Source: Ruminococcus sp.
GTDB lineage: Bacteria; Bacillota; Clostridia; Oscillospirales; Ruminococcaceae
Direction of reading: 5' to 3'
Length of the DNA: 60,735 nt
Assembly (NCBI GenBank): GCA_015066975.1
Contig: SVNI01000005.1
Coordinates: forward strand, 1-60,735
Below the pieces are notes generated by a model. The model was not told where the DNA came from. It worked only from the letters and a program-made list of their open reading frames with translations, and made no database searches. Both the position numbers and the translations under genes were made by a program. Below, one piece after another: positions 1 to 60,735 of this stretch (positions are counted from its first letter, which is position 1; every line of letters begins with the position of its first letter).

Positions 1-1947
1 TTTAAAGCTCAGGGCTTCCATGTGCGTATATCTTGCCATGTTTTCGAGTACGCCCTTTGCCTGACGAAACAAAACGGAAACATTCTTGTAATCGCCGGTG
101 AATGCACCGCCGATATGCTTTCTCTGTTCGGGGAGTTTTTCAGTTTCGTCATAATTGGAAACATAATTCCTGTCGAAGAAAACTCTTGCGCCCTCGAAAA
201 TCGAGAATTCGCTGTAATAACGCAGATTTTCAGAAACAGCCTTGACCAGATTCGGCAGAAGTGAAGAACGGATAAAGCGTTCTGTCGGAGAAGGCGGTGT
301 GGAAATGGCCAGCATACCTTCTGTATTCTGGAGTACCGCATTGACATAATTATCTTCCATCCACGGATAAGTGAACACTTCCTGCATACCGCATCTGAAA
401 GAGAGATATTCTTTTATCTTGCGTTCCAAATCGATATCAAGCTGATTGATAGCACCAGTAAAAGAAGTGGTAATTTTTTCGCCGTCAAAGTTTTCATAGC
501 CGTACATACGGGCGACTTCTTCCATGATATCATCTTTGATGGAAATATCACCAGTCGAACGCCACGTCGGCACAACAACATGCATATTATCGCCGTCGAA
601 TGTCACAGAAAAGCCCAGTCTGCCGAGCAGGTTTGTCAGAGTTTCCTGTGTGAATTCTTTGCCGAGGCGGTGTTCCAGCCAGCTTACAGGCACATCAATT
701 TCCTTCTGAACCAGCTTTTCCGGATAGGTATCGGAAAAGGCCTTGACTTCCATTTCCGGATAGATTTCCTTAAATAATTCCATTGCCATAGAAAGTGCCT
801 GGTCACAGCGTTCGGGGTCGATAGCCTTTTCATATCTTGCAGAAGCTTCAGTTCTGTTTTCGTATCTGAGTGCAGTTCTTCTGATGCCTGCGGCATTAAA
901 ATTAGCGACTTCCAGAATGACTTTATTGGTTTCCGGCAGAACGGAATCTTTAGAACCGCCCATCACGCCAGCCAATCCGACAGCACTTTCTGTATCAGCG
1001 ATAACTAAATCATCAGCAGTCAGATTTAATTTTTTATCATTCAGGAGCAGTAATTCTTCCTGTTCGGAAGCTCGGCGAACGACGATATTTCCCTTGATAT
1101 GGTCGGCATCAAACGCATGTGTCGGCTGACCGGTTGCCAGCATTACATAATTGGTGATATCAACAAGTGCGTTAATCGGGCGCATACCGACTTTCCAGAT
1201 TCTGTTCTGTATCTGCCAGGGAGAAGCTTTCACGGACAGATTTTCAATTTCTGCGCCGATATATCTGGGGCATCTTTCAGAATCCTGTACATCCACTTTC
1301 ATTGCCGGAAGACCGGAAGCATCAAATTTCGGGATTTCTTTCAGGGGCAGACTGTACAGAGCTGCGATTTCGCGGGCGATTCCGTAATGTCCCCATAAGT
1401 CGGGACGGTTTGTCATAGATTTATTATCAATTTCGAGAATAATATCATTCAGGTCGAGGGCATCTGCTAAAGACGTTCCGGCAGGAACATCAAATGCAGA
1501 CAGGTCAGTAATTTCGGCTTCTTCCTTAGCAGGGAACAAATCTGTCAGACCGATTTCGGAAGATGCGCAAATCATGCCGAAGCTTTCGACACCGCGGAGC
1601 TTTGCATTCTTGATAACAACCGGCTCGCCTTCACCGTGCCAGCGGACAACTGCACCGGGGCAGGCAACAGCGACTTTCATGCCTTCTTTAAGATTGCATC
1701 CCCCGCAGACAATATCCTTGATTTCGCCGTTTCCGATATCTGTCTTGCAGATACGGAGCTTATCGGCATTCGGATGGGGCAGGACTTCCTGAATGATACC
1801 AACGATTAATTTATCAAAGCTTTCCGCCAGAGGCTTGACATCTTCTACTTCTACAGTAGACATGGTTAAATCATAGGCGAGCTTTTTCAAATCCATATCA
1901 TCCGGAATGGATACATAATCTTTCACCCAATTTAAAGATAACTTCAT
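1..1947 (-). CDS. pheT: Phenylalanine-tRNA ligase beta subunit (3'-truncated by window edge)
   Basis: PheT pairs with PheS in the alpha2-beta2 enzyme that charges tRNA-Phe; the beta chain carries the tRNA-binding and editing modules. The frame is open from an ATG at 1947 to the left edge, giving 649 codons, so the C-terminal part is missing. The product begins MKLSLNWVKDYV, as PheT does, and continues with a tRNA-binding (EMAP-like) segment near residues 40-150 (LPHPNADKL, GMICASSEIGL) and B3/B5-type domains (NRPDLWGHYGIARE, YGYENF). The start is preceded by AGGAGG with good spacing and lies 16 nt after the pheS stop, so the two genes form an operon. Nothing is odd apart from the edge truncation. 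Confidence 0.95.
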   Translation of the reverse strand, partial: MKLSLNWVKDYVSIPDDMDLKKLAYDLTMSTVEVEDVKPLAESFDKLIVGIIQEVLPHPNADKLRICKTDIGNGEIKDIVCGGCNLKEGMKVAVACPGAVVRWHGEGEPVVIKNAKLRGVESFGMICASSEIGLTDLFPAKEEAEITDLSAFDVPAGTSLADALDLNDIILEIDNKSMTNRPDLWGHYGIAREIAALYSLPLKEIPKFDASGLPAMKVDVQDSERCPRYIGAEIENLSVKASPWQIQNRIWKVGMRPINALVDITNYVMLATGQPTHAFDADHIKGNIVVRRASEQEELLLLNDKKLNLTADDLVIADTESAVGLAGVMGGSKDSVLPETNKVILEVANFNAAGIRRTALRYENRTEASARYEKAIDPERCDQALSMAMELFKEIYPEMEVKAFSDTYPEKLVQKEIDVPVSWLEHRLGKEFTQETLTNLLGRLGFSVTFDGDNMHVVVPTWRSTGDISIKDDIMEEVARMYGYENFDGEKITTSFTGAINQLDIDLERKIKEYLSFRCGMQEVFTYPWMEDNYVNAVLQNTEGMLAISTPPSPTERFIRSSLLPNLVKAVSENLRYYSEFSIFEGARVFFDRNYVSNYDETEKLPEQRKHIGGAFTGDYKNVSVLFRQAKGVLENMARYTHMEALSFK

Positions 1948-1963
1948 GATTTTCTTCCTCCTG

Positions 1964-3001
1964 TTATTTAAACTGCTGTAAGAATCTCAGGTCAGCACTA
2001 TGGAACAGACGCACATCATCCACACCGTAGCGCATCATAACAAGACGGTCAAGACCGATGTTGACATAGAAGCCTGTAAATTCATCAGGATTCAGACCAG
2101 CCGCACGGAGCACATTCGGATGAGGCGTACCGCCGGGCATGATTTCAATCCAGCCGACATTTTTGCAGACACTGCATCCTTTTCCTCCACACACCAGACA
2201 GCCCATATCGATTTCAAAGCCCGGTTCTACGAACGGGAAGAAGCCGATACGCATTCTGACAGGCACTTCCCTGCCGAATACTTTAGACAATACGCTCTGG
2301 AGCATAATTTTTCCGGAAGCAAAGTCAATATTTTTATCCACAATCAGGGCTTCATACTGGAAGAATGCTCTTTCATGACGGGCATCCGTAGTTTCATTTC
2401 TGTAGACTCTGCCAGGGTAGACAAATCTGTAGGGGGGGTTATGCGTCTGCATATAGCGGACACTTCCGCCGGTGAGGTGCGGACGCAGGCAGAGTTTTTC
2501 ATTGGTTGTGCCTGTGTCATGACCTTCGAGCCAGTAAGTATCCATACTTTCACGCGCAGGATGATTCTGGGGGAAGTTGAGTTTATCGAAAGCGTATAAT
2601 TCGCTGGTAATATCTTCTTCTTCGTAGATTTCAAAGCCCAGCGAACGGAATGCATCATTCAGGTCATAGCACATCTGTGTGATAGGATGCAGACCGCCGG
2701 AGAGCGGTGCAATGCCGGGAACAGTCACATCAAAATCAGCCGGAATTTCGGAAGCTTTGAGAACTAATTCTTCACGCTTCTGTTCTACCAGAGCAGTCAG
2801 CTTGCCTTTGATTTCGTTGACAATACGGCCGATTTCGGGACGTTCGGACTTGTCGAGTTTCGGCATTTCTTTCATGATTTCTGTTAAAGAACCCTGTTTT
2901 CCGAGCAGGGAAGCCTTGACTTCCTGAAGGGCATTTTCTGTGCCGGCAGCGAGAATTTTCGCTTTGCCTTCACGCAGGAGTTCTTCGAGTTTTTCTTTCA
3001 A
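1964..3001 (-). CDS. pheS: Phenylalanine-tRNA ligase alpha subunit
   Basis: This is the catalytic alpha subunit of phenylalanyl-tRNA synthetase, a class II enzyme acting in the cytoplasm. At 345 aa it has the usual family length. An N-terminal coiled-coil tRNA-binding arm (residues 1-90, with LLGKQGSLTEIMKEM) is followed by the class II core with HPITQMCYDLNDAF, TYWLEGHDT, ERAFFQYEALIVDK and GLDRLVMMRYG. The start codon is TTG at 3001, placed well behind a GGAGG ribosome site. pheT follows after 16 nt. A sigma-A promoter lies just upstream; the leader is far too short for a T-box, so tRNA-Phe-sensing antitermination is unlikely here. Confidence 0.96.
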   Translation of the reverse strand: MKEKLEELLREGKAKILAAGTENALQEVKASLLGKQGSLTEIMKEMPKLDKSERPEIGRIVNEIKGKLTALVEQKREELVLKASEIPADFDVTVPGIAPLSGGLHPITQMCYDLNDAFRSLGFEIYEEEDITSELYAFDKLNFPQNHPARESMDTYWLEGHDTGTTNEKLCLRPHLTGGSVRYMQTHNPPYRFVYPGRVYRNETTDARHERAFFQYEALIVDKNIDFASGKIMLQSVLSKVFGREVPVRMRIGFFPFVEPGFEIDMGCLVCGGKGCSVCKNVGWIEIMPGGTPHPNVLRAAGLNPDEFTGFYVNIGLDRLVMMRYGVDDVRLFHSADLRFLQQFK

Positions 3002-3047
3002 AATAATTTCCTCCGTTTCTGAAATATATCAAACTTAGAACTTTATT

Positions 3048-3076
3048 ATTATATCACATTCGGGCAGGACTGTCAA
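3048..3076 (-). promoter_or_regulatory. sigma-A promoter of pheST
   Basis: On the minus strand TTGACA (3071-3076) and TATAAT (3048-3053) are separated by exactly 17 bp, with TGA before the -10 box (extended -10). The -35 box overlaps the stop codon of the upstream gene that ends at 3073. Confidence 0.8.
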
Positions 3077-4917
3077 GATTTTTTCTCATCCTGTTTTTCG
3101 TCCTGATATTTTTTCCATGCAGCGCGAATCCAGTCCGGAACACCGAAATCATATTTCATTTCTTCGGGTTTGGCACTGCCGGCAACAGAAACCATGGAAA
3201 GATACTGGTAGACTTCTGCCGGTTCTCTGGTCAGGGCTGTGAAGATTTCACGGCTGAGGTTATATCTCTCGAACAACGGGCGATAGCGTTCTTCATAGAC
3301 AGAAGTACTGTTAATCAGGCAGAGTTTCTGCACCAGACGGAGTACTTTGTTCTGGATACGGCTGACATGTTCTTTGGACATATCCAGTTTCTTGGCGATT
3401 TCAGCGAGGGACTTTCCCTGCATTCTCAGGCGGATAACTTCAATATGCTGTTCTTTTTCTTCTGTATTTTCAACCAGAAATTCCAGAACGGTGGGATATT
3501 TGAGAATATAATATTCCCCTCTGGTTTCATAGATTCTGTCAGAAGCACGCATTTCCTGAAGAATATCTGCCAGAATTTTCTTATCCATGGAGACGGGCAT
3601 ATCTTCGCGGAGCATCGTTTCGGAAAGTCCGGACATTTGTCTGTTGCGGATAAGTCCGGTGATATATCTGTCCAGCAGGGCGCGGACGTGCAAGTCTTTA
3701 TACCAAAGATTCCAGCAGTTTTCTTTCGTCCTGTTTTTTTCGGGCAGTTCGGCACAGAGATATAATTTCAAAGCCCGCTGTTTGGACGGCGTAATGTTGA
3801 GGTCTGCCAGTTCTTCCAGAAACTCATCCAAATACTGCCTGATTTCTTTTGAGACTGGTTTTGCAGCAGGATACACCGGATTTTCTTTTGATTTTTTATA
3901 TCTGCGGATTTCTTCCAGTGTTTTTTCATCAATATGCGGAATGTTTCGGAACGTTTCATCATTTTCCTGCACAAGCTGGCGCGAGCTGCGGATATGCACA
4001 CGGAGCAGGCCATTCTTGGCCTTAACTGAAAGGGGCATTTCGTCCACATAGACGATTTCTTCTTCTGCAAGCATTTCTTCTGTCATGGGGGTCAGGATTT
4101 CTTCTTCAGGTTCTTCATCAATAGCAGGAATTTTATCATCATCCTGTTCCTCCCAGTCTGTAACGGAAGGAATTTCCGGCAGATAGTCAGCATCTTCATC
4201 CAGCAGAGGTGTATGATTGGCGGCATTGCCGGGCATGGAAAGCAAATCCAGTTCATTCAAATCCAGAACAGAAGGAATTTGCGGAAGAATATCCAGTTCA
4301 GCTTCTGACAAATCGCCTTTGAATTCCTGGTCAGGGCATTCAGGCACTTCGATAGTAGGTGTATTTTGTGCTTTATTGCTGTCAAAATTAAAGAATGCTG
4401 AAATTTCCGGCAGATTTTCCAACTCTGACCTTGCTTTTTCTTTTGCCTTGATTTTTTCCTTTTCATTTTCATCAGCAAAAGAAGGAATTGCGGGGAGTGT
4501 TTCTGCCTCCTGCGCACTTTCCGCAAGAGAGAGCAAATCCGGAGCGATATCAGAAACTTCTTCCGGGAAATCATCCGGATTGGAAAAAGAAGGGATTTCA
4601 ATCACTTCCTCGTCTTCCTCCTGTTTTTCTTCTGTAGAAAAGACAGGGATTTCGGGAATGATTTCTTTTCTTGAAGATTCTTCTTCCAAATCTTCTATTG
4701 TTTTTGCAGCAGATTCCATATCCAGCATATCCAGACCGGAAAAAGACGGAACGTCCAGCACAGCTTCAGGTTCTGTTTCCAGCATTTCCGCAAACGGAAA
4801 CGAGTCTGCCATATCTTCCAGTTCCAGAGTATCAATATTAGAAATAGAGGGCACTTCGGGCAGGTCAGGAATCTGGTCGGATTTTATCTGTGCATTATTC
4901 TTTTTTTCATTTTTCAT
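3073..4917 (-). CDS. Acidic PEIPS-repeat protein with sigma-region-4-like HTH
   Basis: I do not recognise this 614-aa protein as a named family. The N-terminal half (about 1-300) is very acidic, looks disordered, and carries about nine copies of a short motif of the form hydrophobic-P-x-(I/V)-P-S-(F/V/I), for example LPEVPSIS, IPEIPVFS, VIEIPSFS, LPAIPSFA and LPEIPSVT, spaced roughly 25-35 residues apart. The C-terminal half is folded-looking and basic; near residues 500-530 it has a helix-turn-helix like sigma-70 region 4 (GKSLAEIAKKLDMSKEHVSR). There is no signal peptide or membrane segment. The ATG has a strong AAAGGAG site 7 nt away. It stands alone between a terminator and pheST. A DNA-binding regulator with a multivalent docking tail is my inference; no function is known. 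Confidence 0.75.
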   Translation of the reverse strand: MKNEKKNNAQIKSDQIPDLPEVPSISNIDTLELEDMADSFPFAEMLETEPEAVLDVPSFSGLDMLDMESAAKTIEDLEEESSRKEIIPEIPVFSTEEKQEEDEEVIEIPSFSNPDDFPEEVSDIAPDLLSLAESAQEAETLPAIPSFADENEKEKIKAKEKARSELENLPEISAFFNFDSNKAQNTPTIEVPECPDQEFKGDLSEAELDILPQIPSVLDLNELDLLSMPGNAANHTPLLDEDADYLPEIPSVTDWEEQDDDKIPAIDEEPEEEILTPMTEEMLAEEEIVYVDEMPLSVKAKNGLLRVHIRSSRQLVQENDETFRNIPHIDEKTLEEIRRYKKSKENPVYPAAKPVSKEIRQYLDEFLEELADLNITPSKQRALKLYLCAELPEKNRTKENCWNLWYKDLHVRALLDRYITGLIRNRQMSGLSETMLREDMPVSMDKKILADILQEMRASDRIYETRGEYYILKYPTVLEFLVENTEEKEQHIEVIRLRMQGKSLAEIAKKLDMSKEHVSRIQNKVLRLVQKLCLINSTSVYEERYRPLFERYNLSREIFTALTREPAEVYQYLSMVSVAGSAKPEEMKYDFGVPDWIRAAWKKYQDEKQDEKKS

Positions 4918-4985
4918 GTGAGTTCTCCTTTGTGTGCCGTTTACATGTATGAATCTCCTGTACCATACAGATGTTATTCTTTTAT

Positions 4986-5014
4986 ATTATAACATAAATT
5001 TTGAGATTAGTCAA
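4986..5014 (-). promoter_or_regulatory. sigma-A promoter of the acidic repeat-protein gene
   Basis: Minus-strand TTGACT (5009-5014) and TATAAT (4986-4991) with a 17-bp spacer and an extended TGT before the -10 box. It lies about 70 nt upstream of the ATG at 4917. Confidence 0.75.
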
Positions 5015-5037
5015 TATGATTTTCATGAAATTTATAC

Positions 5038-5066
5038 AGAAAAAAGCGGACAGATAATCTGTCCGT
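5038..5066 (-). terminator. Rho-independent terminator after the ECF S-component gene
   Basis: On the minus strand CGGACAG (5059-5065) and CTGTCCG (5047-5053) form a 7-bp stem with a 5-nt loop, followed by a T-rich tail. It sits about 27 nt past the stop at 5093. Confidence 0.8.
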
Positions 5067-5092
5067 TGGATTCGATTTATTAAAATTATAAG

Positions 5093-5620
5093 TTATTTAA
5101 AATGATGTGCCGGAATTCTTTTCAGAACCAGTTCATAAAGTGTGACCGAAGAAGCTGCTCCCATGATGCCCTGTGCCAAATCTCCGGGTACTCCGACAAG
5201 TGCCGCAGTTAAAGAACCATACATTACAACTGCCTCAAATCCGATATAGCCGACTGTCATGATGATTTCAGCCACGCAGGCAGCTGTGATTCTTGCCCAG
5301 AATGAGCCTGATTTTTCACAAAGCTTGTGATAAATATAATAAGATGCCACTGCCATCAATGCTTTGATTATCAGGGTAGCAGGTGCAAAAATCATGTATC
5401 CGGAAACGATGTCCGCCAGAGCCGAACCGATTCCGGCTGCCGCTGCACCGTAGGCAGGACCTAATATCCATGCGGAAATATTTACCAAACAATCACCAAG
5501 ATTCACATATCCCTTTGTCGGAGAGGGTATCTGAATCACCAGCGTTGCAACTGTTGTGAACGCTGTCAGCAAAGCCGCCAGTGTAAGTTTCTGAAGATTC
5601 TGATGTTGATTCTGTTTCAT
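5093..5620 (-). CDS. ECF transporter S component (substrate-binding membrane subunit)
   Basis: This 175-aa, strongly hydrophobic protein has about five to six membrane segments and the pattern of ECF-type vitamin transporter S components: an N-terminal AALLTAF segment followed by GYVNLGDCLVNISAWILGP, a run of GSALADIVSGY, then IIKALMAVASYY. S components bind a vitamin or metal and dock on a shared EcfA-EcfA'-EcfT module, which is not in this window, so it probably uses an energising module encoded elsewhere. The substrate cannot be read from the sequence. The start is set by GAGGTGATTTTTC just before the ATG. The gene is single, with its own promoter and terminator. The leader is only about 55 nt, too short for the usual vitamin riboswitches. 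Confidence 0.85.
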   Translation of the reverse strand: MKQNQHQNLQKLTLAALLTAFTTVATLVIQIPSPTKGYVNLGDCLVNISAWILGPAYGAAAAGIGSALADIVSGYMIFAPATLIIKALMAVASYYIYHKLCEKSGSFWARITAACVAEIIMTVGYIGFEAVVMYGSLTAALVGVPGDLAQGIMGAASSVTLYELVLKRIPAHHFK

Positions 5621-5679
5621 GAAAAATCACCTCAAAAAAAAATAAATTTTATCAGATATATTCTTATCTGACGAAAACT

Positions 5680-5708
5680 ATTATAGCACAGAAATTCTAA
5701 AATGTCAA
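5680..5708 (-). promoter_or_regulatory. sigma-A promoter of the ECF S-component gene
   Basis: Minus-strand TTGACA (5703-5708) and TATAAT (5680-5685), 17-bp spacer, extended -10 TGC. A small hairpin, TCAGATA/TATCTGA at 5652-5671, follows in the short leader. Confidence 0.8.
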
Positions 5709-5762
5709 CCTTTTTGTCTATATTGGTTTTTAATATCATATTATACTTGCATTCTATTACGC

Positions 5763-5791
5763 TTGACAAGTTTTTATTTTTATGATATACT
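5763..5791 (+). promoter_or_regulatory. sigma-A promoter of aroC
   Basis: TTGACA (5763-5768) and TATACT (5786-5791) with a 17-bp spacer and TGA ahead of the -10 box, 43 nt before the aroC ATG. It is divergent from the ECF S-component promoter. Confidence 0.8.
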
Positions 5792-5834
5792 GAATTTAAT
5801 TTCTTAAATCTTAACAAAAGGATGATGTTATATT

Positions 5835-6923
5835 ATGAAAAATACATTCGGACAGAGCGTTTCTGTTACGATTTACGGCGAAAGCCACGGGCAGGCAATC
5901 GGAGTTGTTCTGGACGGACTCGCCCCCGGAATTTCTGTTGATGAAGATTTTATCCAGTCCCAGCTTACGCTTCGCCGTCCTTCGGGCAGTATCTCAACGG
6001 CCAGACAAGAACCTGACCCATTCCAGATTCTTTCCGGTGTTTACGAAGGCAAAACCACTGGTACACCCATCAGCATTATGATTCCGAACTCTCAGACAAG
6101 AAGCAAGGACTATTCCGCCACCCGTTCCCTTGCCCGTCCGGGTCATGCCGATTATACTGCTTACTGCAAGTATCACGGCTTTGAAGATTTCCGCGGAGGC
6201 GGACACTTCAGCGGACGCATCACCGCCGGACTTGTCGCCGGCGGAGCGATTGCCCTTTCTGCTCTGAAAGCAAAAAATATTTTAATCGGCACACATATCA
6301 AATCGTGTGGAAATATCACTGACAGAGATTTTCAGAACCTTGAAGAAGATATTCAAGCCCTGAATCAGAAAACATTCGCCGTTCTGGATGAAGCAAAAGC
6401 TTCCGAAATGCATCAGAAAATTGTTCAGACTGCCGAACAGAAAGACAGTATCGGCGGAATTCTCGAAACTGCCGTTCTGAATCTGCCTGCCGGAATCGGT
6501 GAACCATGGTTTGACACAGTAGAAGGGCTTCTTTCTCACGCATTGTTCAGTATTCCGGCCGTGAAAGGCGTTCAGTTCGGGAATGCATTCGATATGGTCA
6601 ACGGATTCGGAAGCGAATACAATGACAATTTCAGAATGCAGAATAATTCCGTCATCACGGAAACAAATCACAATGCCGGCATCAACGGGGGAATTACAAA
6701 CGGTATGCCGATTCTGTTCCAGTGCGCCGTCAAGCCGACTCCCTCGATTTATCAGGCACAGAATACTGTTGATTTCTTTAAGAATGAAAATGCTGTTCTT
6801 GAAATCAAGGGCAGACATGACCCTGCTATCATTCATCGGGCACGTGTCGTGGTGGACAGCATTACCGCATTAGTCCTCTGCGATATTCTCGCCGGAAGAT
6901 ACGGCACTGACTGGCTGGCATAA
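5835..6923 (+). CDS. aroC: Chorismate synthase
   Basis: AroC catalyses the last shikimate-pathway step, converting EPSP to chorismate with reduced FMN as cofactor. The 362-aa product has the usual length and family signatures: MKNTFGQSVSVTIYGESHG at the start, RPGHADYTAYCKY with the RGGGHFSGR segment near residues 115-130, and the C-terminal GRHDPAIIHRARVVVDS. AAAGG lies upstream of the ATG. It is monocistronic, with its own promoter and a shared bidirectional terminator facing mnmA. Other shikimate genes are absent, although tyrA, which works further down the same route, is at 50-51 kb. Confidence 0.96.
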   Translation: MKNTFGQSVSVTIYGESHGQAIGVVLDGLAPGISVDEDFIQSQLTLRRPSGSISTARQEPDPFQILSGVYEGKTTGTPISIMIPNSQTRSKDYSATRSLARPGHADYTAYCKYHGFEDFRGGGHFSGRITAGLVAGGAIALSALKAKNILIGTHIKSCGNITDRDFQNLEEDIQALNQKTFAVLDEAKASEMHQKIVQTAEQKDSIGGILETAVLNLPAGIGEPWFDTVEGLLSHALFSIPAVKGVQFGNAFDMVNGFGSEYNDNFRMQNNSVITETNHNAGINGGITNGMPILFQCAVKPTPSIYQAQNTVDFFKNENAVLEIKGRHDPAIIHRARVVVDSITALVLCDILAGRYGTDWLA

Positions 6924-6933
6924 TACAGTAAAA

Positions 6934-6965
6934 CCGGAGTGGCTTTCACTCCGGCTTTTGCTTTT
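6934..6965. terminator. Bidirectional terminator between aroC and mnmA
   Basis: The stem CCGGAGTG/CACTCCGG (6934-6941 and 6947-6954) is flanked by A-rich sequence on one side and CTTTTGCTTTT on the other, so it can end aroC on the plus strand and mnmA on the minus strand. The mnmA stop is at 6964. Confidence 0.85.
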
Positions 6966-8037
6966 ATCGGATTGTTCCTCCGCCGATAACTGTTTCACCC
7001 TGATACAGAACAACGGCCTGTCCTTTGGTGATGGCTCTCTGCGGTTCATCAAACTTGACATGTAAGATGCCATCTTCTGTCTGCCATGCCGTACAGGGCT
7101 GTTCCGGATGCCTGTACCGGATTTTTGCAGAACATTTCAAAGGCTCTGTAAGATTATCGACAGAAATCAGATTGACATCATCGGCAGTGAGCGAATCAGA
7201 GAATAATTCTTCATTTCTGCCTAAAATCACCTGATTGGTATCTGTACGGATTTCCTGCACATAAAGCGGATATTTCGCAGCAATGCCTAAGCCTTGCCGC
7301 TGACCGACTGTATAGTGAATAATTCCTCTGTGCTGACCCAGAATATTACCGGAAGTATCGACAAAATCACCTTCCGGATAGGTCTTTCCGGTAAAACGCT
7401 CCAGAAATCCGGCATAATCACCATCAGGAACAAAGCAGATATCCTGACTGTCTTTCTTGTGAGCGTTTACGAATCCGGCTTTTTCGGCAATCGCGCGGAT
7501 TTCAGTCTTGTGATACGTTCCGAGCGGAAAGCGGATATGTTTCAACTGTTCCTGCGTGAGCGAATATAACACATAGCTCTGGTCTTTGGTTTCATCAATG
7601 CCTTTTTTCAGCAGATACCTGCCGGAAGCTTCATCAAATTCAGTACGGGCATAATGTCCGGTAACGACATAATCGAAATTCATTTCATGCATCCGCTGTA
7701 CCATGGCATCAAATTTGAGAAATCTGTTGCAGTCGATACAGGGATTAGGCGTTGCGCCTTTTTCGTAACTCTGAGAAAATCTTGTCATGACAGTTTCGCG
7801 GAACTTATCCGAAAAATTAAACACATAATGAAGCATACCCAGCTTACTGGAAACTAACTTTGCATCCATGACATCACTGAGCGAACAGCAGGATTTTTCT
7901 CTTGGAATGCCTGCATCTTCGTTATGGAATAACTGCATTGTCACACCGATACACTCATAACCGGCTTCGAGCATCAGCAGAGCGGCTGCGGAACTGTCCA
8001 CACCGCCGCTCATGGCAATCATAGCTTTTTTTCTCAT
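6964..8037 (-). CDS. mnmA: tRNA-specific 2-thiouridylase
   Basis: MnmA thiolates U34 of the tRNAs for Lys, Glu and Gln, using sulfur relayed from a cysteine desulfurase. The 357-aa product has the ATP-pyrophosphatase P-loop SGGVDS at residues 10-15, the catalytic cysteine in NPCIDCNRF (Cys100) and the second reactive cysteine in QDICFVPDG (Cys201). The GVTMQLF and VVTGHYAR blocks also fit. The start directly follows nadA with a 2-nt gap, so the two are co-transcribed and probably translationally coupled. No dedicated cysteine desulfurase gene is beside it, although in many Firmicutes one is. Confidence 0.95.
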   Translation of the reverse strand: MRKKAMIAMSGGVDSSAAALLMLEAGYECIGVTMQLFHNEDAGIPREKSCCSLSDVMDAKLVSSKLGMLHYVFNFSDKFRETVMTRFSQSYEKGATPNPCIDCNRFLKFDAMVQRMHEMNFDYVVTGHYARTEFDEASGRYLLKKGIDETKDQSYVLYSLTQEQLKHIRFPLGTYHKTEIRAIAEKAGFVNAHKKDSQDICFVPDGDYAGFLERFTGKTYPEGDFVDTSGNILGQHRGIIHYTVGQRQGLGIAAKYPLYVQEIRTDTNQVILGRNEELFSDSLTADDVNLISVDNLTEPLKCSAKIRYRHPEQPCTAWQTEDGILHVKFDEPQRAITKGQAVVLYQGETVIGGGTIR

Positions 8038-8039
8038 AG

Positions 8040-8957
8040 TTAACCGCCTAATCTAATCATATTGTCGATACATCTTCTGGCGAGACGGATAGTTTCGTCA
8101 TCCAGTGTAATTTCTTCGCCGAATTCGCCTGTCAGATTTCTGTAAACATCTACGAGGGTAGTAGATTTCATATTCGGGCAGATGAGGTGTTTTGTCAGCG
8201 GATAGAACATCTTGTCAGGGCAGTCATACTGCAAATGTTCTGCAATGCTGATTTCCGTACCAATGATGAATTCTCTGGCATCAGATTTTTTTGCATAAGC
8301 CATAATTCCGGTAGTAGAGCCGACATAATCGGCCTGTTCGGTGACTGCCGGAACGCATTCCGGATGCACCAGAACCAGTGCTTCGGGATGGAGTTCTTTC
8401 ATCTGCTTGACTGCTTCGGGCTTGACTGCTGCATGAATGGGGCATCCGCCCTGCAATAATTTGAATGTTTTTTCAGGGACTTGCTTGGCAACGAATGCGC
8501 CGAGATTGCAGTCAGGAATGAATAAAATCTTATCGCTTTCGACAGCTTTTGCAATCTGCACAGCAGAAGAAGAAGTAACACATACATCTGCAATCGTTTT
8601 GAGTTCTGCTGTAGTATTGACATAAGCCATAATGAGATAATCCGGATACATTTCTTTTACTTGGGAAATCATATCTTTATCCATCTGTTCGGCCATAGGG
8701 CATCCGGCAAGCGGATTCGAGAGCAGAACTTTCTTTTCGGGGGAGAGAATTTTACAGGTTTCGGCCATAAACCGGACACCGCACATCAGAACGGTCTGAT
8801 TCGGCACTTTAGCCGCCTGCACGCTCAGGCCGTAGGAATCGCCTGTAAAATCGGCAATTTCGCTGATTTCTCTTGCCACATAGCTGTGTGCGAGAATACA
8901 GACATCTTTTTCCTTTTTGAGCTGAAGAATTTTCTGCTGCATATCATATACATTCAT
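8040..8957 (-). CDS. nadA: Quinolinate synthase A
   Basis: NadA condenses iminoaspartate with dihydroxyacetone phosphate to make quinolinate for NAD synthesis, using a 4Fe-4S cluster. Three cluster cysteines are visible in their expected settings: AGCPMAE (Cys86), GGCPIHA (Cys172) and LICPNMKST (about Cys256). HPEC, YVNTTAE and GSTTGI blocks also match. I place the start at the ATG at 8957, behind GGCGG, giving 305 aa; an in-frame start at 8993 would add 12 residues but lacks a ribosome site. It is the first gene of a nadA-mnmA operon. The usual partners nadB and nadC are not in the window. Confidence 0.94.
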   Translation of the reverse strand: MNVYDMQQKILQLKKEKDVCILAHSYVAREISEIADFTGDSYGLSVQAAKVPNQTVLMCGVRFMAETCKILSPEKKVLLSNPLAGCPMAEQMDKDMISQVKEMYPDYLIMAYVNTTAELKTIADVCVTSSSAVQIAKAVESDKILFIPDCNLGAFVAKQVPEKTFKLLQGGCPIHAAVKPEAVKQMKELHPEALVLVHPECVPAVTEQADYVGSTTGIMAYAKKSDAREFIIGTEISIAEHLQYDCPDKMFYPLTKHLICPNMKSTTLVDVYRNLTGEFGEEITLDDETIRLARRCIDNMIRLGG

Positions 8958-9013
8958 AGTCTTAACCGCCTTTATTTTTTTCAGAAAATACATAGTGAAT
9001 CACTATATATTTT

Positions 9014-9042
9014 ATTTTACTACAGATTCACACATCTGTCAA
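9014..9042 (-). promoter_or_regulatory. sigma-A promoter of nadA-mnmA, with a leader palindrome
   Basis: Minus-strand TTGACA (9037-9042) and TAAAAT (9014-9019), 17-bp spacer. Just downstream lies a small inverted repeat, ATAGTG-AAT-CACTAT (8992-9006), placed where a repressor site or leader hairpin could act. It does not look like the NiaR site as I know it. Confidence 0.65.
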
Positions 9043-9072
9043 GAAAAATTTTCTCCGGAAGCAGACCGGCAA

Positions 9073-9101
9073 TTGACAAAAATTTCTTTTTGTTGTATGA
9101 T
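9073..9101 (+). promoter_or_regulatory. sigma-A promoter of the sugar transferase gene
   Basis: TTGACA (9073-9078) and TATGAT (9096-9101) with a 17-bp spacer, 46 nt before the ATG at 9148. Confidence 0.75.
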
Positions 9102-9147
9102 AGATACTGTAATTGATTTTTGCATTTCAAGACAAAGGAGAAAAAAT

Positions 9148-10524
9148 ATGGGAATCAAACATGATTTACAGGTCAGAACTGTCAAAATTCTGAATCTGAT
9201 AATGATGACAATTCCGTTTTTCTGTTTTACGTTTTATTACCGGGAGTTATTCTGCACGGGGGATTTTTCTCACGGGGAATATGCTGTAATTCTGGGATTG
9301 TTTATGATTCTGTATCTGACATTCAGCAGAATCTATGATGCGTTTCATATTTCTCTGCAACGGATTTCGGAGCTGATATACAGTCAGATGCTGGCGGTAT
9401 TCTTTGCAGATGCCATTATGACTTTGATTTTAAATCTGCTGGCACATAAATTTCTGCATCTGTTCCCGGTGGTGCTTTGTTTTCTGGCGCAGTCAGCATG
9501 TTCGGCGGTTTGGTCGCTGTTGTCGCATATCTGGTATTTCCGAAAGTTTCCGCCTCTCCGGACAGTGATTATCTATAACCGGAAAGAAAAAATGGAAAGC
9601 CTGATTGCTGAATACGGCATGGATATCAAATTCAATGTTGTGAAAACCTGTTCCGTACAGGAATATCTGGCAGATGAATCTTCTGCCATAGACGACAGCA
9701 TCCAGACAGTATTTATTTATGATATTCACAGTCATGAACGGAACAGAATTCTGAAATATTGTATTGAACACAATATTCTGGCCTATGTGATTCCCAGCAC
9801 CGGTGACTTGCTGATGAGCAGTGCAAGAACAATGCATATGTTTCATCTGCCCTTGATGCGTGTGGAACGCTACCGGCCTGTTCCGGAATTTATTATCACC
9901 AAACGCCTGTTTGATATTCTTGTTTCCGGAACGGCTTTATTATTATTATCTCCGGTGATGCTGATAACAGCAATTGCAGTCAAATCCGACGGCGGAACGG
10001 TATTTTATCAGCAGACAAGACTTACCAAAGACAGAAAAGAATTCCGGATTCTGAAATTCCGTTCCATGCGCCCGGATGCTGAAAGCGACGGTATCGCCCG
10101 GCTTTCTTCCGGCGAAGATGATGAACGTGTAACCAGAATCGGAAAAATTCTGCGCCGTTTCCGGATTGATGAGCTCCCACAGCTTTTCAATATCCTGAAA
10201 GGAGAAATGTCTGTTGTAGGTCCTCGGCCGGAACGTCCGGAAATTGCTGTTCAATATGAAGAAGATATTCCTGAATTCCGTCTCCGTTTGCAGGCAAAAG
10301 CCGGGCTGACAGGCTATGCGCAGGTATACGGAAAATACAATTCCACGCCTTATGATAAATTACAGATGGATTTGATGTATATCGCACACCCCAGCATGAT
10401 TCAGGATATTAAAATCTGTTTTGCAACGCTCAAGACGCTTTTTCTGCCGGAAAGTACCGAGGGCATTACCCCGGATGCCGTCACAGCCCAGTCAGATAAT
10501 GACAAACAAAATCCTCTGCCGTGA
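9148..10524 (+). CDS. Polyprenyl-phosphate sugar-1-phosphate transferase
   Basis: This enzyme class transfers a sugar-1-phosphate to undecaprenyl phosphate at the inner membrane to start synthesis of a surface polysaccharide or glycan. The 458-aa product has four N-terminal membrane helices (about 15-150), a soluble nucleotide-binding-like middle, then a fifth hydrophobic segment and the bacterial sugar transferase core: KRLFDILVSG, FYQQTRLTKD, LKFRSM, RRFRIDELPQLFNILKGEMS and VGPRPERPE. The ATG at 9148 follows AAGGAG; longer upstream starts have no ribosome site. No glycosyltransferases, flippase or polymerase are next to it, so it is an orphan initiator. Its stop codon lies inside the loop of its own terminator. 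Confidence 0.9.
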   Translation: MGIKHDLQVRTVKILNLIMMTIPFFCFTFYYRELFCTGDFSHGEYAVILGLFMILYLTFSRIYDAFHISLQRISELIYSQMLAVFFADAIMTLILNLLAHKFLHLFPVVLCFLAQSACSAVWSLLSHIWYFRKFPPLRTVIIYNRKEKMESLIAEYGMDIKFNVVKTCSVQEYLADESSAIDDSIQTVFIYDIHSHERNRILKYCIEHNILAYVIPSTGDLLMSSARTMHMFHLPLMRVERYRPVPEFIITKRLFDILVSGTALLLLSPVMLITAIAVKSDGGTVFYQQTRLTKDRKEFRILKFRSMRPDAESDGIARLSSGEDDERVTRIGKILRRFRIDELPQLFNILKGEMSVVGPRPERPEIAVQYEEDIPEFRLRLQAKAGLTGYAQVYGKYNSTPYDKLQMDLMYIAHPSMIQDIKICFATLKTLFLPESTEGITPDAVTAQSDNDKQNPLP

Positions 10525-10540
10525 CAGCAGAGGATTTTAT
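10508..10540 (+). terminator. Terminator enclosing the sugar-transferase stop codon
   Basis: AAAATCCTCTGC (10508-10519) pairs with GCAGAGGATTTT (10527-10538). The TGA stop at 10522-10524 is in the loop. The next promoter starts 10 nt later. Confidence 0.85.
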
Positions 10541-10548
10541 CATAGCAT

Positions 10549-10577
10549 TTGACAAGCATTCCAAAATAGTATATAAT
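10549..10577 (+). promoter_or_regulatory. sigma-A promoter of the LRR-patatin genes
   Basis: TTGACA (10549-10554) and TATAAT (10572-10577) with a 17-bp spacer: both boxes are full consensus, suggesting strong expression. Confidence 0.85.
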
Positions 10578-10616
10578 AATATAGTATTAAAATTTTCCAG
10601 AAAACGAGCTGATTAC

Positions 10617-12089
10617 ATGAAAGAACAAATATATTCTCTGATTCAAAGCCTGCTTTCTTCTGCCAAACCGCCCTCACAGCCTGAAAAATTCGTCATCCGG
10701 AATAAAATTCTTGTCGAATGCCATATTTCTCCCTATGAAAGCGAACTGATTCTTCCCAAAGGCATCCGGAGCATTTCCGGTTCGGTGTTCTACAACTGCT
10801 GGAATCTGGAAAAAGTCGTTCTTCCGGAAGGGCTTAAAATTATCGGAAAATCCGCATTCGGCAACTGTTACCGTCTGAAATCCGTCAGACTTCCGGAAAG
10901 CCTTGTTTCTATCGGGGAATCGGCCTTCGCCGGATGCGAAAAACTGACGGAAATCAATTTTCCGGAACATCTGCATAAAATTGACAGTTATGCATTCAGC
11001 AAGTGCAAAAGCCTGAAAAAAATCAATCTGAAATCTGTCACAGAACTTGGAAAAAGCTGTTTTAAAATATGTGAAATGCTGGAAGAAGCCATTCTTCCGG
11101 AACAGTGCGACATTCCGGCAGAATGTTTTGAATACTGCGAAAATCTGAAAACTGTCAGAATGCCGTCGGCGGTTCTGAAAATTGGTGCTGCGGCATTCCG
11201 GTGCTGTTGCAGTCTGAAACATATCGTTCTCCCGTCTACCGTCAGAATTATCGAAAAAGGAGCATTTCACAGTTGTTTCAGTCTGACCGGCATTCAGATT
11301 CCGGAAAATGTAGAGACGATAGAAAAACTTGCATTCTATGAATGCATAAATATGAACTATGCTGTTATTCCCTCCACAGTAAAACATATCGGAGAAAGCA
11401 TATTCGAGAATTGCTTCAGTCTGGAACGTGTCAGCATTGCAGAAGGAATTGACGAAATCCCTTGTGATATGTTCGCTCACTGCACCAGCCTGAAAGGAAT
11501 TCACATCCCCGGAGGCGTACAGAAAATTTCGGCAATGGCTTTTGGCGACTGCACTGCACTGGAAGAAATCACGATTCCGGAAACAGCCGTTTCTGTCAGT
11601 GACCACGCTTTTGAACACTGTCCATCCATCCGGAAACTGACATTTCAGGAACTGTCTTTCCGGATAGATGAATTCTGTTCTTCCGGACTTTTTGTATTTC
11701 CGGCCGAAGCGATTTTCTGTATCATGCAGGCGATTTCCGCATATCAGCAGAAATCTGAAGAAGATTTGCAGAGTTCTAAAATAGCTTTTGTCTATCAGTA
11801 TCTGTTCCGGAATTATCTGCAATCGCCGGAAAATGGAATTCTTTCTGATTTTATTCACCAGAATCTGAAACTGATGTTTTCTTCCCTGATTCTCATAAAA
11901 GACGAAGCTTCTGTCCGGTATGTTCTGGAACACAGCACTCTCATCACAAAGGAAAATATTACAGAGTTTGTTCTGTATGCCAATCAGAAACAGGCCTATG
12001 AAATTCAGGTGATATTATCAGAATATCATCATAAAACACTTGGCTATGACAGTATTGAAGAAACTGTCAGAAAAAGATTTGAATTATAA
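10617..12089 (+). CDS. BspA-like leucine-rich-repeat protein (cytoplasmic)
   Basis: The product (490 aa from the ATG at 10617) contains about twelve LRR_5 (BspA-type) repeats of some 23 residues between about 45 and 370, each with patterns such as GESAFAGCEKLTEINFPE and SIGSxAFxxCxxLxxVxLPE. Such repeats usually form a curved binding surface. There is no signal peptide, anchor or sorting motif, unlike the secreted BspA adhesins, so it is probably intracellular. The last 120 residues are helical and end in a segment (VRYVLEHSTLITKENITEF) that resembles the end of the LRR protein at 23080-23850. A patatin-like gene follows 26 nt later. The ribosome site is weak (GAGCTG). Function unknown. Confidence 0.85.
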   Translation: MKEQIYSLIQSLLSSAKPPSQPEKFVIRNKILVECHISPYESELILPKGIRSISGSVFYNCWNLEKVVLPEGLKIIGKSAFGNCYRLKSVRLPESLVSIGESAFAGCEKLTEINFPEHLHKIDSYAFSKCKSLKKINLKSVTELGKSCFKICEMLEEAILPEQCDIPAECFEYCENLKTVRMPSAVLKIGAAAFRCCCSLKHIVLPSTVRIIEKGAFHSCFSLTGIQIPENVETIEKLAFYECINMNYAVIPSTVKHIGESIFENCFSLERVSIAEGIDEIPCDMFAHCTSLKGIHIPGGVQKISAMAFGDCTALEEITIPETAVSVSDHAFEHCPSIRKLTFQELSFRIDEFCSSGLFVFPAEAIFCIMQAISAYQQKSEEDLQSSKIAFVYQYLFRNYLQSPENGILSDFIHQNLKLMFSSLILIKDEASVRYVLEHSTLITKENITEFVLYANQKQAYEIQVILSEYHHKTLGYDSIEETVRKRFEL

Positions 12090-12115
12090 TGCAATACCCG
12101 AAAGGAAGATGATTT

Positions 12116-13036
12116 ATGAAAAAATTACAGAAATATTCCGGAATTGACAGTCTGCCGGAAGGCAGAGCTTCGGATATTATCACAGAAGGCTGTCTTGTTC
12201 TGGAGGGCGGTGCATTCCGCGGCGTCTATACCAACGGCGTTCTGGATGCCCTGATGGAAGCAGACCTTAATTTCCGCTGTACTATTGGTGTTTCGGCCGG
12301 GTCTATGAATGCCGTCAACTACATCACAGGACAAATCGGCAGAAGTGCCCGTATCAATCTCAGATACCGCCATGACAGCCGTTATGTCGGCAGAAAAGCC
12401 ATCATGAAAAATCAGGGCATTATTGGTTTTGATTTTCTTTTCGGCAGAATTCCGTTCATTCCCGATTTGGATAAGAAACGCTATCACACGACGGAACGTC
12501 AGCTTTATGCAGTGGTCACGAATCTGGATACCGGACTGCCGGAGTATATCGAAAAGAATTCCGGTGAAGATTTCTTTAAAGTCATTGCTGCTTCTTCGTC
12601 CATGCCGTTTGTCTCGAAACCGGTCATGATTGGAAATCATCCCTATCTGGACGGCGGATGCAGTTGTAAAATCCCCTATGAATGGGCTTTGAAACAGAAT
12701 TTCAAGAATATCATAGTTGTCCGCACCCGTCCCCGGAATTACCGGAAGCCCGTCAAATCAGAACAAAGATTCTCTCCTGAAAATTTTGTTTACCGTGATT
12801 ATCCCAAATTTGCCGCTTCTCTGCTTGCAAGCAATGAAAATTATAATAAACAATGTGCTGAATTATTAAAGCTTGAATATCAGAAGCGTGTTTTCGTGAT
12901 TGCGCCCTCTCAGAGTATCGAAATCAGCCGTCTTGAAGGCAATATGGAAAAATTAGGTGCGCTTTATTATCTCGGCTATCACGATACCAAAAACAGTATT
13001 GAAAAATTACGCGCCTATCTCGGCAGAAAAAATTGA
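12116..13036 (+). CDS. Patatin-like phospholipase family protein
   Basis: The 306-aa product has the full patatin catalytic set: oxyanion-hole glycines in LEGGAFRGVYTNGVLD (about residues 29-44), the nucleophile elbow GVSAGS and the catalytic aspartate in YLDGGCS near residue 180. Patatin-like enzymes are lipid acyl hydrolases with a Ser-Asp dyad; bacterial cytoplasmic members of this RssA/YjjU type have poorly defined substrates. There is no signal peptide. An AAAGGAAG site precedes the ATG, and the gene probably shares the transcript of the LRR gene. Its stop codon overlaps the -35 box of the cysE promoter. Confidence 0.88.
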   Translation: MKKLQKYSGIDSLPEGRASDIITEGCLVLEGGAFRGVYTNGVLDALMEADLNFRCTIGVSAGSMNAVNYITGQIGRSARINLRYRHDSRYVGRKAIMKNQGIIGFDFLFGRIPFIPDLDKKRYHTTERQLYAVVTNLDTGLPEYIEKNSGEDFFKVIAASSSMPFVSKPVMIGNHPYLDGGCSCKIPYEWALKQNFKNIIVVRTRPRNYRKPVKSEQRFSPENFVYRDYPKFAASLLASNENYNKQCAELLKLEYQKRVFVIAPSQSIEISRLEGNMEKLGALYYLGYHDTKNSIEKLRAYLGRKN

Positions 13037-13061
13037 CATTCCTGTCATAACCTGCTATAAT
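13033..13061 (+). promoter_or_regulatory. sigma-A promoter of cysE
   Basis: TTGACA (13033-13038) and TATAAT (13056-13061), 17-bp spacer, extended -10 TGC. The -35 box overlaps the TGA stop of the patatin gene, and the cysE start is only about 20 nt past the -10, giving a leader of roughly a dozen nucleotides. Confidence 0.85.
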
Positions 13062-13081
13062 ATCAATGAGGTGATTCATCT

Positions 13082-14044
13082 ATGCAGAATTTTGAAGAAC
13101 AAATTCATCAGACCCTTGACAACATCCTGAACGATTACCGGAATAACCGGACAATTGACAAAATCAAGAATTTTGATTTGCCGGATAATGCCGTTCTGGA
13201 AGAAATTCTTGACAGTCTGAAAAAAATTATTTTCCCCGGCTATTTCCGAAGCCATTCCGTCAAGATTTATACTGTCCGGAATCAGACATCTATGCTTCTG
13301 GAAGATGTGATTTATAAGCTAGTCAAGCAGGTTTCTATCGTACTCCGTTATGACCCGCTTTATGAAATCTCTCCGGAAATTGAAGTCACCAGAAAAGCAC
13401 AGGAACTGACGCTTGCTTTTCTGGATAAAATCCCGAAAATCCGCGAATATATCGAAACGGATGTAGAAGCTGCTTTCGAGGGCGACCCTGCCGCCTATAG
13501 CAAGACGGAAATTATTTATTCCTATCCGGGACTGTATGCGATTTTCGTGAACCGAATCGCACATGAACTACATGCGCTTGGTGTTCCGATGATTCCCAGA
13601 ATCATGACGGAACATGCGCACAGCAAAACTGGTATTGATATTCATCCGGGGGCAACTATCGGGAAATATTTCTTCATCGACCACGGAACAGGCATTGTTA
13701 TCGGGGAAACGACTGTTATCGGGAGCAGAGTGAAAATTTATCAGGGTGTAACGCTGGGTGCGCTTTCGACAAGGGGCGGTCAGAGTTTAAAGAGCAAGAA
13801 ACGTCATCCTACTATCGAGGATAATGTGACAATCTATTCCGGCGCATCCATTCTCGGCGGAGAAACGGTTGTCGGAAAAGATGCTGTTATCGGGGGGAAT
13901 GCGTTCATTACGAAATCCGTTCCGGCTGGTGCGAGAGTCAGCATCAAGAATCAGGAATTACGATACAAATATGACGAATCTGCACACCCTGTTGTTCAGC
14001 AGTCCGAATTTGAACAGGATGAATCTTGGTTCTATGTGATATAA
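13082..14044 (+). CDS. cysE: Serine O-acetyltransferase
   Basis: CysE makes O-acetylserine from serine and acetyl-CoA, the entry step of cysteine synthesis. The 320-aa product has an N-terminal helical domain and a C-terminal left-handed beta-helix with hexapeptide repeats. Signature stretches are ARIMTEHAHSKTGIDIHPGA in variant form (MTEHAHSKTGIDIHPGATIG), GTGIVIGETTVIG and KIYQGVTLGALS, then KKRHPTIEDNVTIYSGASILGG. The N-terminal region is longer than in EpsC/CysE of many Firmicutes and resembles the longer clostridial form. GAGGTGATTCATCT sets the start. No cysK is adjacent. Confidence 0.92.
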   Translation: MQNFEEQIHQTLDNILNDYRNNRTIDKIKNFDLPDNAVLEEILDSLKKIIFPGYFRSHSVKIYTVRNQTSMLLEDVIYKLVKQVSIVLRYDPLYEISPEIEVTRKAQELTLAFLDKIPKIREYIETDVEAAFEGDPAAYSKTEIIYSYPGLYAIFVNRIAHELHALGVPMIPRIMTEHAHSKTGIDIHPGATIGKYFFIDHGTGIVIGETTVIGSRVKIYQGVTLGALSTRGGQSLKSKKRHPTIEDNVTIYSGASILGGETVVGKDAVIGGNAFITKSVPAGARVSIKNQELRYKYDESAHPVVQQSEFEQDESWFYVI

Positions 14045-14071
14045 AATCGGAATTTAGCAGGAGAAATTAAC

Positions 14072-14281
14072 ATGAATTTATTGACACGAGAACAGATAAT
14101 AGACATTGTTACAAAACTGAAAAACTATGATTATTTAACCGAGGAAGAATCTGATAATGCTCTTGAAAAATTGGAAAATGGTGTAATGAATCCAAATATT
14201 TCGGATTATATTTTCTGGGACGAACTTACACCAGAAGAAATAGCGGATAAAGCTTTATCCTATAAACCTATATTACTCTAA
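14072..14281 (+). CDS. Small protein resembling colicin/pyocin DNase immunity proteins
   Basis: This 69-aa protein aligns by eye along its length with Im9-type immunity proteins of nuclease colicins: the helix IVTKLKNYDYLTEEESDNAL and a following acidic helix, then PNISDYIFWDE (42-51), which matches the toxin-contacting SDLIYYP segment, and the end ALSYKPI. Such proteins bind and block a cognate HNH-type nuclease toxin. No toxin gene lies nearby: upstream is cysE (28 nt), downstream a terminator. It may be an orphan protecting against neighbours' bacteriocins, or may have been co-opted. AGGAG precedes the ATG. It probably shares the cysE transcript. Confidence 0.7.
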   Translation: MNLLTREQIIDIVTKLKNYDYLTEEESDNALEKLENGVMNPNISDYIFWDELTPEEIADKALSYKPILL

Positions 14282-14309
14282 ATTCTGATTTATTAAAATA
14301 AAACTCACA

Positions 14310-14346
14310 TCGGGAAGGCTGAATTTCAGCTTTCCTGATTTTTTTT
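14310..14346 (+). terminator. Terminator after the immunity-like gene
   Basis: A 13-bp stem (14310-14322 with 14326-14338, two G-T pairs, 3-nt loop) is followed by eight T residues. Confidence 0.88.
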
Positions 14347-14366
14347 GAAAAATTTTTAAAAATCTA

Positions 14367-14395
14367 TTGACAAGTGTACTTTGATGTGCTATAAT
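14367..14395 (+). promoter_or_regulatory. sigma-A promoter of the GntR-ABC operon
   Basis: TTGACA (14367-14372) and TATAAT (14390-14395), 17-bp spacer, extended -10 TGC. The promoter is embedded in the putative GntR operator. Confidence 0.88.
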
Positions 14396-14418
14396 GTACT
14401 TAGTTGATAAGTACACTT
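14375..14418 (+). promoter_or_regulatory. Putative GntR (YtrA-type) operator
   Basis: The half-site TGTACTT occurs at 14375-14381 and again 20 bp later at 14395-14401. The second copy is the left arm of a perfect palindrome, TGTACTTA (14395-14402), 5-nt centre, TAAGTACA (14408-14415). An outer 10-bp inverted repeat also exists: AAGTGTACTT (14372-14381) with AAGTACACTT (14409-14418). The sites overlap the spacer, -10 and start point, as expected for a repressor that blocks RNA polymerase. That the next gene's product binds here is inferred. Confidence 0.75.
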
Positions 14419-14453
14419 AAAGACAATCTGAAAATTCAAAACGAGGTGATTAC

Positions 14454-14831
14454 TTGGAAATTATCATCAGTTCCAATACCAATCAGCCCATCTATGAACA
14501 GATAACTTCTCAGATAAAAGCTATGGTGATGTCCGGTCAGCTCAAACAGGGCGACCCGATTCCTTCTATGAGAAGTCTGGCAAAATCACTGCATATCAGT
14601 GTCATCACGGTTCAGAGGGCTTATGAGGATTTACAGCGTGACGGCTTTGTTGAAACCACTGTCGGCAGAGGAAGTTTCATTTCCGCAGGCGGAAAACAGT
14701 TCTATCAGGAGGAACGTCAGCGACAGGCAGAAGAACATCTCCTGAAAGCCGCTGAAATCGCCAGAACAAGCGGAATTCCGCTTTCCAAACTGGTGGAATT
14801 GCTTACTATGTTCTATGAGGAGGACGAATAA
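14454..14831 (+). CDS. GntR-family transcriptional regulator, YtrA type
   Basis: This 125-aa regulator has an N-terminal winged helix (residues 1-75; NQPIYEQITSQIKAMVMSGQ, PIPSMRSLAKSLHISVITVQ, RAYEDLQRDGFVETTVGRGS) and only a short helical tail, the arrangement of the YtrA subfamily, which lacks a large ligand-binding domain and typically represses a linked ABC transporter operon. It starts at TTG (14454) behind a strong GAGGTG site. The ABC genes follow at once. Autorepression through the palindrome at its promoter is likely. In related systems the inducer is cell-wall or antimicrobial stress; here the signal is unknown. Confidence 0.9.
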   Translation: MEIIISSNTNQPIYEQITSQIKAMVMSGQLKQGDPIPSMRSLAKSLHISVITVQRAYEDLQRDGFVETTVGRGSFISAGGKQFYQEERQRQAEEHLLKAAEIARTSGIPLSKLVELLTMFYEEDE

Positions 14832-14834
14832 ATC

Positions 14835-15692
14835 ATGAACGCACTTGAAATCAGAAATATTTCTAAAAATTATGACAGATTCCAGCTCGAAAATATCAGT
14901 CTGGAACTTCCGCAGGGCTGTATTATGGGCTTAATCGGAGAAAACGGTGCAGGCAAAAGCACTCTGATAAAAGCGATTCTGGATTTGATTCAGAAAGATT
15001 CCGGCGATGTGCTGTTCTACGGAAAACAGCTTGACGGCAGTCAGACCGAACTGAAAGAAGAAATCGGCGTGGTATTCGATACGATTCATTTCCATGAAAT
15101 GCTGACGCCCCTGCAAATCGGCAGTATCAGTGCACTGACCTATCAAAACTGGAATGAAAATTTATATCAGAATTATCTGAAAGAATTCAAGCTTCCGGAA
15201 AAGTCCAAGATTAAGGATTTCTCAAAGGGCATGAAGATGAAGTTAAGCATTGCTGTGGCTTTGTCGCATCGGGCGAAGTTATTAATCTTAGATGAACCCA
15301 CCGCCGGACTTGACCCTATCGCAAGAGATGAACTTCTTGATATTTTTCTGGATTTCATTCAGGATGAAACACACAGTATTCTGATTTCATCGCATATTAC
15401 AAGCGATTTGGAAAAGATTGCAGATTATATTACATTCATCCATGAGGGGAAATTATTATTCACCAAATCCAAAGACGAATTATTATATGATTATCGCATT
15501 GCAAAATGCGGAGAAGCTGACTTCCAGAAGCTCAAATCCGAAAACGGCGCAGTATGGCGTAAAATGGATTATCAGTATGAAGTACTTCTTCCGGAGGGAA
15601 AAGCTATCGAGCACAATTATCCGGACTGTCAGTTCGATAATGCGAAAATTGATGATATTATGCTTCTTTATGTCAAGGGGGAGAAAGTATGA
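14835..15692 (+). CDS. ABC transporter ATP-binding protein
   Basis: The 285-aa ATPase energises the permeases encoded just downstream. It has Walker A GENGAGKST (about residues 36-44), a relaxed signature FSKGMKMKLSIA in place of LSGGQ, Walker B LLILDEPTAGLDP and an H-loop in LISSHI. This variant signature is common in YtrB-like and EcsA-like ATPases linked to ABC-2 permeases. A C-terminal extension of about 70 residues follows the ATPase core. It lies 3 nt after the GntR gene and overlaps the next gene by 4 nt, so translation is coupled. Confidence 0.92.
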   Translation: MNALEIRNISKNYDRFQLENISLELPQGCIMGLIGENGAGKSTLIKAILDLIQKDSGDVLFYGKQLDGSQTELKEEIGVVFDTIHFHEMLTPLQIGSISALTYQNWNENLYQNYLKEFKLPEKSKIKDFSKGMKMKLSIAVALSHRAKLLILDEPTAGLDPIARDELLDIFLDFIQDETHSILISSHITSDLEKIADYITFIHEGKLLFTKSKDELLYDYRIAKCGEADFQKLKSENGAVWRKMDYQYEVLLPEGKAIEHNYPDCQFDNAKIDDIMLLYVKGEKV

Positions 15693-16369
15693 AACTCAAA
15701 GGCTTGCTTCTGAATGATTTCTATACACTGAAAGAACAATATCTCAGTTATATGAAAATCATGATTCCCTGTTTCATTCTGATGGGAATTGTGCATTCTG
15801 ATACACATGTAACAACACTTTCCGATTTCAGCTATTTTATCATAATGCTTCTGGTTTTTCCCATGAGCGTGATGATGTCCCTGTTTACCTATGAAGAAAA
15901 ATCCGGCTATATGAAATATGCTTTTACAATGCCGATAACAAGAAAAACTTATATTCAGGAAAAATATCTGTTTCATATTTTCAATACTGCCGGAGCAGTT
16001 CTGATTGGTGATATTCTGATTCTGGCATTTGCCCTGATAAACCACTATCTTCCTAATATGCATGATGTTATCTGGCTTATATGCTATTCGGGTATTGAAT
16101 TTCTGGTTTCAATGATATTCGGCACATGGGTGATTTCGCTCAATATGAAATTCAACATCAGCAAAACAAGAATTATTATGGTGATGGGAATGGCTTTTGT
16201 CATGATTACTGTAATTGTCATCGCCGGCGGACTTTTAAAAACAGTTACTGATTCTGAATGGAATACCCCCGCATTCTGGATGATTGCCACACTTGGCGGA
16301 GTGCTCGTGCTTCTGACAATCTGGATGTTCTTTATGAGTTTCCGCTGGACGGAACGAAAGGAGCTGTAA
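15689..16369 (+). CDS. ABC-2 type permease (paralogue 1 of 3)
   Basis: A 226-aa membrane protein with six predicted helices, starting MKLKGLLLNDFYTL. This start, the YAFTMPITRKTYIQEKYLFH-type loop (residues 72-95) and the final WTERKEL-type tail recur in the next two genes. The family (ABC2_membrane_5-like) forms the membrane part of YtrBC-type exporters. Its ATG overlaps the stop of the ATPase gene. Confidence 0.88.
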   Translation: MKLKGLLLNDFYTLKEQYLSYMKIMIPCFILMGIVHSDTHVTTLSDFSYFIIMLLVFPMSVMMSLFTYEEKSGYMKYAFTMPITRKTYIQEKYLFHIFNTAGAVLIGDILILAFALINHYLPNMHDVIWLICYSGIEFLVSMIFGTWVISLNMKFNISKTRIIMVMGMAFVMITVIVIAGGLLKTVTDSEWNTPAFWMIATLGGVLVLLTIWMFFMSFRWTERKEL

Positions 16370-16373
16370 TTTT

Positions 16374-17039
16374 ATGAAAGGCTTATTGCTCAAAGATTTC
16401 TATAATACCAGAAGAACCGGAGTTCTTCTGATGATTCTTCCGCTTATCCTTGCACTGATTGTATACGCAGGTCATAATGATATAGAAGGCTTCCAGAGAT
16501 TCATTTTTGTGCCGATATTAATCAGCAGTTTCTTTTCCATTGCATTGCTGATGAACTCTCTTGCCTGGGATGAACAGAGCAATTATCCGCTGTATGCGTT
16601 CACAACACCTGTCAGCAGAATGACCTATCTGAAAAGCAAATATCTCTTTCATGCGCTTGCGACTCTGGTTTATATCACAACAGCTTTTCTCGCTGTGATG
16701 ATAATTTCCCTCATGACAGGCATCTTTCAGATTTCCCTGCTGATTGAAATGCTGTGTATTGGAGCAGTAAGCACTGTTTTTGTCTGGCTGATTGGCATCT
16801 GCCTGATAGCCTTTTCGATAAAGTATTCTGCTGTAAGAGCTTCTGGTTTTGTATCCATGTCATTCGGACTGATGGGATTTCTGGGAATCATTCTGGAAAA
16901 AGTTCCGGATTCTGTCAAGCAGACAGTCACTTCTGCCGGACTTCCTGTTGTGCTCGGCATTTTGCTGATGATTCTGATAACAGCAGGTGTGATTTTGTTC
17001 CGGAAAAGCAGTCAGTGGCTTGCCAGAAAGGAGTTTTAA
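16374..17039 (+). CDS. ABC-2 type permease (paralogue 2 of 3)
   Basis: A 221-aa six-helix permease, MKGLLLKDFYNTRR at the start, YAFTTPVSRMTYLKSKYLFH in the first cytoplasmic loop and WLARKEF at the end. It is a clear paralogue of its neighbours and lies 4 nt after paralogue 1. An AAAGGAG site overlaps the preceding gene's end. Confidence 0.88.
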   Translation: MKGLLLKDFYNTRRTGVLLMILPLILALIVYAGHNDIEGFQRFIFVPILISSFFSIALLMNSLAWDEQSNYPLYAFTTPVSRMTYLKSKYLFHALATLVYITTAFLAVMIISLMTGIFQISLLIEMLCIGAVSTVFVWLIGICLIAFSIKYSAVRASGFVSMSFGLMGFLGIILEKVPDSVKQTVTSAGLPVVLGILLMILITAGVILFRKSSQWLARKEF

Positions 17040-17041
17040 TT

Positions 17042-17728
17042 GTGAAAGCTTTATTGCTGAAAGATTATTATGCTGTTCTGAAAAATATTAAAATCATCGC
17101 TGTGGTATCGGTTGGTCTTATAATTGCATTTCTGTCTCTGATGGGCATTGTGACAGGCGAAACAGATGCAGTGTTCTTCATTTCACTGGGAATGTCACTT
17201 TTCTGGGGGCTGTTTGCGGTAATCCTGACGAGAGTCACATTTCAGTTTGATGAAAATTCCGGCTGGATGCAGTACGCTTTAACAACACCTGTCAGCCGGA
17301 AAGAATATCTGAACAGTAAATATCTGTTTTTACTCCTGACGAGTATCGGAAGCAGTCTGTGCGGTATGGCAGTTTCTGCGATTACCTCACTGATTCTGGG
17401 GGAAATCAACTGGAAAATTTATCTTCTGCTGATTCCGGCATTTGCCGTTGCAGGCATTCTCTTTTCGATGATACTGGGTTCGTGGATGATTCCGCTGTTT
17501 ATCAGATTCCGCTGTCAGAAAGCCGTGAGTGTGATGTTCGGAGTCCTTGCCGGATGGTTTGCAGTCAGCATTTCTCTGCTTCTGCTTTCCGCGATGCTGA
17601 CACATTCAGATGCCTATTCTGAATTATCCGGACAGCGGATTGCAGAAATCTTTCTTCTGCTGTTTGCAGGTTCGACAATCGGGATGATATTCCAGAGTTA
17701 TCGCTGGATAGAAACAAAAGAAGTTTAG
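17042..17728 (+). CDS. ABC-2 type permease (paralogue 3 of 3)
   Basis: Reading from a GTG at 17042, 2 nt after the previous stop and 8 nt behind AAAGGAG, gives 228 aa beginning VKALLLKDYYAVLKN. The loop YALTTPVSRKEYLNSKYLF and tail WIETKEV match the other two permeases. A longer in-frame extension upstream overlaps paralogue 2 and is not credible as the start. Three permeases with one ATPase imply either a mixed transmembrane assembly or alternative partners; which applies cannot be read from the sequence. It is the last gene of the operon. Confidence 0.85.
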   Translation: MKALLLKDYYAVLKNIKIIAVVSVGLIIAFLSLMGIVTGETDAVFFISLGMSLFWGLFAVILTRVTFQFDENSGWMQYALTTPVSRKEYLNSKYLFLLLTSIGSSLCGMAVSAITSLILGEINWKIYLLLIPAFAVAGILFSMILGSWMIPLFIRFRCQKAVSVMFGVLAGWFAVSISLLLLSAMLTHSDAYSELSGQRIAEIFLLLFAGSTIGMIFQSYRWIETKEV

Positions 17729-17751
17729 GATTATTTTTCTCCTGTATAGAA

Positions 17752-17785
17752 AAAACACCGCCGGAGCGTTCCGGCGGTGTTTTCT
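17752..17785. terminator. Bidirectional terminator between the ABC operon and the anti-sigma gene
   Basis: A 14-bp perfect stem (17752-17765 with 17770-17783, CACCGCCGGA core) with a GCGT loop. Runs of A and T on the two sides allow termination in both directions. Confidence 0.9.
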
Positions 17786-17828
17786 GTATTAGTTAGAAAG
17801 TTTCTGGTAATCTCTTGATTTTTAATAC

Positions 17829-19124
17829 TTATTCCGGCTGAACGGATTCTGCCATTCTGATGAGTTCCTCTGCGGAAATATCTTCGCCGTAAAGCTGGAA
17901 TTCATAATTTCCGTCAACCCATTCCAGAATAGTGACCTGCTCAGGGAGATAATCCGTTCCGGTATAGAAAGACATTGCACTTCGATTGACATTGGATTCT
18001 GTCCGGATATAGCCATAATTTCCGCTGATAGCAACTGACTGGAATTCATCAAGAATTTCCTGAACGGAATCCCGTTCTGTCAGCGGATAGAGATTTCTCG
18101 CAAGGGTATTATATTCCTTGAAAACAATTGCTTTCTGATTGTCATTGACATAAAATCTGATTCTTGTGGGGTCAGGTTCATTGACATTATCATAGAAACT
18201 TGCTTCATTTAGAGTGTAGCCCTCCGGAAGCCATGAGGGAATGTATCGTTCAGGACATGTTTCAATTTCCTGCGGAATGTTTTCCGGATAAAGGGAATAA
18301 CTGTCTTTTCCGTTGTGCGAATTTTTGACGAACACAATCCGAAATCCGGAGAATTGATTTGTCAGAACTTCATAATCGAGATAACAGCCGTTTATAAAAG
18401 TCTGCAATGGTCTTGTTTCAAAAGTTTCCGGCTGGATTTCCTGCTGAATTTCTTCTGATGTTTCTGTTTCCTGCGGAGTTTCCGGCAGAGGCTGATTTTC
18501 GATAATTTGCGGAACATACTGAATTTCCGGTTCGGGAGCAGAAATTTCTTCCTGAACGGCTTCCGGAACAGTCTGTGTCGTGGTGGTTCGGGTTGTTTCG
18601 GCAGCAGTCTGCGATTGTACTGCTGTTGTGACAACTGCCGGATTTGTTTCTGAGACGGCAGTCATCACCGTTTCAGCAGGCGTTTCTGTATTCTGAACGG
18701 CATTGATGGTTGTTTCGGAATGTTTTCGGGATGTTTCTGAAATTTTTGTTTCTCTGGTTGTTTCAGGCTGAGTTTCTGTAATACTTTCAGCGACTTCCGC
18801 AACGGAGAAATCCGGTTCGGGCTGGGCGGGCTTTATCTTAGCGACAGCCCCGACTGCGCCAACCGTTACCGCCAGACATGCCACTGCACCGATAACAGTC
18901 TTATACCAGCCTGTATGCTTGACAATCTGCACTTCATAAGTTTCTTCTTCTGCCGGATTGATAAAATCAGTTCCGGCCTGATATTTCTTTTCACTCATGG
19001 CGAATACCTCCTCAATCTGTTTTTTATCTGCTAAGGGATAATGTTCTGCAATATGCAGAAGGGTTTCCTCGTCAATATCTTCCAGTACAGAGAATAAGTC
19101 TTCCAACTCGTGTTTCTGTTTCAT
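17829..19124 (-). CDS. Membrane-anchored anti-sigma-like protein with C-terminal DUF4367-like domain
   Basis: The 431-aa protein has a short cytoplasmic N-terminus (1-75, helical, acidic), one membrane helix (about 77-98, VIGAVACLAVTVGAVGAVA), a long Thr/Glu/Pro-rich linker (about 100-265) and an extracytoplasmic domain with IPSWLPEGYTLNEASFY and ISAEELIRMAESV, features I associate with DUF4367. Coupled by a 4-nt overlap to the ECF sigma gene, it is best read as the anti-sigma factor that holds the sigma factor at the membrane and senses an envelope signal. No zinc-binding HxxxCxxC motif is visible in the N-terminus, so it is not a classical ZAS type. Confidence 0.75.
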   Translation of the reverse strand: MKQKHELEDLFSVLEDIDEETLLHIAEHYPLADKKQIEEVFAMSEKKYQAGTDFINPAEEETYEVQIVKHTGWYKTVIGAVACLAVTVGAVGAVAKIKPAQPEPDFSVAEVAESITETQPETTRETKISETSRKHSETTINAVQNTETPAETVMTAVSETNPAVVTTAVQSQTAAETTRTTTTQTVPEAVQEEISAPEPEIQYVPQIIENQPLPETPQETETSEEIQQEIQPETFETRPLQTFINGCYLDYEVLTNQFSGFRIVFVKNSHNGKDSYSLYPENIPQEIETCPERYIPSWLPEGYTLNEASFYDNVNEPDPTRIRFYVNDNQKAIVFKEYNTLARNLYPLTERDSVQEILDEFQSVAISGNYGYIRTESNVNRSAMSFYTGTDYLPEQVTILEWVDGNYEFQLYGEDISAEELIRMAESVQPE

Positions 19125-19678
19125 AGCAAATCCTCCTCGGAAAGCATTTGTTTCAGACGTTTGACAGCACGTTCACTGCGTTTCCGGACAGCAGAAGCAC
19201 TCATGGAGAGCATATCGGCAATCTGTCCGGCGGATTTCCGGCAGAAATATTTCTGCATAATGATAGTTGCATCCGGTTCGCCGAGCTTGTCAATATTTTC
19301 AAGCAGTTTTGTGCGGATAAGTTTTTTCTCATATTCCTGTTCGATATTCTGTTCAGAAGCGATTTCCGGTGCATTTTCTTCATCAAGGGAAATCGTTCTG
19401 CCGGATATTCCGGAAAGCCGATAGAATGCCTTGACAGCCATTCTTTTGGCGACAATGCTGATATAGCCTTGCAAGCTTCCCTCTCTGTCGGCATCGAGAT
19501 TCTGAAAGATTTCCGCAAAAATATCGCTGACAGTATCATCAATATCTTCACGTTTGGCGCAGTTACGGAGCTTGCTGTAGACAACAGCATACACATAATT
19601 GCTGTACTGGTCAAAAACGGCTCTGTGGCCGTCTTTTTTTGATTTTCTGAGCAGTGAACGCAGTTCCGGTTCTGTCAT
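19121..19678 (-). CDS. ECF-type RNA polymerase sigma factor
   Basis: The 185-aa product has region 2 (about 18-90; EDIDDTVSDIFAEIFQNL) and region 4 (about 125-180; SAGQIADMLSMSASAVRKRS) joined by a variable linker, with no region 1 or 3, as in ECF sigma factors. It starts behind AGGAGGGG and overlaps the anti-sigma-like gene by 4 nt. The pair probably controls an envelope-stress regulon. The promoter that I can see is sigma-A-like, so autoregulation by the ECF factor is not evident. Confidence 0.9.
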   Translation of the reverse strand: MTEPELRSLLRKSKKDGHRAVFDQYSNYVYAVVYSKLRNCAKREDIDDTVSDIFAEIFQNLDADREGSLQGYISIVAKRMAVKAFYRLSGISGRTISLDEENAPEIASEQNIEQEYEKKLIRTKLLENIDKLGEPDATIIMQKYFCRKSAGQIADMLSMSASAVRKRSERAVKRLKQMLSEEDLL

Positions 19679-19807
19679 GCTGTGTCCCCTCCTCTTGATG
19701 ATAAAGCCTGTAAACTATGCATAATTTCTGCTTTCATTAAGAACATTTCCGGAATGCTTCGGAATGTGACATAAAAAATGAAAAAAATTTCAAAATTTTC
19801 AGAATTG

Positions 19808-19836
19808 ATAATACTACAGAATCCGGAATCTGTCAA
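19808..19836 (-). promoter_or_regulatory. sigma-A-like promoter of the ECF sigma operon
   Basis: Minus-strand TTGACA (19831-19836) and TATTAT (19808-19813), 17-bp spacer. The -35 box is in the left arm of the palindrome at 19827-19853. The leader would be about 125 nt. Confidence 0.65.
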
Positions 19837-19853
19837 GTCTTACTTGACAGATT
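19827..19853. promoter_or_regulatory. 12-bp palindrome holding both divergent -35 boxes
   Basis: AATCTGTCAAGT (19827-19838) and ACTTGACAGATT (19842-19853) are perfect inverted repeats around CTT. Each arm contains a TTGACA, one for each direction, so a dimeric protein bound here would cover both promoters. No terminator-like T-run follows on either side. Confidence 0.65.
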
Positions 19854-19872
19854 TTTCAAGTCATGCTATAAT
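19844..19872 (+). promoter_or_regulatory. sigma-A promoter of the DUF3737 gene
   Basis: TTGACA (19844-19849) and TATAAT (19867-19872), 17-bp spacer, extended -10 TGC, 38 nt ahead of the ATG. Confidence 0.85.
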
Positions 19873-19910
19873 TGAGAAAATCACAAAAAATCAGGAGATG
19901 AATTTTTATT

Positions 19911-20765
19911 ATGACTTATCACGAAGTACATCAGCGAATTTTCAATGCAGAACGCGCCTTATACAATGCCGAAAACCTGCTTATTTTTGATACGATTTTT
20001 GAAACAGGAGAATCCCCTCTCAAACACAGTCAGAATATGGAAATATACAGCTGTATCTTCCGGAGCAGATATCCTGTCTGGTACAGCCGGAACTGCCGTT
20101 TGCAGGACTGTATCATAGAAGAAGATGCCCGCGCCGGATTCTGGTACACCAAAGAGATTGAAGTGACAGATTCGCTGTTCCGTGCGCCGAAATCGTTCCG
20201 GAAATGTGATAATGTTTTTCTGAAAAACGTCAGTCTGCCTCATGCCGAAGAAACCCTCTGGGAAAATAATGGTGTTCAGCTTCGGCAGGTGACGGCATCC
20301 GGCGACTATTTTGCCAAGAACTGCCGGAATGTAGAAATCAATTATCTGACACTGGCCGGAAATTATGCATTCGATTCCATCCGCAATGCTGAAATCCGGA
20401 ATGCCAAAATTCTCGGCAGGGATGCTTTCTGGAACTGTGAGAATATTACTGTCTATGATTCTTATATTTCCGGAAAATATATCGGCTGGAACTCGAAAAA
20501 CATCACTTTCATCAACTGCACTATGGAAAGTGAACAGGGGTTCTGCTATATGGAAAATGTTGTCATGCAGAACTGCAAATTACTCAACACGACACTGGCA
20601 TTTGAATATTCTACTGTAGATTTGGATATTGTTTCTGATATTGAGAGTGTGAAAAATCCTTCCGGCGGTATGATTCGCGCTGACAAAATCAATACCCTGA
20701 TTCTGGAACAGCATCGGATTGACCCTTCCGCGACAAAAATTATATGCCGGAAGCCGGAAATATAA
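19911..20765 (+). CDS. DUF3737 family protein (predicted right-handed beta-helix)
   Basis: The 284-aa sequence matches the DUF3737 pattern as I know it: FNAERALYNAENL, GESPLKHSQNMEI, YPVWYSRN, ARAGFWYTKEIEV, APKSFRKCDNV, AEETLWENNGVQL, GDYFAKNCRNVEI, GRDAFWNCENITVYDSYISG, WNSKNITFINCTMES and KNPSGGMIRADKI. Regular N/C ladder residues at about 20-residue intervals fit a parallel beta-helix like pectate lyases. There is no signal peptide. Family function is unknown; a lyase role is not supported by any visible catalytic site. AGGAG precedes the ATG. Divergent from the ECF sigma gene. Confidence 0.88.
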   Translation: MTYHEVHQRIFNAERALYNAENLLIFDTIFETGESPLKHSQNMEIYSCIFRSRYPVWYSRNCRLQDCIIEEDARAGFWYTKEIEVTDSLFRAPKSFRKCDNVFLKNVSLPHAEETLWENNGVQLRQVTASGDYFAKNCRNVEINYLTLAGNYAFDSIRNAEIRNAKILGRDAFWNCENITVYDSYISGKYIGWNSKNITFINCTMESEQGFCYMENVVMQNCKLLNTTLAFEYSTVDLDIVSDIESVKNPSGGMIRADKINTLILEQHRIDPSATKIICRKPEI

Positions 20766-20790
20766 TTAAAATAATTTTTTTCTGCAAATA

Positions 20791-20819
20791 TTGACTTTTT
20801 TCATAAAATGTTATATAAT
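20791..20819 (+). promoter_or_regulatory. sigma-A promoter of the Lar-like gene
   Basis: TTGACT (20791-20796) and TATAAT (20814-20819) with a 17-bp spacer, 38 nt before the ATG. Confidence 0.75.
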
Positions 20820-20857
20820 AATATCTGGAAAAATTATTATACAGGAGTTTATTTATC

Positions 20858-21058
20858 ATGAGAAACGAAATCAAACTGAAAAACTGTCCTTTCTGCGGAA
20901 ATGAAGCTTATCTGGCAGAATCGTGGGAACAGACAAAACTGGTACAATGTGAAGTCTGCGGATGCCATACCAGACACTATGCCAACAAGCTGGATGCTAT
21001 CGAGGCATGGAATCGGAGAGTCTCTGCGCCGGAAACTTCCTCAAAGCAAGACACATGA
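20858..21058 (+). CDS. Lar-like zinc-ribbon restriction alleviation family protein
   Basis: This 66-aa protein has a four-cysteine zinc ribbon, CPFCG (9-13) and CEVCGC (about 38-43), and the closing DAIEAWNRR, the pattern of Lar/restriction-alleviation small proteins. Members are common on phages and scattered on chromosomes; the Rac-prophage Lar modulates type I restriction. No phage genes or restriction system are seen here, and the gene has its own promoter and terminator, so the role is open. AGGAG-type ribosome site, ACAGGAG, precedes the ATG. Confidence 0.75.
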   Translation: MRNEIKLKNCPFCGNEAYLAESWEQTKLVQCEVCGCHTRHYANKLDAIEAWNRRVSAPETSSKQDT

Positions 21059-21061
21059 CAG

Positions 21062-21098
21062 AAAACCTCCCGGAATTTATCATTCCGGGAGGTTTTTT
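21062..21098 (+). terminator. Terminator after the Lar-like gene
   Basis: AAAACCTCCCGGAAT (21062-21076) pairs with ATTCCGGGAGGTTTT (21082-21096), followed by T residues. Confidence 0.9.
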
Positions 21099-21147
21099 CC
21101 AAAAATGTCTTACACTGTTTCAATTCAGGAAATTTCAGATAAAAAGC

Positions 21148-21179
21148 AAACTCCCGAAATTGAATAATTTCGGGAGTTT
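21148..21179 (-). terminator. Terminator of the tRNA operon
   Basis: AAACTCCCGAAATT/AATTTCGGGAGTTT (21148-21161 and 21166-21179); on the minus strand it is followed by GCTTTTT and lies 5 nt past tRNA-Ser. Confidence 0.85.
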
Positions 21180-21183
21180 CCAG

Positions 21184-21272
21184 CGGACAGAGAGGGATTC
21201 GAACCCTCGAAGCGCTACTAACGCTTACACGATTTCCAGTCGTGCGCCTTAGACCAGCTCAGCCATCTGTCC
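21184..21272 (-). tRNA. tRNA-Ser (anticodon GGA)
   Basis: The cloverleaf reads 5' GGACAGA at 21272 and ends TCTGTCC-G. The anticodon stem CACGA/TCGTG encloses the loop CTGGAAA with anticodon GGA; a long variable arm (AAGCGTTAGTAGCGCTT) and the TTCGAAT T-loop are typical of class II tRNA-Ser. The CCA end is not encoded, so it must be added by nucleotidyltransferase. Confidence 0.95.
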
Positions 21273-21304
21273 ATGCTTCAAGAATATGAGATTAAAAAAG
21301 AGAC

Positions 21305-21391
21305 TGGTGCGAGCGACGGGACTTGAACCCACACGTCGTTTCCAACACTAGCACCTCAAGCTAGCCTGTCTGCCAATTCCAGCACGCTCGC
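21305..21391 (-). tRNA. tRNA-Leu (anticodon GAG)
   Basis: Acceptor arms GCGAGCG/CGCTCGC with discriminator A and an encoded CCA. The anticodon stem CTAGC/GCTAG encloses TTGAGGT, giving GAG. It has a long variable arm and a TTCAAGT T-loop. It is first in a two-tRNA transcript with tRNA-Ser. Confidence 0.95.
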
Positions 21392-21428
21392 ATATTCTCT
21401 TAGCAGTCTTATTTCCGACTGCTTTATT

Positions 21429-21457
21429 ATTATAGCACATTCAAGTGTATTTGTCAA
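21429..21457 (-). promoter_or_regulatory. sigma-A promoter of the tRNA operon
   Basis: Minus-strand TTGACA (21452-21457) and TATAAT (21429-21434), 17-bp spacer, extended -10 TGC: a full-consensus promoter. A short inverted repeat, AGCAGTC/GACTGCT, lies between it and tRNA-Leu. Confidence 0.88.
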
Positions 21458-21552
21458 GCATTTTGATATTAAAAGAAACAGAAATTTTTCTGTTGAATTT
21501 TGTATAAAATTGCCTGCCGGAACGCATTCCGGCAGACAGATTTCTGAAAAAA

Positions 21553-23061
21553 TTATTCATCAATATCCAGGCTCTTGATTTCGGAAAGAATATCAATCTG
21601 TCTCTGGTGGAAAAGTAATTCTTTATCGTGAATGATATATTCTTCTACCGGATATTCGCTGGTAAAACGTGCGCTGTAATAATTCACTGTCAGTTCCGTT
21701 ACAAGAATTGTTAATTCCTGACCGCCGGGAAATACTTCATCCCCAAAGCGGAACATATTGGCAGCATATTCTGAAACTCTTTTGGTTGTCTGCTGGAATT
21801 CTGCAACACGGCGGTTGAAATCTCTCCGGATAATTTCAAACGGCTGTTCGGAAAGAGATTTCTGTACCAGTTCAGCTTCTTTCTGGAGCAGGGACATGAT
21901 TTTGATAAGCTGGGTTTGTTTTTCACGGGAAAGGCTTTTAGAAGTCATACCTGTTTCGTAGGTTTGTTTCTCTCTGAGATATAATTCATGCAGAGAAGCA
22001 ATTGCTGTTTCTTTATCGTTTATCATGAAAGGCTTTTTCTCTTTGAGCAGTTTGAGGAGTTCGGCGAGAACATCACCTGTTTCAACGACTTTCCGCATAT
22101 CAGCCATGACAGCATTCAGCAGAAGACCAAGCAAAGCATAGCGTTCATCAAATTTTGCGCGTCTGGCTCTTGCCTTGATTTCATCAGTAGCTTTGCCCTG
22201 AAGAATATCCTGAATCTGGTAATCGCTTTTATATTTGAGATATAAATCATAATAAACTGAAAAATCGCGAGCAATTTGTTTATTCTGGATATACTGGCTG
22301 ATAAGTCTTTCATCTACAAGAAGTTTATGCTGTTCGTAGAGGTGAATCATCTGGCTTAAATCGTCCCATCCTCTGGCAGTAACGAAGCTTTTTCCGTCAA
22401 CAGTGGTTTCGACTTTATAGAAATTGCCTTTTTTGATTTCCAGATAGGTCATGATGGCATTATGCACACCGCTGAGATAGGCGAATTCTTTCCATGCATC
22501 GAAATCGGGTTCGATGTCAACGCGTTTCAGTCTGTCCCACGTTGCGATATCAAATTCTCTGACGGAATGGTTATATTCCGGCGGATTTCCGGCAGTGACG
22601 ACAATCCATCCGGCAGGGACTTCATGCTTGCCGAAAACTTTATATTGCAGGAACTGGAGCATGATAGGGGTCAGTGTTTCGGAAACGCAGTTGATTTCAT
22701 CCAGAAAAAGAATGCCGTTCTGAATGCCGGAATTTTCCATCATGTCATAAACAGATGCGATAATCTCGCTCATAGTATATTCAGAAACGTCGTATTCTTT
22801 GCCTTGATAGGTGGTATGCTTGATTAACGGCAGACCGAGGGCAGACTGTCTTGTATGATGTGTCATAGAGTAAGAAAGCAGGCCTATGCCGAGTTCGGAA
22901 GCAATCTGTTCCATAATGGCAGTTTTTCCGATTCCGGGAGGCCCCATCAGAAAGACAGGTCTTTGTTTATAAGGCGGAATAACATATCTGCCAAGCTCAT
23001 CTTTTGTCAGGTAAGCCGTGACAGCATTTTTAATCTGTTCTTTTGCATCTTTAATATTCAT
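21553..23061 (-). CDS. MoxR-like AAA+ ATPase of the VWA-LRR-MoxR operon
   Basis: A 502-aa AAA+ protein with Walker A GPPGIGKTA (about 40-48), Walker B GILFLDEINC (about 118-127), sensor 1 VVTAGNPPEYN and an arginine-finger region WDRLKRVDIEP. The C-terminal 250 residues are helical with long coiled-coil-like stretches (320-450) and are not part of the AAA module. MoxR ATPases act as chaperones that remodel targets together with a VWA-domain partner, and such a partner is the first gene of this operon (23853-25304). The ATG is preceded by AAGGAG. It is the third gene, 18 nt after the LRR gene. Targets are unknown. Confidence 0.85.
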   Translation of the reverse strand: MNIKDAKEQIKNAVTAYLTKDELGRYVIPPYKQRPVFLMGPPGIGKTAIMEQIASELGIGLLSYSMTHHTRQSALGLPLIKHTTYQGKEYDVSEYTMSEIIASVYDMMENSGIQNGILFLDEINCVSETLTPIMLQFLQYKVFGKHEVPAGWIVVTAGNPPEYNHSVREFDIATWDRLKRVDIEPDFDAWKEFAYLSGVHNAIMTYLEIKKGNFYKVETTVDGKSFVTARGWDDLSQMIHLYEQHKLLVDERLISQYIQNKQIARDFSVYYDLYLKYKSDYQIQDILQGKATDEIKARARRAKFDERYALLGLLLNAVMADMRKVVETGDVLAELLKLLKEKKPFMINDKETAIASLHELYLREKQTYETGMTSKSLSREKQTQLIKIMSLLQKEAELVQKSLSEQPFEIIRRDFNRRVAEFQQTTKRVSEYAANMFRFGDEVFPGGQELTILVTELTVNYYSARFTSEYPVEEYIIHDKELLFHQRQIDILSEIKSLDIDE

Positions 23062-23079
23062 AGAAAATAATTCTCCTTA

Positions 23080-23850
23080 TTACAGTTTCAGTTTGTCTAT
23101 TGGGTTCTGATATCCGATATATTTGTCTTTATATTCCAGAAGCAGAAGATAACTTTCATGACAGCCATTTACAATAGCATATTCCAGGAGCTTTGCGATA
23201 TTGGATTTTGTGATGAATCCTGTGGAAAGCAATTCCTGAAGGCCTTCTGTTTCCTGATTGTCCATATAGAATTTTGCTGTTTTGGTGATATTTCTTTTCG
23301 CATATTTCCGAATATCATCATCTGCCTGTCCGGAATGCAGAAGATAATATGCCATTGCAGATTTATATTTTGCATCTTCGGTCTGTGAGAAGATTTTTCT
23401 TTGCTGTTCCGTATTTTTCTCACAGAGGAATTTTTTCAGCAGTGAAGTGTCATACTGATTCTGATAAATATCATTCATGCGCACTTTAAAAACACCGCCG
23501 GCAAGCCGGAATCTCATCAGGCGTTCAGAACCATAAAAAGCATATGTCCCGATAGATTCCAGATTTTCCGGAAGGACAAGTTCTTTTAAATTCTCACAGC
23601 CGGAAAATGCGCCTTCCCCTATCCTGACAATGGTTTCCGGAATGCGGATTCTGTTCAGGCTGGTGCAGTTCTTGAATCCCCGGTACGGAATTTCCGTCAG
23701 GCCGTCCGGCAGAATAACAGAAACTATCTGCTGGCAATTCAGAAAGCATTCATTTCCGAGTGCCTTGATTTCTTCCGGAACAGTGATTTCTGTCATGCCG
23801 GGTTCTTCAAGATATCTGATAAGAGTCACCTGCTGAATCTGAAACGGCAT
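23080..23850 (-). CDS. BspA-like LRR protein with ankyrin-like C-terminus
   Basis: The 256-aa protein has about four to five LRR_5 repeats in its first half (EEIKALGNECFLNCQQIVSV, IPETIVRIGEGAFSGCENL, IGTYAFYGSERL) and then a helical domain (about 150-250) ending TGFITKSNIAKLLEYAIVNG and LLEYKDKYIGYQNP, which looks like one or two ankyrin-type helical hairpins. No signal peptide. It lies between the VWA gene (2 nt) and the MoxR gene (18 nt), which suggests it works with them, perhaps as an adaptor that chooses the target. The C-terminal part resembles that of the LRR protein at 10617-12089. Confidence 0.8.
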   Translation of the reverse strand: MPFQIQQVTLIRYLEEPGMTEITVPEEIKALGNECFLNCQQIVSVILPDGLTEIPYRGFKNCTSLNRIRIPETIVRIGEGAFSGCENLKELVLPENLESIGTYAFYGSERLMRFRLAGGVFKVRMNDIYQNQYDTSLLKKFLCEKNTEQQRKIFSQTEDAKYKSAMAYYLLHSGQADDDIRKYAKRNITKTAKFYMDNQETEGLQELLSTGFITKSNIAKLLEYAIVNGCHESYLLLLEYKDKYIGYQNPIDKLKL

Positions 23851-23852
23851 GA

Positions 23853-25304
23853 TTATTTTCCCTCCATAATATCATCAGTTGTCAGCATAACACGAATAGC
23901 CCATACAGGCACATCATAATTATTATACTCATCATCCAGAAAGACGAACGCTGTTTTATAATCTGGCTCATGCTGTGGAAATGTACCGTAACCATCTGTA
24001 AAATACAGCAAGCCTTTCAGATTCGTGAATTCTTTCTTTCTGATTAACTCGTCTACATAGCCGAACACCGGGCGGAAATCCGTACCGCCGAAACCTTTCA
24101 GCTTCATATGTTTCAGATATTCGTCAAATTCTTCCTGAGAAGTAATTTTCACATCTTCCTGAATGACAGTATCGCATTGAATCATATGAATATTCACTTT
24201 TGAGAAAAAGCTCTCCTGCGATTTCAGAATATTATAAGTCTTCTGAATGAATCTCTGCACAGTTTTTCCGGCAACAGAACCGGACGTATCAATTGCAATG
24301 ACAAATTCCCGGATACGTTTGACATCTTTATACTCCAGCGGTTCAATCAGAGCCACTTCTTCATAGACAGAGCGTCCGTAACAGTAGAAATTATAATCAA
24401 ACGAATCCGTATCGATTTTCATCACTTCACCGCGGACGGCAAATTTCCTCAGGAAGTTTTCATAATTGCACCGTTCACGGTTGACAGCAAGCAGATTCTG
24501 CATCATACTTCCGGCTTCTGTGCCGTACTGCTGTGAAAACGTTTCTAAATCTAATTGAATCTGCTGGGCAAGTTTCTGCCACATTTTGCGGATAGCTTCA
24601 CTTTCTGTAAAATCTTCTGTCTCTCCGGATGTGCCCGACATTCCATTTTTTCCTCTGATTTTATCAGAAGCTCTTTTTCCGCTTGATAATTCCGTCAGAA
24701 CAGCTCCCCCTGCACCTTCATACCAGACATCATGATTATCTTCCTGAAAAAGCATCTGCATTTCTTCGCACTTTGCTTCTGAAAGATTATGATTCGTAAG
24801 ATATTCATAAATTTTTTCAGCGGTCATATACTTGACATTCTGTTCAAAATACTGCAATGCAGATTTCTGTCTGTTTTCCAGTGTTTTATCTTTGCTTTCA
24901 ATCTGGAGTTCCTGTATCATTTTTTCAACAGCGATATCACAGGCAAGATTCCACAGATTCCGCCGGATATACGGACTGACGAACTGATGCTGGAATACAC
25001 AATGCATTACCATATGCAGATAGGTTCTTATAATTTTATTTTGATTTTTCTCAAATTCTTTCAGAACATACAGCGGATTATAATAAAAGCATAGGGCATC
25101 CGCAGCAATTGTTCCTGTATAGGGAACAAAATTGCATCTGCCGAGTGCATTCTTCATAAACCGCAGATTCATGAACAGTGTATTCCGGGCATAGTCCAGT
25201 ATCTGTCTTGCCAGAGCATCTGCTTTTTCAAGTTTTGCTATCTGTTCCGGGGGCAGTTCTGTTTTTTTCTGCCCCGGCCGAATCCTTTCTTCTTGATTTT
25301 CCAT
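23853..25304 (-). CDS. VWA-like domain protein (DUF2201 type)
   Basis: From the ATG at 25304 (behind AGAAGGG) the product is 483 aa. The N-terminal half resembles the putative metallopeptidase-like domain of DUF2201 proteins, but the HExxH position reads HMVMH (97-101), so the catalytic Glu is missing. The C-terminal VWA-like domain has a complete MIDAS: FVIAIDTSGSVAGK, GFGGTDFRPVF and YFTDGYGTF. Such proteins are usually encoded beside MoxR ATPases, as here. It is first in the operon and has its own promoter. An upstream in-frame extension to 25373 overlaps the promoter and is rejected as the start. Confidence 0.85.
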   Translation of the reverse strand: MENQEERIRPGQKKTELPPEQIAKLEKADALARQILDYARNTLFMNLRFMKNALGRCNFVPYTGTIAADALCFYYNPLYVLKEFEKNQNKIIRTYLHMVMHCVFQHQFVSPYIRRNLWNLACDIAVEKMIQELQIESKDKTLENRQKSALQYFEQNVKYMTAEKIYEYLTNHNLSEAKCEEMQMLFQEDNHDVWYEGAGGAVLTELSSGKRASDKIRGKNGMSGTSGETEDFTESEAIRKMWQKLAQQIQLDLETFSQQYGTEAGSMMQNLLAVNRERCNYENFLRKFAVRGEVMKIDTDSFDYNFYCYGRSVYEEVALIEPLEYKDVKRIREFVIAIDTSGSVAGKTVQRFIQKTYNILKSQESFFSKVNIHMIQCDTVIQEDVKITSQEEFDEYLKHMKLKGFGGTDFRPVFGYVDELIRKKEFTNLKGLLYFTDGYGTFPQHEPDYKTAFVFLDDEYNNYDVPVWAIRVMLTTDDIMEGK

Positions 25305-25344
25305 TTTCTGCCCTTCTTTCCGAATCAAAATAACCAATATCCTT

Positions 25345-25373
25345 ATTATAGCATACTCCGTTAGAATCGTCAA
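25345..25373 (-). promoter_or_regulatory. sigma-A promoter of the VWA-LRR-MoxR operon
   Basis: Minus-strand TTGACG (25368-25373) and TATAAT (25345-25350), 17-bp spacer, extended -10 TGC. A second TTGACA 10 bp further upstream is too far from the -10 box. Confidence 0.78.
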
Positions 25374-25475
25374 TATCTGTCAAACAAAAAATATCCGGTA
25401 CAGATTCCTGACCTTTATGAAAAAATCATGTAAATTATGAAATCCGTGTGAAAAATTATGAAAAGCAGATGAAAA

Positions 25476-25502
25476 TTAGCACTCACCTATTGACAGTGCT
25501 AA
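25476..25502 (+). promoter_or_regulatory. CIRCE element (HrcA operator)
   Basis: TTAGCACTC, nine bases, then CAGTGCTAA: the CIRCE consensus with one mismatch in the right arm (C for G). It overlaps the -35 box of the hsp20 promoter. HrcA, the heat-shock repressor, should bind here. Confidence 0.88.
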
Positions 25503-25518
25503 AACTTTGCTGTATAAT
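25490..25518 (+). promoter_or_regulatory. sigma-A promoter of hsp20
   Basis: TTGACA (25490-25495) and TATAAT (25513-25518) with a 17-bp spacer. The leader to the ATG is about 130 nt. The 350-base gap between the VWA gene and hsp20 holds the two divergent promoters, CIRCE and this leader; I see nothing else in it. Confidence 0.88.
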
Positions 25519-25626
25519 ATAATCAGAACAAGGGAAAAGTACCAGAGAGGGTACAGAAAAAGATACGGTTCGGAAAGAGGTTCACCACCCTCAGAAATAC
25601 TAATTCCCCAAGTTCACAAAAAAATA

Positions 25627-25646
25627 TTTTTTAATCACCGAAAGGA
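25627..25646 (+). promoter_or_regulatory. Possible fourU-like RNA thermometer over the hsp20 ribosome site
   Basis: Six U (25627-25632) can pair with AAAGGA (25641-25646), the ribosome-binding site, across an 8-nt loop: four A-U and two G-U pairs. Weak pairing of U-runs with the Shine-Dalgarno sequence is the principle of fourU thermometers and is common in small heat-shock genes. Not tested by folding. Confidence 0.45.
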
Positions 25647-25656
25647 GTTTTGACTT

Positions 25657-26109
25657 ATGTTGTTCCCTGAAGTATTTGGAAGAAATAATTTTGATGCGTT
25701 TGATGATTTCTTTAACGATTCATTTGACAGACAGTTCGGCAGACCGCACAGAATGCCTCCGCATCCGCCTGTTCAGGTCATGAAGACTGACGTGAAAGAA
25801 ACCGATACCGGCTATGAACTCGCTGTTGACCTCCCCGGTGTCAAGAAAGAAAACGTCAAAGCAGAAATCAATGACGGTTATCTGACTATCAGTGCGACCA
25901 CTGAACAGAATAACGACCAGCAGGACGAAAACGACAAATATATCCGCCGTGAACGCTTCTCCGGCAGTTACAGCAGAAGCTTCTATGTCGGCAGAGATGT
26001 CACAGAAGCCGATATCAAGGCGAAATTCACAGACGGCGTTCTGAAACTGGACATCCCGAAGAAAGAACCTTCCGTTCCGGAAAAGAAATATATCAGCATT
26101 GAAGACTAA
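25657..26109 (+). CDS. hsp20: Hsp20/alpha-crystallin family small heat-shock protein
   Basis: The 150-aa product is an ATP-independent holdase chaperone of the cytoplasm. The alpha-crystallin domain (about 40-140) shows YELAVDLPGVKKENVKAEI, DGYLTISA, RRERFSGSYSRSFYVG and the closing FTDGVLKLDIPKKE. The N-terminus is short and rich in Asp and Phe. AAAGGAG lies 10 nt upstream. It is transcribed alone, apparently repressed by HrcA through CIRCE and perhaps also held back by a leader hairpin; CIRCE on an hsp20 gene, and not only on groE or dnaK operons, is worth noting. Confidence 0.95.
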   Translation: MLFPEVFGRNNFDAFDDFFNDSFDRQFGRPHRMPPHPPVQVMKTDVKETDTGYELAVDLPGVKKENVKAEINDGYLTISATTEQNNDQQDENDKYIRRERFSGSYSRSFYVGRDVTEADIKAKFTDGVLKLDIPKKEPSVPEKKYISIED

Positions 26110-26134
26110 CTTCACCCTCAAATGAAAGCAAATA

Positions 26135-26180
26135 ACAGCACCGTCGTCCGGTATGAACCGGACGGCGGTGCTGTCTATTT
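26135..26180. terminator. Bidirectional terminator between hsp20 and the aspS operon
   Basis: An 18-bp stem with one wobble pair (26135-26152 with 26157-26174, ATGA loop), followed by CTATTTTT on the plus strand. The convergent gene ends at 26175. Confidence 0.88.
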
Positions 26181-26579
26181 TTCAGAATCAAATAATATAT
26201 ATCTTGTCGGTGTTCCGGCAGACTGTTCTGTTTCAATGACAGCCATTCTTTCAGAAATCATAATAACAGGCATACCGTTTCCCAGCGTCAGTTTTAAGGC
26301 TTCCGGCAAAGTGCAGGACATTCCGTCAAATTCAGAATGATAAGCTATAAGATGCCACAATCCGGATATCTGATACTGTTCCGCTGCTGCGATGATTTCG
26401 TCAGAAGACAGCTTTCCGCTTCTGATGATTTTCTGATGCTTTAACAATTCAGCTGTTCCATGACTGAAACGCCCGATACAATCCCGGCGTTTCTTTCCGT
26501 TCAGTTCATAAAGCATTCTGTCACGCTTTTCTTTGACAATAAACCGACGAATAAAATTTTCTTCTGCCTGATTCAGCAT
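26175..26579 (-). CDS. Conserved-looking hypothetical protein after aspS
   Basis: I do not recognise this 134-aa protein. It has a charged helical N-terminus (EENFIRRFIVKEKRDRMLYEL), a central helix, and a C-terminal part with SCTLPEALKLTLGNGMPVIM and SAGTPTRYILFDSEK that looks like an alpha/beta fold. No membrane segment or signal peptide. It starts 6 nt after aspS and so is the last gene of the hisS-aspS operon. Nothing in it shows a link to aminoacylation. Confidence 0.6.
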   Translation of the reverse strand: MLNQAEENFIRRFIVKEKRDRMLYELNGKKRRDCIGRFSHGTAELLKHQKIIRSGKLSSDEIIAAAEQYQISGLWHLIAYHSEFDGMSCTLPEALKLTLGNGMPVIMISERMAVIETEQSAGTPTRYILFDSEK

Positions 26580-26585
26580 GAAACA

Positions 26586-28364
26586 TCAGTCTTCTTTCGG
26601 CTTGACCATGATTCCCAGTACATCGAGATTTTCTTTCTCGATAGGAGACGGGCACTGGCTCATGAGTTCAGAAGCGTCTTTTACCTTGGGGAAAGCAACG
26701 ACATCACGCAGGCTGTCAGCCTTGCACAGAAGCATAGCCAGTCTGTCGAGACCGATGCCCAGTCCTCCGTGAGGCGGTGCGCCGTAATGATAAGCCGCTA
26801 CTAAGAAACCGAATTTTGCTTCAATTTCTTCATCTGTCAGGCCGAGTGCACGGAACATTTTTTCCTGCAATTCGTAGTCCGTGATTCTCATAGAACCGGA
26901 ACTTAATTCGATACCGTTCAGAACTAAGTCATAAGCCTTGGCAGTGACTTTTCCGGGGTCAGATTCCAGATACTGCATACAGGATTCTTCCGGCATTGTG
27001 AACGGATGATGCATTGCAAGCCATGTCTGAGAATCCTCATCCCACTCGAAGAACGGGAACTGTGTAATCCACAGGAAATTCAGCTTGTCTTCCGGAATGA
27101 TATCCAGTTTCTTAGCCACTTCCAAACGGAGTGCGCCGAGTGTCGGCAGAACGATTCTGTTCTTATCGGCAACAAATAAGGCAACGTCACCCTGTTCGCA
27201 TCCGATAGTATTCAGGATATTCTGCATCTGTTCTTCTGTGAAGAACTTCGAGAATGCACAAGTCGGCTTTTCGTCAGCCCATCTGATAAAGGCAAGACCT
27301 TTCGCACCGATACCCTTGACGAATTCTGTCAGTTTGTCGATTTCTTTTCTGGAAAGAATTTTAGAAGCGTTTTTCGCCACAATACAGCGGACACTTCCGC
27401 CGTTCTGGACTGCGCCGGAAAATACACCGAAATCGGAATCTTTCACTAATTCGGAAATATCCTGCAATTCCATGCCGAAACGGGTATCCGGCTTGTCAGA
27501 ACCGTAACGGTTCATCGCATCTGCATAGGACAGTCTCGGCAGAGGCAGCGTTACTTCCTGACCGAGTACATCTTTGATTAATTTCTGCACAAAGCCTTCA
27601 GTGAGTTTCAGAATATCTTCCACATCCATGAAAGACATTTCGAGGTCGATTTGTGTAAATTCGGGCTGGCGGTCAGCTCTTAAGTCCTCATCACGGAAGC
27701 ATCTTGCAATCTGAATATATCTTTCCATGCCGGCGACCATGAGCAACTGCTTATAAATCTGCGGAGACTGCGGAAGGGCATAGAATTCGCCCGGATGCAC
27801 TCTGGAAGGAATCAGATAGTCTCTTGCACCTTCGGGAGTGGATTTCATCATCATAGGGGTTTCGATTTCGATAAAATCATTAGCATAGAAATATTCACGC
27901 GCACATTTTGCGATTTTATGACGCATGATTAAATTTTTCTGGAGAGAAGGTCTTCTCAAATCGAGATAGCGATATTTCAGACGCTGTTCCTCGCCGGCAT
28001 TGGTATCATCCATAATCACGAACGGAACAGGTTCAGCCTTTGCAAGAATTCTGATTTCCTCGGCAATGATTTCAATATTGCCGGTTTTCATATCGGGGTT
28101 AATGTCCTGACGGGTGACGGAAACGCCTTTGACAAGAAGAACATATTCATTCTTGCAGGAAGCGGCTTTCTCGAAGATAGTGCGGTCAGTTTCATCATTG
28201 AAGACGAGCTGGACTTCACCGCTTCTGTCGCGCAGAACGATAAAGATAACTTTATTTTTATTTCTGATATACTGTACAAAACCGCCGACAACGACATGCA
28301 TACCGGGTTCTGTAACTTCTCCGCATCCGTGAGTACGGCGCAGAGTTCCCATAGATTCAGCCAT
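26586..28364 (-). CDS. aspS: Aspartate-tRNA ligase
   Basis: AspS charges tRNA-Asp. From the ATG at 28364, 10 nt behind GAGGAG, the product is 592 aa, the length of the bacterial type with the inserted GAD domain. The OB-fold anticodon domain comes first (VVVGGFVQYIRNKNK), then class II motif 2 in FRDEDLRADRQPEFTQIDLE, the GAD insert (about 300-420) and motif 3 in GLGIGLDRLAMLL. AspRS may be discriminating or Asp/Asn-nondiscriminating; the latter would need GatCAB elsewhere and cannot be settled here. Confidence 0.95.
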   Translation of the reverse strand: MAESMGTLRRTHGCGEVTEPGMHVVVGGFVQYIRNKNKVIFIVLRDRSGEVQLVFNDETDRTIFEKAASCKNEYVLLVKGVSVTRQDINPDMKTGNIEIIAEEIRILAKAEPVPFVIMDDTNAGEEQRLKYRYLDLRRPSLQKNLIMRHKIAKCAREYFYANDFIEIETPMMMKSTPEGARDYLIPSRVHPGEFYALPQSPQIYKQLLMVAGMERYIQIARCFRDEDLRADRQPEFTQIDLEMSFMDVEDILKLTEGFVQKLIKDVLGQEVTLPLPRLSYADAMNRYGSDKPDTRFGMELQDISELVKDSDFGVFSGAVQNGGSVRCIVAKNASKILSRKEIDKLTEFVKGIGAKGLAFIRWADEKPTCAFSKFFTEEQMQNILNTIGCEQGDVALFVADKNRIVLPTLGALRLEVAKKLDIIPEDKLNFLWITQFPFFEWDEDSQTWLAMHHPFTMPEESCMQYLESDPGKVTAKAYDLVLNGIELSSGSMRITDYELQEKMFRALGLTDEEIEAKFGFLVAAYHYGAPPHGGLGIGLDRLAMLLCKADSLRDVVAFPKVKDASELMSQCPSPIEKENLDVLGIMVKPKED

Positions 28365-28371
28365 AGTAAAA

Positions 28372-28851
28372 CTACTCCTCATTATTTATTTTTTTAATTT
28401 TTGGTTCATAACAAGAAATCACATCAATAATATGATTCTGACAGTAAATGCCATAATGTTTCCAGTTTCCGGGATAAGGCGTTCCGTCTGACAGAACCTG
28501 ACAGTCTGTCAGGAGAGGCAGAGCATCCAGAAGACGGGATTTCTCGAAGATAATAAAATACGTTCCGTTCCGGATTTCGTAATTATCCCATGAAGTATAG
28601 GACTCATTTCTTGTCTGATACAGAATATATCCCTCGAATAAGATTTCATAAGTCTGATTCTCGTCTGGATAGATGGGACGGCTTTTCCGGAGGAGTTCTC
28701 CGAGTGCCGGATTTCCCATATCATCAAGTATTTCTTCTGTTTCGCCGGTATAGGACAGCGAAACGACAAGTTTCAAGTCATTGTCATATTCTTCGGACAG
28801 AGAAACTAAAAACGGCCCTTGTCCGGAATCCTGCTGACCGAACGCAATCAT
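28372..28851 (-). CDS. Hypothetical protein between hisS and aspS
   Basis: A 159-aa soluble protein that I cannot assign. It starts with an ATG overlapping the hisS stop by 4 nt and ends 7 nt before the aspS start, so it is inside the operon and translationally coupled. It is rich in aromatic residues (SYTSWDNYEIRNGTYFIIF, WKHYGIYCQNHIIDVISCY). The overall look is of a small beta-rich domain such as SUKH- or immunity-like proteins, but I see no diagnostic motif and give no function. Confidence 0.6.
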   Translation of the reverse strand: MIAFGQQDSGQGPFLVSLSEEYDNDLKLVVSLSYTGETEEILDDMGNPALGELLRKSRPIYPDENQTYEILFEGYILYQTRNESYTSWDNYEIRNGTYFIIFEKSRLLDALPLLTDCQVLSDGTPYPGNWKHYGIYCQNHIIDVISCYEPKIKKINNEE

Positions 28852-30140
28852 GCAATTTCGTCTGCTAATCTGTCAGCGATTTCGATATCGGAAAAAGATT
28901 CGACAAATTTGTCATCTAATTTAATCGAAATTTTTTCGCCGGATTTCATATTTTTCAGTACTGCCTCGCCCTGTTCAAGTTCGTTATCACCAATCACGAC
29001 AGTAAACCGGGCATTGATTTTATCAGCATATTTCATCTGTGCGCGAAGGCTTCTTCCCATCACATCAGTCTGAGCAGAAATGCCGTCTCTGCGGAGCTGT
29101 GCCGTCAACTGCATGGCTTTCAGTTCGGCCTGTTCGCCCATGGGGACGAAATAGACATCACAGGATTTTGCTTCAGAAAGAGAAATTCCCTGACTTTTCA
29201 GAACCAGAAGCAGACGTTCCAGACCCATACCGAAACCGAGTGCCGGAGTTGCCTGACCGCCGAGCTGTTCAATCAAGCCGTCATAACGTCCGCCGCCGCA
29301 GACAGTGCCTTGTGCGCCGATTTCGGTTGTGACGAATTCAAAGACGGTTTTGGTATAATAGTCCAGTCCGCGGACAATTCTGGGGTCAACTGTATAGGCA
29401 ATGCCCAGCGCATCCAGATTGGATTTCAATTTCTCAAAATGCGTTTTGCAGTCATCGCAGAGATAGTCCAGAATCAGAGGGGCATCCTTTGCAATTTCCT
29501 TACAGGATTCAACCTTGCAGTCAAGCAGGCGCATCGGATTTTTTTCAAGACGTTCCTGACATGTACCGCAGAGGCAGTCACGAGAGCCGGAAAAATATTC
29601 TTTCAGAGCCTTGTGATAATTCTTCCGGCAGTTCGGACAGCCGATAGAATTGATATGCAGTTCGATATGTTTCAGGCCAATCTGGTCGAGAATCTGCTTG
29701 GCTAAACTGATGACTTCTGCATCTGCGGACGGCAGGGCAGAACCAGCCATTTCCACACCGAACTGATGAAATTCTCTTAATCTGCCTGCCTGCGGGCGTT
29801 CATGCCGGAAACAGGACAGGATATAATACACTCTCTGCGGAAGTGCTTCATTCAGCAGACCATTCTGGAGCATTGCGCGGATTGTGCCTGCCGTACCTTC
29901 CGGACGAAGTGTGAAAGAAGATTCTTTTGCAGTGACGGTGTACATTTCCTTCTGTACCACGTCAGTAGTTTCCCCTACACCACGGCTGAACAATTCTGTC
30001 TGTTCAAAAGTCGGAATACGGATTTCCTGAAATCCGAATGCACCAGCAGTATTGCGAAGAAATTCCTCTAATTTCTGCCAGTCCCGGCTGACAGAAGGCA
30101 GAATATCTTCCGTACCGTTAGGACGTTTCAATAAACTCAT
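28848..30140 (-). CDS. hisS: Histidine-tRNA ligase
   Basis: HisS charges tRNA-His. From the ATG at 30140, behind a strong GGAGGAAA site, the product is 430 aa. It begins with RPNGTEDILPS, has motif 2 in YILSCFRHERPQAGRLREFHQFGVE, the two histidine-binding boxes ARIVRGLDYYTKTVFEF (as VDPRIVRGLDYY) and GGGRYDGLIEQLGG, and a C-terminal anticodon-binding domain (about 335-425). A CxxC/CxxC-type insert (CPNCRKN, CLCGTCQ) is visible near residues 190-215, as in many clostridial HisRS. Upstream leader is short and lacks a T-box. Confidence 0.95.
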   Translation of the reverse strand: MSLLKRPNGTEDILPSVSRDWQKLEEFLRNTAGAFGFQEIRIPTFEQTELFSRGVGETTDVVQKEMYTVTAKESSFTLRPEGTAGTIRAMLQNGLLNEALPQRVYYILSCFRHERPQAGRLREFHQFGVEMAGSALPSADAEVISLAKQILDQIGLKHIELHINSIGCPNCRKNYHKALKEYFSGSRDCLCGTCQERLEKNPMRLLDCKVESCKEIAKDAPLILDYLCDDCKTHFEKLKSNLDALGIAYTVDPRIVRGLDYYTKTVFEFVTTEIGAQGTVCGGGRYDGLIEQLGGQATPALGFGMGLERLLLVLKSQGISLSEAKSCDVYFVPMGEQAELKAMQLTAQLRRDGISAQTDVMGRSLRAQMKYADKINARFTVVIGDNELEQGEAVLKNMKSGEKISIKLDDKFVESFSDIEIADRLADEIA

Positions 30141-30174
30141 AAATCTTTTCCTCCAATTATTTTTTATAATATCT

Positions 30175-30225
30175 ATGCAGAAAAAAGCCTGCTGACCTGC
30201 TGTCATGCAGTTTCAGCAGACCTGA
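30175..30225 (-). terminator. Terminator after mgsA
   Basis: On the minus strand CTGCTGA (30113+100 region, 30213-30219) and TCAGCAG (30189-30195) close a hairpin with an inner CTG/CAG pairing, followed by TTTTTT at 30181-30186. It separates mgsA from hisS. Confidence 0.75.
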
Positions 30226-30244
30226 TTCCCATACGTTCCTATTT

Positions 30245-30646
30245 TCAGAAAGCCGGATTGCCGATTTCACGCCAATCCAAATCACCGCGCTCCAGAGCCA
30301 TGATTAACGCTTCTGCTGTGGCAATATTGGTTGCCATCGGCACATTATGCACATCACATAATCTGAGCAGGGTTACATCATTCTGGTCAGGGTTTCTCAG
30401 ATTTGGGTCACGGAAAAACAGAAGCACATCCACTTCATTACATGCAATTTTAGCGGCAATCTGTTCACCGCCTCCCTGTGAACCGCTGAAGTATTTCTGG
30501 ATTGGCAGACCAGTGGCCTCCCCTACTACTTTTCCGGTTGTACCAGTCGCACAAAGATGGTATCTTGAAAGAATTCCGCAGTAAGCGATGCAGAACTGTA
30601 CCATAAGTTCTTTCTTTGCATCATGAGCGATTAAGGCAATTGTCAT
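30245..30646 (-). CDS. mgsA: Methylglyoxal synthase
   Basis: MgsA converts dihydroxyacetone phosphate to methylglyoxal, a bypass that releases phosphate when glycolytic intermediates pile up. The 133-aa product has the family length and blocks: IALIAHDAKKELMVQF, CATGTTGKVV, the phosphate-binding SGSQGGGEQIAA, the catalytic-aspartate segment VDVLLFFRDP and VPMATNIATAEAL. It lies 36 nt after minD, so it is probably on the same transcript. Association with the cell-shape cluster is common in related Firmicutes and is not known to be functional. Confidence 0.93.
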   Translation of the reverse strand: MTIALIAHDAKKELMVQFCIAYCGILSRYHLCATGTTGKVVGEATGLPIQKYFSGSQGGGEQIAAKIACNEVDVLLFFRDPNLRNPDQNDVTLLRLCDVHNVPMATNIATAEALIMALERGDLDWREIGNPAF

Positions 30647-30682
30647 AAGTTCTCATTCCTTTCCACCGCAGGTGCGGTTATA

Positions 30683-31426
30683 TTATTTAATCACAAGCGG
30701 TACTTGTTCGCCGGTAAGTCGCTTGGAAATGGCATTGAAAGCTTCCATGCTGGGAGCTTCTGACGGCAGATTTTTTCCTTTGCCGGTTGCTTCTTTCAGC
30801 ATAGTATCTTCCGGAATCACACCGAGAAGCTGAATTCCCACAGCGTCAATAATTTCATCAAGATTCTGAATCATTTTGCTTTTGATGACTTCTTCACTGA
30901 CTTTATTGATAATCAGTCGCTGACGCTTGTTTCCTCTCTGGTAGAATTCATCAGACATCATGGTAGCATCACGGATGCAGATAGGGTCAGGTGTGGTGAC
31001 AACCAGAATCAGGTTAGCTTGTTCCACAATGTCGAACACATGCGAGCTGATACCTGCTCCGGTATCAATAATAATAAAATCATAGTATTTGCGGACGCCC
31101 CGGCAGATATTCACGACCTGCTCGGCAGTGACAGTCATGAAGGGGTCTTTTGGTGCGCAGAGGATTTCCAGATTGCTCACGCCCGGCACACGAGAAACAG
31201 CCTCCAGCACCTGCATATGATTTTTCAGGACATTCCCCAAATCATATTTGACAGCACCTTCCATACCGAACATAATATCCAGACAGCGGAGACCGAAGTC
31301 AAGTTCAATAATCAGGGTACGGTTTCCCTGCTTGGCGAGCGTATAGCCGATGCCATAGCTGATGGAAGATTTTCCCGTACCGCCTTTCCCAGAGGTAATG
31401 GCAATCAGTTTCGGGTCATTTGTCAT
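30683..31426 (-). CDS. minD: MinD/ParA-family ATPase
   Basis: From the ATG at 31426 (8 nt behind AAAGGAG) the product is 247 aa. It has the deviant Walker A GKGGTGKSS (about 10-18), switch regions LIIELDFGLRCLDIMFG and FIIIDTGAGIS, and VTTPDPICIRDATMMSDEF, all typical of septum-site ATPase MinD. MinD recruits the division inhibitor MinC to the membrane. No minC or minE lies nearby, and the C-terminus (AISKRLTGEQVPLVIK) is not an obvious amphipathic membrane-targeting helix, so a MinD-like paralogue remains possible. It has its own promoter downstream of pbp2. Confidence 0.85.
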   Translation of the reverse strand: MTNDPKLIAITSGKGGTGKSSISYGIGYTLAKQGNRTLIIELDFGLRCLDIMFGMEGAVKYDLGNVLKNHMQVLEAVSRVPGVSNLEILCAPKDPFMTVTAEQVVNICRGVRKYYDFIIIDTGAGISSHVFDIVEQANLILVVTTPDPICIRDATMMSDEFYQRGNKRQRLIINKVSEEVIKSKMIQNLDEIIDAVGIQLLGVIPEDTMLKEATGKGKNLPSEAPSMEAFNAISKRLTGEQVPLVIK

Positions 31427-31525
31427 GCATACAGCTCCTTTCGGGGGTATAGGTTGCATCTATTTACGGCAGAATGTCGCTTTGTTGAAATTGCTTTCAA
31501 TATTGATACAACATACCTACTATTA

Positions 31526-31554
31526 ATTATATCAACAAATATCAGATTTGTCAA
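31526..31554 (-). promoter_or_regulatory. sigma-A promoter of minD-mgsA
   Basis: Minus-strand TTGACA (31549-31554) and TATAAT (31526-31531), 17-bp spacer, TGA before the -10 box, in the 187-bp gap after pbp2. The leader is about 95 nt. Confidence 0.8.
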
Positions 31555-31613
31555 ATTTATTTACAGCGTTTTGCGAATTTTTGTGAAATCTATTAAATTT
31601 CAACGTATAAAAA

Positions 31614-33650
31614 TTATGAATCTTCACGAATTTTCAAGTCTGTTTCGCTTTCTGTTTCGTCGGTTTCTTCTATGCCGTAGTATTTTTCATATAATTTCAG
31701 AATAGAGCGAATCATATATTTGGAATATTCTCCGCCCTCCACAATGCCGGCAAAGGCGATTTCCGGATTATCGGCAGGTGCATAGCCAATAAAGACAGAA
31801 TCCTGATAATGGCTGTCTGACTGGGGTGTACCTGTTTTGATGGCGACATCATAGCCGAGATTCTGAAGGGAATATTTTGACGGAAAACTGTTGCCGGAAG
31901 CCATAATCATGCCTTTTTCGATATTTTCATAGACATCATCATAGTTTAAATTAATTCTGTCAGCAACAGTAGGATTGGTTTTTTTCAGGCATTTTTTCTG
32001 ACTGTAGTCCCAGATGCTGTCTACCAGATACGGTTCATAGCGGATGCCCTTGTTGGCGATAGTATTTGCAACACAGGCGAGCTGTAAGGGAGTGACCATA
32101 GTTTCTCCGTTGCCGATACCAGCCTGCAAAACCTGGCCGACTGTCCATTCTATGCCGAGTTCCTGATATTTTTCAGGGGTTGCCATATATCCGGCAGAAT
32201 CTCTGGTTTCAATGCCGGTATTCTGCCCGATGCCGTATAATTTTGCATATTCTGCGATTTTATCAATATTCAGCATTCTGGAGAGCTCATAGAAATACGA
32301 GTTGCAGGAAACCATCAAAGCCCTTGCCACGGCGATATTGCTGTGATATCCGGTACAGCTAAAAGTCACATCATAATACTGATACTGTCTTCCGCAGAAA
32401 AATGTAGTATTTCCGTCGACAAGCCCTTCATTCAGTCCGGCAGTGGCAGTAATTGTCTTGAAAGTAGAACCTGGCCTGTATAATCCGAGTGTTGCCCGGT
32501 TATAGAGCGGATTACCGGAATCGTGAAGCAGTTCTTCATAATTCTCAGTATATTTTGTCAAATCATATGTCGGTGCAGTTGCTTCGCCGAGCACTGCGCC
32601 TGTTTTTGCATCCAGAACGACCAGTGCACCGCTGTTGATTTCGTTTCCGTCCTCATCTGTATAGCCGTCAAAATCTTCCAGAAAATTTTCCAGAATTTCC
32701 TGCAAGCCTTTCTGGAATTTGCTGTTGACAGTCAGTCTGACGGTATGTCCGGCTGTAACAGGTGTAGTAATCTCATCTGAAATGATTTCTCCGGCTTCAA
32801 ACGTAATGGTTCGGATACCGGGTTCGCCCTGCAATTCGGATTCCATAGCTTTTTCAATTCCGCTGATGCCGACAATCGCATCAAGCGAATAGCCCTTTGC
32901 GAGATATTCCTCTGCATTTTCGGCATAAATAGGCCCTGTTGTGCCGATTTCATGAGGAATGACATCTCCGGCCTCAATTCTGCGCTCTGGTATCTGCGAA
33001 ATCACAACCCCCTGCAATCTCAGTGAAAGCTGTGAAATTTCCGTCACAGTATCCATAGACAGTTCTTCGGCGACCTGAAACTGATTCGAGACTGAAAAGT
33101 CTGCCTGTGCCATTGCATACCGCAGGCCGGCAATCATGCGTTTCTGACGGGGGGTATACGCTTCATCAATCTGATATGTCTCACATAATATCTGCATACA
33201 GTTATCGGCCGTTGCGTAGTGATTCACGCCGATAATATCTTTCATATAATTCAAGTCATCCTGACTGACATCTATTCTGAACCGATAGGGCGAATTCATA
33301 GAAATCGGGAGCGTATCTGCCCACTGCACCTTATCTTCAGAAAGAATCTGCACCAGTTCGAGCAGAATTGCATTAGCTTTCTGGTCATCTGCCGGAAAGA
33401 GGGCTTTATCAATCATCACGGCATAAGTCACACGATTCCCGACAAGAAGCGTTCCTTCCGAATCGACAATTTCTCCTCTGGTAGGTGCAATGTTCTGTGT
33501 ATAGCTTGTCTGTACAGAAGTTTCGCGGTGATAATTCTGCGATTCCACAACCTGAATCTTCATGAGTCTCAGCGCACAGAAACAAGTACATGCCAGTACA
33601 AGAAGCACTGACAGCACTAATTTAATATATTCCGAAACAGTTCTTCTCAT
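31614..33650 (-). CDS. mrdA: Penicillin-binding protein 2 (class B transpeptidase)
   Basis: This 678-aa protein is the elongasome transpeptidase that cross-links new peptidoglycan along the side wall. It has an N-terminal membrane anchor (about 8-30), a dimerisation domain with TRGEIVDSEGTLL, and the transpeptidase domain with all three motifs: the serine of STFK (GSTFKTITA), SCN (VSCNSYFYELS) and KTGT (AIKTGTPQSDS). Length is typical. It follows mreD by 10 nt. Its place at the end of mreBCD is the classic order. Confidence 0.93.
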   Translation of the reverse strand: MRRTVSEYIKLVLSVLLVLACTCFCALRLMKIQVVESQNYHRETSVQTSYTQNIAPTRGEIVDSEGTLLVGNRVTYAVMIDKALFPADDQKANAILLELVQILSEDKVQWADTLPISMNSPYRFRIDVSQDDLNYMKDIIGVNHYATADNCMQILCETYQIDEAYTPRQKRMIAGLRYAMAQADFSVSNQFQVAEELSMDTVTEISQLSLRLQGVVISQIPERRIEAGDVIPHEIGTTGPIYAENAEEYLAKGYSLDAIVGISGIEKAMESELQGEPGIRTITFEAGEIISDEITTPVTAGHTVRLTVNSKFQKGLQEILENFLEDFDGYTDEDGNEINSGALVVLDAKTGAVLGEATAPTYDLTKYTENYEELLHDSGNPLYNRATLGLYRPGSTFKTITATAGLNEGLVDGNTTFFCGRQYQYYDVTFSCTGYHSNIAVARALMVSCNSYFYELSRMLNIDKIAEYAKLYGIGQNTGIETRDSAGYMATPEKYQELGIEWTVGQVLQAGIGNGETMVTPLQLACVANTIANKGIRYEPYLVDSIWDYSQKKCLKKTNPTVADRINLNYDDVYENIEKGMIMASGNSFPSKYSLQNLGYDVAIKTGTPQSDSHYQDSVFIGYAPADNPEIAFAGIVEGGEYSKYMIRSILKLYEKYYGIEETDETESETDLKIREDS

Positions 33651-33660
33651 ACATCACACC

Positions 33661-34233
33661 TTAATTCTGCATATCCTGCCAGTCTGACAGAATTGTTTTT
33701 TCAAGCTGATTAATTCTGCGGTTACGGCATTTTTCGGCAATTTTTTTAATCAGGAAATAGAAAACCACAGAAGATGCAATCGTCATCAGACAGCTTGGAA
33801 AAATAATTTTCTGCCAAATCAGAAATACATTCTCATAGCCCCAGACGGCATAATACAGCACATAATCCAGACATCCCTGTATCAGCGTACAGAGTGCTGT
33901 CAGAAAGAGCATATTGATTAGCTTTTGTCTCAGGAAATAGCGATATAGCAGTGAAATCACCACGCAGACTATCACCAGAAAGAACGCATCAAACCCCGGA
34001 AGCTTTCCGCAGGCCAAATCCAGAAGCAGACCGCAAACCGCACCGACAGCCATCGCCTGCAATTCGCCTGTATGCGAAGCAATGCACAATGCCAGCGGAA
34101 TCAGCACCAAAGGCTTGAGAGAACTTCCGGAAGTTTCAAACAGATAGCACAGTACGATAATCACCGCAAACAGAATCCACTGGACTGTCTGCAAGAACAG
34201 ATAATTCGATTTCTGAAATTTATTGCTGTACAT
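33661..34233 (-). CDS. mreD: Rod shape-determining protein MreD
   Basis: A 190-aa protein with five to six membrane helices and little sequence conservation, identified mainly by its position between mreC and pbp2 and by hydrophobic profile (QWILFAVIIVLCYLFETSGSS, AVGAVCGLLLDLACGKLPG). MreD bridges the MreB filaments and membrane synthases. Its start overlaps the mreC end by 14 nt. Confidence 0.85.
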   Translation of the reverse strand: MYSNKFQKSNYLFLQTVQWILFAVIIVLCYLFETSGSSLKPLVLIPLALCIASHTGELQAMAVGAVCGLLLDLACGKLPGFDAFFLVIVCVVISLLYRYFLRQKLINMLFLTALCTLIQGCLDYVLYYAVWGYENVFLIWQKIIFPSCLMTIASSVVFYFLIKKIAEKCRNRRINQLEKTILSDWQDMQN

Positions 34234-35083
34234 TGCCGTTTTCTGCCTTTCCGCTGAAATCTGTAATCACAACGACCAGACTCAGATTTTTCATATCTGA
34301 TGCAGGCTCTACCGAAGCATATGCTGTCAGCCCGGCATCATCCATAGAAACTTCTTTGACATAGCCGATTACATATCCTGCCGGGAACATGCCGTTTTCG
34401 CCTGTGGTCAGAATAATCCTGTCTTTTTTGAGATTTGTATTCTTATCCAGATACTGTAATTTGCATAAGCCGTCCAGCGCGAGCGAAACGCTTCCGGTCA
34501 GAATGCCTCTTTCTTTGGAAGCTCTTGTTCCTGCTGAAATGGATAATTCCGGAGAAAGAATCGTCGTGACTGTCGCAGTATGTGCGCCGAGTTCGGTAAT
34601 TACACCAACCAGCCCCATATCACTGACAACAGGGTCATACAGGCTGATACCGTCTTCTGACCCGCCGTCAATCATGAAGGCACAGAACGGGTCATTTGTG
34701 ACATAGCCTGTGACATCAAACGGCGAAGTCATAGAATAATCCTCGTGTTTTTCCTTGATGCCGATAAATGCCTGCAAGCGTTCAAGTTCTTCCTTCGTTG
34801 CTTCATAGTCGGCAAGTTCAGTATGCAGAGCATTGATTTCTTCTCTCAGCGCGCGGTTTTCTTCGTAATAGTCTTCGGCATTGCGGTATAAATCCAGACC
34901 GTATTCCACATGCTGTGAAATCGCATTGGAAGCCTTCTGAAACGGTGAAGCTATCATCTTGAAGATACCCACACCGCTGATAGTATATCCTCCGACAAAG
35001 ACTGCATACAGCATCAGGCCAATCAATAAGGCAAGCACCCAGAGGACAGCTTTACATTTCCCGCTTTTCAGAAAATTCAGCAT
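34220..35083 (-). CDS. mreC: Rod shape-determining protein MreC
   Basis: The 287-aa protein has one N-terminal membrane helix (about 14-34), a coiled coil (about 65-100, YEENRALREEINALHTELAD) and a C-terminal beta-barrel domain with VSDMGLVGVITELGAHTATV and LTTGENGMFPAGYVIG. MreC is the extracytoplasmic scaffold of the elongasome. It follows mreB by 18 nt and starts behind AGAGGA. Confidence 0.92.
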   Translation of the reverse strand: MLNFLKSGKCKAVLWVLALLIGLMLYAVFVGGYTISGVGIFKMIASPFQKASNAISQHVEYGLDLYRNAEDYYEENRALREEINALHTELADYEATKEELERLQAFIGIKEKHEDYSMTSPFDVTGYVTNDPFCAFMIDGGSEDGISLYDPVVSDMGLVGVITELGAHTATVTTILSPELSISAGTRASKERGILTGSVSLALDGLCKLQYLDKNTNLKKDRIILTTGENGMFPAGYVIGYVKEVSMDDAGLTAYASVEPASDMKNLSLVVVITDFSGKAENGNVQQ

Positions 35084-35101
35084 TTTGATTCCTCTTTTCT
35101 G

Positions 35102-36124
35102 TTATTTTTCATAATATTTCAGATATTCTATCAATGTATCCTGATACTTGTCCATATTTTCGAGCACTTTTCCCGCGCCTTCGGCTACGCAGTCGAGGGG
35201 ATATTCTGCAATATAGACCGGAATACCGGTTTCTCTGTTGATGAGTTTGTCAAGTCCCCGGAGCAGAGCACCTCCCCCAGCGAGCGTGATACCTTGGTCA
35301 ATGATATCTGCGGAAAGTTCCGGAGGGGTTTCTTCCAGTGTAGTCTTGATGGCATCCAGCACCCGTGAAAGCGGTTCTACCATAGCGTCACGGATTTCGG
35401 CAGAGGAAACAGTGACATTTTCCGGCAGACCGTTGAGCAGGTTTCTGCCTTTGATTTCCATTGTATCTTCATTTTCGCTGGGAAATGCCGAACCGATTGT
35501 TAATTTCACATTTTCGGCAGTTCTCTCGCCGATTAGCAGATTATATTTTTTCTTGACATAATTCATGATAGATGCATCAAACGCATCCCCGGCGCATTTC
35601 ACAGACCGGGAAGCGACAATGCCTCCCATGGAAATGACAGCGACTTCACTCGTACCGCCTCCGATATCCACAATCATGCTCCCGGTCGGTTCAGTAGTCG
35701 GAAGTCCCGCCCCGATAGCTGCGGCCATAGGTTCTTCAATAATAAACACCTGCCGGACACCTGCACTTTCGGTGACTTCGCGGACAGCATTTCTCTCGAC
35801 AGGTGTCACCCCAGACGGAATACAGATAGTCACTCTTGCCTTGGCGAACATATGCCCTTTCAGTGCTTTCCGGATAAATTCCTGCAACATAGTCACTGTC
35901 AAATCAAAATCAGCAATAACGCCTTCTCTGAGCGGTCTGACAGCGACAATCGAACCGGGTGTACGGCCAATGACCTGTTTGGCATCTTTTCCGACATAAC
36001 GTGCTTTTTCTGTTCTGGTATTGACGGCCACCACAGACGGTTCACGAAGTACAATCCCTTTTCCGCGCATATATACCAGGGTATTTGCTGTACCCAAATC
36101 AATGCCGATATCTTTTGTAAACAT
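35102..36124 (-). CDS. mreB: Rod shape-determining protein MreB
   Basis: MreB is the bacterial actin that guides side-wall synthesis. The 340-aa product has the actin-fold phosphate loops DIGIDLGTANTLVYMRGKGI (first 30 residues) and SMIVDIGGGTSEVAVISMGG, the connecting IIEEPMAAAIGAGLP, and the adenosine motif [25 protein letters not shown] precedes the ATG. First gene of mreBCD-pbp2. Confidence 0.95.
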   Translation of the reverse strand: MFTKDIGIDLGTANTLVYMRGKGIVLREPSVVAVNTRTEKARYVGKDAKQVIGRTPGSIVAVRPLREGVIADFDLTVTMLQEFIRKALKGHMFAKARVTICIPSGVTPVERNAVREVTESAGVRQVFIIEEPMAAAIGAGLPTTEPTGSMIVDIGGGTSEVAVISMGGIVASRSVKCAGDAFDASIMNYVKKKYNLLIGERTAENVKLTIGSAFPSENEDTMEIKGRNLLNGLPENVTVSSAEIRDAMVEPLSRVLDAIKTTLEETPPELSADIIDQGITLAGGGALLRGLDKLINRETGIPVYIAEYPLDCVAEGAGKVLENMDKYQDTLIEYLKYYEK

Positions 36125-36167
36125 GTTTTCTTCTCCTTTTGTTCAAAAAAATCTATCTCTGTTATTT

Positions 36168-36196
36168 ATTATAGCATGACTTTCAGCAGAAAACAA
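36168..36196 (-). promoter_or_regulatory. sigma-A promoter of mreBCD-pbp2
   Basis: Minus-strand TTGTTT (36191-36196) and TATAAT (36168-36173), 17-bp spacer, extended -10 TGC compensating for the weak -35 box. Confidence 0.7.
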
Positions 36197-36236
36197 GCTT
36201 TTTCCGGATTTTTTTATGTATCCGGAGAGAAATTTC

Positions 36237-36497
36237 TCACAGTCCCAGCGCACCTTTCAGTTTGGGATAGCACATCAGTCCGACAATAATCATCAGAATT
36301 TCTGAAACACATATATGAATCTGGAATCCGAGTGTAATCTCAAATATTTTCAGATTCAGCGTAAACGCATCAATGCCGACTTCAAAAATTTTCCCCAGCC
36401 ATACAATGCTGGAAACACTTCTTGAAAAATCGCCTATCAGACTGCCGACTACTACCGAAGCAAGCAGGACAGCAAACATCAGAAGTCCTTGTTTCAT
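36237..36497 (-). CDS. DUF4321 small membrane protein
   Basis: An 86-aa protein with two to three membrane helices, MLFAVLLASVVVGSLIGD-like start and EITLGFQIHICVSEILMIIVGLM near the end, matching the DUF4321 pattern common in Clostridia next to cell-wall and mre genes. Function unknown. It follows dut by 37 nt and is the last gene before mreB. Confidence 0.75.
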   Translation of the reverse strand: MKQGLLMFAVLLASVVVGSLIGDFSRSVSSIVWLGKIFEVGIDAFTLNLKIFEITLGFQIHICVSEILMIIVGLMCYPKLKGALGL

Positions 36498-36534
36498 TGC
36501 AGATTCTCCTTTTTATGATTAAAATTATCTTATC

Positions 36535-36975
36535 TTATTTCACACCGCTTGAGCCGAAACCGGATGCGCCTCTTTCTGTTTCGTCAAGAGTATCTGTCTC
36601 CAGAATTTCAGGAAAAGGGACGGGCATCAGAACAGCCTGTGCGATTCTCATGCCGTGTTCAACAATAAAATCCTGCTGACTGATATTATGCAGAGGAATT
36701 TTCCATTCTCCGCGATAATCGCTGTCCACCACACCGACGGCATTTGCCAGTGTGATGCCGTTTTTAGAAGCCAGTCCGGAACGTGGAAAAATCAGAATGA
36801 CCGTTCCGGCATCAGACGGCTGACAGGCGATTCCCAGCGGAATCATCACAGTTTCGCCGGGCTTTATGATAACAGATTCTTCCAGACAAGCATATAAATC
36901 CGCCCCGGCACTGTAAGCTGTCGCCCTTGTCGGCAGAATTGCGTTTTCCTTGCACTTCTTGAAAAATAACTGCAT
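36535..36975 (-). CDS. dut: dUTP diphosphatase
   Basis: Dut hydrolyses dUTP to dUMP, keeping uracil out of DNA. All five trimeric dUTPase motifs are present in the 146-aa protein: AYSAGADLYA, FPRSGLASKNG, GVVDSDYRGEW, RIAQAVLMPV and the glycine-rich RGASGFGSSG at the C-terminus. The ATG overlaps the stop of the U32 gene (TGATG), so translation is coupled. Confidence 0.95.
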   Translation of the reverse strand: MQLFFKKCKENAILPTRATAYSAGADLYACLEESVIIKPGETVMIPLGIACQPSDAGTVILIFPRSGLASKNGITLANAVGVVDSDYRGEWKIPLHNISQQDFIVEHGMRIAQAVLMPVPFPEILETDTLDETERGASGFGSSGVK

Positions 36976-39014
36976 CAGTGCAGACCTCCTTTAAAATATA
37001 AGCCGTTTGTGCGTTTTTCCGGAATTTTCCGGGATTCTGTCTCATAATCATGCAGAATCTGCCTAATTTGTTCCGATGTTTCTTCTGTGAAATAGAAATC
37101 CTGATACTCCAGTGCGGAAAATTCCTGTAATTTATCAGCAATCCACAAAATTTCAGAATTCAGCATTTCGATATAGTCATATTCCTGACTGCACAGCAGA
37201 GGGAATTTTCTTCCCGTGCGGTCAGTGAGTGTGCAGTTCCTGTGATGACAGCCGTCCTGTGATTTTATCGGACATACCCTGAAAAGCATCATCGGCAGAC
37301 GGCCATAGACGAATGCACCGCCGGAAACGCTTTCTGCAAGGGCATTCAGGCTTTTTGCAGACAATTCATAAGAGAATACAGTATCCTGCAAGCCCTGTTC
37401 TGCAAGGCTCTGCGCCGTGACGGAATTCGTACAGTTCAGACCGAATCCGCCGTGCAGAACAAATCCCATCTCCCTGCCGATTCTGATATCTGCAAGATTA
37501 TGACAGAGCAGATGCCGATATCCTTTCTGATATAACTCTTTCAGCTTCTGAATATATTTCTTTTCGTTCCGGATAATCCGGGGGGCTTCGATATAATTCG
37601 ACAGTTCCGGTTTGCAGTTCAGTGCAAGCGATACCGGCAGACAGAAAATTTCTCCGGAAATATCCTGCATCTGTGAAAGCTTCCGGATGTGCAGTCTTTT
37701 TCTGACAGTGTGATGCTGTTCTGTCTTCTCCGGAATCTGAACGCTGTTTTCCGGATGAATTTCATAAACAGGCGTATTGTGCCGGATTCGTTCTGTATTC
37801 ATGGCTTCGACAGCATTCCGCCTGAGCGCATTACACTGTGAGGCCGATAAAATCATTCCGTCCGGATTGTCTAACTCCACATTCCGGCAGGAATAGACAG
37901 TATCTCCTAATTTTTGCATACTTTTCCGAAGTGTTTCAGGAGTGAGAGGTGCTTTCAGAGCTGTTTCCGGAATTTCGCCGGAAACTGTCACAGTATTCCC
38001 GTCACCGTCCGAAACTGTCAGCAAAGACGGCTGATTCTGTATCAGCTTCATAGAGAAATCCAGTTCCGTGATAACTCTTTCTTTCTGATATCCTGCCTGA
38101 ATTTCTTTAAAAACTTTCTGTCCGGCGAGAACATCTTCTTTCCGGCGATAACCGAACATATTCTTTCTGATTCCGGTGAAATAGCCATCTGTAAAACCGC
38201 TTCGGGAGAAAACCGCCTGAAGCGTTTCCATATCCGGCTGATGTCCTTCCAGAGCCATTCTGAGTGCCGTCACCGCAGAAGCGACATATTCAGGACGTTT
38301 CATTCTGCCTTCGATTTTGAACGAATCCACACCGATTGCTTTCAGTTCCTGCACATGTTCGACAAGGCTCAAATCCTTGAGCGACAGTGCTGCCGGATTC
38401 TTTCCGGCAGGGGTTTTCCACGGCAGACGGCAGGCCTGTGCACATTGTCCGCGGTTGGCACTTCTGCCTCCTGCAACAGCCGAAAAACTGCACTGTCCCG
38501 AAACTGACATGCACAGCGCACCATGCACAAAAACCTCTGTTTCGACAGGAAGCGCACATAATAATTTCAAATCTTCGAGGGACAATTCACGGGCGGCGAC
38601 AATCCGGGAACAGCCCAGTGTCTTCGCCTGTAATGCGCCCTCTGCGTTATGGATGCTCATCTGTGTGGAAGCGTGAACCGACATTTCCGGAATGCTGTTT
38701 TTTATGATTTTCAGAATGCCCAAATCTTGAACAATACATGCATCAATGCCGGATTCGGCAGCTTTCCGGATAAATTCCTGAAACTCCGGTAATTCCTTAT
38801 CTGTCAGAAGCGTATTGACAGCAAGATGCAGTTTTGCACCGTACAGGTGACAGAGTTCAGAAGCCTGTTTCAGTTCCTGCAAATCGAAATTGACGGCACT
38901 GCTTCGGGCAGAATAGGCTTTTGCGCCGACATAGACGGCATCTGCACCGCAGCGGAGTGCAGCAATCAGTGTTTCCATGCTTCCAGCGGGAGCTAAGATT
39001 TCAGGATTTGCCAT
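36975..39014 (-). CDS. Peptidase U32 family protein
   Basis: The product (679 aa from the ATG at 39014) starts with ANPEILAPAGSMETLIAALR, the U32 signature, and has DAVYVGAKAYSARSSA and a four-cysteine Fe-S-type cluster, CMSVSGQCSF and NRGQCAQACR (near residues 165-195). Large two-part U32 proteins like this act in tRNA or rRNA hydroxylation (TrhP, RlhA) in other bacteria; proteolysis is not established. The C-terminal half adds a second barrel-like domain with CPIKSQDGCHHRNC. A TTG at 39035 could add 7 residues. The start lies within the end of zapA. Confidence 0.88.
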   Translation of the reverse strand: MANPEILAPAGSMETLIAALRCGADAVYVGAKAYSARSSAVNFDLQELKQASELCHLYGAKLHLAVNTLLTDKELPEFQEFIRKAAESGIDACIVQDLGILKIIKNSIPEMSVHASTQMSIHNAEGALQAKTLGCSRIVAARELSLEDLKLLCALPVETEVFVHGALCMSVSGQCSFSAVAGGRSANRGQCAQACRLPWKTPAGKNPAALSLKDLSLVEHVQELKAIGVDSFKIEGRMKRPEYVASAVTALRMALEGHQPDMETLQAVFSRSGFTDGYFTGIRKNMFGYRRKEDVLAGQKVFKEIQAGYQKERVITELDFSMKLIQNQPSLLTVSDGDGNTVTVSGEIPETALKAPLTPETLRKSMQKLGDTVYSCRNVELDNPDGMILSASQCNALRRNAVEAMNTERIRHNTPVYEIHPENSVQIPEKTEQHHTVRKRLHIRKLSQMQDISGEIFCLPVSLALNCKPELSNYIEAPRIIRNEKKYIQKLKELYQKGYRHLLCHNLADIRIGREMGFVLHGGFGLNCTNSVTAQSLAEQGLQDTVFSYELSAKSLNALAESVSGGAFVYGRLPMMLFRVCPIKSQDGCHHRNCTLTDRTGRKFPLLCSQEYDYIEMLNSEILWIADKLQEFSALEYQDFYFTEETSEQIRQILHDYETESRKIPEKRTNGLYFKGGLH

Positions 39015-39381
39015 TGTGATTAATACTTTCTGCAAGTCGCTTGAGCTTTAAGGAATTTTCAAGCTGTTCGATTTTGGAGCGCATGACTTCCATTTCTTTG
39101 AGAGCAGCATCACGTTCCATTCTGGCGCGTCCGGCTTCATCCACATATTCTTTTGTTTGAGCGGAAATTTCTTCGAGACGCTTGTTGGATTTATTCAAAT
39201 CATCCAGAGCGGACAGAGCAGCCATGATTGCAGCATTATACTGTGAAACGCCGAGTCTGTCCATAGAATCTGTAATTTTATTTTCGAGTGTTCTTGCGAG
39301 TCCGTAAACATAATTAGGTGCTTCTGCGGTCTGCATAACATAATCTTTTCCACAGATAACGACTTTTACTTTATTCATCAT
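39001..39381 (-). CDS. zapA: Cell division protein ZapA
   Basis: ZapA stabilises FtsZ bundles at the division site. The 126-aa product has the ZapA globular head (NKVKVVICGKDYVMQTAEAP, YVYGLARTLENKI, AAIMAALSALDDL) followed by a coiled coil (about 70-120). Start: I choose ATG at 39381, 11 nt after AGGAG; TTG at 39387 and a second ATG at 39378 are alternatives. Overlaps the U32 gene by 14 nt and lies 22 nt after the LexA-like gene. Confidence 0.88.
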   Translation of the reverse strand: MMNKVKVVICGKDYVMQTAEAPNYVYGLARTLENKITDSMDRLGVSQYNAAIMAALSALDDLNKSNKRLEEISAQTKEYVDEAGRARMERDAALKEMEVMRSKIEQLENSLKLKRLAESINHNGKS

Positions 39382-39403
39382 AATCAATTCAACTCCTGTT
39401 CGT

Positions 39404-39931
39404 TCAGAAATGCCGTATTGCAGAAACTACTGTCCCGACAGCCCTGTAACCGCCGGGCAGTTCCCTGTCAGTCAGTTTCAGTTCTCCGGAGTCGTTCAGG
39501 AAAACTGTAATTTTTCCATACTGCTGTATATCATTTTTTTCGGCAATGAGCATATCACCCCGCAGAAACGCAAATTCCGGATATTCGCTTTCCAGACAAA
39601 AGGCAAATAACGGATGCTTATGCTTTACTTCAGAAAGAAAATCATAATAGCGGATGATATTGCATTCGTCCAGAGTTTCAGAATTTTCCCGGATACCGCT
39701 GATAACCGGAATTCCCTCCGGAACGGAAGAAGACACAAAAATAGCGCGTTTTTTTGCAGAATCTATCTGTAATTTTCCATCTTTTTCGAGCTGATGCAGA
39801 TAACGGTGTACGGTCGAAGTAGACCGCACTCCGACTGCCTGCATAATTTCGCGGACGGATGGCGCGATACCATTCTGACGGATGCATTTCTGTACAAATT
39901 CCAGAATATCTTCTGACCTCTGATTATTCAT
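39404..39931 (-). CDS. LexA-like repressor with inactive S24 peptidase domain
   Basis: The 175-aa protein has a LexA winged helix (residues 1-65; APSVREIMQAVGVRSTSTVH, RYLHQLEKDGKL) and a C-terminal domain that aligns with the LexA peptidase, but every catalytic element is altered. The Ala-Gly cleavage site reads Glu82-Asn83, the nucleophile serine position is Tyr117 (SEYP where GDSM is expected) and the general-base lysine position is Thr154 (LKLT). It should therefore not self-cleave with RecA. It overlaps murC by 8 nt and precedes zapA, in a wall-and-division operon. A regulator that no longer answers to the SOS signal is inferred. Confidence 0.8.
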   Translation of the reverse strand: MNNQRSEDILEFVQKCIRQNGIAPSVREIMQAVGVRSTSTVHRYLHQLEKDGKLQIDSAKKRAIFVSSSVPEGIPVISGIRENSETLDECNIIRYYDFLSEVKHKHPLFAFCLESEYPEFAFLRGDMLIAEKNDIQQYGKITVFLNDSGELKLTDRELPGGYRAVGTVVSAIRHF

Positions 39932-41351
39932 ATTGTTTCTCCTTTAATTTTTCAAGAATCATTTTAGCGACTTTGTTGATGTCGCCACAGCCCATAGTCA
40001 GCACCAAATCGCCGGGCTGAACATGTTCGGTCACATACTTGCAGACATCATCAAAATTCTGATATTTGCGTTCATCGGTATATTCTGCGGATTCGTCCTG
40101 CGGAAACCAGACTGTTTTGTCTTTATTCATGATTTCAGCAAGATTTCTGGTATAGATATTCCAGGTATTCTTCTCTCTTGAACCCATGATATCTGTTAAG
40201 ACAGCAATATCTGCAATGCTGAGAGCTTCGGCGAATTCTTCGAGATGCTGGGCAGTTCTGGAGAATGTGAACGGCTGGAATACTGCCCAGATGCGCTTAT
40301 AGGGCATTTCTCTGGCAGCTCTGAGGGTTGCGGTCAGTTCTGTAGGATGATGTGCATAATCATCTGCAATGGTCACACCGTTGACTTCGCCCTTGATTTC
40401 AAATCTTCTGCCTGCGCCGTGAAAAGCTTTCAGTCCGTTCTGAATCTGTTCAAACGGAATGCCGATATTATCGCAGGCGGCAACTGCGGCAAGAGAATTC
40501 AGAATATTATGCTCACCGGGAACTTGAATGACAATTTTTCCGAGTTCCTGAGCGTTTTTCAGAACTGTATAGCACATCTGACCGCCGAGATGTTCCGGAT
40601 TGACAGCGCGGTAATTGTTATTTTCTCCGTAGCCGAAAGAAATCATTTCTTTTCCGGAAATGCCTTCTACTGCCTTGCAGGTGTTGGCATCATCACCGTT
40701 ATAGATAATTGTTTTGGAAGTCAGTTCACAGAATTTATGGAATGACTTGATAATATTATCCACAGTCTTGAAATAATCCAGATGGTCAGCATCAATATTC
40801 AGGATGACAGCAGTATCCGGATAGAGTTTCAGGAACGTGTCAACAAATTCGCAGGATTCGCAGACGAAAATATCACTTGTGCCGGCGCATCCGCTTCCGC
40901 CGATACAGGGGAGCTTTCCGCCGATAAAAGCAGACAAGTCCACTCCGGCATCATGCAGAATCTGTGCGAGCATGGAAGTGGTTGTTGTCTTGCCGTGCGT
41001 ACCGGATACACATACTGCATTCTGATACCAACTGCTGACAATGCCTAACAATTCGCTTCGTTCGAGCACAGGCACACCGGAAGCTCTGGCAGCAATCAGT
41101 TCCGGATTGTCTGCCATAATCGCGGCCGTATGCACAATTAAGTCAGCACCCTCGATATTTTCGGCTCTCTGACCGAACATGACCGGAATACCCATATTCC
41201 GGACAGCCTGAAGGGTTTCGGTTTCATTGTTATCCGAACCTGTCAGATAAAATCCCTTGGAATGCAGAATCTGTGCGAGCGGATACATACCGCTTCCGCC
41301 GATTCCGATAAAGTGAATATGTTTTTTTTCGTCTAAAATTGATTTGTTCAT
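39924..41351 (-). CDS. murC: UDP-N-acetylmuramate-L-alanine ligase
   Basis: MurC adds L-Ala to UDP-MurNAc, the first amino acid of the peptidoglycan stem. From the ATG at 41351 (6 nt after AGGTG) the protein has 475 aa: the Rossmann-like IHFIGIGGSGMYPLAQIL, ATP loop SGTHGKTTTTSML, LNIDADHLDYF and the C-terminal FHGAGRRFEIKGE and DDYAHHPTELTATL. First gene of the murC-lexA-like-zapA-U32-dut-DUF4321 operon. Confidence 0.95.
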   Translation of the reverse strand: MNKSILDEKKHIHFIGIGGSGMYPLAQILHSKGFYLTGSDNNETETLQAVRNMGIPVMFGQRAENIEGADLIVHTAAIMADNPELIAARASGVPVLERSELLGIVSSWYQNAVCVSGTHGKTTTTSMLAQILHDAGVDLSAFIGGKLPCIGGSGCAGTSDIFVCESCEFVDTFLKLYPDTAVILNIDADHLDYFKTVDNIIKSFHKFCELTSKTIIYNGDDANTCKAVEGISGKEMISFGYGENNNYRAVNPEHLGGQMCYTVLKNAQELGKIVIQVPGEHNILNSLAAVAACDNIGIPFEQIQNGLKAFHGAGRRFEIKGEVNGVTIADDYAHHPTELTATLRAAREMPYKRIWAVFQPFTFSRTAQHLEEFAEALSIADIAVLTDIMGSREKNTWNIYTRNLAEIMNKDKTVWFPQDESAEYTDERKYQNFDDVCKYVTEHVQPGDLVLTMGCGDINKVAKMILEKLKEKQYE

Positions 41352-41403
41352 AAAATACACCTAATTTCTTCTTATTTAGTACACAAATTGCGTTTATACT
41401 ATT

Positions 41404-41433
41404 CTTATACTGCTTTTTGGTTACAATTGTCAA
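41404..41433 (-). promoter_or_regulatory. Probable promoter of murC
   Basis: Minus-strand TTGACA (41428-41433) and TATAAG (41404-41409) with an 18-bp spacer; the only promoter in the window with a spacer other than 17. Confidence 0.55.
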
Positions 41434-41457
41434 TTCTTTCCTGAAAGTATGCTTCAT

Positions 41458-41487
41458 AAAGAATTTCATTATACAAAATCAGAATTT
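41458..41487 (+). promoter_or_regulatory. sigma-H-like promoter of spoVG
   Basis: AAAGAATTT (41458-41466) matches eight of nine positions of the sigma-H -35 consensus RNAGGAWWW; TCAGAATTT (41479-41487) matches the -10 RNNGAATWW except at the first base. Spacer 12 bp. No sigma-A promoter is visible. spoVG is a classic sigma-H gene in Bacillus. Confidence 0.6.
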
Positions 41488-41531
41488 TTTCAAAAAGCAG
41501 TTTTCCATGATTAAGGAGGTTAATAAATATT

Positions 41532-41828
41532 ATGGAAATCACAGACATCAAAATCAGAAAACTCATGACAGAAGGACGTTTGCGCGCTGTTGTCTCCATT
41601 ACACTGGATAACATGCTTGCCGTCCATGACATCAAAGTCGTGCAGGGCGATTCCAGGCTTTTCATTGCTATGCCCAGCCGGCGGGACGAAAACGGCGTAT
41701 TCCGCGATATTGTACATCCTATTCAGCCGGATGCCCGTAAAATGATTGAAGAAAAAATTCTGGATGCCTATCAGAATTATCTTGCTCTTACAGAAGCAGA
41801 AGAACAGGCAGCAGCAAAAGAAGTATAA
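41532..41828 (+). CDS. spoVG: Septation/sporulation regulator SpoVG
   Basis: SpoVG is a small nucleic-acid-binding protein that affects septation, sporulation and virulence genes in Firmicutes. The 98-aa sequence is typical: MEITDIKIRKLMTEGRLRAV, LAVHDIKVVQGD and FIAMPSRRDENGVFRDIVHP. Strong AAGGAGG site 11 nt before the ATG. It is monocistronic with its own terminator and sits between divergent murC and convergent Nudix genes. Confidence 0.95.
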   Translation: MEITDIKIRKLMTEGRLRAVVSITLDNMLAVHDIKVVQGDSRLFIAMPSRRDENGVFRDIVHPIQPDARKMIEEKILDAYQNYLALTEAEEQAAAKEV

Positions 41829-41848
41829 ACCAGCATTCTTATCTTATG

Positions 41849-41878
41849 CAGGAACGCGGAAAGCGTTCCTGTTTTTTT
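41849..41878 (+). terminator. Terminator after spoVG
   Basis: CAGGAACGC (41849-41857) pairs with GCGTTCCTG (41863-41871), followed by seven T residues. Confidence 0.9.
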
Positions 41879-42431
41879 ATGCCTGATTTCTTGTTTTCAT
41901 GGCTGCGTATTTCAGCACTGCAATCTGGGTTTTGGAATCCGGCACTTTATCAGAAAGTATCAGACTGACAGCTTCTTCAAACGGAATTTTCTCGACATCA
42001 AGAAATTCATCATTATCGAGATTCTGTTTGCCGTAATGCAGACCCTTTGCCAGATATATCCGGATAACTTCACTGCAATAGGCAGGAGTCGGAAAGAGTT
42101 TTCCCAGATAGGTGAATTCTTCAGCCGTGCATCCGCATTCTTCGAGCAGTTCACGTTTTCCGCATTCTTCGGGATTTTCACCATATTCGAGCTTTCCGGC
42201 AGGGATTTCGAGTGTCACTGCGCTGTGCGGATAGCGGAACTGCCGGACAAACAGGATTTCTTCCTTATCGGTCAGAGCCAGAACGCACACACCGCCCGGA
42301 TGACGGACAACTTCGCGGACAGCCTCTGAACCGTCTTCAAGCTGTACTTTATCCTTTTCGATATGCAAAATTTTTCCGTCATAAATTTTTTCGCTTTCCA
42401 GTTTTGTTTCATTCAGATGATTTGTGGTCAT
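41877..42431 (-). CDS. Nudix hydrolase, ADP-ribose pyrophosphatase type
   Basis: From the ATG at 42431 (behind AAAGGAG) the product is 184 aa. The Nudix box GX5EX7REUXEEXGU is complete in GKLEYGENPEECGKRELLEE (about 95-114), and the following FPTPAYCSEVIRIYLA with conserved Pro-Ser spacing is typical of NudF-type ADP-ribose hydrolases. Its 5' end overlaps the YfhO gene by 23 nt. Confidence 0.9.
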   Translation of the reverse strand: MTTNHLNETKLESEKIYDGKILHIEKDKVQLEDGSEAVREVVRHPGGVCVLALTDKEEILFVRQFRYPHSAVTLEIPAGKLEYGENPEECGKRELLEECGCTAEEFTYLGKLFPTPAYCSEVIRIYLAKGLHYGKQNLDNDEFLDVEKIPFEEAVSLILSDKVPDSKTQIAVLKYAAMKTRNQA

Positions 42432-44862
42432 GAGAAACAGCACTCCTTTCAGAAATTTCAATATTTTTGAGATGGGCAATATAGGCATCAGAAGCCCTTA
42501 CCCTGGAGAGATAATCATAATTTTTGGGATACGGCTTATCTGTGAATAATTTCTTCCCGAAAATCAGATACAGCATCAGCAGGAGCATTCCGGCAATTGT
42601 GATACAGAAACCGATTTTCAGTCCCGGAAGCTGGTAGGAAAATACAATTTCATTCTGACCTGCTTCACACAGAACAGCCATGAATCCTCCGCTGACTTTT
42701 TCGATTTCGACAGGCTTTCCGTTGATTTCTGCTGTCCAGCCGTCATCATAAGGAATGCTGAAAAACAGCAGTTTCGGCTGACCGAGTTCTATTTCTGCGG
42801 AAAAGCCTTTTGCATCATAGACAAAATTCTGACAAGATTCTGTCATGTGCTTTTCACAGGCATTGAGATATTCCTGCTTGCTGAGAGAAACAGCAGAAGG
42901 ATTTTCAATCTCTGTGATAACATCCTGATATTTTTCCGCCTGTTCCTGATTCAGAATTAAGGCATGAATCAGCATTTTTTCGCGGATAGAATCCTGTTTT
43001 TCTTTCATAGCTTCTTCGGTGACGAATTTATCATAAGTAAATCCGACGGGAATAAAATAATTATTTTTATAGATTTCAAAGCCGTTTTCCGTCCTGTCAT
43101 AGACAAAGCCGGGCATTTCAAAAGCTTTCTGTTCTTCTTCGGATGTTTCCTGAATCTTATCGAAATAATACTTTACTGAAAACAGTCCCCGGAGAGTATA
43201 ATGTTCCGGCTCGGCACGGGAAGCCACATCCCGTTCAATGCCGATGCTTTCATAGAAATTCATGATAGACGGACTGACAACGCTCTGAAAGCATCTCATG
43301 CTGGAAAGTCCCCAGAACATAGGATAATTATCATAATCTTTCGAGATATCCACACGGAAGTAATCAGCATCATCTGTATCATACGAAATACTGAGCTGTT
43401 CTTCGCCATGGATTCCCTCACGGATATACGTTTCTGCATTCGTGCCGATAGCCTTGCCGAAATATACTATTGTTCCCGTGCAGACAACACAGGCCGAAAC
43501 TGTCAGAATAACAGCTTTTTCCAGAAACAGCTGTTTTTTCTTTCTGATTCTGATGATATCATATGCTCCAATCCAGCACAGCGCACTGACTCCCAGCGTG
43601 ATATAAAAATAAACCGGAATCGCTGTAAACTGAAAGAATTTAATTTCGCCGTCTTCTTTTACCGGCAGAAGCGAAATCAAGCCGAAGATTCCCAGCATCA
43701 CAGCACAGACATTCATGCCCTGCTTCCATTCAATTTCCGGATTATCCAGTGCATAAGCCGTCATCATGGCCAGAATCAGAACCGGCATATAATACCATCT
43801 TGCATAGTAGGAAGCATTCAGCATATAGAACGCGCTGTTCAGCACCGGAACAAAGGCACATATCATGCAGATGAAAGTAATTCTGCCAGCCCAGTGTTTT
43901 CTGTTCCGGTTTATAAAAGCTATTACTCCGGCCATGGAAAACAATGGCAGATAACCGCCCATAGAAGCCCATTTTGCATATTTGGTCTGGAACAGATTCG
44001 TCCGTGCCGGGGCATCCGGTATCATGAAGAAACTCTGAATAATCCTGATAATTCTGGTTTTATCAGAATATAATATCATATCCTGTCCGAACAGATATTC
44101 CGATACTCTGTCATTCAGAATCACGGCCAGTGCTGCCGGAAGCAGTACCGCACAGGCAATGCATACCCCGATAACAGCTTCTATTGCCAGCGCAAAAAAT
44201 TTTTTCAGGCTGACATGAAAGTCTTCACTTTTGCACCGGACAAGAAAATACAATATCAGAAATACTGCCTGTCCGGCAAAGAAGAAATAATGCAGTACTG
44301 CCATAAAAGCAACACTCACCGCAAACCAGCCTTTTCGGTTATGATTGATTAATTCTTCCATTGCAATCAGCATGAGCGGAAAAAAGGCCGTCACATCCTG
44401 AAAATGATTAAAAAAAATATTAAACAACTGAAATCCCGAAAATGCATATAACAATCCGCCGATAACAGCAGTATCCGGATGCTTTACAAATCTGCGGATA
44501 TATGCATAAGCCGTCATGGATGCCAACCCATGTTTCAGGCATAATAACCAGGGAATCGCATATAATACCCATTGTTCCGGCAGAATCACTGTCAGCCAGA
44601 AGAACGGACTTCCGGTCAGATAAAATGCATATGACCCCAGAAAACTGCTTCCCAAATCCGTGTACCAGTTCCAGCCGAACAATCCGCCGTCACGAACAGC
44701 ATCATTCGCCAGCTCGTAAAACGGAAGCTGCTGTGATACAAAATCTCCGTAATAAATAAAATATCCCTTATCAATACATAATAACGGCATCAATACGACA
44801 CATAAACTCAGGAATCCCAGCCCGAAAGAAAGTGCATATTTCTCACCGCTTTGTTTTTTCAA
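42409..44862 (-). CDS. YfhO family membrane protein
   Basis: The 817-aa protein has about twelve N-terminal membrane helices with GT-C-like features (PFYELANDAVRDGG with an acidic first loop), a large outer domain (about 475-735) and a last helix followed by a cytoplasmic tail. The block FSIPYDDGWTAEINGKPVEI near residue 705 is diagnostic of the YfhO family, which is implicated in glycosylation of lipoteichoic acid and other surface glycans. The start is TTG at 44862 behind GGAG. It probably forms an operon with the Nudix gene. Confidence 0.88.
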   Translation of the reverse strand: MKKQSGEKYALSFGLGFLSLCVVLMPLLCIDKGYFIYYGDFVSQQLPFYELANDAVRDGGLFGWNWYTDLGSSFLGSYAFYLTGSPFFWLTVILPEQWVLYAIPWLLCLKHGLASMTAYAYIRRFVKHPDTAVIGGLLYAFSGFQLFNIFFNHFQDVTAFFPLMLIAMEELINHNRKGWFAVSVAFMAVLHYFFFAGQAVFLILYFLVRCKSEDFHVSLKKFFALAIEAVIGVCIACAVLLPAALAVILNDRVSEYLFGQDMILYSDKTRIIRIIQSFFMIPDAPARTNLFQTKYAKWASMGGYLPLFSMAGVIAFINRNRKHWAGRITFICMICAFVPVLNSAFYMLNASYYARWYYMPVLILAMMTAYALDNPEIEWKQGMNVCAVMLGIFGLISLLPVKEDGEIKFFQFTAIPVYFYITLGVSALCWIGAYDIIRIRKKKQLFLEKAVILTVSACVVCTGTIVYFGKAIGTNAETYIREGIHGEEQLSISYDTDDADYFRVDISKDYDNYPMFWGLSSMRCFQSVVSPSIMNFYESIGIERDVASRAEPEHYTLRGLFSVKYYFDKIQETSEEEQKAFEMPGFVYDRTENGFEIYKNNYFIPVGFTYDKFVTEEAMKEKQDSIREKMLIHALILNQEQAEKYQDVITEIENPSAVSLSKQEYLNACEKHMTESCQNFVYDAKGFSAEIELGQPKLLFFSIPYDDGWTAEINGKPVEIEKVSGGFMAVLCEAGQNEIVFSYQLPGLKIGFCITIAGMLLLMLYLIFGKKLFTDKPYPKNYDYLSRVRASDAYIAHLKNIEISERSAVSHDHKSSE

Positions 44863-44926
44863 GAAACATCATCTCCAGAACGGCAATTTTTCAAATCTGC
44901 CTGCATATACTATACAGAACGGCGGT

Positions 44927-45418
44927 TTACAGAAAAACCAGATTCGGCAGAATCCCCTTTTCAGAAACATCAATCAGCGCATAGCTCGGCCGTTTGCCGT
45001 CGCGCGGAATGCTCAGGCTTCCGGGGTTGAGAATATACAGGCCGTCTTCATAACGGCAGTCGCTGACGTGCGTGTGCCCGTAAAGTACAATATCTGCCTG
45101 ATTTTCTCTTGCTTCATAGGCAATCCTCGCTGTGCTGAACTTGACCTGAAAATTATCGCCGTGTGCTGCAAAAATTTTATGTCCATAGGGCAAATCCAGT
45201 GTCAGTGTGCGATATACTTTCACATCCTGACGATAATCACAGTTACCTTTCAGGCAATGAAATTTCTGTTCCGTCCACGGCTCATAAGTAAAAAGCTGAT
45301 ACAGTTCTTTTTCGCCGTCTCCCAGATGAATAAACATATCAGCATCCTGATGCAGAAGCACTGTTTTATGCAATGCTCTGTAATCACCATGGGTATCAGA
45401 AAGTACAATGATTTTCAA
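44927..45418 (-). CDS. YfcE/MJ0936-type metallophosphoesterase
   Basis: A 163-aa calcineurin-like phosphodiesterase with metal-binding motifs LSDTHGD (about 6-12), HLGDGEKE (D and G in GD), LKGNCDYR (GNCD), AAHGDNF and YGHTHV, in the canonical order. The best start is TTG at 45418, 8 nt behind AGGAGG; a TTG at 45424 would sit only 2 nt from it. Substrate in vivo unknown. Confidence 0.9.
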   Translation of the reverse strand: MKIIVLSDTHGDYRALHKTVLLHQDADMFIHLGDGEKELYQLFTYEPWTEQKFHCLKGNCDYRQDVKVYRTLTLDLPYGHKIFAAHGDNFQVKFSTARIAYEARENQADIVLYGHTHVSDCRYEDGLYILNPGSLSIPRDGKRPSYALIDVSEKGILPNLVFL

Positions 45419-45462
45419 ATGCAAAACCTCCTTGATTCAGAAATTCACCAGGAATCTATTTT

Positions 45463-45491
45463 ATTATAACACAAACTGTCAGAAATTACAA
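45463..45491 (-). promoter_or_regulatory. sigma-A promoter of the phosphoesterase gene
   Basis: Minus-strand TTGTAA (45486-45491) and TATAAT (45463-45468), 17-bp spacer, extended TGT. Confidence 0.7.
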
Positions 45492-45534
45492 TACAGTTTT
45501 GCAGAAAGATTTTTTGAAAGAAAGGTGTTTTTTT

Positions 45535-45780
45535 ATGGATAATTCTTCTATTCAGAATCTGAACGGCTTGTTGCAGACCGTCAGCCGGAAATTAGGCGTA
45601 CCGCCGGAACAGCTCCGGCAGGAACTCGAAGCCGGAAAATTTGACAGTGCCCTGAAAAACATGTCTCCGGCAGAAGCAAGCAAATTTCAGCAGGCAGTAA
45701 AAAATCCGCAGATGGTTGACAAAATCATGAGCACACCGCAGGCAAAAGCCCTGTATCAGAAACTGACAGGCGGAAAGTAA
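45535..45780 (+). CDS. Small helical protein, first gene of the bofA cluster
   Basis: From the ATG at 45535, behind AAAGGTG, the product is 81 aa. Family not recognised by name. It is helical and charged, with SRKLGVPPEQLRQELEAGKF and MSPAEASKFQQAVKNPQMVD, a pattern repeated in spirit at TPQAKALYQKLTGGK; no membrane segment. The stop codon TAA overlaps the next gene's ATG (TAATG), so translation is coupled. Confidence 0.75.
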   Translation: MDNSSIQNLNGLLQTVSRKLGVPPEQLRQELEAGKFDSALKNMSPAEASKFQQAVKNPQMVDKIMSTPQAKALYQKLTGGK

Positions 45781-46130
45781 TGGAAAACCTGCTTGGCAAG
45801 ATGCAGGAATTACTCTCCGACCCGGAAAGTATGAAACAGATTTCAGAACTGGCGCAGATGTTCAAATCCGGCGAAACGGCTTCTTCTCCTGAAACTTCTT
45901 CACAAAGTTCTGAAGAAAATCTTCCCGACTTCGACCCCGGCCTTCTGCTGAAAGCCGGCGAACTGTTCCGTCAGCCGGAAGATGATAAAAATACTGCTCT
46001 GCTTCTGGCACTTCGTCCGCATCTTGGAGAAAGCAGACAAATCAAACTTGATAAAGCTGTCCGGCTGTTAAAGCTCTGGCACATCTGGAAACAATTACAG
46101 GCATCCGGAATGCTCCAGAATTTATTATGA
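45780..46130 (+). CDS. Small conserved clostridial-type protein in the bofA cluster
   Basis: A 116-aa protein: an N-terminal helix (LLGKMQELLSDPESMKQISE), a disordered Ser/Glu linker (about 32-50), then DDKNTALLLALRPHLGESRQ and KLDKAVRLLKLWHIWK. I have seen this second half (kNt-LLLALkPyL-e-R--k-d-AikLLkL) in small proteins of many Clostridia, but no function is known. Coupled to the first gene by a TAATG overlap. Confidence 0.78.
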   Translation: MENLLGKMQELLSDPESMKQISELAQMFKSGETASSPETSSQSSEENLPDFDPGLLLKAGELFRQPEDDKNTALLLALRPHLGESRQIKLDKAVRLLKLWHIWKQLQASGMLQNLL

Positions 46131-46151
46131 TTTTATCAGAGGTGAGAGAAC

Positions 46152-46466
46152 ATGGCACAGACTCCGCAGCAAAGTTTTGATGCAATGCGTCAGGATGCAA
46201 TCCGGCGTTCACGGGAAATGCAGCGCAGGGCTGTGCCCATGCCGCCGCCTCCACCTCCGGCAGTGTCTCCTGCACCTCCGAAACCGTCCGTTTCTTCTGT
46301 TCCGAAACCGGACGTCTTGCAGAGTCTGCATCTTTCGGATGACTTACAGCATCTTCTGACAAGCTGGGACGGCGAAAAACTAGCTCTGCTTGCCCTGCTG
46401 TATCTTCTCTACAAAGAGGGCGCAGAAGCGGAACTTCTGCTTGCGCTTGCTTATATTATGCTGTAA
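46152..46466 (+). CDS. Small proline-rich protein with hydrophobic tail, bofA cluster
   Basis: The 104-aa product has an Arg-rich N-terminus, a poly-proline stretch (MPPPPPPAVSPAPPKPS, about 31-48) and a C-terminal hydrophobic pair of helices, LALLALLYLLYKEGAEAELLLALAYIML. The tail resembles small proteins commonly found near bofA in Clostridia. It could be a membrane-associated spore or envelope component; that is inference. AGAGGTGAGA ribosome site. Confidence 0.75.
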   Translation: MAQTPQQSFDAMRQDAIRRSREMQRRAVPMPPPPPPAVSPAPPKPSVSSVPKPDVLQSLHLSDDLQHLLTSWDGEKLALLALLYLLYKEGAEAELLLALAYIML

Positions 46467-46476
46467 GGAGGATTGC

Positions 46477-46743
46477 ATGTTCTTTTTCCGGAATTATCTT
46501 TACTGGATGCTGTGGGGAATCTGTCTGCTGATTCTGCTTTTCTTCTACATAAAAAGACAGAAACCTGTCCGGACGTTTCTGCTTGGAAGCATTACCGGCC
46601 TGACAGCACTGTTTCTTCTTCATTTTTATGGAGAAGCCGTCGGTTTTGCGCCGACGCTCTGCACAGCCAATCTGCTGACAAGTACTATTCTGGGCATACC
46701 GGGGACGGCCTTAATTGTCCTGACCCATGCCCTGACAGCATAA
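46477..46743 (+). CDS. bofA: BofA-like pro-sigma-K processing inhibitor family protein
   Basis: From ATG 46477, behind AAGGAGG, an 88-aa protein with an N-terminal helix (YWMLWGICLLILLFFYI), a second hydrophobic segment, and the C-terminal block ANLLTSTILGIPGTALIVL that marks the BofA family. In Bacillus BofA restrains the SpoIVFB protease until sigma-K is needed. Many non-Bacillus spore formers keep BofA without the full checkpoint. It is last in the four-gene cluster and ends at a bidirectional terminator. Confidence 0.82.
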   Translation: MFFFRNYLYWMLWGICLLILLFFYIKRQKPVRTFLLGSITGLTALFLLHFYGEAVGFAPTLCTANLLTSTILGIPGTALIVLTHALTA

Positions 46744-46748
46744 CAGAA

Positions 46749-46780
46749 AAAAGCGGAAACGTTTTTCGTTTCCGCTTTTG
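46749..46780. terminator. Bidirectional terminator between bofA and rplL
   Basis: AAAAGCGGAAACG (46749-46761) pairs with CGTTTCCGCTTTT (46767-46779); A and T runs on each side allow use in both directions. Confidence 0.9.
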
Positions 46781-46799
46781 ATTTCCTTGTAAGTAAAAC

Positions 46800-47171
46800 T
46801 TACTTGATTTCGATTGTTGCGCCGGCTTCTTCCAATTTAGCTTTCAGTTCTTCAGCTTCAGCCTTGGAAACGCCTTCCTTCAGAGTCTTGGGTGCGCCTT
46901 CTACAACTTCCTTAGCTTCCTTCAGGCCGAGACCAAGAACGTCCTTGACAGCCTTGATAACGCCCATCTTCTTGTCGCCAAAGGATGCGAGAACAACATC
47001 AAATTCGGTCTTTTCTTCTGCTGCTGCGCCTGCGCCGCCTGCTGCGGGAGCTGCTGCAACGGCTGCTGTTACGCCGAATTCTTCCTGAATAGCTTCAACC
47101 AGTTCTGCGAGTTCCAGAACGGAGAGAGCCTTAATATCTTCAATAAATTTCTGTGTCTTTTCAGATGCCAT
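46800..47171 (-). CDS. rplL: 50S ribosomal protein L7/L12
   Basis: The 123-aa stalk protein that recruits translation GTPases. It has the N-terminal dimerisation domain ([19 protein letters not shown]), the Ala/Gly hinge ([18 protein letters not shown]) and the C-terminal domain ([39 protein letters not shown]). Follows rplJ. AAAGGAG site. Confidence 0.98.
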
Positions 47172-47237
47172 GATAAAAAACTCCTTTTCAAAAAATTTTC
47201 AAAAAATAATTAATTTGTGATTGCTATGCTGCAAATC

Positions 47238-47741
47238 TTATGCAGCTTCGCCATTCTTGTCCACAACAGCCTGCAACAGAGCAGCCAGCTTCTGAATCGG
47301 GCCTTGTAAAGAGCCAACGAGCTGAGCAAGCAGAACATCCTTGGACGGAATCTTGGACAGAGCCATGATTTTAGCTGCGTCATAGAATTCGCCTTCTACC
47401 GCACCGGCCTTCAGTGTGAAGTTTTCGGACTTTTCAGCAAATTCACCCAGAATACGAGCCGGAGCTGTCTGGTCATCAGCAGAAACTGCGATTGCAGTTG
47501 TACCGTTCAGAACATCATCAAAATCAGTAACACCGTTTGCGTTGAATGCTCTCTTGAGCAGGGTATTCTTTTCAACGAAATAAGTTACATTTGCTTCTCT
47601 CAGATTCTTTCTGAGCTGAGTATCCTGTTCTACAGTAATGCCCTTGTAATCTACGAGAACAACAGAAACGCTGTTCTTGAGCAGTTCAGCTAATTCCTGC
47701 ACTCTGGCCTGTTTGGTTTCGAGAACCTTTGCACTTGGCAT
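47238..47741 (-). CDS. rplJ: 50S ribosomal protein L10
   Basis: L10 anchors the L7/L12 dimers to 23S rRNA. The 167-aa protein starts MPSAKVLETKQARVQELAEL and has VVLVDYKGITVEQDTQLRKNL and the typical KNTLLKRAF block, then an Ala-rich end that binds L12. Strong GGAGG site. Followed by rplL at 66 nt. L10 (with L12) represses its own mRNA through the leader. The usual neighbours rplKA and rpoBC are not here. Confidence 0.97.
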   Translation of the reverse strand: MPSAKVLETKQARVQELAELLKNSVSVVLVDYKGITVEQDTQLRKNLREANVTYFVEKNTLLKRAFNANGVTDFDDVLNGTTAIAVSADDQTAPARILGEFAEKSENFTLKAGAVEGEFYDAAKIMALSKIPSKDVLLAQLVGSLQGPIQKLAALLQAVVDKNGEAA

Positions 47742-47890
47742 TAATATTCACCTCCGCAGAATTATTGTGATACGGAGAACAGAAAAGCTCTCCTGACGTA
47801 CAGGAGAGCATAATAATCTTGATAAAAATCAAACTTCTGCACTCCTCGGCCGGACTTACGGGCAAGCCCACCAGCTGTCTTTAGAATACG
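47742..47890 (-). ncRNA. L10 leader (ribosomal protein autoregulatory RNA)
   Basis: The roughly 150-nt leader between the rplJ promoter and ATG contains GCCGAGGAGTGCAGAAG-like sequence typical of L10 leaders and a strong hairpin, GCTCTCCTG/CAGGAGAGC (47787-47795 with 47801-47809), followed by TTTTCTGTT. This could act as an intrinsic attenuator when L10-L12 is in excess. Confidence 0.7.
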
Positions 47891-47909
47891 TTTTATTCAC
47901 GACTTTATC

Positions 47910-47938
47910 ATTATAGCATATTTCAAATCATTTGTCAA
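47910..47938 (-). promoter_or_regulatory. sigma-A promoter of rplJL
   Basis: Minus-strand TTGACA (47933-47938) and TATAAT (47910-47915), 17-bp spacer, extended -10 TGC: full consensus. Confidence 0.88.
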
Positions 47939-47962
47939 GTGTTTTTTCAGAATTTTTTCAAA

Positions 47963-48688
47963 TTATTTCTGATACAAATCGGGGGCGAAAAATACTTCGC
48001 TGAAAAATCTCTTTGTTTTTTCTGCGCCCAAAGCTCTTTTGAAGACATCTGTAGAAACGCCGCCGTCATCTACAAGCCTGTCGGAATATGTTTTATTGCA
48101 CTTCCATTTTTTCTGATAGGCTTCTTCGTCTGTGAAAGCAGGGGTATTTTGTTCCATCTCGATGAATGTATTGAGATTTTCAGTAAATATCTGCATATTT
48201 TCCTCATCCGCAACTGGCTTTGTAAGCTTGGCGGTGCATACCGGGCGGATAGCATCATACCAGCACGGATGTACCGGCATGTCACGCAGCTGTGCATGTT
48301 TTTCGTGATTGGCCTTGAACTTTTCGATATAGCTGAGATATAACTCATCCTGATAATCTACCAGATTATAGATTTCATTCAAATAGCTTCTTGTCTCGGC
48401 ATTGTACATATAATCCGTCGTGAATAAGGGAAGATTTTTAAAATAAGGCATGAGTGTGAAGGTATCCATCTGAAAGACTTCGGAATCAACACATTTCATA
48501 GTCAAAAGATTTCCGACACCTTCAATTTCATACTGCTGAATTTCAAAATGCATGTTTTGAATATTCATTTTTCTGAATTCTTCCGGAACAGTACGTTCTG
48601 TTACCGTGTAATATTTCCGGAGGGTTTCGAGTCCCGTTTTGAGACGCTTTTCGATTAAAGTCTTATTGATTTCAAAAATAGTGCTCAT
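47963..48688 (-). CDS. Hypothetical protein; possible bilin-reductase-like fold
   Basis: A 241-aa soluble protein without a family that I can name firmly. Two stretches recall ferredoxin-dependent bilin reductases (HY2/PcyA family): KNLPLFTTDYM near residues 84-94, like the DLPIFGxD block, and the C-terminal VSTDVFKRALGAEKTKRFFSEVFF, like the xxxLExxFGxExAxxFIxxVLFD end of that family. The length also fits. There is no heme oxygenase or phytochrome beside it. If related, a reductase acting on bile pigments or another tetrapyrrole would be conceivable in a gut organism, but this is weak evidence. It follows another unknown gene by 36 nt. Confidence 0.6.
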   Translation of the reverse strand: MSTIFEINKTLIEKRLKTGLETLRKYYTVTERTVPEEFRKMNIQNMHFEIQQYEIEGVGNLLTMKCVDSEVFQMDTFTLMPYFKNLPLFTTDYMYNAETRSYLNEIYNLVDYQDELYLSYIEKFKANHEKHAQLRDMPVHPCWYDAIRPVCTAKLTKPVADEENMQIFTENLNTFIEMEQNTPAFTDEEAYQKKWKCNKTYSDRLVDDGGVSTDVFKRALGAEKTKRFFSEVFFAPDLYQK

Positions 48689-48724
48689 GGTTTTTCCTGC
48701 CTTTCTGATAATAAAATATAAATT

Positions 48725-49291
48725 TTATTTTCTCTGAAAATCCGGATTTTCGAGAAATTTCAGCCTGATTTCATCTCTTGTGTGAAATCTGTCCCATACA
48801 TCACGGGAAATCGAAAAAATCCTGAAAGCTTCTATATCAGGAAGTTTTTTCAGATTTTCCCTGAACAACGGAGTCAGCTCCTGATGCATAATCATTTCTG
48901 CTTCTTTGTGACTGCCGTCTGTTTCCTGTCCGCACATGTTTGTAATATGCCAGACAGCTTCATTGATAAATTTTGTCAGAAGGCTTTCAGAATACAGCTT
49001 GTGAAGCGTATAGAATTCTTCTTCCGTGACTTCGTTTCCGAATTCTCTTTGTCCAATCCAGTCCCTGGAATGATAGGCATCATAATTCAGTATCACTTCG
49101 GGAAGCCTGTCGGTCATAATCACCCAATATGCCAGCATAGATTTTGCTTCCGGAAATGCCCAAAGCAAGTGAAGCAGGATTTTCCAGTTTTCGGGAGAAT
49201 CGCCCTGTTCGGTGATATATTCTTCAATACAGCAGTTTGCATAAGCGATTCTGCCACAGAAAGAAATATCTGAAAAATCAAGATTCTGCAT
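48725..49291 (-). CDS. Hypothetical protein
   Basis: A 188-aa, mostly helical soluble protein that I cannot assign. It is rich in Trp and acidic residues (WKILLHLLWAFPEAKSM, NEAVWHITNMCGQETDGSHK) and has no signal peptide or membrane helix. It begins 5 nt after the SPFH gene and precedes the possible bilin-reductase-like gene, so the three are likely co-transcribed. Confidence 0.7.
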   Translation of the reverse strand: MQNLDFSDISFCGRIAYANCCIEEYITEQGDSPENWKILLHLLWAFPEAKSMLAYWVIMTDRLPEVILNYDAYHSRDWIGQREFGNEVTEEEFYTLHKLYSESLLTKFINEAVWHITNMCGQETDGSHKEAEMIMHQELTPLFRENLKKLPDIEAFRIFSISRDVWDRFHTRDEIRLKFLENPDFQRK

Positions 49292-49296
49292 GATTT

Positions 49297-50163
49297 TTAT
49301 TCTCCGTTGTCCGATATATAACTATTATTTTCCTCAATGGGAATATCAATCATGAGAGAACTGCTGTTTCCGCTGGTGACTTTCGGCATGACACCGTCCC
49401 ATTTATCAATCTGATTATACATCAGGACTTTGTTTGAGAGGGATTCTTCAATTTTCTTATTGGCATCCGCCTGCGCTTCGGCTTTGGCGCGGATAGCTTC
49501 TGCTTCGGCATTGGCAGCGATAACTTTCTTTTTGGCTTCGGCTTCTGCAATAACAATCTGCTGTTTCTGTTCGGTCTGCGTCTTGATAAGATTCTGTTCA
49601 GCGACCTGTTTTGCCTCAATAGCGGCATTGAATTCAGCAGAGAAATCAAAATTGACGATATTGAATTTTTCGATATAAATTCCGTAATCGTTCAGCTTGT
49701 TATCGAGTTCGGTCTTAACTTCATCGCCGACTGCGGTGCGTTTTGTGATGAGTTCTTCGGCAGTATATTTTGCAGTTGCGGCTTTCATACACTCCTGCAC
49801 GACAGGTGTGATTAACACAGTCTGATAATCCGTGCCGACATTCTGATACATCTGCGCCGACATATTGGAAACCAGTCTGTAATTGACAGCAATCGTACTG
49901 CTGACAGTCTGCAAGTCTTTCGAGACAGCGGAAGCGGGGGCTTCATAGACCTGAATTTTATTCGAGACATTCTGCACATTCTGTACAAACGGTGCTTTGA
50001 AATGGAAGCCCTCACTCAGAACATTCTGCGATACCTGTCCGAGTGTTACGACAACCCCGGTATGTCCTGCGGGGACGATAGTTGCCGCATTTCCGATAAT
50101 TATCAATGCTGCCAGTGCAATTACTGCTGACAGAACAATTCTCTTTATTTTAGCTTTATTCAT
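49297..50163 (-). CDS. Prohibitin-like SPFH domain membrane protein
   Basis: The 288-aa protein has one N-terminal membrane helix (about 9-28), then VPAGHTGVVVTLGQVSQNVL, the SPFH/band-7 domain (about 30-190) with GFHFKAPFVQNVQ, and a long Ala/Glu/Lys coiled coil (about 195-245). Prohibitin-like proteins form ring assemblies on the membrane and often modulate proteases such as FtsH. The ATG overlaps the stop of tyrA by 4 nt. Confidence 0.88.
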   Translation of the reverse strand: MNKAKIKRIVLSAVIALAALIIIGNAATIVPAGHTGVVVTLGQVSQNVLSEGFHFKAPFVQNVQNVSNKIQVYEAPASAVSKDLQTVSSTIAVNYRLVSNMSAQMYQNVGTDYQTVLITPVVQECMKAATAKYTAEELITKRTAVGDEVKTELDNKLNDYGIYIEKFNIVNFDFSAEFNAAIEAKQVAEQNLIKTQTEQKQQIVIAEAEAKKKVIAANAEAEAIRAKAEAQADANKKIEESLSNKVLMYNQIDKWDGVMPKVTSGNSSSLMIDIPIEENNSYISDNGE

Positions 50164-51044
50164 GAATCGCTCTCTTTCTTGGTTAAATCAATCACCGTTG
50201 GCGAATTTCTTCTGTTTGTAAGATTCTGTTCTTTGCGGAGTCTGCCGTCACGGATTAAAGCATAGACAGCATCCCTGTCTTTATCCGCAAGGGCTTTCTG
50301 ATAATCCTGCAAATGATGAATCAGAATATCCAGTTCATAAGACAGGCTCTCCTGATTTTCCATGAACAAATCTGCCCACATATCCTCATTCATAGTTGCG
50401 ATACGGGTCATATCCTGAAAGCTTCCGCCTGAAAAACCGCTCTCGAACTGAATTTCCGGGCTTTGCACATAAGAACTGGATACTACATGCGCAAGCTGGG
50501 AAGTATAGGCAATCATTCTGTCATGCATTTCCGGCGTAGTGATAACAAATTTCCGGAAGCCTATCTGATGCGCGAAATTCTGTACCTGTGCGATAATAGA
50601 TTTGGGAGTTTCAGGGAGAGGTGTCATGATAAAATTCGCCCCCTGAAACAGATTTTCATCCGAAACATCAAAGCCTGCTTTTTCCTTGCCAGCCATGGGA
50701 TGGGTACTCAGATAATGTACACCGTATTGGGAACAGAGTTCTGTCATTTTCTTCGGGAGGTCAGTTTTTACGCCGGTGACATCCAGAACAATTGTATTTT
50801 TCTGCATTGTTCCGATATGATTTCTGACCCATTTTCTTGTTAAATCCGGATAGAGTGAAGTAATAATCATATCAAATCCGGAGCAGTCATCCCCGGCGAT
50901 TTCGTCAACGGCATGTTCAGCGAGGGCTTTTTCGGCAACAGCTTTGGTTCTGTTCCATCCGCAGACGGCATGGTCAGTATAAGCGTGAATCGCCTTGCAG
51001 AGCGAACCGCCGATTAATCCTAATCCGGCAACCAGAATTTTCAT
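50160..51044 (-). CDS. tyrA: Prephenate dehydrogenase
   Basis: TyrA oxidatively decarboxylates prephenate to 4-hydroxyphenylpyruvate on the way to tyrosine. The product (294 aa from ATG 51044, behind AAGGAG) has the NAD-binding VAGLGLIGGSLCKAI at the start, IVLDVTGVKTDLP, the catalytic-histidine block STHPMAGKEKAGFD and LAHVVSSSYVQS. There is no chorismate mutase or ACT domain. Spaced 5 nt from the upstream disordered-protein gene. Confidence 0.93.
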   Translation of the reverse strand: MKILVAGLGLIGGSLCKAIHAYTDHAVCGWNRTKAVAEKALAEHAVDEIAGDDCSGFDMIITSLYPDLTRKWVRNHIGTMQKNTIVLDVTGVKTDLPKKMTELCSQYGVHYLSTHPMAGKEKAGFDVSDENLFQGANFIMTPLPETPKSIIAQVQNFAHQIGFRKFVITTPEMHDRMIAYTSQLAHVVSSSYVQSPEIQFESGFSGGSFQDMTRIATMNEDMWADLFMENQESLSYELDILIHHLQDYQKALADKDRDAVYALIRDGRLRKEQNLTNRRNSPTVIDLTKKESDS

Positions 51045-51049
51045 AGCTA

Positions 51050-52351
51050 TCAAATCTCCTTATGATGTTTTTTCCGTTTCTTCTTGGCAACGGAAACTTT
51101 CTTTTTTTCTTTCGGCCTGACGGCAGGCATAGAAACTGTTTTGAATGTTGCTGTCACGCTGAAATCCAGATTCATTTTCTGTTCTTCTTTCGGCTGTTCC
51201 GGCTGTATGTGTACTTCTGTCACTTTTTCCGGGGGCTGATAGAATACTGGTTCTTCTTTCATTTCAGAAGCTTCCGGATTCGGAGCAGTTTCCTCTTTTG
51301 GGAGAGGTTCTTTGAGCTGTGCTGTATCACGGGTGAAAATCTTCTTCCAGAAATCAGCAATTTTACTGATAAAACCTTTTTTCACAGATTTTGCAGATTT
51401 TTTTGTTTTTTTATGCTTTTTGGATTTTTTATTTTTCTTTCTGGATTTTTTGGTAACTTCGGATTTTGCATGTTCAGTATCAGAAATTTCGGATTCTTCC
51501 AGAGTCACATCACTGAGCTGTTCTGACATTTGTTTTAATCCGGCATCTTCGCCGGAAGTGAACGGGATATCAGGGATTTCCGATAAAGCCGGGATTTCCG
51601 GGCTTTTGGTTTCGCGTAAAAATTTAAGCTGTGCAGAATTTTCGGTTTCTGCAATCTGTGAAAATTCAGAAAGCGCATCTTCCCATGCGGGAATTTCTTC
51701 TTCTGGTTCGGGAAGCACCTGTTCCGGGAGCGGTTCTGGAGGAAGAACCGCCTGTTTCATCTTCCGGCGGATTTCTTCGGCACGTTTGCGGACTTTTTCT
51801 TTCCGGATTTGTTCGGGAGTCCGGGGCGGTGTGGAAGCAAGCACTGCTTCCAGCTTTTCCTGTTTCAGGCGGTCAGCAATGCTGGTATCTCTGGGAACAT
51901 CCGGCGGAAGTTCGTCCTTGATTTCAATATGGAAATTCTTTTTGGGCTGAACCGTATCAGAAAGCGATTCTGTCTGTAATTTCTTCTTTTTCTTATGTTT
52001 TGTTTTTGTGGGTTTCTGTTCTGTTTTAGGGAGTGGTTTTCTGTCGGCATCCGGCTGGGGAAGCGCATCTTCCAGAAGTCTGTCATGCATTCTGACAACC
52101 GGATTCTGAGAAGGTTCTTCTGAAAAATGGCTCACCGGGTCAGGAGTGACAACCGGCGGCCGTTTTCTTGACGGAGGTGCATCATAGACAGGTTTTGGTG
52201 CTGTTGGTGCAGAAGTCCGTTCGCGGTTCATTTTCTCAACAATGGCATCCACTTTCTGACGGGATTCTTCACTGACAGCGATTTCCGGAGAGGGCGGAAG
52301 TTCGGAATCATCCACTAAATTACGGAGCAGGTCATGAAATTCTCGTTTCAT
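51050..52351 (-). CDS. Lys/Pro/Glu-rich, apparently disordered protein
   Basis: This 433-aa protein cannot be assigned. It is low in complexity, with proline-rich acidic stretches alternating with poly-basic blocks (KTKHKKKKKLQ near 120; KKSRKKNKKSKKHKKTKKSA near 305; KKKVSVAKKKRKKHH at the end). A short basic-hydrophobic stretch, FISKIADFWKKIFTRD (about 330), could be an amphipathic membrane- or nucleic-acid-contacting helix. It also carries SPEIPALSEIPDIPFTS, like the repeated motif of the protein at 3073-4917. No signal peptide. It lies between proA and tyrA in a long co-directional run. Confidence 0.7.
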   Translation of the reverse strand: MKREFHDLLRNLVDDSELPPSPEIAVSEESRQKVDAIVEKMNRERTSAPTAPKPVYDAPPSRKRPPVVTPDPVSHFSEEPSQNPVVRMHDRLLEDALPQPDADRKPLPKTEQKPTKTKHKKKKKLQTESLSDTVQPKKNFHIEIKDELPPDVPRDTSIADRLKQEKLEAVLASTPPRTPEQIRKEKVRKRAEEIRRKMKQAVLPPEPLPEQVLPEPEEEIPAWEDALSEFSQIAETENSAQLKFLRETKSPEIPALSEIPDIPFTSGEDAGLKQMSEQLSDVTLEESEISDTEHAKSEVTKKSRKKNKKSKKHKKTKKSAKSVKKGFISKIADFWKKIFTRDTAQLKEPLPKEETAPNPEASEMKEEPVFYQPPEKVTEVHIQPEQPKEEQKMNLDFSVTATFKTVSMPAVRPKEKKKVSVAKKKRKKHHKEI

Positions 52352-52360
52352 AAGATATCA

Positions 52361-53611
52361 TTAACCTCTGATTTGGCCGTTTCCGGTGATTCTGTACTGA
52401 GTTGTTGTCAGTGCAAGCAGACCCATAGGCCCTCTTGCATGGAGTTTCTGGGTAGAAATGCCGATTTCTGCCCCGAATCCGAATTCTTCGCCGTCAGTGA
52501 ATCTTGTAGAGGCATTGACATAGACAGCAGCAGAATTCACATGATTCAGGAAATATTCTGCATGGTTCATGTTCTGTGTGATGATGGATTCCGAATGACT
52601 GGTGCTGTATTTCTGGATATGAGAAACAGCTTCTTCGACAGAATCCACAACCCGGACAGCAATTTCATAATTGCCATATTCTTTGAAGTAATCTTCTTCG
52701 GTGACAGGAATCACGCAGTCACCGAGAATTTTTTTAGTGATTTCGCATCCGTGGATGATAACTTCATGCTTATCGAACGCTTTCTTGATTTCGGGCAGAA
52801 TTTTTTCTGCGATATTTTTATGAATCAGGAGTGTTTCAATGGCATTGCAGACAGACGGACGCTGTGTCTTGGCGTTATCAGCAATGCTGACAGCCATTTC
52901 CGGTTCTGCGGATTCGTCGATATAAACATGACAGTTTCCAGCACCCGTTTCGATAACCGGAACAGTTGCCTGCTTGACAACTGCCTGAATCAGGCCTGCA
53001 CCGCCTCTGGGAATCAGAACATCCAGATAGCCGTTTAACTTCATCATATCGGCGGCAGTTTCCCTGTCAGTCTTTTCAACAAGCTGAACCAGTTCTGCCG
53101 GAAGTCCGACACTGACGAGTGCTTCCTGCATGACTTTCACCAGACAGAGATTAGAATTGATAGCTTCCTTTCCGCCCCGGAGAATCACTGCATTACCAGC
53201 TTTCAGGCAGAGTACAGCAGCATCCACAGTAACATTCGGACGGGATTCAAAAATAATTCCGATAACGCCCATAGGTACGCGTACCTGACGGATTCTTAAA
53301 CCGTTTGGCCGAAGCCAGCCCCTGACTTCTTCCCCAACGGGGTCATCTAAAGCAACTACTTTCAGAACCGCATTGGCGATTGCCTGAATGCGCTTTTCAT
53401 CAAGTTTCAGTCTGTCCTGCATTGCCGGAGTCATGTTATTTTTGACAGCATTTTCCATATCTTTCTGATTGGCTTCGATAATCTTGTCAGTATTCTGAAC
53501 CAAAGCTTCAGAAATGGCTGTCAGTGCCTGATTTTTGAGCACTGTTCCGGCAGTGGATGCCGAATAGCTTGCCTGTTTTGCTTTCTGACCTAATTTTTCC
53601 ATATAATTCAT
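52361..53611 (-). CDS. proA: Glutamate-5-semialdehyde dehydrogenase (gamma-glutamyl phosphate reductase)
   Basis: ProA reduces gamma-glutamyl phosphate to the semialdehyde in proline synthesis. The 416-aa product is of normal length, with GIIFESRPNVTVDAAVLCLK, the catalytic cysteine in KTQRPSVCNAIETLLIH, FTDGEEFGFGAEIGIST and RGPMGLLALTT. It follows proB by 29 nt and starts behind GAGGGGA. Confidence 0.96.
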   Translation of the reverse strand: MNYMEKLGQKAKQASYSASTAGTVLKNQALTAISEALVQNTDKIIEANQKDMENAVKNNMTPAMQDRLKLDEKRIQAIANAVLKVVALDDPVGEEVRGWLRPNGLRIRQVRVPMGVIGIIFESRPNVTVDAAVLCLKAGNAVILRGGKEAINSNLCLVKVMQEALVSVGLPAELVQLVEKTDRETAADMMKLNGYLDVLIPRGGAGLIQAVVKQATVPVIETGAGNCHVYIDESAEPEMAVSIADNAKTQRPSVCNAIETLLIHKNIAEKILPEIKKAFDKHEVIIHGCEITKKILGDCVIPVTEEDYFKEYGNYEIAVRVVDSVEEAVSHIQKYSTSHSESIITQNMNHAEYFLNHVNSAAVYVNASTRFTDGEEFGFGAEIGISTQKLHARGPMGLLALTTTQYRITGNGQIRG

Positions 53612-53640
53612 GATAAAATTCCCCTCTCTGCTGATATATT

Positions 53641-54438
53641 TTATGACTTGGAAGCCGGAAAATATGTTCCGATTTCTTCTCCGTCGAATAATTTATATAA
53701 ATCTTCCGGATTTTTGCCGTTCATGATAATCATATCCACTCCGGCGGAAGTGGCGATTTTTGCGGCATTGATTTTCGTCGCCATACCGCCTGAACCCAGC
53801 TTGCTTCCTGCGCCACCGGCGATTTCTTCGATATGTTCATCAATCTTTTCGACAACCGAAATGATTTCGGCATTTTGATTCTGATGTGGGTCATCTGAAT
53901 ACAGGCCGTCAATATCTGACAGAATAATTAAAGCTTCTGCGCCGGCGATAGATGCCACAATTGCCGAAAGTGAATCGTTTTCGCCGATTTCGAGTTCCAG
54001 TTCGTCGATAGCGACGGTATCATTTTCATTTACAATCGGAATCACGCCGAGTTCGGTCAGCGCATCAATGGCATTGCGGACGTTATTCACTCTATCCGGT
54101 GTGCTGATAATTGTTTTTGTCAGGAGAATCTGTGCGACGGTAATTCCATATTTTGCGAACATCTCATCATAGATATGCATCAGTTCGCACTGACCAACAG
54201 CAGCAGCAGCCTGTTTTGAGGGAGTATCTTTCGGACGTTCTTTCAGATTCAGCTTGCCGACTCCCAGGCCAACTGCACCGGATGAAACCAGAATGATTTC
54301 ATGACCGGCATTCTGCAAATCTGCGAGCACTCTGGTCAGATTTGTCATACGGCGAATGTTGAGCTTTCCGGTTTTATGCGCCAGTGTGGAAGTGCCTAAT
54401 TTAATCACAATGCGCTTTTTATTTCTTAAATCTATCAT
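53641..54438 (-). CDS. proB: Glutamate 5-kinase (short form without PUA domain)
   Basis: ProB phosphorylates glutamate, the regulated first step of proline synthesis. The 265-aa product has only the amino acid kinase domain: KRIVIKLGTSTLAHK, ILVSSGAVGLGVGKLNL, PIVNENDTVAIDE, GGAGSKLGSGGMATKI. The C-terminal PUA domain of the E. coli type (367 aa) is absent, as in several Firmicutes. Transcribed with proA; no proC in view. Upstream is a 2-hydroxyacid dehydrogenase gene. Confidence 0.95.
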   Translation of the reverse strand: MIDLRNKKRIVIKLGTSTLAHKTGKLNIRRMTNLTRVLADLQNAGHEIILVSSGAVGLGVGKLNLKERPKDTPSKQAAAAVGQCELMHIYDEMFAKYGITVAQILLTKTIISTPDRVNNVRNAIDALTELGVIPIVNENDTVAIDELELEIGENDSLSAIVASIAGAEALIILSDIDGLYSDDPHQNQNAEIISVVEKIDEHIEEIAGGAGSKLGSGGMATKINAAKIATSAGVDMIIMNGKNPEDLYKLFDGEEIGTYFPASKS

Positions 54439-54463
54439 AAAAATGATTCTTGCCTTTCTATTT

Positions 54464-55420
54464 TTAATTTACCTGATTCTTGGGACTGCCTGCGAGATAG
54501 GCTTCAAGATTATCGGAAACTATCTGCAATAATCTTTCACGGGTTTCGACTGCCGACCATGCAATGTGCGGCGTAATCAGGCAGTTTTTCGCAGATTTCA
54601 GAGGGGTTTCCGGAGACATTGGCTCTTGTACGAGTACATCAAGGCCAGCACCGGCGATTTTCTCCTGATTGAGTGCATCTGCCAAATCCTGTTCACAGAC
54701 GATTCCGCCTCTTGCCGTATTGATGAGATAAGCGGAAGGCTTCATCAGGCTGAGAGTTTCTTTTCGTATCAGATTTGCGGTTTGTTCCGTCAGCGGACAG
54801 TGAATTGTCACGACATCCGACTGCCGGAAGATTTCTTCCTGAGAAACTAATGCAAACGGACAGTTTTCCGGTTTCGTTCTGGTATTGATGATAACTCTCA
54901 TTCCGAGGGCATCAGCGACTTTTGCGACATTCCGGCCAATACTTCCATAGCCGATAATTCCGATTGTTTTTTGATACAGCTCATGCACCGGATACGGAAA
55001 ATAAGAAAACACCTGACTGCGTTCCCATTCACCCTCTCTGACTGCTTTGTGATAAGCATTCAGATTTCCGGCCAGAGTAAACAGCAGGGCGAACGTATGC
55101 TGTACTACTGCATGAGTGGAATATTCCCCGGCATTGCAGACAGTAATCTTTCTTTCTGTTGCTGCCGGAATATCAATATTATTATACCCTGTTGCGAACA
55201 AGCCGATATATTTCAGATTTCTGCACTGATTCATGACTTCTCTGGTGATGGGGGTCTTATTGCACAGAACTGCATCTGCATCACCGATTTTTTCAGCGAC
55301 TTCATCAGGGCTGGTTGTGCCATTGCAGATGACTTCGCCATACTTCGAGAAAATTTTCAGAATATGGGCTTTCATATCCGGAAGTGCAAGTGTATCTCCG
55401 TCAGGAATTACAATTTTCAT
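54464..55420 (-). CDS. D-2-hydroxyacid dehydrogenase (NAD-binding)
   Basis: The 318-aa protein belongs to the D-isomer-specific 2-hydroxyacid dehydrogenases. It has the substrate domain block GYNNIDIPAATERKITVCN, the NAD loop GIIGYGSIGRNVAKVA, the catalytic arginine in LINTARGGIV, an acidic residue in GLDVLVQEPM and the catalytic histidine in LITPHIAWSA. Glycerate, hydroxypyruvate or a related 2-oxoacid are likely substrates; the exact one cannot be told. Overlaps the preceding membrane-protein gene by 4 nt. Confidence 0.9.
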   Translation of the reverse strand: MKIVIPDGDTLALPDMKAHILKIFSKYGEVICNGTTSPDEVAEKIGDADAVLCNKTPITREVMNQCRNLKYIGLFATGYNNIDIPAATERKITVCNAGEYSTHAVVQHTFALLFTLAGNLNAYHKAVREGEWERSQVFSYFPYPVHELYQKTIGIIGYGSIGRNVAKVADALGMRVIINTRTKPENCPFALVSQEEIFRQSDVVTIHCPLTEQTANLIRKETLSLMKPSAYLINTARGGIVCEQDLADALNQEKIAGAGLDVLVQEPMSPETPLKSAKNCLITPHIAWSAVETRERLLQIVSDNLEAYLAGSPKNQVN

Positions 55421-55731
55421 GATGCATTCTCCTCTTGTTCAGATTCTGACTGTTTGGGAACAGGTTCAGGATTTTTATTTTTATCCACAGTCACTGACAG
55501 AACAAATGCCAGAATCAGAGCGATAAATTCCACCACGCCCAGACCATAGAAAAAGCTCATGCTGTCCACCAGATACGGCAGAAGCGTACACGGCAGGGCA
55601 ATTGCCATCACAAGATGATGACTTTTTCTGTATCGGATAAATTGCAGACCGAACACCAGCAGTGCCAGCATTCCGAGGACAATATGCATTCCCATATGAA
55701 TCGGAAATAAAGAATTATCTATTGTTTCCAT
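55417..55731 (-). CDS. Small three-helix membrane protein
   Basis: A 104-aa protein with three membrane helices (IHMGMHIVLGMLALLVFGLQ; HLVMAIALPCTLLPYLV; VEFIALILAFVLSVTV) and an acidic cytoplasmic tail. Not assigned. It is the first gene of the run that includes the 2-hydroxyacid dehydrogenase and proBA and has its own promoter. Confidence 0.7.
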   Translation of the reverse strand: METIDNSLFPIHMGMHIVLGMLALLVFGLQFIRYRKSHHLVMAIALPCTLLPYLVDSMSFFYGLGVVEFIALILAFVLSVTVDKNKNPEPVPKQSESEQEENAS

Positions 55732-55774
55732 AAGTTTTCAGTCTCCTTTGATTGATATTCTGCATTTCTTTTTT

Positions 55775-55803
55775 ATTATAGCACAAATATTTCCGAAATG
55801 CAA
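55775..55803 (-). promoter_or_regulatory. sigma-A promoter of the membrane protein-dehydrogenase-proBA run
   Basis: Minus-strand TTGCAT (55798-55803) and TATAAT (55775-55780), 17-bp spacer, extended -10 TGC. Confidence 0.75.
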
Positions 55804-55832
55804 TAGAGAAATTTATTTTTCTGCATGTCATT

Positions 55833-56768
55833 TCATAACAGGAGAAGTTCTTCATAGCCGAGGACTTCTTCAATCATTCGGATAGCACTTTCGTGACGGA
55901 ACTCCATTTTCTGGAGAATTTCTCCGCCCTTCATGATAAGGCGGTGAGCGATAACTTCGGGAGCAGTTTCGCGGATATCTTCAGAGATGAGATAATCACG
56001 GCCGTGCATAGCCGCCCATGCTTTTGCCGTCTGATGCATGGCCTGCAAACCTCTTGTGCTCAATCCAACCTGAACAGTTTTGTCAGTTCTGGTTTTTTCG
56101 GCGATAGCCAGCAAGGCTTCTGACATTTCATCAGAAGTATAGACTTTCTGTACGGATTCGCGGGCTTTCAGAAGTTCCTGCACGGAACTGACAGTTTTTT
56201 CCGGAAGGTGATTTTCTCCTGCAAGAATTTGTTTTTCATCGTCATGTTCCGGATATCCCAGATGCAGGCTCATCAGGAATCTGTCAAGCTGTGATTCTGA
56301 AAGCGGATACAGATTCTGATTCTGGACGGGAGTCTGTGAAGCAATCACGAAAAATGATTCATTCAGAGGATAATGCTTTTCACCGTCGGAAACCTGATAT
56401 GTTTCCATGCAGTTAATCAAAGCATTCTGTGTTTTCGGGGGTGTTCTGTTGATTTCGTCTGCTAACAGCATATCTGTAAAGACCGTTCCGGGATGAAATT
56501 CAAAATCTTTTGTTTTCGGACTGAATTCTTTTCTGCCGGTAACATCTTCAGGGAGCAAGTCCGGTGTACAGCGGATTCTGGCAAACTGACAGCCCAGACT
56601 GACCGCAAGTGCTTTTATAAGGGTATATTTTCCCGTTCCGGTCATATCTTCCAGAATGACATGACCTCCAGCTAACAAAGAAGCTATCACTCTGTCAATG
56701 ACGGCATCCTGTCCGAATACTGCAAAAGCTATATTCTGATGCAGTTTTTCAGAAAATTCTTTTACCAT
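55833..56768 (-). CDS. MoxR-family AAA+ ATPase with altered P-loop
   Basis: From the ATG at 56768 (behind AAAGGA) the product is 311 aa, the normal MoxR length. Walker B (MLLADEINRTPPKTQNALIN) and the arginine-finger block YPLSESQLDRFLMSL are normal. The P-loop reads DMTGTGKYT (41-49): a Tyr follows the lysine where Ser/Thr should coordinate magnesium. The sensor-1 asparagine is also changed (ASQTP where ATQNP is expected). It may bind nucleotide poorly or not hydrolyse it. No VWA or DUF58 gene follows; instead it is the last gene behind the ABC exporter pair, 16 nt after it. Confidence 0.85.
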   Translation of the reverse strand: MVKEFSEKLHQNIAFAVFGQDAVIDRVIASLLAGGHVILEDMTGTGKYTLIKALAVSLGCQFARIRCTPDLLPEDVTGRKEFSPKTKDFEFHPGTVFTDMLLADEINRTPPKTQNALINCMETYQVSDGEKHYPLNESFFVIASQTPVQNQNLYPLSESQLDRFLMSLHLGYPEHDDEKQILAGENHLPEKTVSSVQELLKARESVQKVYTSDEMSEALLAIAEKTRTDKTVQVGLSTRGLQAMHQTAKAWAAMHGRDYLISEDIRETAPEVIAHRLIMKGGEILQKMEFRHESAIRMIEEVLGYEELLLL

Positions 56769-56784
56769 AGAAGCAGTCCTTTCT

Positions 56785-58527
56785 TTATGATTCTGCAAAC
56801 TGTGAACGATACAGTTCTGCATAGAAGCCATCTTCCTGAAGCAGAGCTTCATGTGTCCCCTGTTCGATAATATTCCCCTCGCACATAACAAGAATCCAGT
56901 CTGCATTCTGAATTGTCGAAAGTCTGTGTGCTATCACGAAGCTGGTTTTGCCCTGCATGAGTGTTTCAAACGCTTTCTGAATCCTGTGTTCAGTTCTCAG
57001 GTCAATACTGCTGGTAGCTTCATCCAGAATCAGCATGGGGGGATTGGTCAGCATAATCCGGGCGATACATAATAGCTGTTTCTGTCCCTGTGACAGTCCG
57101 GAAGTATCGGAAATCACAGTATCATAGCCATTCGGCAGACGCTTGATAAAGCTGTGAGCGTGTGCGGATTTTGCGGCCTGTATGATTTCCTCTCTGGAAG
57201 CATCCGGTTTTCCATAAGCGATATTCTGTGCGACTGTTCCGGTAAAAATCCATGTTTCCTGTAAAACCATCCCGAACTGATTTCGCAGGCTGTCACGGGT
57301 AAAATGTTTTGTACTCTGATTATCAAGTAAAATTTCACCATCCTGAATTTCATAGAATCTCAGCAATAAATTAATGACTGTAGATTTTCCGCATCCGGTA
57401 GGGCCTACAATAGCGATTTTCTGCCCGTGCCTGGCTTTCATGCTGAAATGCTGAATCAGGGGTTTTTCCGGCAGATATGAGAATGATACGTCTTTGAATT
57501 CCAGTCTGCCGTTGCAGGATTCAAGCACTTCACTCTGGCTGTCATCCGGTTCGGACGGAGCATCCAGAACTTCAAACACTCTCTGTGCGCAGGAAATGGC
57601 ATTCTGCAATTCTGCGACAACGCCGGAAATTTCATTGAAAGGCTTTGTATACTGATTCGAGAATGCTAAGAAACTAGCCAGATTCCCGACTGTCATCACG
57701 CCGACCCACGGCAGAGCACCGATTGCTCCCAGTGCGCCGACTGTGCCGACTGCTGCATAAATCAGGCCGTTTACGAATCGGGTTGTTGGATTGCTCATAG
57801 ATGAAAAAAACGTTGCTTTCAGGCTGATTTCGCCGAGTTCTTTATTGATTTCCGAAAATCTTGCTTCGGCGCGTTCTTCATAAGCGAATGCTTTGACAAG
57901 CTTCTGACTGCTGACGAGTTCTTCCGTCAGTGCGCCGATATCGCCTCTTAATTTAGACTGCTTCTGAAAGGCATTATGTGACAGTGCTGTAATTTTCCCT
58001 GCAACAATCAGTGAAAGCGGCGTCATCAGCATAACAATCACAGTAATCTTGAAATTAATCGTCAGCATGAAAACCAGAGTTCCGACAATCGTCACAATTC
58101 CGGTAAACAACTGTGCAAATCCCTGCAATAAGCCGTCGGATAAGATTTCAATATCTGAAATAACTCTGGCAATCATATCGCCTCTGGCATGACTGTCGAT
58201 ATACGAAACAGGCATTTCTTCAAGTTTAGCGGTCAGTTCTGAACGAAGATTCTTCACCGTTCCGAAAGCTAATCTGTTGATAAACAGACTTTCCAGAAAC
58301 TGAAAAATTCCGCTGACAAGCACCAGAATTCCCAATATCAGGGCGATTCTGCCAAGTCCGTCGAAATCCACCTGATTCACGCCGACTGCATAGTCAACTG
58401 CTTTTCCAATCATGACGGGCACTATCAGAGAAAGTGAAATTCCTATCAGCGTGCAGAGAACCGTCAGAATCAGATATCCCCAGTAAGAACGGCAATATTT
58501 CAGAATTCTAAGAATGGTATGTTTCAT
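56785..58527 (-). CDS. ABC exporter subunit, canonical ATP site
   Basis: A 580-aa half-exporter: six-helix membrane domain (about 1-315) and ATPase domain. Walker A GPTGCGKST, Walker B MLILDEATSSID with the catalytic Glu, H-loop FVIAHRLST, but the signature is LSQGQ instead of LSGGQ. This pattern marks the partner that carries the working Walker motifs of the functional site in heterodimeric exporters. It overlaps the next upstream gene by 4 nt. Confidence 0.93.
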   Translation of the reverse strand: MKHTILRILKYCRSYWGYLILTVLCTLIGISLSLIVPVMIGKAVDYAVGVNQVDFDGLGRIALILGILVLVSGIFQFLESLFINRLAFGTVKNLRSELTAKLEEMPVSYIDSHARGDMIARVISDIEILSDGLLQGFAQLFTGIVTIVGTLVFMLTINFKITVIVMLMTPLSLIVAGKITALSHNAFQKQSKLRGDIGALTEELVSSQKLVKAFAYEERAEARFSEINKELGEISLKATFFSSMSNPTTRFVNGLIYAAVGTVGALGAIGALPWVGVMTVGNLASFLAFSNQYTKPFNEISGVVAELQNAISCAQRVFEVLDAPSEPDDSQSEVLESCNGRLEFKDVSFSYLPEKPLIQHFSMKARHGQKIAIVGPTGCGKSTVINLLLRFYEIQDGEILLDNQSTKHFTRDSLRNQFGMVLQETWIFTGTVAQNIAYGKPDASREEIIQAAKSAHAHSFIKRLPNGYDTVISDTSGLSQGQKQLLCIARIMLTNPPMLILDEATSSIDLRTEHRIQKAFETLMQGKTSFVIAHRLSTIQNADWILVMCEGNIIEQGTHEALLQEDGFYAELYRSQFAES

Positions 58528-60248
58528 TTCTGCCCTCCTGACTGCATCTGTGAATGATAGATTTCCTGATAGATATCACAGTTCTGCATTAACATTTCAT
58601 GCGTACCCTGACCGACACATTTTCCGTCGTCGAGGACAAGAATCCAGTCGGCATTCATGAGCGAAGTAGCCCTCTGCGAAATGATGATTTTAGTCATCTC
58701 CTGACACTGATTTTTCAGAGCATGTCTTAATCTGGCATCTGTTGCATAATCAAGCGCACTCATGCTGTCATCCAGAATCAGAATATCCGGTTTTCCGGCC
58801 AATGCTCTGGCAATGGTAAGCCTCTGCTTCTGACCGCCGGAAAGATTTCTTCCGCTCTGCACTAAATGTGTATCCAGTCCGTACTGGAGAGAGTTCACGA
58901 AATCGGCCTGCGCAATTTCGATTGCCTGATGCATATCTGCTTCGGAAATGTTCTCATCTGCAAGGCGGAGATTTTCAGCAACTGTCCCGGTAAACAGCAC
59001 GGCTTTCTGCGGAACATTGCCGATTTTCCGGTGCAGAGCCTTTAACTGATAGTTTTTGATATTTTTCCCGAAAATGCGGATTTCGCCTTCAGTTGCATCA
59101 TAGCTTCTGGAAATCAGGCTTGCGAGGGTTGATTTTCCTGAACCTGTACCGCCGATAATGCCCAGTGTCTGGCCTTTCTGTAAAGCAAAGCTGATATGTT
59201 CCAGTGCCTTGTCACCAGCACCGGCATAAGAGAAACCGACATCCGAAAAAGACAGAATTTCTCCGGATTCCGGAACTTCGGGAAATTCTTCGCCGTCCTG
59301 CATGGAAGATTTTGTTTCCAAGATTTCGGCAACTCTCAGAGAAGAAGCCTGTGCTTTTGTCAGAATTACGATTAAATTTGCCAATGCAATCATAGCTAAC
59401 AGAATCTGGGTCATATAGTTTGTGAATGCCGTCAAGTCGCCCTGACTGAGCCTTCCCGTATTGACATGAATTCCCCCGAACCATAATACAGCGACGATTC
59501 CGAGATTCATAATCATGAACGTCAGAGGATTCAGCACAGCGGAAATCTTTCCGACCTGAATCATGCTCTGTTCGAGGTCAGCGCATTCCTCCTGAAAAAT
59601 CTGTGTTTCCTGTTTCTGACGGGCAAAGGCTCTTATCACTCTGATACCGTCGAGATTTTCGCCTGTATGCCTTGCAATATTGTCAAGCTTTTTCTGATTC
59701 CGGGTATATAATGGAATTGTCCTGTTCATGACAAAATACAGCAGGAGCGCGACTATCGGGGCGATAATCAGGAAAATCAGGGCTAATTTTGCATCAATTA
59801 TCAGCGCCATGACAACTGCGCCAATCACCAGAAACGGTGCTCTTGATGCCAGCCGGATAAACATATTTACACCCGACTGTGATGCCGTCACATCATTCGT
59901 AATCCGGTTAATCAGTGTCGAAGTGCCCAGCCTGTCAATTTCGGTTTCTGAAAGCCTGTTGATATGTTCATACAAAGCCTTTCGCAAGTCCGAACCATAG
60001 CGGAAAGCGCATCTTGCAGCAAAATACTGACATGTCAATGCAAAACACAGTCCGCAGATGCCCAGAATTACTATCAGACCGCACATTCTGAAAATATAAT
60101 TTTCGTCCTGATTGGCAATGCCGTTATCAATAATTCTCGCCATGACAACCGGAACGATTAATTCAAAAATAGCTTCCAGCAGTTTGAAGCACGGGCCAAG
60201 AATCAACTCCAGTTTATAGGGCTTCAAAAATTTCAGCAATTTCTGCAT
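58524..60248 (-). CDS. ABC exporter subunit, degenerate ATP site
   Basis: A 574-aa half-exporter with a six-helix domain (about 1-310) and an ATPase domain. Walker A GGTGSGKST and signature LSGGQ are standard, but Walker B ends in Asp (ILILDDSMSALD) and the H-loop histidine is Gln (IIISQRATS). With its partner it forms one consensus and one degenerate site, as in BmrCD or TM287/288. Such exporters carry drugs, lipids or peptides; the substrate is unknown. First gene of the three-gene operon. Confidence 0.93.
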   Translation of the reverse strand: MQKLLKFLKPYKLELILGPCFKLLEAIFELIVPVVMARIIDNGIANQDENYIFRMCGLIVILGICGLCFALTCQYFAARCAFRYGSDLRKALYEHINRLSETEIDRLGTSTLINRITNDVTASQSGVNMFIRLASRAPFLVIGAVVMALIIDAKLALIFLIIAPIVALLLYFVMNRTIPLYTRNQKKLDNIARHTGENLDGIRVIRAFARQKQETQIFQEECADLEQSMIQVGKISAVLNPLTFMIMNLGIVAVLWFGGIHVNTGRLSQGDLTAFTNYMTQILLAMIALANLIVILTKAQASSLRVAEILETKSSMQDGEEFPEVPESGEILSFSDVGFSYAGAGDKALEHISFALQKGQTLGIIGGTGSGKSTLASLISRSYDATEGEIRIFGKNIKNYQLKALHRKIGNVPQKAVLFTGTVAENLRLADENISEADMHQAIEIAQADFVNSLQYGLDTHLVQSGRNLSGGQKQRLTIARALAGKPDILILDDSMSALDYATDARLRHALKNQCQEMTKIIISQRATSLMNADWILVLDDGKCVGQGTHEMLMQNCDIYQEIYHSQMQSGGQK

Positions 60249-60282
60249 TTTTAAAATCCTTCTTCCTTATTTGATTTTCTAT

Positions 60283-60311
60283 ATTATACACTATCTGAGA
60301 TAATTTTGCAA
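60283..60311 (-). promoter_or_regulatory. sigma-A promoter of the ABC exporter-MoxR operon
   Basis: Minus-strand TTGCAA (60306-60311) and TATAAT (60283-60288), 17-bp spacer, 35 nt before the first ABC gene. Confidence 0.7.
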
Positions 60312-60362
60312 GAGTGAATATTTTTTCCGTTTCCGCCAAAGATATTATCAGAGGTGATTTTT

Positions 60363-60735
60363 ATGATAAAAGAACATGCTGTAAAGCAAAAAGTAAAAAA
60401 ACATCTGGGGTTTTATCTGGTGCTTCTGCTCTGCCTGGCAATGATTAGTTTTGCCTGCTGGTTCGCCTATGAACAGACGAAGAATCAAATCAGCATTGAT
60501 TTGAATTCCGCTGTCGGCGATATCAAAGTCATGGAAGTACAGACCGATATTCCCAAATCTACAGAAGCACCTACAGAAAAAGAAACTCTTCCGGAAACCA
60601 GACCGGAAATCATTCACACACAGCCGATAGTCGTCCAGCCGTTGCAGACTGCTCCGGTTCAGACCGAAGTGATTACTCAGCAGGCAGGCCTGATTGATGC
60701 ACCGGAAACTGCTCCGGCCGTTATCGAAACCGAAA
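60363..60735 (+). CDS. Membrane-anchored Thr/Pro-rich protein (cut by window edge)
   Basis: The frame is open from ATG 60363, behind AGAGGTGA, to the right edge (124 codons). It has a basic start, one membrane helix (about 15-36, LGFYLVLLLCLAMISFACWF) and then a Thr/Pro/Glu-rich extracytoplasmic linker. Proteins of this type in Clostridia often end in an M23 peptidase domain (including SpoIIQ-like proteins), but the informative part is off the edge, so no function is assigned. Confidence 0.75.
   Translation, partial: MIKEHAVKQKVKKHLGFYLVLLLCLAMISFACWFAYEQTKNQISIDLNSAVGDIKVMEVQTDIPKSTEAPTEKETLPETRPEIIHTQPIVVQPLQTAPVQTEVITQQAGLIDAPETAPAVIETE

Follow-up and report, generated by a model that had tools for sequence, protein, structure and literature searches.

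The locus raises the question of what a bacterial protein might do with a long acidic region in which one short peptide recurs, fused to a half that resembles parts of the transcription machinery. The protein is encoded by an open reading frame of 614 amino acids with an ATG start codon (gene X in the following), taken from the list of open reading frames and translations for the window, i.e. the whole analysed stretch of 60,735 nucleotides from Ruminococcus sp. A Shine-Dalgarno-like sequence (AAAGGAG) and a promoter-like site are located 5' of the start codon. The positions of the features are compiled in Table 1.

A preliminary description of this DNA had proposed an acidic disordered region of about 300 residues and a sigma-region-4-like helix-turn-helix (HTH) in the C-terminal half. 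Both were recovered, the former as residues 1-287, the latter as a match to PF04545 (E 9.5e-6, residues 490-529) above the curated cut-off. Two further domains had been missed, an alpha-CTD-like domain (PF03118, residues 288-338, likewise above its curated cut-off) and a winged helix (about residues 421-475). The acidic region (pI 4.05) stands in contrast to a basic C-terminal half (pI 8.7), and the net charge from the N-terminus up to the start of the alpha-CTD-like domain is -68. The protein had also been said to match no described regulator, and the same architecture was indeed not found in Pfam, NCBIfam, PHROGs, PADLOC, the PDB or the literature searched, which lay mostly outside subscription journals.

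Table 1. Features of gene X and its surroundings, with positions in the window.
Feature	Position	Strand	Evidence or remarks
Gene X, 614 aa	3073..4917	-	acidic motif-bearing disordered region, alpha-CTD-like domain, helical region, winged helix, sigma-4-like HTH, conserved tail
Acidic disordered region, residues 1-287	4057..4917	-	pI 4.05; AlphaFold pLDDT mostly <50 for residues 1-279
Motif 1, LPEVPSI (19-25)	4843..4863	-	core VPSI same in 11/11 aligned orthologues
Motif 2, VLDVPSF (53-59)	4741..4761	-	core [IV]PSF in 11/11
Motif 3, IPEIPVF (87-93)	4639..4659	-	retained in 10/11, one of which has S in place of P; degenerate in L011
Motif 4, VIEIPSF (105-111)	4585..4605	-	IPSF in 9/11; IPDF in L011, gap in L009
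Motif 5, LPAIPSF (141-147)	4477..4497	-	core IPSF same in 11/11
Motif 6, LPEISAF (169-175)	4393..4413	-	core IS[ADS]F in 11/11
Motif 7, LPQIPSV (211-217)	4267..4287	-	core [IV]PS[VI] in 11/11
Motif 8, LPEIPSV (246-252)	4162..4182	-	core [IV]PSV in 11/11
Weak ninth copy, DDKIPAI (260-266)	4120..4140	-	left out of statistics; variable among orthologues, absent from L010 and L011 (the two most distant)
Alpha-CTD-like domain, residues 288-338, R265 and G296 equivalents replaced	3904..4056	-	PF03118 E 8.1e-9; VIA-align Z 9.9, 1.6 A over 57 residues vs RpoA CTD 7vpd_S
Helical region, residues 339-420	3658..3903	-	AlphaFold pLDDT mostly 70-89
Winged-helix region, residues 421-482	3472..3657	-	AlphaFold and VIA-align: 9j89_D Z 8.0, 1.5 A over 64; 8iue_P Z 7.8, 1.2 A over 62
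Sigma-region-4-like HTH, residues 483-536	3310..3471	-	PF04545 above cut-off; SigF region 4 (8jzt_A) Z 7.3, 1.8 A over 56
Conserved tail, residues 537-614, and stop codon	3073..3309	-	84% identity over ten orthologues (537-606), pN/pS 0.10; pLDDT mostly <50
Gene X promoter TTGACT-17-TATAAT (extended -10)	4986..5014	-	present in 9/9 orthologue leaders listed
pheS promoter TTGACA-17-TATAAT (separate, consensus), overlapping gene X stop codon	3048..3076	-	exact in 12/12 loci listed
pheS	1964..3001	-	constant downstream neighbour; adjacent in 12/12 orthologue genomes besides the window's

Eight motif cores start at residues 22, 56, 90, 108, 144, 172, 214 and 249 and read, in this order, VPSI, VPSF, IPVF, IPSF, IPSF, ISAF, IPSV and IPSV; a weak ninth core, IPAI, follows at residue 263. 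The cores have the pattern [IV]-P-S-[FIV] or deviate from it by one or two letters. About nine copies of the formula hydrophobic-P-x-[IV]-P-S-[FVI] had been counted before; eight of them stand, the ninth is lost in the two most distant orthologues, and the formula applies strictly to four copies, while four others are off at one position. The repetition exceeds by far what the composition of the region yields: in 20,000 shuffles of the region, the strict pattern [IV]PS[FIV] was expected 0.03 times (at most 2) and was observed 6 times, and the loose core pattern was expected 0.13 times (at most 3) and was observed 9 times. The consensus obtained by pooling the 11 aligned orthologues reads (E)-x-L-P-E-[IV]-P-S-[FVI]-[SL]-[DN]-hydrophobic.

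Comparison of the orthologues, the check suggested in the preliminary description, came out in favour of that description: the motifs are kept while the linkers diverge. In ten orthologues, the 32 residues of the motif cores showed an identity to the window protein of 0.916, compared to 0.618 for all remaining residues of the region 1-287 (i.e. 92% versus 62%); the alignment could slide one motif onto another, yet each site retains its own flanks (e.g. PSISNIDTL, PSFSGLDTL, PSVLDL). The same difference was found in the orthologues L010 (58% identical; cores 0.812, other residues 0.420) and L011 (42% identical; 0.781 and 0.275). Proline, isoleucine, valine, serine and phenylalanine residues outside the motifs, which served as same-letter control, were conserved only to 0.635 in the ten orthologues, 0.350 in L010 and 0.317 in L011. 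When the motif positions were shifted circularly, none of 286 shifts reached the observed conservation in the ten orthologues or in L011, and one of 286 did so in L010. In L011, the motif cores (0.78) are even better conserved than the winged helix together with the HTH (0.578), the tail (0.471) and the alpha-CTD-like domain (0.396).

The ratios of nonsynonymous to synonymous differences gave the same order. Pooled over pairs of nine orthologues with at least 72% identity (two of the 11 aligned were excluded), pN/pS was lowest of any part of gene X in the motif cores (0.055), followed by the tail (0.103), the winged helix (0.185), the alpha-CTD-like domain (0.228), the HTH (0.235), the helical region (0.269) and the linkers (0.333). 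Synonymous divergence was similar throughout (pS 0.53 in motif codons, 0.56-0.60 elsewhere), and pN of the motif codons was 0.029. Hence, purifying selection in gene X is concentrated on the motif cores in this sample, which consists of 13 genomes of one genus, mostly MAGs. Part of the conservation could be due to a need for spaced hydrophobic residues instead of one pocket.

The C-terminal half was modelled with AlphaFold from 12 sequences (mean pLDDT 69). In this model, residues 288-344 superpose on the CTD of RpoA (7vpd_S) and residues 411-474 on winged helices (8iue_P); in the full-length model the HTH superposes on region 4 of SigF (8jzt_A). Helix-hairpin-helix (HhH) domains of RAD51-type proteins likewise match the alpha-CTD-like domain (Z 9); the specific evidence for this domain is thus the sequence match and not the fold by itself. 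Since Z values below 8 may mean merely a common arrangement, the assignments of the winged helix and of sigma region 4 rest on sequence and domain order as much as on Z. Foldseek found no match to the full protein at E ≤ 0.001, and winged helices dominated the matches of a whole-model fold search. As regards HARE-HTH proteins and the delta subunit of RNA polymerase, in which a HARE-HTH winged helix is combined with an acidic tail, gene X possesses a winged helix, and no HARE-HTH family occurred in its Pfam list. The tail (residues 537-606) is the most conserved C-terminal part, and neither of the two models gave it a confident fold.

Gene X is neither a complete alpha subunit nor a sigma factor. 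The N-terminal assembly domain of RpoA is absent, as the Pfam and NCBIfam matches concern the C-terminal domain only and residues 1-279 are predicted to be disordered. Up to E 10, Pfam gave no match to a family of sigma-70 region 2, which argues against a sigma factor. At the alpha-CTD positions corresponding to G296, N268 and K298, the window protein has D instead of the glycine and retains the other two, and the equivalent of R265 is K; in L011, T, D and H stand for R265, G296 and N268, respectively. R265 and G296 are intact in one RpoA and in all five alpha-CTDs of larger relatives (see below) that were compared. R265 contacts the DNA backbone in the minor groove of UP elements (PMC3828302). 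As its equivalent is replaced in gene X, canonical DNA binding by this domain is doubtful; the fold is kept.

Orthologues of gene X were detected in 13 of the 38 genomes of the genus, including the window's own, and are restricted to one subclade of this one genus. Eleven are full length; that of G036 lacks the N-terminus, and that of G012 is distributed over two contigs. Most are 72-92% identical, and the named genomes are Ruminococcus-like or Oscillospiraceae MAGs, several of them from rumen, omasum or rabbit (Lapin). A 14th profile match (G025) is a different gene of 214 amino acids with an alpha-CTD. In this gene (L028:1462-2103), a sigma-4-like HTH precedes a C-terminal alpha-CTD, the reverse of the order in gene X; it adjoins DNA-polymerase-like genes and looks phage-like.

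Beyond the genus, 396 genomes drawn from the family gave 48 matches to the gene X profile, two gene X genomes among them. Among the matches listed, most are confined to the alpha-CTD and lie in frames of about 290-380 amino acids, as expected for rpoA, and one further protein (L073, E 2.6e-16) matches over the DNA-binding half. With a broader profile, 325 matches were obtained in 394 genomes of the order; nearly all of those listed are rpoA-like alpha-CTD stretches, and long matches outside the genus came, among the matches listed, from four genomes (G067, G556, G606 and G726).

The larger relatives examined (L014/L156, L073, L157, L158 and L159) are open frames of 519-974 amino acids from the same taxonomic order, homologous to gene X from the alpha-CTD through the winged helix and HTH to the tail. 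Each of the five has two or more alpha-CTDs, and those examined begin almost directly with them; four extend about 400-500 residues past the shared tail, while L157 is shorter. The long acidic motif-bearing region was found in none of the five. Gene X, in contrast, has one degenerate alpha-CTD and ends after the tail. Because the relatives have several alpha-CTDs and no acidic start, gene X looks like a shortened, re-tooled member of this family that acquired the motif region. No description of the larger family was found in the literature searched, and it is sporadic and apparently unstudied.

A strictly selected peptide that recurs almost unchanged, while the acidic sequence around it drifts, is in keeping with the repeated docking of one partner. 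The most likely reading, which we regard as an evenly balanced proposition, is that gene X encodes a transcription regulator in the form of a DNA-bound adaptor, on which about eight equivalent peptides would serve as docking sites for a single folded protein. Judging from domain homology, the winged helix and the sigma-4-like HTH would hold the protein on DNA, and docking would thus take place there. The selection on the motifs suggests that the acidic region displays eight near-equivalent peptides, each of which would fit the same pocket of this partner. Several molecules of it might thereby be brought together at one site on the DNA, or avidity might hold one assembly of it. Our guess and first candidate for the partner is RNA polymerase or a factor associated with it, because the C-terminal modules descend from the kit with which the polymerase recognizes DNA upstream of promoters and the alpha-CTD has lost its canonical arginine; the motif array would then be an activation or recruitment arm. 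Some observations do not favour such an adaptor. The pN/pS of the HTH is not especially low and its DNA binding is assumed, three genomes with the same type of pheS have no detectable gene X, and, in the six loci of the genome read in frame, the motif has no other convincing coding context, a single PAIPSI in SepF excepted.

The motifs might instead dock, in cis or in trans, on the C-terminal half of gene X itself, either on the degenerate alpha-CTD or on the tail. The acidic region could in this way shield the basic DNA-binding half, or the proteins could be linked head to tail into condensates on DNA. The opposite charges of the two halves, the retention of an alpha-CTD that has lost its canonical DNA contacts, and the strong conservation of the tail are all in line with such self-assembly or autoinhibition. 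However, AlphaFold, which modelled the motif region with low confidence and revealed no docking site, placed no motif confidently on a folded part; low confidence in a disordered region is in itself uninformative about docking. Moreover, the values for L011 given above mean that the supposed receptor, be it the alpha-CTD or the tail, diverges faster than its ligand. We consider this explanation rather unlikely.

Less probable still is that gene X acts as a local regulator of the adjoining genes for phenylalanyl-tRNA synthetase, although its position invites this idea. Gene X is located directly upstream of pheS in all 13 genomes that carry it, and the pheS promoter overlaps its stop codon. Furthermore, PheS occurs in two types in the genus, 87-100% identical to that of the window in 16 genomes and 36-40% identical in 18, with no match in four. 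Gene X accompanies only the window type (13 of 16 genomes, compared to 0 of 18 with the other type and 0 of 4 without a PheS match). On the other hand, pheS retains an exact consensus promoter and would hardly need an activator, and a switch for one promoter does not need eight docking motifs. In addition, the window-type pheS of G031 is preceded by 1.4 kb of sequence that lacks gene X. Gene X was also not detected in G003 and G030, which have the same pheS type and whose contigs end just upstream. Its absence from these three genomes, as far as the two interrupted contigs permit, indicates that it is not essential there. The conserved promoter of its own argues that gene X is not merely a leader of pheST, and we infer that it is transcribed independently and occupies a fixed position.

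FtsZ is about 73-93% identical over the aligned length across the genus, unlike the two PheS types (pheS loci L101-L130). The split of PheS beside a conserved FtsZ suggests a replacement of pheS, or perhaps of pheST, in the subclade carrying gene X. The leader of gene X (about positions 4925-4985, minus strand) is highly conserved and contains in most orthologues a repeated GTATGGCACA / GTAAACGGCACA element, which is possibly an operator or an RNA signal. Rfam yielded no RNA element near gene X; a ribosomal protein L10 leader (RF00557) is located elsewhere in the window (47772-47902, minus strand).

A link to cell division, by which the motifs would mimic the C-terminal tail of FtsZ or a peptide of the SepF linker and tie the divisome to DNA in the manner of SlmA or Noc, is very improbable. 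The motif does recall the familiar consensus of the FtsZ tail, D-I-P-x-F-L-R. FtsZ was matched in 32 of the 38 genomes of the genus, and 29 of the 30 loci L042-L071 were read. In 27 of these 29 the protein ends with [DE]IF[x]ILG, as does that of the window's genome (NDMDMQEIFDILGGN), and the remaining two are cut short; an IPSF-like end was found in none of the 29. Mimicry of the FtsZ tail was therefore rejected, since none of the loci read has a DIPxFLR-like tail. For the same reason, the divisome partners that read this tail may differ in the genus.

A DNA-pattern scan of the window's genome gave 24 motif sites, and in six loci read in frame the only clear protein beside gene X was SepF, the linker of which contains a single PAIPSI with the same core (L145, G000:C133:51367-51384). 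A second scan, of six gene X genomes, recovered the motif matches in gene X. Across 30 SepF loci (L193-L222), out of matches in 38 genomes, a Px[IV]P[SN]I peptide occurs once in the linker of the closest relatives and is replaced in the rest of the genus. However, the occurrence of this peptide does not follow that of gene X, because the linker reads PPVT[SN]I in three more distant gene X genomes (G012, G032 and G036) as well as in G003, G030 and G031, in which no gene X was found. A further probably disordered protein in the window, charged and rich in proline, comprises 433 amino acids (positions 51050-52351, minus strand) and contains PEIPALSEIPDIPF.

That the motifs have no specific function at all, being a proline-rich, hydrophobic low-complexity stretch with repeats made by slippage and conserved through the relatedness of the species, would agree with the high identity of most orthologues but is barely credible and effectively refuted, since the motif codons combine an ordinary pS with a very low pN, the same-letter control and the circular shifts contradict it, and the motif blocks share only 65% of their nucleotides with each other.

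Searches for an origin from mobile elements gave no match of gene X among plasmids or phages, and the gene X profile had no match in viral contigs. With the profile of the larger family, eight loci in viral contigs were found, whose matches do not reach beyond the N-terminal alpha-CTD portion of the query. PADLOC reported only weak matches to PglW, at E 0.003 for gene X and E 2e-8 for L073, both located in the alpha-CTD stretch.

Compared to known systems, gene X shares fold and family score with the CTD of RpoA (PF03118) and differs from RpoA by the missing alpha-NTD and the replaced DNA-contact arginine and glycine. With sigma-70 factors it has region 4 in common, where the fold matches that of SigF and SigS, and it differs from them in having no match to region 2 in Pfam. 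The IPSF motif and the FtsZ tail peptide are only superficially alike, as the tail ends differently in this genus. The nucleoid-occlusion factors SlmA and Noc resemble the proposed adaptor in that a DNA-binding protein is linked at the peptide level to another machine. As in multivalent scaffolds of short linear motifs, the motifs of gene X are kept and the linkers diverge.

A further parallel is found in eukaryotes, where acidic activation domains are disordered arms that bear spaced hydrophobic or aromatic motifs and are joined to a DNA-binding half. For bacterial transcription factors, the usual view is that they touch RNA polymerase via single folded surfaces. It is a tentative idea, to which we give clearly less credence than to the adaptor as such, that gene X is a bacterial counterpart of such a coactivator-docking arm, in which about eight strictly selected motifs and a polymerase-derived DNA-binding half might bring a partner (RNA polymerase or a factor associated with it) to DNA in several copies by multivalent docking, perhaps as a condensate. 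If this were true, bacteria would also use multivalent motif arms at DNA, with peptides under stronger selection than the folded domains, and the consensus peptide would be a ready bait for the partner in Ruminococcus-like bacteria of rumen and gut. Like the eukaryotic activation domains and motif arrays, gene X combines an acidic disordered arm and spaced hydrophobic motifs with a DNA-binding half; it differs in belonging to a bacterial host and in being known from its sequence, and, unlike most activation domains, it keeps both the sequence and the order of its motifs strictly conserved.

Follow-up and report, generated by a model that had tools for sequence, protein, structure and literature searches.

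A Ruminococcus LexA orthologue without the self-cleavage site and catalytic dyad, a probable non-cleavable repressor

In the literature that we found, natural loss of LexA cleavage is documented essentially for one cyanobacterium, Synechocystis sp. PCC 6803, whose LexA retains neither the Ala-Gly site nor the nucleophilic Ser (PMC3091678). This protein is a repressor outside SOS that evolves faster than its relatives, with recA outside its predicted regulon and no self-cleavage products seen (PMC3091678, PMC7567884); tuning by phosphorylation has been suggested (PMC7567884). Literature searches on LexA in Ruminococcus-like bacteria, on degenerate LexA and on a LexA-controlled sigma-like/mazF locus yielded nothing relevant.

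Here we describe a LexA-type protein encoded in a 60,735-nucleotide stretch of a Ruminococcus sp. genome (contig SVNI01000005.1, assembly GCA_015066975.1; hereafter, the window). Synechocystis LexA is the nearest known case, being likewise a LexA orthologue that lacks the cleavage site and the nucleophile, but it has its own changes (Gly-Gly and Asp) and reported binding sites unlike the standard box, whereas in LexA of the window type deletions have in addition shortened the domain, the box appears to be still of the standard Gram-positive type, and the loss recurs in several lineages. Canonical LexA, as found in the same genus and in Bacillus and E. coli (TIGR00498, PF01726 + PF00717), resembles the window protein in the HTH, the predicted fold and the GAAC-N4-GTTC operator and, within the genus, occupies the orthologous locus, but the window protein has no cleavage site and no Ser-Lys dyad, is about 20 residues shorter and scores below the family cut-off. 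The behavior expected here is that of the engineered non-cleavable LexA variants S119A and G85D, namely, permanent repression of LexA targets, with the difference that LexA of the window type is natural and fixed in a clade. The features of the locus are the following:

39404..39931, minus strand: lexA orthologue predicted to lack autoproteolysis, 175 aa (profile scores, synteny, alignments)
39734..39931, minus strand: LexA winged-HTH domain, residues 1-66 (PF01726, E=4.4e-16)
39683..39688, minus strand: Glu82-Asn83, replacing the Ala-Gly cleavage site (alignment with intact LexA)
39581..39586, minus strand: Glu116-Tyr117 region, expected position of the nucleophilic Ser, which is deleted or replaced (two alignments)
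39470..39472, minus strand: Thr154, proposed in the sequence-only reading as the equivalent of the catalytic Lys (two alignments; adjoins a deletion in one)
39416..39445, minus strand: C-terminal strand (residues 163-172) that is shared by intact LexA (alignment and AlphaFold model) and presumably corresponds to the dimer strand of LexA structures
39924..41360, minus strand: murC, upstream of lexA and overlapping its start
39001..39387, minus strand: zapA, downstream of lexA (PF05164)
41361..41531, no strand: spoVG-murC intergenic region, no GAAC-N4-GTTC box (box scan)

The window protein is the genus's own LexA, degenerated at the ancestral locus, and not a new kind of gene, given that an intact, cleavable LexA is found in the same murC-zapA slot of sister species. 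Within the genus, the gene block murC-lexA-zapA-U32 peptidase-dut is the same for degenerate and intact LexA, and in 15 genomes an intact LexA occupies the syntenic slot of the window protein. The HTH, considered clearly LexA-like in the sequence-only reading, indeed matches LexA_DNA_bind (PF01726) across residues 4-63 (58.9 bits, E=4.4e-16, cut-off 23.7), and its recognition helix, STSTVHRYLH, is common to intact LexA. A sequence search of the PDB retrieved LexA as the best matches, and the NCBIfam LexA model TIGR00498 gives the window protein 71.8 bits, below the cut-off of 110.95. Peptidase_S24 (PF00717), which is detected in the LexA of an intact relative with E=5.4e-35, has no match in the window protein even at E<=1. 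No second LexA-type protein, intact or otherwise, was found in the window genome (assembly 96.5% complete); likewise, in those of the 37 further species of the genus where LexA is detectable, it is either intact or degenerate, never both in one genome. Identity to the window MurC ranges from 75 to 96% across the genus, and degenerate LexA proteins outside the two nearest relatives are 34-51% identical to the window protein. A public collection contains two close relatives, both Oscillospiraceae genomes, one from the rumen of roe deer and one from goat omasum.

Alignment with an intact LexA of the same genus pairs Ala85-Gly86 with Glu82-Asn83 of the window protein, exactly as proposed from the sequence alone. 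The same reading placed Tyr117 at the nucleophile and Thr154 at the lysine. The serine is indeed gone, but the assigned residue is one place off: the serine column corresponds to a one-residue deletion or to Glu116, and the counterpart of Tyr117 is the Met that follows the Ser. Thr154 occupies the position of the catalytic lysine in one alignment but adjoins a deletion at that position in the other; there is no Lys in either. In an alignment of the 16 full-length degenerate proteins of the main clade and 15 intact LexAs from the genus, the nucleophilic Ser and the catalytic Lys were absent in 16/16 degenerate proteins and Ala-Gly was missing from 15/16, the one exception being G003, a pattern too consistent to be due to chance. 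With the site, the Ser and the Lys all missing, the window protein probably does not self-cleave, which agrees with the principal claim of the sequence-only reading, that of a LexA-type protein unable to do so.

The LexA box of the genus, of the GAAC-N4-GTTC type, was derived from the promoters of the Y-family polymerase in intact species (GAACATAAGTTC and similar). Putative LexA operators sit at conserved promoters in the window genome. A perfect box, GAACATTTGTTC, is located just after the TTGACA...TAGAAT promoter of two small ORFs:

L160:2498-3082 (window genome C88): two-ORF operon behind the box, comprising an 84-aa coiled-coil-like ORF and a 109-aa ORF with sigma-70 region 4 only

The sigma-70 region 4 of the second ORF matches PF08281, and a mazF-type gene then adjoins. 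Both the box and this sigma-like operon are conserved in the genus: in 13/13 main-clade genomes that have the region, a perfect box follows TTGACA at a nearly constant distance, compared to 3/13 for the next best of the 256 such palindromes at that promoter. In most intact relatives, the same promoter carries one or two boxes, of which the degenerate genomes retain only the promoter-proximal one; G025, a degenerate species outside the main clade, has imperfect boxes only (7/8 arm bases). A second box site, in the nrdD/aroG divergent region, is found in six degenerate species (imperfect in one) and also in the intact G002 and G020. There are 82 GAAC-N4-GTTC matches in the window genome, and the predicted regulon, drawn from the matches listed, is a minimum; most of the other matches examined lie inside genes and were taken as chance. 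In addition, a perfect palindrome, CAGAACATGTGTTCTG (L158:2479, window genome C40), falls in a 50-base gap between two same-strand genes and might be an operator, a hairpin or a chance occurrence.

The explanation that we consider likely is that the window protein is a LexA without the intramolecular peptidase, uncoupled from RecA and SOS, that still represses a remnant regulon via the ancestral GAAC-N4-GTTC operator. Under this scenario, loss of the intramolecular peptidase would eliminate the RecA-triggered SOS switch, and the degenerate LexA probably would still fold, dimerise and repress at the ancestral boxes. The operon of coiled-coil-like and sigma-70-region-4-like genes upstream of the mazF-type gene is a predicted remaining target, joined in some species by the nrdD/aroG region. 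From these sequence comparisons, we infer that the degenerate LexA binds the boxes, resists cleavage and represses its targets either constitutively or with gradual tuning. Alternatively, the boxes could serve another HTH protein.

The AlphaFold model of the window protein (pLDDT 85, pTM 0.59) retrieved LexA structures as the best PDB matches in a Foldseek search (TM 0.4-0.7), so that the C-terminal domain is predicted to adopt the LexA-type fold; with a pTM of only 0.59, the domain arrangement and the dimer remain predictions. The degenerate lexA is under relaxed purifying selection, with the peptidase domain relaxed and the HTH kept. The dN/dS is below 1 in all pairs compared, reaching 0.13-0.40 for the whole gene in degenerate pairs vs 0.03-0.13 in intact pairs, and 0.16-0.61 vs 0.02-0.12 for the C-terminal domain. 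The mean identity of the HTH is 60% among degenerate proteins and 70% among intact ones; between the main clade and the intact LexA of the genus, it averages 56% for the HTH and 25% for the C-terminal domain.

Given that purifying selection still acts on the C-terminal domain, it has some role, and such a role might be sought in continued inducibility, whereby LexA would be inactivated in trans, by a protease (ClpXP or of the ImmA/IrrE type) or by modification, and would still switch under stress, but in response to a different trigger. The phosphorylation changes reported for Synechocystis LexA (PMC7567884) also favor this possibility, but the degenerate domain has no conserved Ser to serve as a common phosphosite, and we consider trans inactivation unlikely. 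Control of the surrounding wall and division genes by a repurposed LexA-like protein, which the sequence-only reading deduced from the location between murC and zapA, is very unlikely. Although lexA overlaps murC and adjoins zapA, this slot is ancestral because it is occupied by a cleavable LexA in sister species; furthermore, no box was detected between spoVG and murC in the window, and the conserved boxes are elsewhere. Since boxes are missing both upstream of murC and from the recA promoter, wall and division gene control is not supported. Still less probable is that lexA is a decaying pseudogene on its way to being lost. The C-terminal domain does diverge fast, with a mean identity of 36% among degenerate proteins vs 80% among intact ones, but the frame is open in the degenerate genomes examined, the whole-gene dN/dS values given above indicate constraint, and the HTH and the operator are kept across a deep clade. 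Finally, a relocated Ser/Lys active site that preserves cleavage is barely credible: single Ser and Lys residues occur in the C-terminal domain, and the degenerate LexA of G103, from another genus, retains the Lys, but across the 16 main-clade proteins this domain has no conserved Ser or Lys elsewhere (at best, 9/16 for Ser and 11/16 for Lys), which makes a shared relocated dyad unlikely.

Degenerate LexA arose more than once. In the species tree of the genus, built from eight concatenated proteins, 17 degenerate species form one clade (support 100/100), and the degenerate G025 is nested inside an intact clade (support 100/100), apart from the clade of 17, which implies at least two changes within the genus. 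A single degenerate clade is rejected (p-AU 0.0017), and the HTH of G025 is closest to those of intact proteins. A search of 298 genomes of the family with the degenerate-LexA profile (E<=1e-8) yielded 24 further loci with an intact site and dyad, plus the degenerate G103. The LexA of G103 (L288:1417-1998) has Lys-Ser at the cleavage site and no Ser nucleophile, with the catalytic Lys kept; that of G317 (L301:1567-2088) lacks Ala-Gly, Ser and Lys altogether. These two genomes represent two other genera of the family, and both degenerate LexAs are encoded downstream of murC; three genus mates of G103 carry an intact LexA at the same place. This makes at least four losses in this sample, two in the genus and one each in G103 and G317, a minimum rather than a census, as the higher-scoring matches of the family search were those covered. 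The segment following the lysine (HYRLQPEN...PIIV) is missing from each of the four degenerate lines. Separately, the degenerate-LexA profile matched nothing at E<=1e-8 in 121 of the 298 family genomes, and many genera of the family may have lost LexA or have a very divergent one.

A broader, tentative generalization, plausible but short of probable, is that, at least four times in one gut Clostridia family, LexA turned into a short permanent repressor through loss of the site and the dyad and deletion of the same post-lysine stretch, the operator of the sigma-like operon being kept in the clade examined. If so, holding the sigma-like operon off, and not the DNA-damage response, would be the reason for which LexA is kept in these genomes. 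Cleavage loss recurs here in a set of close relatives with the locus and the operator in common but with LexAs of differing predicted cleavability, so that both the worth of SOS switching and the indispensable LexA target become directly testable. An SOS response should not be assumed from the annotation of a gene as LexA. In these gut and rumen bacteria, the degenerate LexA probably represses permanently and has ceased to be a switch for DNA damage.

Among SOS genes, the one for the Y-family polymerase, which has LexA boxes in some intact relatives, was found in 0/18 degenerate genomes vs 10/16 intact ones (Fisher p=6e-5), a contrast that amounts to about one evolutionary event plus one and is only suggestive given that 17/18 degenerate genomes belong to one clade and that assemblies are incomplete. 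The genomes with an intact LexA in which this polymerase was not found are G004, G007, G010, G011, G013 and G029, some of these assemblies being incomplete. By contrast with the polymerase, recA is present in the window genome and in most of the degenerate genomes searched. No LexA box was found at the recA promoter in the degenerate and intact loci scanned (L063-L085, L100-L105); because this holds for species with an intact LexA as well, the LexA regulon of this genus may not include recA, and the cost of losing the LexA switch may be smaller for the same reason. The sequence GAACAACTGATATG upstream of recA was considered as a degenerate box and dropped, since it fits a -35 element. In G022, a perfect box match is located farther upstream of recA, off the promoter.
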